In this document: positions 1 through 22,236 of the stretch, in pieces
Numbering within the stretch: position 1 is the stretch's first letter
Layout: each line of letters starts with the position of its first letter
DNA from: a virus
Reading direction: 5' to 3' (one strand)
Length of the DNA: 22,236 nt
Virus record (IMG/VR): IMGVR_UViG_3300042731_007046
Coordinates: 1-22,236 of that record
Translations under genes and position numbers: made by a program
The notes under the pieces: model-generated
The model's database searches: none
Told to the model about the DNA's origin: nothing
The model's input: only the letters and a program-made list of their open reading frames with translations

Positions 1-559
1 GGGCCTTTGTCAGGTCGAGCGTGATGCCGGATGCCCCTCCGCCGTCAAGTGCGTCCAGGTTCCACGAGGCTTTGGCCACAGTATTGTCGACCGGGCTGCC
101 GGAGGTCGAGGTCCGGCGCACGAACTGAATGGTCGAGTCGGTCTGCTCGAGGAAGACACCGTTGTTGTCGTCAAACTGCCCCACACGCTGGTCGAGGTTG
201 GTCTGTGCCGCGTCCATCACGAAGGTCATGAAGACAAGCTGGGAGTGGCCGGGCTGGTAGCGAAAATACTCACGTGTTCGAAGTTGGGCCTGATCGCCGG
301 AGGCCGTAGTCACATCGAGGCTGGCGCTGGCTTCGTTGGGCAGATGAGTGACCGTACCGCCAGCGGTCTCGGTCTTGTCCCACAGATAGGACTGAAGATC
401 CCACCGGAACGCGGAGGTGAAGATCGTCTCCGGGCTGGACATGCGAACCCGCGAGAAGGCGTCAAGGTTGGCTTCACTGATGCCTACAGTTCCATCTACA
501 GTCCACGGGTCGGTGGACTGTGAGACAGGTAGCGGGTTGGGGATAGGAATGTAGGTCAT
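1..559 (-). CDS. Virion/tail-fibre-like structural protein, C-terminus cut by window edge
   Basis: An open frame runs from the ATG at 559 to the window edge without a stop (about 186 residues visible). It begins MTYIPIPNPLPVSQ and contains LDAFSRVRMSSPETIFTSAF near residue 32, then a Gly-rich segment, repeated beta-type stretches, and YFRYQPGHSQLVFMTF near residue 97. The pattern DAFxRxRxSxPETxF followed by RYQPGxSQLV is one I recognise from many phage structural proteins near tail or fibre genes; an exact role cannot be read. A GGAGG Shine-Dalgarno lies about 12 nt upstream, inside the end of the preceding gene, with 3 nt between the genes, so the two are probably translated together. It is the last gene visible in the late cluster. 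The product is likely a virion protein with a beta-sandwich fold (inference). Confidence 0.75.
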   Translation of the reverse strand, partial: MTYIPIPNPLPVSQSTDPWTVDGTVGISEANLDAFSRVRMSSPETIFTSAFRWDLQSYLWDKTETAGGTVTHLPNEASASLDVTTASGDQAQLRTREYFRYQPGHSQLVFMTFVMDAAQTNLDQRVGQFDDNNGVFLEQTDSTIQFVRRTSTSGSPVDNTVAKASWNLDALDGGGASGITLDLTKA

Positions 560-562
560 TGT

Positions 563-1489
563 TTAAACAATCCTCCAGTTTGCGCCATCGCTGACAAATG
601 TCCAGGACTCGTGTTGCTGCTGGATCTCGCCAGTCGTGTCGCCGTTGATAGTTTCGCTGCCGTCTGGGTCAATGGTAACATAGTTGGACGAGGCGTCCGT
701 CTTAACTACGGTCAGTTCCCTCCCCTCAATACCCACCGCGGTCGGCAGATCAACTTCGATGGCCGCCGTGGTGCAGTCACACTGGATCGTCCAATCCGAC
801 CCGAGTGCCGTGTAGGGGCTGTCCGTGTGATCAATGTCAGTCACGAGCGGCTGGCCCACCTCGCCGCTTGCCGTGACTACCACCGGCACGCCCACCGTGG
901 TCAGGTTAGACGAGCCAAGGACTAGATCTAGCGTGCCCCGAGATTTCCACGTAGGGGCCGACCCCGCGCCGTTTCCGGCAAGGATATAGTCGGCGGTACC
1001 CCACGGGGTCAGGGCGCTCAGAGGGACGCTCTCGTCCGGGAAATCGCTCGAGGCCAGGGTGGCCGCCACCGTCTCCCCCGAGACAGAGGGGCTGATCCCC
1101 ATGTCCGACATCAGACCTGAGAACAGAACGGTCTGGACCACCAGGGTAACACGCTCGGCCGTCCGGGTAATGACCCGGATCTCGGCGGGGCTCCGCTCGG
1201 TTGTGTAGGGCCCGAACGGGGTCTGGTTGTCGGACAGTAGCCCCAACACGTAGATGTTGAAGTGGCTGATTTTGTCGCGATACTCTTCCGGGTCATCCCA
1301 CACGAGGGTAAACTGGGTACCCCCTGAGTAGGTCTGAGTCCGGAGCAATTGAAGCCGCTTGACAAGAGGCACACGGATAGACCCACGCACGGGTGGTGGC
1401 AGGATGGGCCCCTCCGCTGTCCGCGTGGGATTGATCATCCGTTCGAGCGCGTGTAGCTGCTCGTTCTCTGGCTTCCGCTCAATCGCCAT
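563..1489 (-). CDS. Tail-fibre-like virion protein with beta-rich C-terminal domain
   Basis: 308 aa. The N-terminal ~100 residues (LVWDDPEEYRDKISHFNIYV near 64-83) look like a fibronectin-type beta domain. The middle is Thr/Ser/Gly-rich. The last ~80 residues have the layout ...ELTVVKTDASSNYVTIDPD...INGDTTGEI...ESWTFVSDGANWRIV, the fold-ending motif common at the C-termini of phage fibre and baseplate proteins (VTI..DGSETING...WTFVSDGxNWRIV). It follows the nozzle-like gene after only 3 nt (stop TAA, then ACT ATG), with no strong Shine-Dalgarno, suggesting translational coupling. Likely a receptor-binding or fibre/appendage protein; which appendage is unknown. Confidence 0.75.
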   Translation of the reverse strand: MAIERKPENEQLHALERMINPTRTAEGPILPPPVRGSIRVPLVKRLQLLRTQTYSGGTQFTLVWDDPEEYRDKISHFNIYVLGLLSDNQTPFGPYTTERSPAEIRVITRTAERVTLVVQTVLFSGLMSDMGISPSVSGETVAATLASSDFPDESVPLSALTPWGTADYILAGNGAGSAPTWKSRGTLDLVLGSSNLTTVGVPVVVTASGEVGQPLVTDIDHTDSPYTALGSDWTIQCDCTTAAIEVDLPTAVGIEGRELTVVKTDASSNYVTIDPDGSETINGDTTGEIQQQHESWTFVSDGANWRIV

Positions 1490-1492
1490 AGT

Positions 1493-3787
1493 TTACCGTC
1501 CTGATCCTGACTCCGGCGTCCAGATGAACGCGAACGAATGCACCTCGACAAGGTCGTAACTCTCCACCCAGGCGAACCGGGCCGCAACTCGGTGGGCCGC
1601 CTTGTTAATCGGTCCAACGTGAGTGATGTATCCCTTGGTATCATTGTGCCGCGAGGGGGTACGCAGGGCCGGAATCTGGATCGGATCGGTCCAGAAATCG
1701 TCCAGGTAGTAGGAAATCGTGGGGCAGCAGTCCCCGGCGAACTTGGTCCGCTCGAGAATGATGTCGTACACAACCGGATTCATCGCGGGGCCCCTGAGTG
1801 CGTTGACGTGGTTGCCCGGAGGCACCGTGTTGAGATTGGTCTCGACGTATAGGTTTAGCGCCCGTGTGGAGCTACCATCGGGCTCAATCTCGACCGCGGT
1901 CCGCGAGGTGGGATCTAGCCGGATGAGGGTGCCCTGCTCGTTGTCGGGATCCCAGATAGCAAAGATGGCCCGGCGCTGGGCCGTGTCCTCCGCGATCCTG
2001 TCGCTGGCCGCCGACACCGCTTTGATGTCCCACGGCACGAACCAGAAGGGAGCCTTCGCCAGCTTGGACTTCCGGAGATCGAGCACCCATTGGCGAGACT
2101 GTGTCGTATCTCCCTGCCGATGTGCACAAACAAATAGATACTCCTTCTCCAGGTCGCTCCAGTACATGAGCTCAAACTCTGCGCCGCCTGACGACGCGTC
2201 GATAATGTCAGTTGATAGCGGGTCACTCAAGGTTTCGTAACCTGAGCCACTCACCATGCCGATCCTGAAGTCGTGCGTCAGGAAGGCCACCTTGTCCTCG
2301 TATTGGGCCAGCGCGCGGGCATGGCCGTAGGGCGACCCAATGCTGCCGGACATCGGCCGCGGGTTGAAGGTCTCGCGGTTCGTACCGGTCAGGCGATAGA
2401 CCTTTTTGAGAGTGAAGATGTACAGCGCGTCTTCGGTCGAGGCGATGTTGGTCACCGGGAACTGGAACGTGAAGAAGTTCCCAAAAGTGCCTGAGGGGAA
2501 GCTCTCCTCCGGCTGCCCTTCTCCGATCTCCTCACGGCCGGAGTAGAAGACGCGGTTTCCAATGCCGTACCACAGCCGCCCCGCGTACTCCGCGATGGCC
2601 GTGCCGATCTCCGGGGAGTCTACACCGACCTCGCCGTCCTTGATCGGTGGGGGCGGATCATTGCTAGTCAACGAGGGGGCAATGTTGCCCTGGTCCAGGT
2701 CAAGGTCGGGCACGGGGTCATTCTCTGTGGTACCCGCGGCCCCGCTGAGCAACGAGTGGTCGTAGTAGGTGAAGGTGCCTGAGCCTGGGTTGGCCACCTG
2801 CTCCAGGAAGAAATAGGTCCCGCCGCCATCCGTCGACCGGTACACGTTGATATAGGGCACCCGAGTCGTGTCGGAATGACCGGTGAGTGTGAACTCGGGC
2901 ACAAGATCCCGGAAAGGACCCGAGTTTGAGGGCAGGCTGTCCGGGTTGGTCTCGAGCGGCGCGCGCGAGGAGATGTGATCAGTGTCGGTGACGTAGGCGT
3001 AGGTGTACTTCCATCCCCGATACACGTCCACCCGGTGATCGCTGGCAGACCAGTTTCGCCACACGACTTCGGTGTTGTCGACGTGGGAGGTGGCCGTGGT
3101 ACCATTCGCGCCGCGGGTGACGGTAAGTACGTTCCCCGCTTTGTTCGAAACCGTCATCTCTTCGAATTCGCATGTGATATTGTAGGGGTAGCTGGCTGGG
3201 AAATTGCTGGCGTCATTCAGGGTCACCGTGGTGGTGCTGTCGTTGATGGCCCCATTCAAGTGATCGAGAGCACCCACGAGCGCGGCGGGAGCAGTCGGGC
3301 CGGGCAATCCCCAGAAATGGAAGTTGGGCGACCCACCCGTGCCGTCGAAGATCGCGGTGCCGTAGTTGTCGGTTGCCGACACAGCACGAATATACATCCG
3401 GCCCTGGTATGGGGCCGCTTCATGTGGGACAGTGCTGTCGCGCAAGCCTCGAAGATCCGGAGCTAGGTTCCAGGATGTATCGGTACCCGGACGGAAGTAA
3501 TAAATCTCCCAGTATCCCGTGGTCCCGTTGTACATCGACGCGACAAAATACACGTTTGGGGGCGTGTCTTCCGTCTCGTAGACCCACAGCCGGTCGATGC
3601 GCTGTGAGTGGGTGGTATTCGACACCTGGAGCCCCGCAAGCCGCGACCGTAGGCTGCCGCCGTGCGACACGTACATGTTGAGCCCCCTCCAAAATCTCTT
3701 GTCGGGGGCCAACGGTGCTGTTGCTCGGTCGTAAGGCAGGTCCATACGCTGGAGTTCCAGCGCATCCATCTGTTGATTTCTCGCCAT
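1493..3787 (-). CDS. Large virion protein, tail nozzle/tail-tube-B-like candidate
   Basis: 764 aa, almost entirely beta-type sequence with repeated aromatic and Gly turns. The N-terminus (RGLNMYVSHGGSLRSRLAGL near 34-53) and the motif GRLWYGIGNRVFYSGREEIG near 400 resemble the six-bladed nozzle proteins of short-tailed phages (T7 gp12, P22 gp10 class), where a list of values and an 'IWFxxGNRVYYS' type motif recur. Position fits: it follows adaptor-like genes and precedes fibre-like genes. The start is ATG at 3787, 2 nt after the previous stop (TAA AC ATG) with only a weak Shine-Dalgarno, so coupling is likely. No enzymatic motif is seen. Assignment to the nozzle rests on architecture and size, not on a decisive motif. 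Confidence 0.7.
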   Translation of the reverse strand: MARNQQMDALELQRMDLPYDRATAPLAPDKRFWRGLNMYVSHGGSLRSRLAGLQVSNTTHSQRIDRLWVYETEDTPPNVYFVASMYNGTTGYWEIYYFRPGTDTSWNLAPDLRGLRDSTVPHEAAPYQGRMYIRAVSATDNYGTAIFDGTGGSPNFHFWGLPGPTAPAALVGALDHLNGAINDSTTTVTLNDASNFPASYPYNITCEFEEMTVSNKAGNVLTVTRGANGTTATSHVDNTEVVWRNWSASDHRVDVYRGWKYTYAYVTDTDHISSRAPLETNPDSLPSNSGPFRDLVPEFTLTGHSDTTRVPYINVYRSTDGGGTYFFLEQVANPGSGTFTYYDHSLLSGAAGTTENDPVPDLDLDQGNIAPSLTSNDPPPPIKDGEVGVDSPEIGTAIAEYAGRLWYGIGNRVFYSGREEIGEGQPEESFPSGTFGNFFTFQFPVTNIASTEDALYIFTLKKVYRLTGTNRETFNPRPMSGSIGSPYGHARALAQYEDKVAFLTHDFRIGMVSGSGYETLSDPLSTDIIDASSGGAEFELMYWSDLEKEYLFVCAHRQGDTTQSRQWVLDLRKSKLAKAPFWFVPWDIKAVSAASDRIAEDTAQRRAIFAIWDPDNEQGTLIRLDPTSRTAVEIEPDGSSTRALNLYVETNLNTVPPGNHVNALRGPAMNPVVYDIILERTKFAGDCCPTISYYLDDFWTDPIQIPALRTPSRHNDTKGYITHVGPINKAAHRVAARFAWVESYDLVEVHSFAFIWTPESGSGR

Positions 3788-3789
3788 GT

Positions 3790-5625
3790 TTACATCATCC
3801 CGTAGAACATTGAGCTAGGTGAACCGCCGTACTGGGGTGGGCGCTGGTACGGGCTGAAGGCCTGCATGCTGCTCAGCATGCCACCGGGCATTCCGCCGCC
3901 GAAGCCACCGCCGTAGCTGCCTCCCATCATGCTGTTCATACCGCCGCCGCCGAATGGGCTGTATCCACCCATCTGGCCGCCGCCGAACGGACCCATGCCG
4001 CTCATGCCAAGGCTTCCGTAGGGGGACATACCCTGCATACCGTATGGGCCGCCGAACGGTCCGAAACCGCCACCAAAGCCGGTCATCGGGTTCCATCCGC
4101 CGAACATGCCGTATCCGGTGTTCCGGAGGCTCTGGACGTTCCCGAGAAGCTGGGCGAGACCGCTGATACCACCGGGGCCCTGGAGCCCCTGCCACGGATC
4201 AAACGGGTTCTGGGTACCCTGCCACGGGTTCATCGGCTGGAAGTAGTTCTGCGGCTGAGTGTAGCCGGGCATCTGTCCGCCAGCACCACCGCCGCCACCG
4301 CCGGTACCTGGGTTCCATCCGAACTGGCTGGTCCCACCGGGCATACCCTGTCCGGGCAGTCCCTGGTAGGGATTCGCTCCACCACCCATGCCCGGGTTGA
4401 GACCGCCCGTGTTGGGGGCTGTCCATCCTCCGGACCCATCTGGCGTTTGGCCAGTGTTACCTCCCGGACCATAGTACCCGGGCACAGGGCTGGTGGGACT
4501 GTAGCCGTTGGGTAGCTGAGCGCCCGTTGACCCGCCAGGCCACACTGGAGTCTGACCTTGCCAACCGGTGACGGGCTGCTGGCCACCTACGTGCATATTC
4601 GGATTATCGGGGCTGACCGGGGCGTTCGGGAACTTGGTGTCCAGGCCACCCTGGCCTAGGGGATCGCCGTACGCGTTCTGCCCCTGAGAGAGGGCACTCT
4701 GGATCCCGGCGTTGCCTCCGGCGTCATTGCCCGCGTTGCTGATGGGCTGCCCTCCGAGGCTGTTCATGAGCATCTGGATCGGATCGCCGGGCTTGCTCAG
4801 GAAGCCGGTACCCATGATGTTCGGGTTCTGGGCAAGGTTGCGCTCGTAGTTCTGAAGCTGGCGCTGGTAGTCCTGCTGGATCCCGGAGAACCGATCCGCC
4901 ACGATTCCGGCGTTGTGCATGGTGCCGTCCGGCATCTGAATCATGCCCGCTGTGGGCAGATTGAACGGCCCTCCCAGGTTGTAGGTACCCTGATTGTCGG
5001 GGCCACCTGGAACGAACGTGCCACCCATCTGCTTGGCCAGCCACTCACCGGTGGGGGCATCGGCAAACTGCATGGGATCGGTCGCACCACCCAGATTGAA
5101 CTCGGACACGTCCCGGAAGCCCATCTGCTGAGCGGCGGCCGGGTTGTTGATCATGCCCTGAAGATCCGCGCCCTCGATGTTGGCCGCCCGGTCCACAACG
5201 TCCCGACCCGGGTAGTAACCCTGGGGGCTGGTGCTGCGGAAGTCCGTGTACGGTGTGGTGCGGGCAATCTCGGCCTGAAGCGGGTCGCCACCGGAATAGG
5301 CCGGATCGAGAGTGTGCTTCCGGCCGTACACCTGCTCATACGCGGCCCACGTCTTCGGATCGGTGGGATCCCCGGTCATAAGCTGGAGCCGGGCGTCGCC
5401 TGAAGACAGTTGGGGCGCAGAGATCGCAGTCTGAGTCGGAGACCCAGCAGTGCGGCCGGTGCGGTCGCCTGAGGTCCGCGTTGAAGTCGTTTGATATGTT
5501 GGGGCTGACGCTGGGGCCAGCGGATCGGAAGGAGGACTGTAACCCATCGGGGTGGTCCCGGTACCTCCCATGCGAGACGCCGTCCTCGCGAGGGCGTCTT
5601 CGTAACTCATCGTGTTAAGGGCCAT
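3790..5625 (-). CDS. Two-part virion-associated protein: shared N-terminal domain plus Gly/Pro/Met/Phe-rich low-complexity tail
   Basis: 611 aa. Residues ~75-275 form a folded domain (LMTGDPTDPKTWAAYEQVYG near 81; FADAPTGEWLAKQMGG near 185; IQQDYQRQLQNYERNLAQNP near 250) that is clearly related to the whole of the neighbouring 186-aa protein at 5696-6256. From about residue 290 to the end the protein is low-complexity: Gly, Pro, Asn, Gln first (PGGNTGQTPDGSGGW), then strongly Gly/Met/Phe/Tyr-rich over the last ~100 residues (GGFGPFGGPYGMQGMSPYG). There is no transmembrane or enzyme motif. AAGGAG lies 9 nt before the ATG, and a TATAATGG box is at 5647-5654. It sits between the small tail genes and the nozzle-like gene. 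Possible roles are an internal virion protein, a tail plug or a flexible linker; function unknown. Confidence 0.75.
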   Translation of the reverse strand: MALNTMSYEDALARTASRMGGTGTTPMGYSPPSDPLAPASAPTYQTTSTRTSGDRTGRTAGSPTQTAISAPQLSSGDARLQLMTGDPTDPKTWAAYEQVYGRKHTLDPAYSGGDPLQAEIARTTPYTDFRSTSPQGYYPGRDVVDRAANIEGADLQGMINNPAAAQQMGFRDVSEFNLGGATDPMQFADAPTGEWLAKQMGGTFVPGGPDNQGTYNLGGPFNLPTAGMIQMPDGTMHNAGIVADRFSGIQQDYQRQLQNYERNLAQNPNIMGTGFLSKPGDPIQMLMNSLGGQPISNAGNDAGGNAGIQSALSQGQNAYGDPLGQGGLDTKFPNAPVSPDNPNMHVGGQQPVTGWQGQTPVWPGGSTGAQLPNGYSPTSPVPGYYGPGGNTGQTPDGSGGWTAPNTGGLNPGMGGGANPYQGLPGQGMPGGTSQFGWNPGTGGGGGGAGGQMPGYTQPQNYFQPMNPWQGTQNPFDPWQGLQGPGGISGLAQLLGNVQSLRNTGYGMFGGWNPMTGFGGGFGPFGGPYGMQGMSPYGSLGMSGMGPFGGGQMGGYSPFGGGGMNSMMGGSYGGGFGGGMPGGMLSSMQAFSPYQRPPQYGGSPSSMFYGMM

Positions 5626-5648
5626 GAAAATACACTCCTTCCCCCACC

Positions 5649-5674
5649 ATTATAGCGTAACACGGGTTGGTAAC
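5649..5674 (-). promoter_or_regulatory. Candidate -10 box TATAATGG with upstream GTTACCAACC
   Basis: Read on the minus strand the intergenic DNA carries GTTACCAACC, 10 nt, then TATAATGGTG, followed by an AAGGAG ribosome site and the start of the 611-aa gene. The same pair of blocks (GTTACCAACC ... GCTATAATGGTG) recurs at 9789-9812 before another gene. No TTGACA-like -35 is present at the usual distance, so it could be an extended or phage-modified promoter. Not proven. Confidence 0.35.
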
Positions 5675-5695
5675 GCGGTGGGGGAGGAGAGTTGG

Positions 5696-6256
5696 TTACC
5701 GGCGCTTGAGTTCGAGGTTGATCTTTCTGAGCGTGAAATCGACCGGGGTGTTTTTGCTGGGGTCGGCCGCCCGGTTATTGGCCCCCAGATTGAGATTCCA
5801 GTTCCGGATCAGGCGGACATAGTCCTCCCGTGCCCGATTCCAGACTTCACCCACGCGACCCGCGTTCAGCAGCTTCTTCTTGCCGAAGGACAGGTACCAC
5901 GAGCCCGGGTATTGGAACGGACCGCTTGCCGGGGGCTCCTTCCACCGAGTCTCGCCGCCGAGCTTCTCCGCCAACATGTTCGCCGTTGTTTCGTCGGCGT
6001 AGTGCCCTGCGTCCAGCTTGTAGGGGGAGCTATTCGCCATACCAAACGGAGTCTCGAAGGTGGCCCGGGGATAGGCGTCCGTGTCGAACGTCTGCGGGGT
6101 CGACTTGTAGATCCGGTCATCGTTGGCCCCACCGTCGTCAAACTCGGGATCGTTAGAGTGCCGCTCCCCGTAGAAAATGAGGTAGGCCTCCCAAGTCATG
6201 GGATCGTCCGGATCTGCGCCGGAGATCAGATGGATTCTTGCTTCTTCCTTAGTCAT
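5696..6256 (-). CDS. Small virion-associated protein, stand-alone copy of the domain fused to the low-complexity tail
   Basis: 186 aa, starting MTKEEARIHLISGADPDDPM. It aligns by eye along its length with residues ~75-275 of the downstream 611-aa protein: RIHLISGADPDDPMTWEAYL versus RLQLMTGDPTDPKTWAAYEQ, YADETTANMLAEKLGG versus FADAPTGEWLAKQMGG, and an Arg/Asn-rich helix EDYVRLIRNWNLNLG versus QDYQRQLQNYERNL. This copy ends KINLELKRR and lacks the Gly-rich tail. A good AAGGAG lies 6 nt before the ATG. The family is not one I can name. The pair probably forms related parts of the same virion structure (inference). Confidence 0.75.
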   Translation of the reverse strand: MTKEEARIHLISGADPDDPMTWEAYLIFYGERHSNDPEFDDGGANDDRIYKSTPQTFDTDAYPRATFETPFGMANSSPYKLDAGHYADETTANMLAEKLGGETRWKEPPASGPFQYPGSWYLSFGKKKLLNAGRVGEVWNRAREDYVRLIRNWNLNLGANNRAADPSKNTPVDFTLRKINLELKRR

Positions 6257-6265
6257 ATATGCTCC

Positions 6266-6457
6266 TTATTTGCCGTCTCCGACTTTCTCGAAGACTGAGT
6301 TTAGTTTGCCGACACCCAGGCCAAAGAGGGTGAAGGTGGCTTCGTCCGGCATGACGATCAGACCGGACCACGCCATTACAGGCACGGCCAGTAGTAGCCA
6401 CGCCATGATCACATGCGCATTCACGCTATCGAGTAGTCCCTTCAGAGTCTCCGCCAT
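6266..6457 (-). CDS. Small membrane protein, holin candidate
   Basis: 63 aa. Residues ~15-36 (HVIMAWLLLAVPVMAWSGLI) form one strong transmembrane helix. A second moderately hydrophobic stretch (TFTLFGLGVG) follows an acidic turn (PDEA), and the C-terminus is charged (KVGDGK). Small size, one or two membrane spans and a charged tail fit holins, but many phage membrane proteins look like this. AAGGAG lies 7 nt before the ATG and sits inside the overlapping upstream 47-aa ORF. The lysozyme is about 4 kb upstream in the tRNA region, so the lysis genes would be split. Alternative: a virion membrane-interacting peptide. Confidence 0.65.
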   Translation of the reverse strand: MAETLKGLLDSVNAHVIMAWLLLAVPVMAWSGLIVMPDEATFTLFGLGVGKLNSVFEKVGDGK

Positions 6458-6569
6458 TGTCTTTCTCCTTGCGCTTGCTGATAATCATGAGCCGCAGATC
6501 CGGGGGCGCGCCTTTTGGTGGATTGAGCACCTTCATTGGTGGTTTCTTCCTACTCGGGATGAAGCCCAT
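6426..6569 (-). CDS. Small basic ORF coupled by TAATG to the upstream gene
   Basis: 47 aa, MGFIPSRKKPPMKVLNPPKG at the start, Pro/Lys/Arg-rich, ending in a hydrophilic tail. Its ATG shares one base with the stop codon of the adaptor-like gene (TAATG), the classic arrangement for re-initiation. It overlaps the holin-candidate gene by 32 nt and carries that gene's Shine-Dalgarno. No motif is recognised. Support is the coupling geometry and dense packing; composition is plausible but a protein this short could be spurious. Confidence 0.5.
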   Translation of the reverse strand: MGFIPSRKKPPMKVLNPPKGAPPDLRLMIISKRKEKDNGGDSEGTTR

Positions 6570-7306
6570 TATCTGAACAAGCCTCCCGGCCAACCACCAC
6601 CATTATACCCGGTTACAGCTAGTGGTTCGGATGGGGACACCTTGTGGTCCCCGTCATCCAGGCCATAGTCTCCGGCGATCTCTGCGATGGCCGCCATGAA
6701 GTTCCCATACTGGCCGGTATGTACTTTGAAATTGTCCTGGACCTGGGTGCCACCGGCACGTTGGTCTCCAGCTAGGTCGAACGCCGCCCACTTGATTCCC
6801 TGGAGTAGCGCCTCGAGGAAGTCGTCGGCGAAAGGCGTGCTGCCTGCCAGAGTACCGTTGGTAACACGGGCGGGCTCCTTCTTGTAGGTCCCGCCGATCA
6901 TCCAGTCCGGGCTGCCCATCGAACGGGGCGGCCGGGGGAAGACCCGGTACCCACTGATACTGGGCTCATACGAAATCGCTTCAGGAAGCCGCATGGCCAG
7001 GGTGGGCTCCAGATTCCGGAGCACATTCAGGGGTTGATACACGGGCGGATCACCGGCCGTATAAATCAGGTAAGTTTTCCGCAACCCACGAAAATCCGAT
7101 GGCGTGGCGGAAAAGGGACTAGGATAGTCTTGCCGGGCCGGGATCAGATACCAGGGATCGTGCTCGGCCAACGATTCCCGCCAGTCGTACTCATCCCAAA
7201 TCTCGAGCAGCGCCCGATTGCAAACGGTGGCCGCCTGTCTGTCCTTGACCAGCCGGTGGACTACGGGGTCAACCATCGAAAGTAGATCGTTCCAAGTGTA
7301 TGCCAT
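6569..7306 (-). CDS. Head-tail adaptor-like protein, paralogue B
   Basis: 245 aa. The N-terminal ~45 residues are helical (DLLSMVDPVVHRLVKDRQAA), followed by an EYDWRESLAE turn and beta segments. The C-terminal half contains GGTYKKEPARV near 138 and a helix with IKWAAFDLAGDQRAGGTQVQ then HTGQYGNFMAAIAEI. The same order (YKK, then long helix with RAGG, then QYGNFMA) is found in the next gene upstream, so the two are tandem paralogues. Helical ends around a beta insert match adaptor/gatekeeper proteins that dock under the portal in short-tailed phages (T7 gp11, P22 gp4 class); that is inference from architecture and position. One nt separates it from the preceding stop. Confidence 0.7.
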   Translation of the reverse strand: MAYTWNDLLSMVDPVVHRLVKDRQAATVCNRALLEIWDEYDWRESLAEHDPWYLIPARQDYPSPFSATPSDFRGLRKTYLIYTAGDPPVYQPLNVLRNLEPTLAMRLPEAISYEPSISGYRVFPRPPRSMGSPDWMIGGTYKKEPARVTNGTLAGSTPFADDFLEALLQGIKWAAFDLAGDQRAGGTQVQDNFKVHTGQYGNFMAAIAEIAGDYGLDDGDHKVSPSEPLAVTGYNGGGWPGGLFR

Positions 7307-7307
7307 G

Positions 7308-8012
7308 TTACCCCCTTGTCCTGCTTCCTTCAGCTTTGGCCATCGGCTCCATCACGGGGAGCTTCTCGCGCAACTTCATCTCCTCGAGTCCGGCCATGAA
7401 ATTGCCGTATTGTGAGGAGTACTGGATCTTACCTCCGGTGACCGTGGCCCCGCCTGCCCTGGAATCGTCCGCCCAAATGTAGGTCTGCCACAAGACCCCC
7501 TCCTCGAATACCCAGAACCACTCGTCCGGGAGGCTAAGCTGCCCGGCCGTGTGTACGTTGTCCTCCGCGAGAACGGGGCTGGTCTTCTTGTACAGGGAGA
7601 TGATCACAGGAGCGGGGCTCTCGATGGTGGTACCGGTCTTCGGCGTGATCCGAAGGGTACCTGTTGAACCCGCCGTCCCGGTAATCGCAATCCGAGAGGG
7701 TAGGCCGGGCGCGCCGACATCTGCAGGCAAAGCGGGCTCAACAAGTAGCGGGTGAGTCTGATCATCTTTGTCGGTGTAGAAGGCGTCAGTGGCGTACAAA
7801 AAGTCTGAGGGCAACGAAATGTTGTAGTCGGACGTGTCCGCGGCCAGCGTGGTGACCGGCAGATCCCCGATGGTCCATCTCCACGGCGCGGCCATCCACA
7901 TCATCTTGTTGACTTGATCAAGAATGCGAACCTTTACCTCACGCAAAGGCATGTCCTTGGCGTAGGAACGCGCTTTCTCGAACGCCTCATTTGGAATGTA
8001 CGTTGACGCCAT
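7308..8012 (-). CDS. Head-tail adaptor-like protein, paralogue A
   Basis: 234 aa. N-terminal helices (NEAFEKARSYAKDMPLREVK) lead to AAPWRWTIGDLPVTTLAADT, then beta strands, SLYKKTSPVLAEDNVHT near 140, a helix with EEGVLWQTYIWADDSRAGG and SSQYGNFMAGLEEMKLREKL. It shares the YKK, RAGG and QYGNFMA blocks with the 245-aa neighbour. AAGGAG is 6 nt before the ATG. Likely part of the connector between portal and tail tube. Having two related copies suggests either two stacked rings or one adaptor and one divergent accessory protein. Confidence 0.7.
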   Translation of the reverse strand: MASTYIPNEAFEKARSYAKDMPLREVKVRILDQVNKMMWMAAPWRWTIGDLPVTTLAADTSDYNISLPSDFLYATDAFYTDKDDQTHPLLVEPALPADVGAPGLPSRIAITGTAGSTGTLRITPKTGTTIESPAPVIISLYKKTSPVLAEDNVHTAGQLSLPDEWFWVFEEGVLWQTYIWADDSRAGGATVTGGKIQYSSQYGNFMAGLEEMKLREKLPVMEPMAKAEGSRTRG

Positions 8013-8021
8013 GATGACTCC

Positions 8022-8438
8022 TTAGTTCTGCGGCCCTCCCACCCGCTCGGCGGGAACCCGGAGGTGAGGCGGAATGGTCTCACCGACGAACAGCTTCCCA
8101 CAGAACTGGCAGATGAGCAACGTATCATGCTGGTGGGTACGTTGACCGGCCAGCGCCGACCCTCCCCAAGGCTTCATGTGCGGGCAATTATCCTGGGCCT
8201 GAGCCTGGGCTTTCCGCCGCGTCTCCATGGCCATCGCACCCTGCCTCTGCTGTTCCTTACGCTGCTCTTCCTGGAGCTCGTACTCGGCCTCTTCCCGGGC
8301 CAGTTTCCGAGCCAGAATAGCCGCAAGGGCCGACAGATTGGGATCCGCGGCTGCCTGGGGATTCTGTGACAGGTTCGACACGAGTGCGGCCGTTCCTGCA
8401 AGATCACTGTCAGATTTCTTAGTCCTCGTTGCTGCCAT
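8022..8438 (-). CDS. Small protein with charged helix and putative CxH...CxxC zinc site
   Basis: 138 aa. Residues ~35-82 form a long Ala/Glu/Gln/Arg helix (ARKLAREEAEYELQEEQRKE). The C-terminal third has C85-x-H87 and C110-x2-C113 (LLICQFCGKLFVGE), with further His at 102, 104 and 125, a plausible zinc ribbon. AGGAG lies about 6 nt before the ATG. It lies between the 224-aa protein and the adaptor-like pair, with short gaps. No family is recognised. It could be a DNA- or protein-binding accessory or a small virion part. Confidence 0.65.
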   Translation of the reverse strand: MAATRTKKSDSDLAGTAALVSNLSQNPQAAADPNLSALAAILARKLAREEAEYELQEEQRKEQQRQGAMAMETRRKAQAQAQDNCPHMKPWGGSALAGQRTHQHDTLLICQFCGKLFVGETIPPHLRVPAERVGGPQN

Positions 8439-8452
8439 AGTGCTCTCCTATT

Positions 8453-9127
8453 TTACCAAGTTGGCTTGGCATCCACTCTCTTCTTCGTGTTGAATGCCCA
8501 TTCGGCCCTTTGATCGGCACCGAACTCTCGCTCCACTGCATCGACCGTCGTATGCCCATTGGCAATCAGACGGAGGAGAACCGTGCGCCAGCCACGCTCC
8601 TCTTCGCCGTGCCCCTGCACGACGTACTTCATCCCGGCGCGCTTGGCACCGGGGTTGAACTCATACCGGAACCCGAGGGGGCTCTCGGGGTCTTCGACCT
8701 TCTGTACATCCTCACTGGAGGGCCGGGAGATCTTCTTATCCTTGCTGGCCATGAAATCCGGATCCAGCACTTCCTTGACGACTTTCCGCATGATAGAGTG
8801 CTCCGGAATTACACCCCGGGGGTGACATGTGATGTATTCCAGTTGACCAGTCGGGAGCTTGAGAAAGATCGAGCGCAATGTCGGATTGGGGCTGTCCTTG
8901 AATACAAGGCCGGGCACCAACTTCTTCAGTTTCTTCTCAAACTGGATGTGCGTCAGCGGCCTCCCAATCTGCTGGGCGCGGTCGGTCAGATCCACCCCGT
9001 CCACCTGGGAGACGGTGGGGCAGTTCTGCTCTTGTTCGATCAAGTACTGGAGGGTCTGGTGCCGCTGGTATTCTACAGCGTCCATCATCAGTACTTTGGC
9101 TACGTCATCGTCAGTCCTCGTCAGCAT
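8453..9127 (-). CDS. Unknown phage protein, 224 aa
   Basis: Mixed alpha/beta sequence with no transmembrane segment or signal peptide. Visible blocks include VLMMDAVEYQRHQTLQYLIE near 12, FEKKLKKLVPGLVFKDSPNP near 63, and a basic C-terminal half (GMKYVVQGHGEEERGWRTVL near 165). The end, VEREFGADQRAEWAFNTKKR, is helical. GGAGAG lies 8 nt before the ATG and overlaps the stop of the preceding small gene. I do not recognise a family. Its place among late genes suggests a virion or assembly role, but nothing in the sequence proves it. Confidence 0.7.
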   Translation of the reverse strand: MLTRTDDDVAKVLMMDAVEYQRHQTLQYLIEQEQNCPTVSQVDGVDLTDRAQQIGRPLTHIQFEKKLKKLVPGLVFKDSPNPTLRSIFLKLPTGQLEYITCHPRGVIPEHSIMRKVVKEVLDPDFMASKDKKISRPSSEDVQKVEDPESPLGFRYEFNPGAKRAGMKYVVQGHGEEERGWRTVLLRLIANGHTTVDAVEREFGADQRAEWAFNTKKRVDAKPTW

Positions 9128-9130
9128 ACA

Positions 9131-9376
9131 CTACTCTCCATTGGTTGTGATGTGGTCTTGCAGCTTCTGGTTCATCACCGCGGTCTCAATACGGAGCCGC
9201 ACGATCTCTTCTCGGATCTTCTTTAGCTCAGCCACAATCTCAATTTTCTCTGCTTTCACCTGATTGATCTCTCCGGCTGTCTTTCCCCAAGTAACGCCGA
9301 AGCCTACCAACATTACCAACAAGATGATGGCCAGTTGGGCGGTCTCCATCTTCTTCAAAATGCTATCCATGCTCAT
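9131..9376 (-). CDS. Membrane-anchored coiled-coil protein (spanin- or holin-like candidate)
   Basis: 81 aa. A short N-terminus (MSMDSILKKMETAQ) is followed by one transmembrane segment at ~13-30 (LAIILLVMLVGFGVTW), then a heptad-rich coiled coil at ~35-75 (KAEKIEIVAELKKIREEIVR). The N-in anchor plus periplasmic coiled coil resembles inner-membrane spanins and some small phage tail-chaperone or virion proteins. I chose the ATG at 9376 because AGGAG lies 4-5 nt upstream; longer in-frame starts lack this and would overlap the upstream gene. Confidence 0.65.
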   Translation of the reverse strand: MSMDSILKKMETAQLAIILLVMLVGFGVTWGKTAGEINQVKAEKIEIVAELKKIREEIVRLRIETAVMNQKLQDHITTNGE

Positions 9377-9389
9377 CTCTCTCTCCTGG

Positions 9390-9767
9390 CTATGCCGGAG
9401 CAACCGGCGCGGTGAGAGTAGGAATTGGGGGAGTCGTCGTGTCGGACGTAACGCTGAATGTCGCGGTGGTAGCGCCAACCTGGGTGAGGGTCTTGTCGTA
9501 GTAGGTGGCCTGATACTTCGTGTTGTGAGGAGTCATGTCGGAATTGTAATACAATCCGACTTCCTGCAGGAAGCTACCGTCTTCGATTGGAATGACGCAC
9601 CATTCCGGGAGTTTCACGGGAGTGGTGCCAGTGGGGGAGGTCTTCTTGAACAGATTTGTCCAGCCGGTGGGGAATACGACCTCGACCTTGACGTAGCCGT
9701 CAAAGTTCACGCCGTCAGACCATTGGACGGTACCGCTCAACTTAGAGATTCGGGGCGTTGTCGACAC
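9390..9767 (-). CDS. Small beta-rich virion-like protein with GTG start
   Basis: 125 aa, starting (GTG) STTPRISKLSGTVQWSDG, then NFDGYVKVEVVFPTGWTNLF, and a Thr/Pro-rich end (SDTTTPPIPTLTAPVAPA). The strand-turn pattern resembles small beta-sandwich proteins of phage heads and tails. The start codon is GTG, preceded by AGGTAGGA at 4 nt. A TATAATGG box is just upstream at 9787-9794, so this gene may begin a new transcript after the last tRNA. Confidence 0.65.
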   Translation of the reverse strand: MSTTPRISKLSGTVQWSDGVNFDGYVKVEVVFPTGWTNLFKKTSPTGTTPVKLPEWCVIPIEDGSFLQEVGLYYNSDMTPHNTKYQATYYDKTLTQVGATTATFSVTSDTTTPPIPTLTAPVAPA

Positions 9768-9788
9768 TGATTCCTACCTCTCTTCACC

Positions 9789-9812
9789 ATTATAGCATAG
9801 GAGGTTGGTAAC
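9789..9812 (-). promoter_or_regulatory. Candidate -10 box TATAATGG with upstream GTTACCAACC
   Basis: On the minus strand: GTTACCAACC, 8 nt, TATAATGGTG, then the ribosome site of the 125-aa gene. This is the second copy of the block pair seen at 5649-5674. No good -35 box is present. It lies between the last tRNA and the left-hand late genes, a sensible place for a promoter. Confidence 0.35.
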
Positions 9813-9824
9813 AGTAACGAAGGG

Positions 9825-9899
9825 TGGGGGCGGGAGCCAGAGTCGAACTGGCGTCTGCGGCTCATGAGACCGCCGTGAATCCACCTTCACTATCCCGCA
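9825..9899 (-). tRNA. tRNA-Met (CAT), initiator-like first base pair
   Basis: 75 nt with encoded CCA. Acceptor TGCGGGA pairs with TCCCGCC except at position 1:72 (T opposite C). An unpaired 1:72 is a hallmark of bacterial initiator tRNA. Anticodon loop CTCATGA. The anticodon stem GCGGT/GCCGC has G29-C41 and G30-C40, but T31-G39 instead of the third G-C pair; the discriminator is C. D-stem pair 11:24 is T-A, the elongator orientation. So it mixes initiator and elongator features. It is the last tRNA of the operon, 5 nt after the stop of the 196-aa gene. Confidence 0.85.
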
Positions 9900-9904
9900 A
9901 CAAA

Positions 9905-10495
9905 CTATGAGAGGGTCTCGGCCGCAATGACGTAGGCAACGAGGTCACTCGAAGCCTCCGCGGACAGCAGGATCCCATCTGGGAACAACATCCCCTCTGG
10001 TGAGAAATCAAGAGTGGCCGTGGTGGTGGCCCCGATGTCTTTCTGCCACGCACCAATCGCTAGACCGTCACTGGCCCGGCTGATACTGATCTCGGCGGCG
10101 TTGGAGCCGTCGACGTTGGTAACGTGGATCTTCTTGACCAGGACGTCCTTCTGGTCGGTGCCGAGCTTGTTACCGCACACATAGATCCGCCACGAATCGG
10201 CGAGGGTGTGGCCAGTGGTCGCGCCAAAGGTCACGGTCAAGCCGTCTGTGAGGGTCTGGGCGGCACCAGTGATTGAGACGGTCGGGGTGTAGGAGCCACC
10301 GTTCACCCGCCACTTGAAGGTGTCCGGGGTGCCCTCCGCGTCAATCTCTACCTCGAAGATCTGGTTTTTGCCTGTCGTGGTGCCGCCTGCCGTTAGATCG
10401 TCAAGGCCGGTACCATCAAAAATAGCCGTCTGTTCGGTCGCAATCAGGACCTCGACGGCTTGATCGATAACTTTCGGGAAACTTCCAACACTCAT
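9905..10495 (-). CDS. Virion-like beta protein between tRNA genes
   Basis: 196 aa from the ATG at 10495 (MSVGSFPKVIDQAVEVLI), chosen because AAGGAG lies 9 nt upstream. Residues ~45-105 carry the block VEIDAEGTPDTFKWRVNGG ... GLTVTFGATTGHTLADSWRI, a beta-domain motif that I know from phage and large surface proteins (GTPDTFKW...GVTVTFGATTGHTxGDxW). The C-terminal part (SRASDGLAIGAWQKDIGATT) is also beta-type. It is probably a decoration or tail protein. Its odd place, between tRNA-Gln and tRNA-Met, suggests the tRNA array grew around virion genes. Confidence 0.7.
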   Translation of the reverse strand: MSVGSFPKVIDQAVEVLIATEQTAIFDGTGLDDLTAGGTTTGKNQIFEVEIDAEGTPDTFKWRVNGGSYTPTVSITGAAQTLTDGLTVTFGATTGHTLADSWRIYVCGNKLGTDQKDVLVKKIHVTNVDGSNAAEISISRASDGLAIGAWQKDIGATTTATLDFSPEGMLFPDGILLSAEASSDLVAYVIAAETLS

Positions 10496-10517
10496 GGAAC
10501 GCTCTCCTTCCGTTACC

Positions 10518-10523
10518 ATTGTA
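10518..10523 (-). promoter_or_regulatory. Candidate -10 box TACAAT before the 196-aa gene
   Basis: On the minus strand GCTACAATGGTAAC lies between the end of tRNA-Gln(TTG) and the ribosome site of the 196-aa gene. It shares GCTAyAATGGT with the boxes at 5649 and 9789. The region where a -35 would be is inside tRNA-Gln, with no TTGACA. Confidence 0.25.
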
Positions 10524-10526
10524 GCA

Positions 10527-10602
10527 TGGACGACTCGCCTGGGGTCGAACCAGGAACTCGAGATTCAAAGTCTCGCGTGATGCCCTATTTCACCACGAAT
10601 CG
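10527..10602 (-). tRNA. tRNA-Gln (TTG)
   Basis: 76 nt, CCA encoded. Acceptor CGATTCG/CGAGTCG with one T-G wobble; T-loop TTCGACC; anticodon stem CGAGA/TCTCG, loop CTTTGAA, anticodon TTG reads CAA. Separated by 3 nt from the second Gln tRNA. Confidence 0.9.
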
Positions 10603-10605
10603 AAT

Positions 10606-10680
10606 TGGATGCCCTGCATGGACTCGAACCATGATTTGCTGAGTCAGAGTCAGCCGTCCTGCCAATTGAACGACAGGGCA
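10606..10680 (-). tRNA. tRNA-Gln (CTG)
   Basis: 75 nt, CCA encoded. Perfect acceptor TGCCCTG/CAGGGCA; T-loop TTCGAGT; anticodon stem GCTGA/TCAGC, loop CTCTGAC, anticodon CTG reads CAG. Together with the TTG tRNA it covers both Gln codons. Confidence 0.9.
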
Positions 10681-10690
10681 TTTCGAAATC

Positions 10691-10767
10691 TGGAGCACCG
10701 TGCAGGACTCGAACCTGCTAAGACGTGGGTTGCAACCACGCACCTCGTCCACTTCGGCTTACGATGC
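10691..10767 (-). tRNA. tRNA-Cys (GCA)
   Basis: 77 nt, CCA encoded. Acceptor GCATCGT/ACGGTGC with one wobble; T-loop TTCGAGT; anticodon stem CGTGG/CCACG, loop TTGCAAC, anticodon GCA. The discriminator is T, the known Cys identity base. Its first 9 nt overlap the end of the lysozyme gene, whose TAA lies in the acceptor stem and position 8-9. Confidence 0.92.
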
Positions 10768-11181
10768 TAAAGCTCTAATCCTGGCGGCCATGCGGCGGGC
10801 TCGGCGTGGGCTATCTTCGCGCGCCCACTTCGAATCGAGCATCTCATCCGCGGCCTTCTCCCACTGCTTCTGGTACATGTACCGGAGCGTTTTCCGAAAG
10901 TCGAGTACACCGCGGACGCCCATCTGGTACGCCATCGCGATCAACACGACGCGGGCCGGGAATGGTAGCTCGGACCAAAAGTCGACGTGGTCGAGCAGTC
11001 CATTGACCCGCTTCTCAACACGGTACAGGAGAATGAAATCGGCCTCATCTGTAGTGAGGGGCTCCTGTAGCAGGTTGGCCCCGTAGCCGATTGTCAGGCC
11101 GCCGTCACTGTCCTTGTATGGATAGGAGGCGAAGCCCTCTTCCTCCCGGAGAATGTCGAGTACTTCCTCAATGATGTTCAT
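10759..11181 (-). CDS. T4-type lysozyme (endolysin, glycoside hydrolase family 24)
   Basis: 140 aa from the ATG at 11181. It cleaves the N-acetylmuramic acid to N-acetylglucosamine bond of peptidoglycan. The catalytic triad pattern is visible: E15, D24 and T30 (EEGFASYPYKDSDGGLTIGY), with the same 9- and 6-residue spacing as T4 lysozyme E11/D20/T26. Later blocks (LPFPARVVLIAMAYQMGVRG, FRKTLRYM) match the helical lobe. There is no signal peptide, so a holin should be needed. AGGA lies 7 nt before this ATG; an in-frame upstream ATG at 11274 would add 31 residues unlike the family. The stop codon is inside tRNA-Cys. Confidence 0.92.
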   Translation of the reverse strand: MNIIEEVLDILREEEGFASYPYKDSDGGLTIGYGANLLQEPLTTDEADFILLYRVEKRVNGLLDHVDFWSELPFPARVVLIAMAYQMGVRGVLDFRKTLRYMYQKQWEKAADEMLDSKWAREDSPRRARRMAARIRALAS

Positions 11182-11360
11182 AAGAAATCCTGGGTACCTA
11201 GGTAGCGAGGGCACCCCGCTCGGAGCAGCCACGTAGCGTCGTATGCTCAGACAAAGACCGGTGTCTTTTTCCACCCGTCAGACAAATGATTGAGCCGGGC
11301 ATCTTTGCTCTATCGCGGACACCCGAGGCAGTATTTTGCCATTACTGCCCTTCGCGAATT
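11182..11360 (-). other. 179-nt non-coding gap before lysozyme with several hairpins
   Basis: No tRNA T-arm and no convincing ORF. Inverted repeats are GGCAGTA/TACTGCC at 11327-11333 and 11343-11349 (9-nt loop) and AAAGAC/GTCTTT at 11253-11258 and 11263-11268 (4-nt loop). On the minus strand this would be the leader between tRNA-Trp and lysozyme. No T-run follows either stem, so they do not look like ordinary terminators. Confidence 0.4.
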
Positions 11361-11435
11361 TGGCACCCAGCCAAGGCCACGATCCCTGACCACCGGGTTT
11401 GGAAGCCGGTATGCTGCCAATTACACCAACCGGGC
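11361..11435 (-). tRNA. tRNA-Trp (CCA), unusual T-loop
   Basis: 75 nt, CCA encoded, discriminator G as in known Trp tRNAs. Acceptor GCCCGGT/GCTGGGT uses three G-T wobbles. Anticodon stem CCGGC/CCCGG has a C31-C39 mismatch; the loop TTCCAAA gives anticodon CCA. The alternative reading TCC (Gly) would need a 9-nt loop, and alignment to the usual A26-CCGG...CCAAA pattern favours Trp. The T-loop is ATCGTGG instead of TTCRANN. Confidence 0.78.
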
Positions 11436-11442
11436 GCAAATC

Positions 11443-11516
11443 TGGAGCCCACGGGCGGGATTGGACCGCCACCTCCGCTTTACAAGAGCGGTGTTCTACC
11501 GTTAAACTACACGGGC
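11443..11516 (-). tRNA. tRNA-Thr (TGT)
   Basis: 74 nt, CCA encoded. Acceptor GCCCGTG/CGTGGGC; anticodon stem CCGCT/AGCGG, loop CTTGTAA, anticodon TGT reads ACA (and probably more of the ACN box). The T-loop is TCCAATC, with C in place of T55. Confidence 0.88.
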
Positions 11517-11521
11517 AAAAA

Positions 11522-11612
11522 TGGAGGAGAGTAGAGGAATCGAACCCCCGGCCCTACTGAGGTGCCGCCACGGTTTTCAAGACCGCTTGCCGTCCATTCA
11601 GCGGTACCCTCC
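11522..11612 (-). tRNA. tRNA-Ser (TGA)
   Basis: 91 nt with a long variable arm, as expected for Ser. Acceptor GGAGGGT/ACTCTCC; the anticodon loop CTTGAAA gives TGA (UCA codon). CCA encoded. Confidence 0.9.
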
Positions 11613-11625
11613 ATTAAGCTCTTTT

Positions 11626-11649
11626 GCTAAACTTGTGCCAAGGTTTAGC
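11626..11649 (-). repeat. Hairpin between the 130-aa gene and tRNA-Ser
   Basis: Inverted repeat GCTAAA-CTTG ... CAAG-(bulge)-TTTAGC, 10 bp with one bulged base and a 3-nt loop. It lies 8 nt past the stop of the 130-aa gene and 13 nt before tRNA-Ser. It has no U-tail on the minus strand, so it may be a processing or 3'-protection hairpin rather than a terminator. Confidence 0.4.
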
Positions 11650-11656
11650 GAAAACC

Positions 11657-12049
11657 CTAAATCTCGCCGTCACGCTTCTGTACCGCCAACTCGAGAGCGG
11701 CCAGAGCAACCCGGAGTGCGAGGTTTTCCTGGGGAGCCTGCGTGATAGGCTCATACCCGTCCTCATTCATCTCCGCAACTTCGGCTTCAATCAATTCGTC
11801 GAGCTCGGTCTCGTCCAATTGCGCCGGGAGCACACCGGCCGTCTGCAATTGGCGGGCTACCTGGAGCGCCATGTTCACGGCGATTTTCTTCTTGGTCTCG
11901 CCGGTCTTGGCCCCAAAGGTGGCCTCGAGTCCCCTTACAATGAAGGGGATAATCGGTGAAATGGGGGCAAGGGGCGTCCCCGCCATCACAGTAGTTCCGA
12001 TGGGAACTGCCACCTGCGCGATTCGCTTCAACTTCTTCTTAATACCCAT
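11657..12049 (-). CDS. Small protein with basic N-terminus and hydrophobic segment, unknown
   Basis: 130 aa from MGIKKKLKRIAQVAVPIGTT. After a Lys/Arg-rich start, residues ~12-45 (VAVPIGTTVMAGTPLAPISP) are hydrophobic and Pro/Gly-rich, followed by an amphipathic part (GETKKKIAVNMALQVARQLQ) and an acidic end region (LDETELDELIEAEVAEMNED). I chose this ATG because the longer frame runs back into tRNA-Phe. There is no clear Shine-Dalgarno. It is near the lysozyme, so a lysis or membrane role is possible, but the hydrophobic part is weak for a holin. Not recognised. Confidence 0.6.
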   Translation of the reverse strand: MGIKKKLKRIAQVAVPIGTTVMAGTPLAPISPIIPFIVRGLEATFGAKTGETKKKIAVNMALQVARQLQTAGVLPAQLDETELDELIEAEVAEMNEDGYEPITQAPQENLALRVALAALELAVQKRDGEI

Positions 12050-12079
12050 TTTTCGACTTGTGTCACCGATTTTCGATCT

Positions 12080-12154
12080 TGGTGGCCCCAGAAGGAATCG
12101 AACCTCCCACGCGCCGGGCTTCAACCGACCGCTCTACCACTGAGCTACAGAGCC
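12080..12154 (-). tRNA. tRNA-Phe (GAA)
   Basis: 75 nt, CCA encoded, discriminator A. Acceptor GGCTCTG/TGGGGCC with wobbles; anticodon stem GTCGG/CCGGC, loop TTGAAGC, anticodon GAA. Only 1 nt separates it from tRNA-Ser(GCT). Confidence 0.9.
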
Positions 12155-12155
12155 A

Positions 12156-12245
12156 TGGAGGAAGGACAGGGATTCGAACCCTGGAGACCCTTTCGAGTCC
12201 ACTCGGTTAGCAACCGAGCGCCTTTAGCCACTCAGCCACCCTTCC
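12156..12245 (-). tRNA. tRNA-Ser (GCT)
   Basis: 90 nt, long variable arm. Acceptor GGAAGGG/TCCTTCC; anticodon stem CTCGG/CCGAG, loop TTGCTAA, anticodon GCT reads AGC/AGU. It is the first gene after the internal promoter at 12252-12280. Confidence 0.92.
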
Positions 12246-12251
12246 AAAACC

Positions 12252-12280
12252 ATTGTAACACAGCTATCTGTGTTTGTCAA
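12252..12280 (-). promoter_or_regulatory. Internal sigma70-like promoter with dyad in the spacer
   Basis: Minus strand: TTGACA (12280-12275), 17-nt spacer, TACAAT (12257-12252), one base off the consensus -10 and a perfect -35. The spacer is almost wholly a perfect inverted repeat, ACACAG-ATAG-CTGTGT (12258-12273), where a repressor could sit. Initiation would fall near 12245, at the 5' end of tRNA-Ser(GCT), so the first transcript base would nearly coincide with the tRNA. Confidence 0.7.
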
Positions 12281-12288
12281 GTAGAAAA

Positions 12289-12364
12289 TGGAACTCCCGG
12301 CTGGACTCGAACCAGCGTTTCGGCTTTAGGAGAGCCGCGCCTTGTCCGCCTAGACGACGGGAGC
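12289..12364 (-). tRNA. tRNA-Arg (CCT)
   Basis: 76 nt, CCA encoded. Acceptor GCTCCCG/CGGGAGT; anticodon stem CGGCT/AGCCG, loop CTCCTAA, anticodon CCT reads AGG. The stop codon (TAG) of the 60-aa ORF is in its D-arm. Confidence 0.92.
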
Positions 12365-12532
12365 CTCAATCTCGGCGATTGCCCACAGGAATAGGGGCAT
12401 TGTACGAGCCGCCGCCTTCGCTTCTTCTTTGCTTGCATACGCCTCACGATAAACCTCCGACTCGTGCCAACTTCTCAGGCCTGAATCGGATTCACGCGAG
12501 TCCACACGGTGGAGCACATATAGCTTCTTCAT
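12350..12532 (-). CDS. Small ORF wedged between tRNA-Thr and tRNA-Arg
   Basis: 60 aa: MKKLYVLHRVDSRESDSGLR, then a helix SKEEAKAAARTMP and a hydrophobic end LFLWAIAEIEAPVV. The ATG is 5 nt past the CCA end of tRNA-Thr(CGT). There is no usual Shine-Dalgarno, and the TAG stop lies 15 nt inside tRNA-Arg(CCT). The composition looks like a real small protein. No family recognised. Confidence 0.55.
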   Translation of the reverse strand: MKKLYVLHRVDSRESDSGLRSWHESEVYREAYASKEEAKAAARTMPLFLWAIAEIEAPVV

Positions 12533-12536
12533 AACC

Positions 12537-12611
12537 TGGAGCCTAACCGGGGGCTCGAACCCCGCCTTGTGCTTTACGAGAGCACCGTGCCGCCTGCAAC
12601 ACCTGGAAGGC
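12537..12611 (-). tRNA. tRNA-Thr (CGT), two acceptor mismatches
   Basis: 75 nt, CCA encoded. Anticodon stem GTGCT/AGCAC, loop CTCGTAA, anticodon CGT reads ACG. Acceptor GCCTTCC against GTTAGGC leaves T5-T68 and C6-T67 unpaired; the other five pairs are sound. The 82-aa ORF runs 38 nt into it and stops at a TAA in the anticodon loop. Confidence 0.82.
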
Positions 12612-12822
12612 TTGTGGGGTGGCCCTCATCGTCTATCGACCACGCCCAATTTGTTACGATGAAATCATCGACAGCGTCTTCGTCAGACCGCGGATCCGGA
12701 ATGCCGGGCTTCACTCGTCTCCAAACTTCGCGAGACTGCTCGACCGCGCGCTCATACGGAACTATGACCCGCACATTGCCGCCGTCGCATCCTGGTTCAT
12801 CGTATGCGTATCTTTTCTTCAT
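12574..12822 (-). CDS. Small ORF wedged between tRNA-Arg and tRNA-Thr
   Basis: 82 aa: MKKRYAYDEPGCDGGNVRVI, then PYERAVEQSREVWRRVKPGI and an acidic segment DPRSDEDAVDDFIVTNWAWS. The ATG is 4 nt past the 3' end of tRNA-Arg(TCT), without a Shine-Dalgarno. The last 12 codons and stop are inside tRNA-Thr(CGT). The MKK-x-Y start and position mirror the 60-aa ORF downstream, but I see no clear wider similarity. Function unknown. Confidence 0.55.
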   Translation of the reverse strand: MKKRYAYDEPGCDGGNVRVIVPYERAVEQSREVWRRVKPGIPDPRSDEDAVDDFIVTNWAWSIDDEGHPTSLPGVAGGTVLS

Positions 12823-12825
12823 AAC

Positions 12826-12901
12826 TGAAAGTCCCGGCAGGAGTCGAACCTGCACCTGACGCTTTAGAAGAGCGCCGTCCTGTCCGTTAGACTACGGGAC
12901 C
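12826..12901 (-). tRNA. tRNA-Arg (TCT), 3' end TCA instead of CCA
   Basis: 76 nt. Acceptor GGTCCCG/CGGGACT; anticodon stem GCGCT/AGCGT, loop CTTCTAA, anticodon TCT reads AGA. Discriminator T is followed by TCA, so the CCA found in its neighbours is not encoded intact. The tail would have to be repaired by host nucleotidyltransferase. Confidence 0.88.
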
Positions 12902-13167
12902 ACTAACCTACAAGCTCGCATCAACTCTGGATTCAAGCTGTTGGATTCCTTAATCTCCACGGGACCAGATTGTGCAATCCTATGACCACTAGTGTCTTCG
13001 TAGATACCGACACCCCAGCCAGCCGGGTCACAGTCGCGATGAAAGGTGCGAATGCACACATACCCGTCAAGATTGGAACTCGGGTGCGGACTCGAACCGC
13101 AATCTGAGCCTTCGGAGGACTCCGTCCTATCCTGTTGAACGACCCAAGCGAAATATTTGATGCACAT
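12892..13167 (-). CDS. Doubtful ORF reading through tRNA-Arg(CCG), or shorter GTG-start ORF
   Basis: The frame opens with ATG at 13167, 5 nt past the CCA of tRNA-Met, begins MCIKYFAWVVQQDR, crosses all of tRNA-Arg(CCG), and continues CIRTFHRDCDPAGWGVGIYE to a TAG 10 nt inside tRNA-Arg(TCT). The part after the tRNA (12892-13059, GTG start, ~55 aa) has the more protein-like composition. Either a short GTG-start protein or no gene at all is possible; the full 91-aa reading would compete with making the tRNA. Confidence 0.35.
   Translation of the reverse strand: MCIKYFAWVVQQDRTESSEGSDCGSSPHPSSNLDGYVCIRTFHRDCDPAGWGVGIYEDTSGHRIAQSGPVEIKESNSLNPELMRACRLVVP
13074..13149 (-). tRNA. tRNA-Arg (CCG)
   Basis: 76 nt, CCA encoded. 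Acceptor GCTTGGG/CCCGAGT; anticodon stem GAGTC/GGCTC, loop CTCCGAA, anticodon CCG reads CGG. T-loop TTCGAGT. Confidence 0.9.
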
Positions 13168-13171
13168 AACT

Positions 13172-13244
13172 TGGTGGCTCTCGGGGGATTCGAACCCCAC
13201 TTCCGGCTTATGAGACCGGTGTGCAGCCGCTACACTACCGAGCC
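13172..13244 (-). tRNA. tRNA-Met or tRNA-Ile2 (CAT), irregular acceptor base
   Basis: 73 nt, CCA encoded, discriminator A. Anticodon stem CCGGT/GCCGG, loop CTCATAA, anticodon CAT. Positions 1-5 pair with 68-72, but 6:67 (G-A), 7:66 (G-G) and T-stem 49:65 (T-C) do not pair. It could be elongator Met, or Ile2 with lysidine reading AUA; the sequence alone does not decide. Confidence 0.8.
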
Positions 13245-13249
13245 AAACT

Positions 13250-13323
13250 TGGTAGGCCCCCAGGGATTTGAACCCTGATCTTCTCGGGTAAGAGCCGAGC
13301 ATGTTGCATTACACCAGAGACCT
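13250..13323 (-). tRNA. tRNA-Lys (CTT)
   Basis: 74 nt, CCA encoded, discriminator A. Acceptor AGGTCTC/GGGGCCT; anticodon stem CTCGG/CCGAG, loop CTCTTAC, anticodon CTT reads AAG. T-loop TTCAAAT. Confidence 0.9.
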
Positions 13324-13328
13324 AAAAC

Positions 13329-13404
13329 TGGAGCCGAAGCAGGGAGTCGAACCCTGTCCCCATCCTTACCAAGGATGTGTGCTGGCCGTTATCACCACGA
13401 CGGC
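13329..13404 (-). tRNA. tRNA-Thr (GGT), two acceptor mismatches
   Basis: 76 nt, CCA encoded. Anticodon stem CATCC/GGATG, loop TTGGTAA, anticodon GGT reads ACC/ACU. Acceptor GCCGTCG against CTTCGGC leaves T5-T68 and C6-T67 unpaired, exactly the same two mismatches as tRNA-Thr(CGT). Confidence 0.85.
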
Positions 13405-13410
13405 AAAACT

Positions 13411-13485
13411 TGGAAGCCCGTCCAGGAGTCGAACCCGGATTTCGTGGTTCGTAGCCACGTGCCTTGTCCATTAGACGAACGAGCT
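13411..13485 (-). tRNA. tRNA-Arg (ACG)
   Basis: 75 nt, CCA encoded. Acceptor AGCTCGT/ACGGGCT; anticodon stem CGTGG/CCACG, loop CTACGAA, anticodon ACG. A34 would need deamination to inosine by host TadA to read CGU, CGC and CGA. Confidence 0.9.
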
Positions 13486-13490
13486 AAAAC

Positions 13491-13629
13491 TTGTGCGAGG
13501 ACTACGGATCCGCGTGCTATCCACTGCACCACCGGCAGGACTTCCGTGCGTCCACTGCCTATACCGGGTAGGATTCGAACCTACGTCTCAGATCCGGTCC
13601 ACGCTTCGTCCGACTGATCAGGCCGGATA
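13491..13629 (-). pseudogene. Degenerate tRNA stretch (at least two remnants)
   Basis: One unit at about 13557-13629 has a perfect T-arm (GTAGG TTCGAAT CCTAC) and a bulged acceptor (TATCCGG/CCGGTATA), but its middle cannot be folded into a normal anticodon arm, and CCA is replaced by GGCA. Before it in + coordinates, 13491-13536 has a D-arm (GTGC...GCAC) and 5' half but no T-arm or CCA. The stretches 13514-13540 and 13547-13573 resemble each other (GTGC..TCCACTGC..ACCGG), suggesting duplication and decay. No anticodon is assigned. Confidence 0.5.
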
Positions 13630-13632
13630 ACT

Positions 13633-13709
13633 TGGTCGATCCAGAGGGCCACGATCCCTCACCTCCCGGATTAAAAGTCCGGTATGCTGCCCACTTACAC
13701 CACAGACCG
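13633..13709 (-). tRNA. tRNA-Lys (TTT), unusual T-loop
   Basis: 77 nt, CCA encoded. Acceptor CGGTCTG/TGGATCG with wobbles; anticodon stem CCGGA/TCCGG, loop CTTTTAA, anticodon TTT. The T-loop is ATCGTGG, the same unusual loop as tRNA-Trp: A at 54 and T at 58. Confidence 0.88.
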
Positions 13710-13717
13710 ACAGAAAT

Positions 13718-13795
13718 TGGTACCCCGTCAAGGAGTCGAACCTTGCCATTGCGCTCTTTGTAAGAGAGGCTCCTCACCCGTTGGGACTACAGGGC
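13718..13795 (-). tRNA. tRNA-Val (TAC)
   Basis: 78 nt, CCA encoded, discriminator A. Acceptor GCCCTGT/ACGGGGT; anticodon loop CTTACAA, anticodon TAC, stem CCTCT/AGAGC with one end mismatch (27:43). It is the only Val tRNA, so U34 would have to read all GUN codons. The 62-aa ORF ends 22 nt inside it. Confidence 0.87.
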
Positions 13796-13962
13796 GTACT
13801 TGCTTGTTGCCAAGCGTGTTTCGAAATGGCCGATACGGCAAAGAACGCAGCCCCCAAACTCGCAGAGGACGTAAATCCACATCGCCGACAGGTCCAAGCA
13901 ATTTCAACGAAAAACCCGGGCAACTTGTAAAGCAATTCAAAGAACAACTTTAGCTTTGACAT
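13774..13962 (-). CDS. Small ORF between tRNA-Ile and tRNA-Val
   Basis: 62 aa: MSKLKLFFELLYKLPGFFVE, then IAWTCRRCGFTSSASLGAAF. It has a hydrophobic N-terminal half and one CxxC pair. The ATG is 5 nt past the CCA of tRNA-Ile, without a Shine-Dalgarno; the TGA is 22 nt inside tRNA-Val. It occupies the 171-nt gap between these tRNAs. Plausible small protein of unknown function; another minus-strand frame here is also open, so the call is moderate. Confidence 0.5.
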   Translation of the reverse strand: MSKLKLFFELLYKLPGFFVEIAWTCRRCGFTSSASLGAAFFAVSAISKHAWQQASTPCSPNG

Positions 13963-13966
13963 AACT

Positions 13967-14040
13967 TGGTGCTCCGTAGGGAGTCGAACCCTAGCCTCCC
14001 GGTTATCAGCCGGGTGCTCTGCCACCTGAGCTACAGGAGC
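13967..14040 (-). tRNA. tRNA-Ile (GAT)
   Basis: 74 nt, CCA encoded, discriminator A. Anticodon stem CCCGG/CCGGG, loop CTGATAA, anticodon GAT reads AUC/AUU. Acceptor positions 1-5 pair; 6:67 and 7:66 do not (GCTCCTG against ACGGAGC), and the T-stem is short by one pair as a result. Confidence 0.87.
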
Positions 14041-14046
14041 AAAACT

Positions 14047-14131
14047 TGGTGACCCACCCCGGATTCGAACCGGGACGCCTTTCGGCAGGGCCGTTTGAGG
14101 ACCCCGCGTCTGCCAATTCCGCCAGCAGGCC
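14047..14131 (-). tRNA. tRNA-Leu (CAA)
   Basis: 85 nt with long variable arm (GCCGAAAGGC hairpin). Acceptor GGCCTGC/GTGGGTC with wobbles; anticodon stem GGGTC/GGCCC, loop CTCAAAC, anticodon CAA reads UUG. CCA encoded. Confidence 0.9.
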
Positions 14132-14137
14132 AGATCT

Positions 14138-14222
14138 TGGTACCCCGAGAAGGAGTCGAACCTTCACGCCCGAAGGCACTAGTTTCTAAGACTAGCGTGT
14201 CTGCCAGTTCCACCACCGAGGC
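14138..14222 (-). tRNA. tRNA-Leu (TAG)
   Basis: 85 nt with long variable arm. Acceptor GCCTCGG/TCGGGGT; anticodon stem CTAGT/ACTAG, loop CTTAGAA, anticodon TAG reads CUA and probably other CUN codons. CCA encoded. It is a normal Leu tRNA, not a suppressor. Confidence 0.9.
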
Positions 14223-14231
14223 ACATAAACT

Positions 14232-14308
14232 TGGAAGAAGCGACCGGATTCGAACCGGCGTCACCGGGCTTGAAAGGCCCGCATCCTAGACCGCTAGACG
14301 ACGCTTCC
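14232..14308 (-). tRNA. tRNA-Glu (TTC)
   Basis: 77 nt, CCA encoded. Acceptor GGAAGCG/CGCTTCT; anticodon stem CGGGC/GCCCG, loop CTTTCAA, anticodon TTC reads GAA. Confidence 0.92.
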
Positions 14309-14314
14309 ACAATC

Positions 14315-14388
14315 TGGCTGGCACGGCAGGATTCGAACCTGCACGAAGTGGTTAACAGCCACCCATGCTACCGTTACATCACACGCCA
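14315..14388 (-). tRNA. tRNA-Asn (GTT)
   Basis: 74 nt, CCA encoded, discriminator G as in known Asn tRNAs. Acceptor TGGCGTG/CGTGCCA; anticodon stem GGTGG/CCACT, loop CTGTTAA, anticodon GTT. Confidence 0.92.
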
Positions 14389-14394
14389 ACAAAT

Positions 14395-14469
14395 TGGTCG
14401 GCCAGCGAGGACTCGAACCCCGTCTTCCTGCTCCCAAGGCAGGAGCGCTCACCCTTACGCTACAAGCCG
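14395..14469 (-). tRNA. tRNA-Pro (TGG)
   Basis: 75 nt, CCA encoded. Acceptor CGGCTTG/CTGGCCG with one T6-T67 mismatch; anticodon stem CCTGC/GCAGG, loop CTTGGGA, anticodon TGG. It begins 1 nt after the stop of the 51-aa gene. Confidence 0.9.
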
Positions 14470-14470
14470 A

Positions 14471-14626
14471 TTATCTCTTTGTGCAAGCCCGCTCGAGAAT
14501 CTTCTCACCCTCACGCTTGTTGTGCGTGGCGTAGAAGACCTTTTTGCCTTTCTTGGAGCCATATCGCTTCTTCATCTTGCGCATGACCTTCTCGCCGGAC
14601 CCGCCGTAATACTTCGAAATGGGCAT
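14471..14626 (-). CDS. Small basic conserved-type phage protein (SKYYGG/GEKV motif)
   Basis: 51 aa, starting MPISKYYGGSGEKVMRKMKK, then RYGSKKGKKVFYATHNKREG. This motif order (KxYxGxGEKVMxxMKxRYGxKKGxxVFYATxNKR) is one I recognise as a small domain in many phages, alone or at the ends of capsid-maturation or other virion-gene products; its role is not established to my knowledge. It is very basic. The ATG is 6 nt past the CCA of tRNA-Tyr and the TAA is 1 nt before tRNA-Pro, so the gene fills the slot exactly. It is in the region where no other tRNA fits. Confidence 0.85.
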   Translation of the reverse strand: MPISKYYGGSGEKVMRKMKKRYGSKKGKKVFYATHNKREGEKILERACTKR

Positions 14627-14631
14627 GAACT

Positions 14632-14721
14632 TGGTGCCGCCGCCTGGATTCGAACCAAGAGGGTGCTGTTAAGCACATCGGGGTTACAGCCCGCTCCCGC
14701 CCCTTACGAGACTACGTCGGC
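14632..14721 (-). tRNA. tRNA-Tyr (GTA)
   Basis: 90 nt with a long variable arm (GTGCT-TAAC-AGCAC), as in bacterial Tyr tRNAs. Acceptor GCCGACG/CGGCGGC with one A5-G68 mismatch; anticodon loop CTGTAAC, anticodon GTA. CCA encoded. Confidence 0.9.
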
Positions 14722-14729
14722 ACATAACT

Positions 14730-14804
14730 TGGTAGACCGACCGAGAATTGAACTCGGGTCACAGGAGTGAGGGTCCTGTATCATATCCACTAGACCACCG
14801 GTCC
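14730..14804 (-). tRNA. tRNA-Glu (CTC), C at position 33
   Basis: 75 nt, CCA encoded. Acceptor GGACCGG/TCGGTCT; anticodon stem CAGGA/TCCTG, loop CCCTCAC, anticodon CTC reads GAG. Position 33, almost always T, is C here. T-loop TTCAATT. Confidence 0.87.
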
Positions 14805-14810
14805 AAAAAC

Positions 14811-14885
14811 TGGAGCGACCGGGGGGATTCGAACCCCCACCAAAAGGTTGGAAGCCTCTTGTGCTGCCGTTAACACCACGGACGC
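14811..14885 (-). tRNA. tRNA-Gly (TCC)
   Basis: 75 nt, CCA encoded, discriminator T as in known Gly tRNAs. Acceptor GCGTCCG/CGGTCGC with one T4-T69 mismatch; the anticodon loop CTTCCAA gives TCC. Confidence 0.9.
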
Positions 14886-14891
14886 AAAAAC

Positions 14892-14966
14892 TGGAGCGAT
14901 CACCGGGATTCGGACCCGGGCCTGAACCTTGGCAAGGTTCCATGCTGCCACTAACACCATGACCGC
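14892..14966 (-). tRNA. tRNA-Gly (GCC)
   Basis: 75 nt, CCA encoded. Acceptor GCGGTCA/TGATCGC; anticodon stem GAACC/GGTTC, loop TTGCCAA, anticodon GCC. The T-loop is TCCGAAT, with C in place of T55. Confidence 0.9.
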
Positions 14967-14975
14967 AAAAACTCT

Positions 14976-15035
14976 GCGGAGGTTTTCGCCGCAATTTGCC
15001 TAAGCAGTGATTGTCCCCGGCTGGGCGTCCTCCGC
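14976..15035 (-). ncRNA. Possible structured 60-nt element in the tRNA array
   Basis: It lies in the 78-nt gap between tRNA-His and tRNA-Gly(GCC). The ends form a perfect 7-bp helix (GCGGAGG with CCTCCGC), like a tRNA acceptor stem, and inside are nested CGCC/GGCG and CAAT/ATTG helices. There is no T-loop, no CCA and no anticodon arm. It could be a decayed tRNA or a small RNA processed with the array. The call rests on pairing only. Confidence 0.35.
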
Positions 15036-15044
15036 TCGACCACT

Positions 15045-15120
15045 TGGGGTGCGATATGGGATTCGAACCCATCCCGACAGGTTCACAGCCTGCCATGCTC
15101 TCCGCTACACCAAAAGCACC
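15045..15120 (-). tRNA. tRNA-His (GTG) with encoded G-1
   Basis: 76 nt including the extra 5' G that pairs with discriminator C, both His identity features. Anticodon stem GCAGG/CCTGT, loop CTGTGAA, anticodon GTG. Acceptor GTGCTTT against ATCGCAC leaves T5-C68 and T6-T67 unpaired. CCA encoded. Confidence 0.9.
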
Positions 15121-15126
15121 ACAAAA

Positions 15127-15201
15127 TGGCGGGTACAACGGGATTCGAACCCGCTCTACTGCGCTGACAACGCAGCGTGCATCCAGCGACACTCTGCACC
15201 C
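15127..15201 (-). tRNA. tRNA-Asp (GTC)
   Basis: 75 nt, CCA encoded, discriminator G as known for Asp. Acceptor GGGTGCA/TGTACCC; anticodon stem CTGCG/CGCAG, loop TTGTCAG, anticodon GTC. Confidence 0.92.
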
Positions 15202-15207
15202 AAAACT

Positions 15208-15284
15208 TGGTGGATCACGAGGGATTCGAACCCTCCCTCCCTGCTTGCAAGGCAGGCGTGCTCCCGCTAACACTAGCTTGACCC
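15208..15284 (-). tRNA. tRNA-Ala (TGC)
   Basis: 77 nt, CCA encoded, discriminator A. Anticodon stem CCTGC/GCAGG, loop CTTGCAA, anticodon TGC. Acceptor GGGTCAA/GTGATCC has an A7-G66 mismatch, and about two extra bases lie before the D-stem. It is the first tRNA of the operon. Confidence 0.88.
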
Positions 15285-15305
15285 AAAAACTCTGTTTAAA
15301 CACTC

Positions 15306-15338
15306 GATGGTGGGTGTCTGTCCCGTTTCCCATCCATC
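15306..15338 (-). other. Hairpin at the 5' end of the tRNA transcript
   Basis: GATGG-A-TGGG pairs with CCCA-CCATC (9 bp, one bulged A). With initiation expected near 15339 from the promoter at 15346-15374, this stem would form the very 5' end of the primary transcript, 20 nt before tRNA-Ala. It may protect or help process the precursor. Confidence 0.4.
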
Positions 15339-15345
15339 TGAAACC

Positions 15346-15374
15346 ATCCTACCACAAAAGCAGCAGTTTGTCAA
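15346..15374 (-). promoter_or_regulatory. Promoter P1 of the tRNA operon (sigma70-like)
   Basis: Minus strand: TTGACA (15374-15369), 17-nt spacer ending TGTGG, TAGGAT (15351-15346). Perfect -35, optimal spacing, 4 of 6 bases in the -10. It lies between the capsid-gene terminator and tRNA-Ala. Confidence 0.7.
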
Positions 15375-15449
15375 GGGGCGTGACCAACTTTTTGGTGGGC
15401 CTGTGCTCATTGATCGCGCCCCTTAGGTGGGTTGCTGCATCATGATCTT

Positions 15450-15478
15450 ACGCTACCACACTCCCAAGGCTTTGTCAA
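15450..15478 (-). promoter_or_regulatory. Promoter P2 of the tRNA operon, second tandem copy
   Basis: Minus strand: TTGACA (15478-15473), 17-nt spacer ending TGTGG, TAGCGT (15455-15450). It shares TTGACAAA and TGTGGTAG with the downstream copy at the same spacing. The -10 is weaker (3 of 6), so it may be the minor start. Confidence 0.45.
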
Positions 15479-15489
15479 GCCCTAAATGA

Positions 15490-15517
15490 GAAAAGCCCCG
15501 GGATTTCTCCCAGGGCT
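15490..15517 (-). terminator. Rho-independent terminator after the capsid gene
   Basis: Minus strand: AGCCCTGGGA-GAAA-TCCCGGGGCT, a 10-bp stem (one T-G pair) with a GAAA tetraloop, followed by TTTTC. It begins 38 nt past the capsid stop and ends before the tandem promoters, so it separates head-gene and tRNA transcription. The T-run is short. Confidence 0.85.
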
Positions 15518-15555
15518 CTTCAATCTTCAACCGGCCAGCAGCCGGGAGAAAGCTG

Positions 15556-16548
15556 CTATCCGATGGTTGACTGCGGATCGAGCGTCTTGTAGCGGTAGCT
15601 ACCGCCGATCCCGGTCGGTCCCTCGAGCACAACCGTGGTAAACACGAAGTTGTACGAAACGGCCGCCCCGATCACGCCTTCCGGATCCGCAATAGACTTC
15701 GAGCCCGGAATGACCGCGATATTGAATCTGGTCTTGCGGGGGTCGCGCACGTCGGTCGGTCCACGTCCCTCGAGGTCGACACAGGCAACCGCGCCCTTAC
15801 CAAAGACGTAGGTCCGATACCGGTTCGGCGTGGTCTGCGTCTTGACGTTGGTGCTCTCGATCACCTTGCACCCGGCGACGTTCGCCACAGTGCCGCGGTC
15901 CTCGTAGCGGACCAGTGCCGACTGCTTGAAGTCAGGGTTGTACTTCACGCCGATGTCGGCCAGACCCATCGCATTCGGATCATTGACCAAGTCGTACGTG
16001 GAGTACGGATGCGCGAACACGAGAAACTGCCCGTCCTCGAACGGCTGCACGTCAATCGCCTGAAGCTGGTGACGCGCGTTCCGAAGGTCAGACACCCGCA
16101 GGTATGTCGCCAAAAGCGCCTGATTGGTGCTTGAGCTCTCGGCATCGATGACGCCCCGGGTGATGGTGTCGACACTGAGCCCGGCCTGATAGCCAAGCAA
16201 ACCGGCGGCCGCCTCAACGATGGGATCAAGGGAGGTGTCCTTCAGCAGATCTGAAACCGTGATGAACGCGGTGTACTGCGAGACGGTCGCAGACAGGATC
16301 TTGCTGGTCAGGCTGAGGCTCGTACCAACCGCGCCTTCAGTCTTCTCGGTCGTGTTTGCTGTGAAGTTCGTGTACCGGAAGAACTGTACCGTTCGGCCGA
16401 CCTGCTTCGGAATCATGTCCTTCTCGCAAGCCATCCTGAACACAAATTTCTTCTGGAGACGGTCCATTGCCCGCTTCTTGTAATACACGCTCTGGAGGTG
16501 GGCTAGACCCGAGCTTGTGGTTAGGTTTCCGGCTGGTGCGTAAGCCAT
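15556..16548 (-). CDS. Major capsid protein, N4-gp56 type
   Basis: 330 aa. The N-terminus MAYAPAGNLTTSSGLAHLQS leads to VYYKKRAMDRLQKKFVFRMA, then KQVGRTVQFFRYTNFTANTT and EGAVGTSLSLTSKILSATVS, followed by QYTAFITVSDLLKDTSLDPI. This order is typical of the N4-gp56 family of HK97-fold capsid proteins (YYxKxxLxxLxPxxVFxxxA...G.TV.FRRY...TEG...). N4 gp56 itself is somewhat longer (about 400 aa). The C-terminal half carries DVRDPRKTRFNIAVIPGSKS. It follows the scaffold-like gene and is followed by a terminator. GGAAGGAG is about 10 nt before the ATG. Confidence 0.9.
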   Translation of the reverse strand: MAYAPAGNLTTSSGLAHLQSVYYKKRAMDRLQKKFVFRMACEKDMIPKQVGRTVQFFRYTNFTANTTEKTEGAVGTSLSLTSKILSATVSQYTAFITVSDLLKDTSLDPIVEAAAGLLGYQAGLSVDTITRGVIDAESSSTNQALLATYLRVSDLRNARHQLQAIDVQPFEDGQFLVFAHPYSTYDLVNDPNAMGLADIGVKYNPDFKQSALVRYEDRGTVANVAGCKVIESTNVKTQTTPNRYRTYVFGKGAVACVDLEGRGPTDVRDPRKTRFNIAVIPGSKSIADPEGVIGAAVSYNFVFTTVVLEGPTGIGGSYRYKTLDPQSTIG

Positions 16549-16565
16549 GCTGGTGTTTCTCCTTC

Positions 16566-16592
16566 CACTTTTAGTATAACATACTGAAAGTG
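16566..16592 (-). repeat. Near-perfect 12-bp inverted repeat upstream of the capsid gene
   Basis: CACTTTTAGTAT and ATACTGAAAGTG, 11 of 12 pairs, 3-nt loop, 18 nt upstream of the capsid start and just before its ribosome site. It also contains TATACT, a weak -10. No U-tail follows. It could be an mRNA stabiliser, an RNase III site, or an operator. Confidence 0.55.
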
Positions 16593-16667
16593 TGCGAGAG
16601 GAGCCGGTCTGGCGCGACTCCTCCCGGTACAGCTATGCGGGGTCATAACTCCCGCTGGTGGAGCAAC

Positions 16668-17630
16668 TTAGCCCTGCGGCGGCAGTCCCTGGGCCATCGC
16701 ATTGATTGCCTGCTCAAGCTGGTCCGCGGTCATGTTTTCCGCCTGTTCCACGAAATTCGGCGGAATTACGCCCGGCGCGTTGCCAACCGGAACCTGCGGA
16801 GGCGGGGCTACCGGACCACCCTGCGCGAATTGCTGCTGCAGCGGATTCGTCTGTGGGGCGGCGGGGGCAGGGCCTCCCATCGGCTGTTGGAACATAGCCG
16901 GGTCGACACCCGGATTCTGGGCCTGCTGTGGATACTGCTGCTGGGGCTGCTGGGGCTGCTGGAACTGGGTCAGATCGGGCAACTGCTCCTGGCTGGCCGT
17001 CATCTGGGCCTGCTGCGCCTGCTGGGCCATGTACGCGTCAAACTGCTGCCGTGTCGGGAACATGCCCCGCATCTGCCCGATAGCCAGGGCGGCCTCGAGG
17101 TTCTGATAGTTCATGTCCCATCCGTTCTGGTTCATGATCTGCTTCAGAATCACGTGCCCCTGCGGGTTCGCGCTGAACTCGGGGTGACGTTCCTTGAACT
17201 CGTACGCTGCCAGCGTATAGTTCTGCTGGGCAACCTGTTGCTGAAGCTGGTCGACCTTCTGCTCCGACTCGGCATTCCGGAACTTGTCCAGGTAATCCAT
17301 GGCAGCCACGGGATCCTTGGCCATTGTGTCCATGAATTGCTTCTGGTCAAATTGCTCCGTCTGCTGCTGCTGTTGGGGCTCAGCCTTGTCTTGGGAGAGC
17401 TCCTCGATCTTGCCGCGGAACTGCTGGAACGTGCTGGACAGGGTGGCCTCCAGGTCCGCTTGGTTCGCGAACTCATACTGCTGGCCTTCCACGGTTAGCC
17501 GAATAGGCTCGGGCTGCTGGTGGGGGGTCTGAGCCGGACGCGTGGGATTCAGGACAGGTCCCTGATTCTGCTGGATTGCGCCCGCTACCTCCTGGACAAA
17601 CTCCTGGAACTGCGGATCTTGGTTGTTCAT
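16668..17630 (-). CDS. Scaffold-like, Gln-rich head assembly protein
   Basis: 320 aa, Gln/Pro-rich and mostly helical: IRLTVEGQQYEFANQADLEA near 43, QKVDQLQQQVAQQNYTLAAY near 123, YEFKERHPEFSANPQGHVIL near 142, and a low-complexity run (LTQFQQPQQPQQQYPQQAQN) near 212. The C-terminus NFVEQAENMTADQLEQAINA is a helix. Position directly upstream of the capsid gene, acidic/Gln helix content and the ExHPEFxxxxQGxxI segment fit phage scaffolding proteins. GGAGGA lies about 9 nt before the ATG. A 119-nt gap with hairpins separates it from the capsid start. Confidence 0.8.
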   Translation of the reverse strand: MNNQDPQFQEFVQEVAGAIQQNQGPVLNPTRPAQTPHQQPEPIRLTVEGQQYEFANQADLEATLSSTFQQFRGKIEELSQDKAEPQQQQQTEQFDQKQFMDTMAKDPVAAMDYLDKFRNAESEQKVDQLQQQVAQQNYTLAAYEFKERHPEFSANPQGHVILKQIMNQNGWDMNYQNLEAALAIGQMRGMFPTRQQFDAYMAQQAQQAQMTASQEQLPDLTQFQQPQQPQQQYPQQAQNPGVDPAMFQQPMGGPAPAAPQTNPLQQQFAQGGPVAPPPQVPVGNAPGVIPPNFVEQAENMTADQLEQAINAMAQGLPPQG

Positions 17631-17668
17631 AGTGCGCTTCCTCCAATCAATTATATCAAATCGGTTAC

Positions 17669-18064
17669 CTACCTAGGTGGGCCCAATTTGGACATCATGG
17701 GCCCCGCTTGCCGGAGATGCTGCATCATCGCCTGATGCTCCTCAGATGTCTGCTGAGTCTCTGGGGTGTTGAACACTCCTGGCGGGGTCTGGTTTACGAG
17801 AGTCTGCTGTGCCTCCTGAAGCTGTTGGACCATGTGCTGCGCGTAGGCCTCCATATTCAGGATGTTGACAAGGAAGGCCCGATACGCGCGCCACTCAGTG
17901 TATAGGCGCTGCTGCTCTTCATCGGTACGAGCGGCTGCCAGCGCATTGAGTAGCGCATCGTGCGTAGCCTGGACCATGTCTCTGAAAATTGACCAACCGG
18001 CGTGGTTAGGCAGGTCGGCGATGTACTTGACATCTTCTGCGGTAAAGTTTTGTTGCGGGTTCAT
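17669..18064 (-). CDS. Small helical protein between portal and scaffold, unknown
   Basis: 131 aa from the ATG at 18064 (MNPQQNFTAEDVKYIADLPN); I preferred it to a GTG two codons upstream because GGAG then sits 5 nt away. It is all helical by eye (WSIFRDMVQATHDALLNALA, then RTDEEQQRLYTEWRAYRAFL) with a Gln/Thr/Pro-rich C-terminus. Such a gene between portal and scaffold is common in phages with this head type; the role is not known to me. The gap to the portal stop is 20 nt. Confidence 0.7.
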   Translation of the reverse strand: MNPQQNFTAEDVKYIADLPNHAGWSIFRDMVQATHDALLNALAAARTDEEQQRLYTEWRAYRAFLVNILNMEAYAQHMVQQLQEAQQTLVNQTPPGVFNTPETQQTSEEHQAMMQHLRQAGPMMSKLGPPR

Positions 18065-18084
18065 ACTCACTCCTCAGTCAGTAG

Positions 18085-20328
18085 TTACTTCTTCTCCTTC
18101 TTTGCTCTGGTGCTTGCTTTACGGGGCTCTGCATCCCGAGCGGCCTTCTTGCTCTGTAGGTCAAGTTCATTTTTGGCCGACTGGTGCCGTAGACCCATTG
18201 CGTTGGTCATAAACGACTGGTTCAACTGCTGCTGGTTCTGCTGCTCGGCCAACTGCATTTGTAGCTGACCCTGCTGCTGCATGTGATTGAGGTCCATGGC
18301 CTGCGACCGGGCCTTCAACTGAAGCTCAACCTGCTTCATCATAACTTCCATGCGTTTCTTCTCACGCTCGGCTTCGACCTTGATCTTCTCAAGCTCCCGG
18401 GCGCTCATGGCTGCCATCTGCTCGTTCTGGAGCTTCATCTGCTCCATCTCCATCTCGCCCTGCGAAGGCTGCTTCGCGATCATCGCCTTCTGGAGCTCGA
18501 CCTGATTCTTCTCGTGCTCGGTCTCCTGCTTCATCTGGCCCATCTGGAGCCGGATCTGACCGTCCTGCTGCGCCTTCTCACGCTCAAGCTGCTCGGCCTG
18601 CTGTTGCTGCTGCTGCATAGCCTGCTGCTCTTGCTGAGACAACTCGCGCACCAACTTGAATCGATCCTTGGTACCCGTAGCGATCTGAAGCATGTCCACA
18701 AGGACATCGAAGTCGACGGTCCGGCCGGTCTGCTGGAGGGCACCAATGAGCGGGCCACTCATCATGAACTGCATGATCGGGCCCACCACCTGCATAAGCT
18801 GGTCCTTCGTCATCATGCGGCTCGAACCGTGGATCACAAAGCGATACTGCCCCTGCATCTGGGCAATCTGGGCCCCACCGGCGAGATTCGCGCGCTCGTC
18901 GAGGGTGGGCACAACATCCTGGTAGCCGCGGTGAGTCCGGAGCATTTTCAGCATCTTGTAAAGCGCCGGGACAATCATGTAGTCCTCGATGTGCTTCGCA
19001 ATCATACCGATACGGCTGGCCGCACCCTGCTGCTGACTCGACACACCGGTCGCGGTCCGGTTGACATTGCCGCCACGCGGAATCCCCTGCATGGTACTGT
19101 TCAGACCGGTCCGTTTCTCGGCCAGGAGCTCAAGGTACTGGATTTCGGAAAATACGTTCGCGCTGGCCCCACCCGGCATCTGGAACGCCACGTCCTTCGC
19201 GTCATCCGCGGTGAAGACTGCACCGGGCCGCCACCTCTCTTGCGACGGTGTCATGATGGTGGTCCGGCGCTGAACGCGGGGCGGGTGAATAGAAAGCGAA
19301 AGTTCGTCGAGACGGCCATTCAACAGGGCCTCGATATAACGCTGGTTGCCCTCTTGCACGTCGGCGATGCTCATGCCGTAGAACCGCCACGGCACGATGT
19401 AGCACGGCGCAAAGGCGAGTGGGATGCACTCGTATGGATTCTGGTCGATGTAGGCGACCCACTGCCGATTCAGCACCCAGATGATCCGGGTCCGGCTGTA
19501 ATATACCAGCACTTCGATCTGGTTGTCGGACGGATTCGGCACCACGTCCACGCCGTCATTTCGGGTCTGCTGCCGGAGCGCATCCCGATAATTCTGCTGC
19601 TGGTCGCCGGAGGTGAGGGGCCTCGTCTTGGCCATGTGCCACAGAACTTCGTCGGCCGGAATGTCCATCCGGTCGTCTCCACGAAGCTCCGCAAGCTCCT
19701 CAACCGTCATCAGCCGCCGAACGATGGCCGAGCGGGCCATGTCGATGTCCGGCGAGGGGGTGTACATGTCCAGATACACATCCCGAATATCCACCGCGCG
19801 GACGGATGGCTGGCGCTTCTTCGTGTCCCAATAGATCTCGACACCGCCGTTTCCATAAAGCAGCACGTCCTTAATCGCCATCAGAAACTGATTGCGCGCG
19901 GTCCGGCCGTACTCGTCCGTAGTCCCCTCGAGCGCATATCGTAGCCAGCCCTGTACTGCCTTGGCGGTCTGGGGATCGGTTCCCGGGGTCGCCTGCACCT
20001 CGAACCACTCATCTGACTGCTCGAAGAGCGCCTGATAGAGCACCGGCAAAGCGGTCTCAACTTGGTCAAAAGTAAGGGGCATCCCCAGGTTTGCCCGCGG
20101 GATCTGGGTACCTTCCCAAAACTTCTGCGGCAACCATCCCAGGTACAGAGATTCATGAATCAGCCACCGGTTCTCATGATTCCGGCGGCGGTAGTTCTCG
20201 TAATGGTTGAACGTCTGCGTTACCAGCGACAGGGCATACTGGGTCGTAAGCGGATCGTACTTGAGACGAAACGGCTTCTCCTCCAGATTCACGTCTGGTA
20301 CCCGGGGTGGAGTCTGCTCTTGGGGCAT
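18085..20328 (-). CDS. Portal protein (head-tail connector)
   Basis: 747 aa from ATG 20328 (MPQEQTPPRVPDVNLEEKPF), chosen because AGAGGA lies 6-7 nt upstream; the longer frame would overlap terminase. Blocks: FNHYENYRRRNHENRWLIHE near 41, the helix GMPLTFDQVETALPVLYQAL near 80, DVLLYGNGGVEIYWDTKKRQ near 155, VDIRDVYLDMYTPSPDIDMA near 180. These match large portals of the P22/N4 class (YGxGxxxxYW, then DxxVxPRDVYxD). The last ~150 residues are a Gln/Met/Glu/Lys coiled coil (EKIKVEAEREKKRMEVMMKQ), like the barrel helix of podovirus portals. Twelve copies form the DNA channel; the large size fits this class (N4 portal about 760 aa). Confidence 0.9.
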   Translation of the reverse strand: MPQEQTPPRVPDVNLEEKPFRLKYDPLTTQYALSLVTQTFNHYENYRRRNHENRWLIHESLYLGWLPQKFWEGTQIPRANLGMPLTFDQVETALPVLYQALFEQSDEWFEVQATPGTDPQTAKAVQGWLRYALEGTTDEYGRTARNQFLMAIKDVLLYGNGGVEIYWDTKKRQPSVRAVDIRDVYLDMYTPSPDIDMARSAIVRRLMTVEELAELRGDDRMDIPADEVLWHMAKTRPLTSGDQQQNYRDALRQQTRNDGVDVVPNPSDNQIEVLVYYSRTRIIWVLNRQWVAYIDQNPYECIPLAFAPCYIVPWRFYGMSIADVQEGNQRYIEALLNGRLDELSLSIHPPRVQRRTTIMTPSQERWRPGAVFTADDAKDVAFQMPGGASANVFSEIQYLELLAEKRTGLNSTMQGIPRGGNVNRTATGVSSQQQGAASRIGMIAKHIEDYMIVPALYKMLKMLRTHRGYQDVVPTLDERANLAGGAQIAQMQGQYRFVIHGSSRMMTKDQLMQVVGPIMQFMMSGPLIGALQQTGRTVDFDVLVDMLQIATGTKDRFKLVRELSQQEQQAMQQQQQQAEQLEREKAQQDGQIRLQMGQMKQETEHEKNQVELQKAMIAKQPSQGEMEMEQMKLQNEQMAAMSARELEKIKVEAEREKKRMEVMMKQVELQLKARSQAMDLNHMQQQGQLQMQLAEQQNQQQLNQSFMTNAMGLRHQSAKNELDLQSKKAARDAEPRKASTRAKKEKK

Positions 20329-20344
20329 GGATGTCCTCTCTCCT

Positions 20345-20350
20345 ATTATA
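20345..20350 (-). promoter_or_regulatory. Candidate -10 box TATAAT before the portal gene
   Basis: Minus strand GTGTATAATAGGAG, directly past the terminase stop and before the portal ribosome site. A TTGACA exists at 20377-20372, but its spacing (21 nt) is too long for a standard promoter and it lies in terminase codons. Weak candidate. Confidence 0.25.
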
Positions 20351-20354
20351 CACG

Positions 20355-22166
20355 TTACCAACCCGTGCGAGTGTCAATAAGCTCCCTGGGTACATTTGCT
20401 TGGCTCGGAAGCAGGCCATCGGGCTCCGCGTAGGGCGACGTGATGCCAAGAAAGTCCGACATTGCCCGATCAATCACCTTTTGGGCGTGGCCCCGCGGAA
20501 TATGGCGTCCAAACCATGTTTTGGTCTGGAAAAAGTCGGCCAGGGTGTCCAGGATGTCATCGTGGTCCCCGAGTGGAAATTCCTTCAGTTCCTTACGGAC
20601 ATGAATCATCGCGGTCGGATCCACGTTCTCCAGGAAGACGATCAGACCCTGCTTGTACCATGGCTGCAGCGTATACTGGATACGCTCGGTTTTGGCCGTC
20701 TGGTTGTCCCGCTTGAGCAGGGTGATGGGGATATACGAGTTGGTCAACTGCATATACCGCTGCATGGTGGGCATGAGGCCCCGGACGAAGCTCGTTTCCT
20801 CGATTTTGACCTCCCCCGCGCGGTAGTATTGTGCCGCCGCGATGATGTTCTTGCAAATCTCGTCCGGCACCCACTTTCCGTGCATGATTTGACGCACGTA
20901 GAGGCGTCCGTACGCGTCCCACGAGCCAACGGTAATGGCGGTGTAGTCTGAGCCCTCCGCGGTCGTCTCAGCGGTGTCTACGACCACTTCTGTGCCGACA
21001 ATCCGGACATTTCTGTAGTCTTTGACGGAAATAATGCGGGGCCTCGACTCATCGACCGCAAAAATCTCCAATCCGCCCACGCCACCGATGGGATTGTTCA
21101 TCTGCTGGCACGAGAAGATGTAAGGATCTTTCTCCTGCATCGATTTGTACTTCTCGTACGTGAATCGGACCACACCTTCGTTGTCGACGGGCCAAATCGG
21201 AACTTCGTGGCCGTCTTCGTCCTTGAAATTGGGCAAATCGAGCTTGTCGGGGGTGTATTTCGGCTTTTCGCCCTTCTCGATAGCCTCCCGAGCCCACTCC
21301 TTCTGCCACCCTGAGCGCACATGAACCAAATATTCGGGCTCCTTTTCCGCCGCAACCTGTTTTTCCCACTCCTCGATCAGCTTGCCGTACAGATCATTGT
21401 GGGTGTAGCGGGTGCCCTCAACATCGATCCAGTATTCGGGCGAGACCAACAGGTTTTCCATCATGAAAAAGCCCGCGATGACCGATTTGATCATCGTCTT
21501 GGTCTTCGTATTCGAGGGCTCGACGATGTCGCTGAATTTCATGACATCAAAGTGGTATCCGGCCAGTCCCTTGTCGATAGAGGCGGCCTGGACGGTCGAT
21601 TCTCGCCGGGTAATGTGCTTTGCACGGCTCTCGGAGGTAAATTCGGCCTTCGTACCCCAATCGTTGATCGCGCGCTGGGGGACATGCTCGGGAAATAGCT
21701 GCCGGAACACGGGATTCTGGGTGAAATGCTTCTTGATCTCGCCCACGACGGCCACCGATTTGTCGATGGTTGACTGGGTGATCAGAATTGCGATGTTCGG
21801 GTAGTTCAGGATCCACTGAATCGTGTGCGCCTGGACGTTGATCGTGGTCTTGAGGTGTGAGCGGGGGTCCAGAATGAGCCGCCGCCGCTTGTTTGGTAGC
21901 TTCGACATCTTTTCCTGCATCGGCCGGAAGGTCCAGCGCCCCTGACCCGAATCAAACTGGTCGTACTCGCACATCTCCGCGTAATCGCGGGGCGCAGGGA
22001 AGTCTTGCAGAATATCAAGGACCGGCCCGTGATACTTGTGCTCCACGTTCTTGTAGTTCAGAACGTTCTGACACAGCCATTCCAGGTCTGTGCGGGCCTT
22101 CCAGCGCGCAATGCGCCACTTGGCAACCTGTTCTTCCGACAGGTTTCTGGCATCATATCCCCTCAT
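20355..22166 (-). CDS. Terminase large subunit (DNA packaging ATPase and nuclease)
   Basis: 603 aa. It pumps DNA into the procapsid and cuts it. Walker-A-like LILDPRSHLKTT at 97-108 is the deviant RxxHLKT form seen in many phages. A candidate Walker B is at 205-216 (HFDVMKFSDIVE). The nuclease half has an RNase-H-like D397 (VVVDTAE), E456/E457 (KIEETS) and D536/D537 (HDDILDTLADFF). AGGAGG lies 4 nt before the ATG. It is followed by the portal gene after 26 nt. Length is normal to slightly long for the family. Confidence 0.92.
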   Translation of the reverse strand: MRGYDARNLSEEQVAKWRIARWKARTDLEWLCQNVLNYKNVEHKYHGPVLDILQDFPAPRDYAEMCEYDQFDSGQGRWTFRPMQEKMSKLPNKRRRLILDPRSHLKTTINVQAHTIQWILNYPNIAILITQSTIDKSVAVVGEIKKHFTQNPVFRQLFPEHVPQRAINDWGTKAEFTSESRAKHITRRESTVQAASIDKGLAGYHFDVMKFSDIVEPSNTKTKTMIKSVIAGFFMMENLLVSPEYWIDVEGTRYTHNDLYGKLIEEWEKQVAAEKEPEYLVHVRSGWQKEWAREAIEKGEKPKYTPDKLDLPNFKDEDGHEVPIWPVDNEGVVRFTYEKYKSMQEKDPYIFSCQQMNNPIGGVGGLEIFAVDESRPRIISVKDYRNVRIVGTEVVVDTAETTAEGSDYTAITVGSWDAYGRLYVRQIMHGKWVPDEICKNIIAAAQYYRAGEVKIEETSFVRGLMPTMQRYMQLTNSYIPITLLKRDNQTAKTERIQYTLQPWYKQGLIVFLENVDPTAMIHVRKELKEFPLGDHDDILDTLADFFQTKTWFGRHIPRGHAQKVIDRAMSDFLGITSPYAEPDGLLPSQANVPRELIDTRTGW

Positions 22167-22177
22167 CGGGCCTCCTA

Positions 22178-22236
22178 TCAGTTTCGCGTCACGTCATCCG
22201 TGTCTTCGAACTTCAATTGGTGGATTCGAATGACCG
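22178..22236 (-). CDS. C-terminal end of an upstream gene
   Basis: The last 18 codons of a frame (VIRIHQLKFEDTDDVTRN, then TGA) entering from the window edge. The stop is 11 nt before the terminase ATG, with the terminase Shine-Dalgarno between. In phages the small terminase subunit often precedes; too little is visible to say. Confidence 0.5.
   Translation of the reverse strand, partial: VIRIHQLKFEDTDDVTRN

Follow-up and report, generated by a model that had tools for sequence, protein, structure and literature searches.

In mitochondria, polycistronic RNAs carry open reading frames (ORFs) flanked by tRNAs with almost no untranslated regions (UTRs), the ends of the ORFs are set by tRNA excision, and stop codons are completed by polyadenylation of a terminal U or UA. 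In E. coli, the protein gene secG lies upstream of the tRNA gene leuU, both are transcribed into a single RNA that is cut at the tRNA, with the stop of secG preceding the tRNA. A closer arrangement is present in phage T5 (AY543070), where genes within the tRNA array, on the same strand, end at a stop inside the next tRNA. The stop of hegC lies 14 nt inside tRNA-Ser2 and that of T5.069 lies 24 nt inside tRNA-Asn; T5.057 with tRNA-Met and hegD with tRNA-Gln2 are further cases, and the depths in T5 range overall from 6 to 24 nt. Two of these genes carry an annotation as HNH homing endonucleases, and T5.069 is similar to annotated GIY-YIG/T5orf172 nucleases. The 94-nt tRNA-Ser2 is 100% identical in phages TrudiRoth and ESCO40, both of which lack hegC and show unrelated sequence upstream, and Pectobacterium phage My1, in which T5.069 is missing, has a 78-nt tRNA-Asn 100% identical to that of T5. 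The tRNA thus exists independently of the gene and supplies a stop to whichever gene adjoins it. A Klebsiella homolog of T5.069 also stops in this tRNA-Asn, with a different reading frame and a depth of 10 nt, and at least 81 phage records contain most of the T5.069–tRNA-Asn stretch, so that the overlap is stable. Single cases from other protein families are found in Klebsiella phages Spivey and Torridgeon and in mycobacteriophage Bongo (gp105 with tRNA-Leu), all with a stop at tRNA positions 8–10 and a 10-nt overlap. The failure of amber-suppressor conversion for the T5 tRNAs M, S2 and N (3/3, against 8/20 of the others; P ~ 0.09) was considered and rejected, as it is confounded by anticodon identity. 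Searches of the open-licence literature yielded no publication on genes that end within phage tRNAs.

The stretch of DNA analyzed here (hereafter the window) spans 22,236 bases and is a complete IMG/VR virus record. Its minus strand carries the terminase, SU10-like portal, major capsid and tail genes and an array of 32 tRNAs (ARAGORN), which also encloses a holin and a T4-type lysozyme (PHROG and Pfam matches). As described in the initial annotation, five frames in this array end at a stop inside the downstream tRNA on the same strand, and we found the overlaps exact to the base at 9, 15, 38, 10 and 22 nt (Table 1). The window is a further instance of the stop-in-tRNA overlap already present in T5-like phages, but the genes involved are one lysozyme and short ORFs, and the structural genes, with an SU10-type portal, belong to a different type of phage. 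We infer that the genes and the tRNA array form a single transcription unit; two sigma70-like promoters are found on the array strand, one before the first tRNA and one farther downstream, and the number of terminator-like sites on the array is not above that in shuffled sequence.

Table 1. Features of the tRNA array and of the protein genes and ORFs that lie in it.
Feature	Position	Strand	Details
tRNA-Cys(gca), donor of lysozyme stop	10691..10767	-	ARAGORN; Rfam 42.5 bits
T4-type lysozyme, 140 aa	10759..11181	-	Pfam PF00959, E 2e-8; homolog alignment; AGGA upstream of ATG
Probable holin gene	11657..12047	-	PHROG 6918 holin, E 2e-8; inside array, upstream of lysozyme
Sigma70-like promoter	12252..12280	-	TTGACA-17-TACAAT; upstream of tRNA-Ser(gct)
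tRNA-Arg(cct)	12289..12364	-	ARAGORN; Rfam 52.2 bits
Putative 60-aa spacer ORF	12350..12532	-	TAG = 13–15 of tRNA-Arg(cct), overlap 15 nt; codon z 2.4; no homolog
tRNA-Thr(cgt), weak	12537..12611	-	ARAGORN; below Rfam gathering score
Putative 82-aa spacer ORF	12574..12822	-	TAA = 36–38 of tRNA-Thr(cgt), overlap 38 nt; codon z 2.0; no homolog
tRNA-Arg(tct)	12829..12901	-	ARAGORN; Rfam 61.6 bits
55-aa ORF, coding doubtful	12892..13059	-	GTG start at 13059; TAG = U8-A9-G10 of tRNA-Arg(tct), overlap 10 nt; codon z 0.6; no homolog
Divergent Y RNA-like element	13478..13616	-	YrlA, RF02553; between tRNA-Lys(ttt) and tRNA-Arg(acg)
tRNA, ARAGORN Cys(aca)	13718..13795	-	Below Rfam gathering score; loop CTTACAA
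62-aa hydrophobic ORF, coding doubtful	13774..13962	-	TGA = 20–22 of next tRNA (13718..13795), overlap 22 nt; codon z 0.7
Putative 51-aa spacer-filling ORF	14471..14626	-	Stops 1 nt before tRNA-Pro; codon z 3.2
Structured element	14967..15044	-	GAGYGGTCGRGCGGRGRACG...CTCCSCRSA, between tRNAs
Sigma70-like promoter	15346..15374	-	TTGACA-17-TAGGAT; before first tRNA (tRNA-Ala)

Several other features of the array were observed. A similar linker, CCA-AGTTTTG or CCA-AGTTATG, follows most tRNAs between 9825 and 15284 on the minus strand; this short linker is perhaps a processing signal, and it supplies the ATG of most spacer ORFs. The Y RNA-like element scores 25.7 bits against a gathering score of 69 (E 9e-4 in a local search) and shows a T-arm and then a D-arm, with an ordinary folding energy (z -1.5). 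The structured element at 14967–15044 resembles positions 9597–9680 of L082, the closest relative; two more tRNA-like hairpin elements, each followed by an AGTT-type linker, lie past tRNA-Ala in L082 (9448–9600), and one of these ends in a closed stem and CCA. The T5 record also annotates the tRNA-like stable RNAs rna1, rna2 and rna3. Judging from its loop, the tRNA called Cys(aca) by ARAGORN is probably Val(UAC), and, read as Val, it would make the array complete for the 20 amino acids.

The lysozyme is certainly a true gene, which bears out the earlier view that this case is certain in coding terms. Its match to PF00959 (35.1 bits) exceeds the curated cut-off of 22.3, its codon z is 5.5, and a ribosome-binding site is present. 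The stop TAA is formed by positions 7–9 of tRNA-Cys(gca), an overlap of 9 nt that contributes no more than the final two residues of the protein, and in the alignment the C-terminus coincides with the ends of its homologs, in a tail that varies across the family. Base 8 of this tRNA is A, not the usual U, and the TAA depends on it; with U8, the frame would remain open for ~58 further codons, through tRNA-Cys and tRNA-Gln(ctg). The gene could therefore have shaped the tRNA at this junction. As a mark of genes reshaping tRNAs, A8 was rejected: in the survey described below, overlapped tRNAs are not enriched for bases other than U at position 8 (8% of 37, versus ~11% of 1424 non-overlapped tRNAs).

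The small ORFs are putative and weak when taken singly. Among the four that overlap a tRNA, only the 60-aa and 82-aa ORFs show gene-like codon use, as does the 51-aa ORF, and coding by the 55-aa GTG ORF and by the 62-aa ORF is doubtful. The stop of the 82-aa ORF is built from the third anticodon base and A37 and A38 of tRNA-Thr(cgt). It is possible, though we lean against it, that the small ORFs are frames open by chance or the remains of structured RNAs, with only the lysozyme overlap being real. Such an origin would fit the lack of a Shine-Dalgarno sequence at the small spacer ORFs, while the main structural genes mostly carry one, the codon z below 1 of two of them, and the tRNA-like RNAs in neighboring spacers. 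It would also fit the results of homology searches, in which the 60-aa, 82-aa and GTG ORFs had no homologs in phages or viral contigs and the 62-aa ORF had none in phage records and PHROGs. However, all of the small ORFs start no more than 15 nt past the upstream tRNA and end between 1 nt before and 38 nt inside the next one, and in five of the six long tRNA spacers a frame runs uninterrupted from a linker-proximal start up to the next tRNA. The chance of an open spacer in shuffled sequences is 0.09–0.15 each, giving a joint value of ~1e-4, so that as a set the small ORFs are unlikely to be open by chance. Moreover, by eye the 51-aa ORF resembles an ORF in another relative (L083:7096–7284), an ORF in L082 begins at the same AAGTT-ATG linker, and at other loci ORFs of 100–300 aa start 1–7 nt after a tRNA, likewise without a Shine-Dalgarno sequence.

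The arrangement was surveyed across the tRNA arrays of ~120 unrelated viral loci, picked by a tRNA-linker pattern scan. Junctions were de-duplicated by the sequence around them, ORFs were computed, and stops were counted in an interval that begins 30 nt ahead of a same-strand tRNA and closes with the end of the tRNA. Among the 65 non-redundant computed ORFs of at least 150 aa, 22 stop inside the tRNA, and so do 9 of the 32 that reach at least 200 aa. These stops are mostly at a conserved TAG at positions 8–10 or 13–15 of the tRNA. Most overlaps (18/22) fall within the first 15 nt, the commonest depth being 10 nt, and this share is higher than the ~55% expected from random frames (P ~ 0.01). 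These results suggest that deep overlaps are avoided and that some selection, not pure indifference, is involved. Stop-in-tRNA packing is general among phages, and the overlaps in the window are thus real but not unique.

The most probable explanation, in our opinion, is that protein genes are set head-to-tail with tRNA genes and that each frame ends at a stop which the tRNA happens to contain. The borrowed stops are often U8-A9-G10, or are made with A14 (U13-A14-G15) or in the anticodon loop. A tRNA would in this way offer a ready-made stop for most frames, and a gene upstream of it in compact phage DNA would need no stop of its own. The uncut RNA would be translated first into a normal protein; the RNase P cut at the 5′ end of the tRNA would then free the tRNA together with a stop-less 5′ mRNA fragment, which would be rescued or degraded, an outcome that would be tolerated and not serve as a switch. 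How the junctions of the window arose may be viewed by analogy. Among the relatives found via the major capsid protein, terminase and lysozyme, none carries the array, with the partial exception of L082, which ends shortly past tRNA-Ala and the tRNA-like elements, and no pair of relatives with and without any of the junctions was found. An origin by docking of genes at tRNAs is therefore carried over from the T5-like phages.

All five stops are located 3′ of the site at which RNase P is predicted to cut; on a transcript common to gene and tRNA, cutting would therefore leave an RNA without a stop, and to this extent the proposal that maturation removes the stop is sustained. The initial annotation went further and held that each RNA yields protein or tRNA but not both, which overstates the case, since the same RNA can serve translation before it is cut. 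Translation and cutting would rather stand in a trade-off for each RNA molecule and moment. Such competition would not be special to overlaps, since a ribosome at a stop that precedes a tRNA by a few bases would also cover the 5′ end of the tRNA. With putative ORFs that occupy nearly the whole distance from one tRNA to the next and leave hardly any UTR, the window is similar to mitochondrial RNAs, and it shares with secG-leuU a protein gene preceding a tRNA, although the secG stop lies outside the tRNA. The window also differs from mitochondria in that no U or UA is left at the predicted cuts: the lysozyme and the 60-aa ORF would be cut at a codon boundary with no leftover, and the others would retain A, GT and AC. 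A-tailing could not rebuild a stop from these, and we rejected stop completion of the mitochondrial type for the window.

There would be no conflict between gene and tRNA if the overlapping tRNAs were decayed and unprocessed, and the sub-threshold Rfam scores of tRNA-Thr(cgt) and the Val tRNA, together with A8 in three of the five overlapped tRNAs, could be taken that way. We regard this as unlikely, as tRNA-Arg(tct), tRNA-Arg(cct) and tRNA-Cys score 61.6, 52.2 and 42.5 bits, respectively, and the acceptor stem is fully paired in four of the five. Less probable still, arrays of this kind might act as tRNA-punctuated mRNAs, in which 3′ cleavage of one tRNA gives a near-leaderless mRNA and the next RNase P cut removes its stop; if so, the balance between translation and cutting would set the shut-off of each protein, and host rescue would clear the stop-less products. 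Highly improbable is a regulated switch, the timed change from mRNA to tRNA envisaged earlier, in which RNase P cutting would turn off (or delay) the lysozyme and the small ORFs and turn on the tRNAs, with stop-less mRNA by design: only the geometry, with each stop 3′ of the predicted cut, and the location of the late lysis genes holin and lysozyme inside the array agree with it, but the arrangement is common and frame-indifferent across unrelated phages and gene types, overlap depth shows no conserved pattern, and the T5 genes are mobile nucleases without which the tRNA is unchanged.

For the same reasons, a special role of the overlaps in this phage is not supported: the packing is frequent elsewhere, and in T5, where it is annotated, the same tRNA sequence occurs whether or not the gene precedes it. 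Overlaps between genes and tRNAs are often handled as errors by gene callers and in submission checks, and about one-third of the closely upstream genes in the surveyed phage tRNA arrays end inside a tRNA. Head-to-tail packing with borrowed stops raises a question that is testable in phage T5, namely what becomes of an mRNA that loses its stop to RNase P, and whether its translation delays the maturation of the tRNA.
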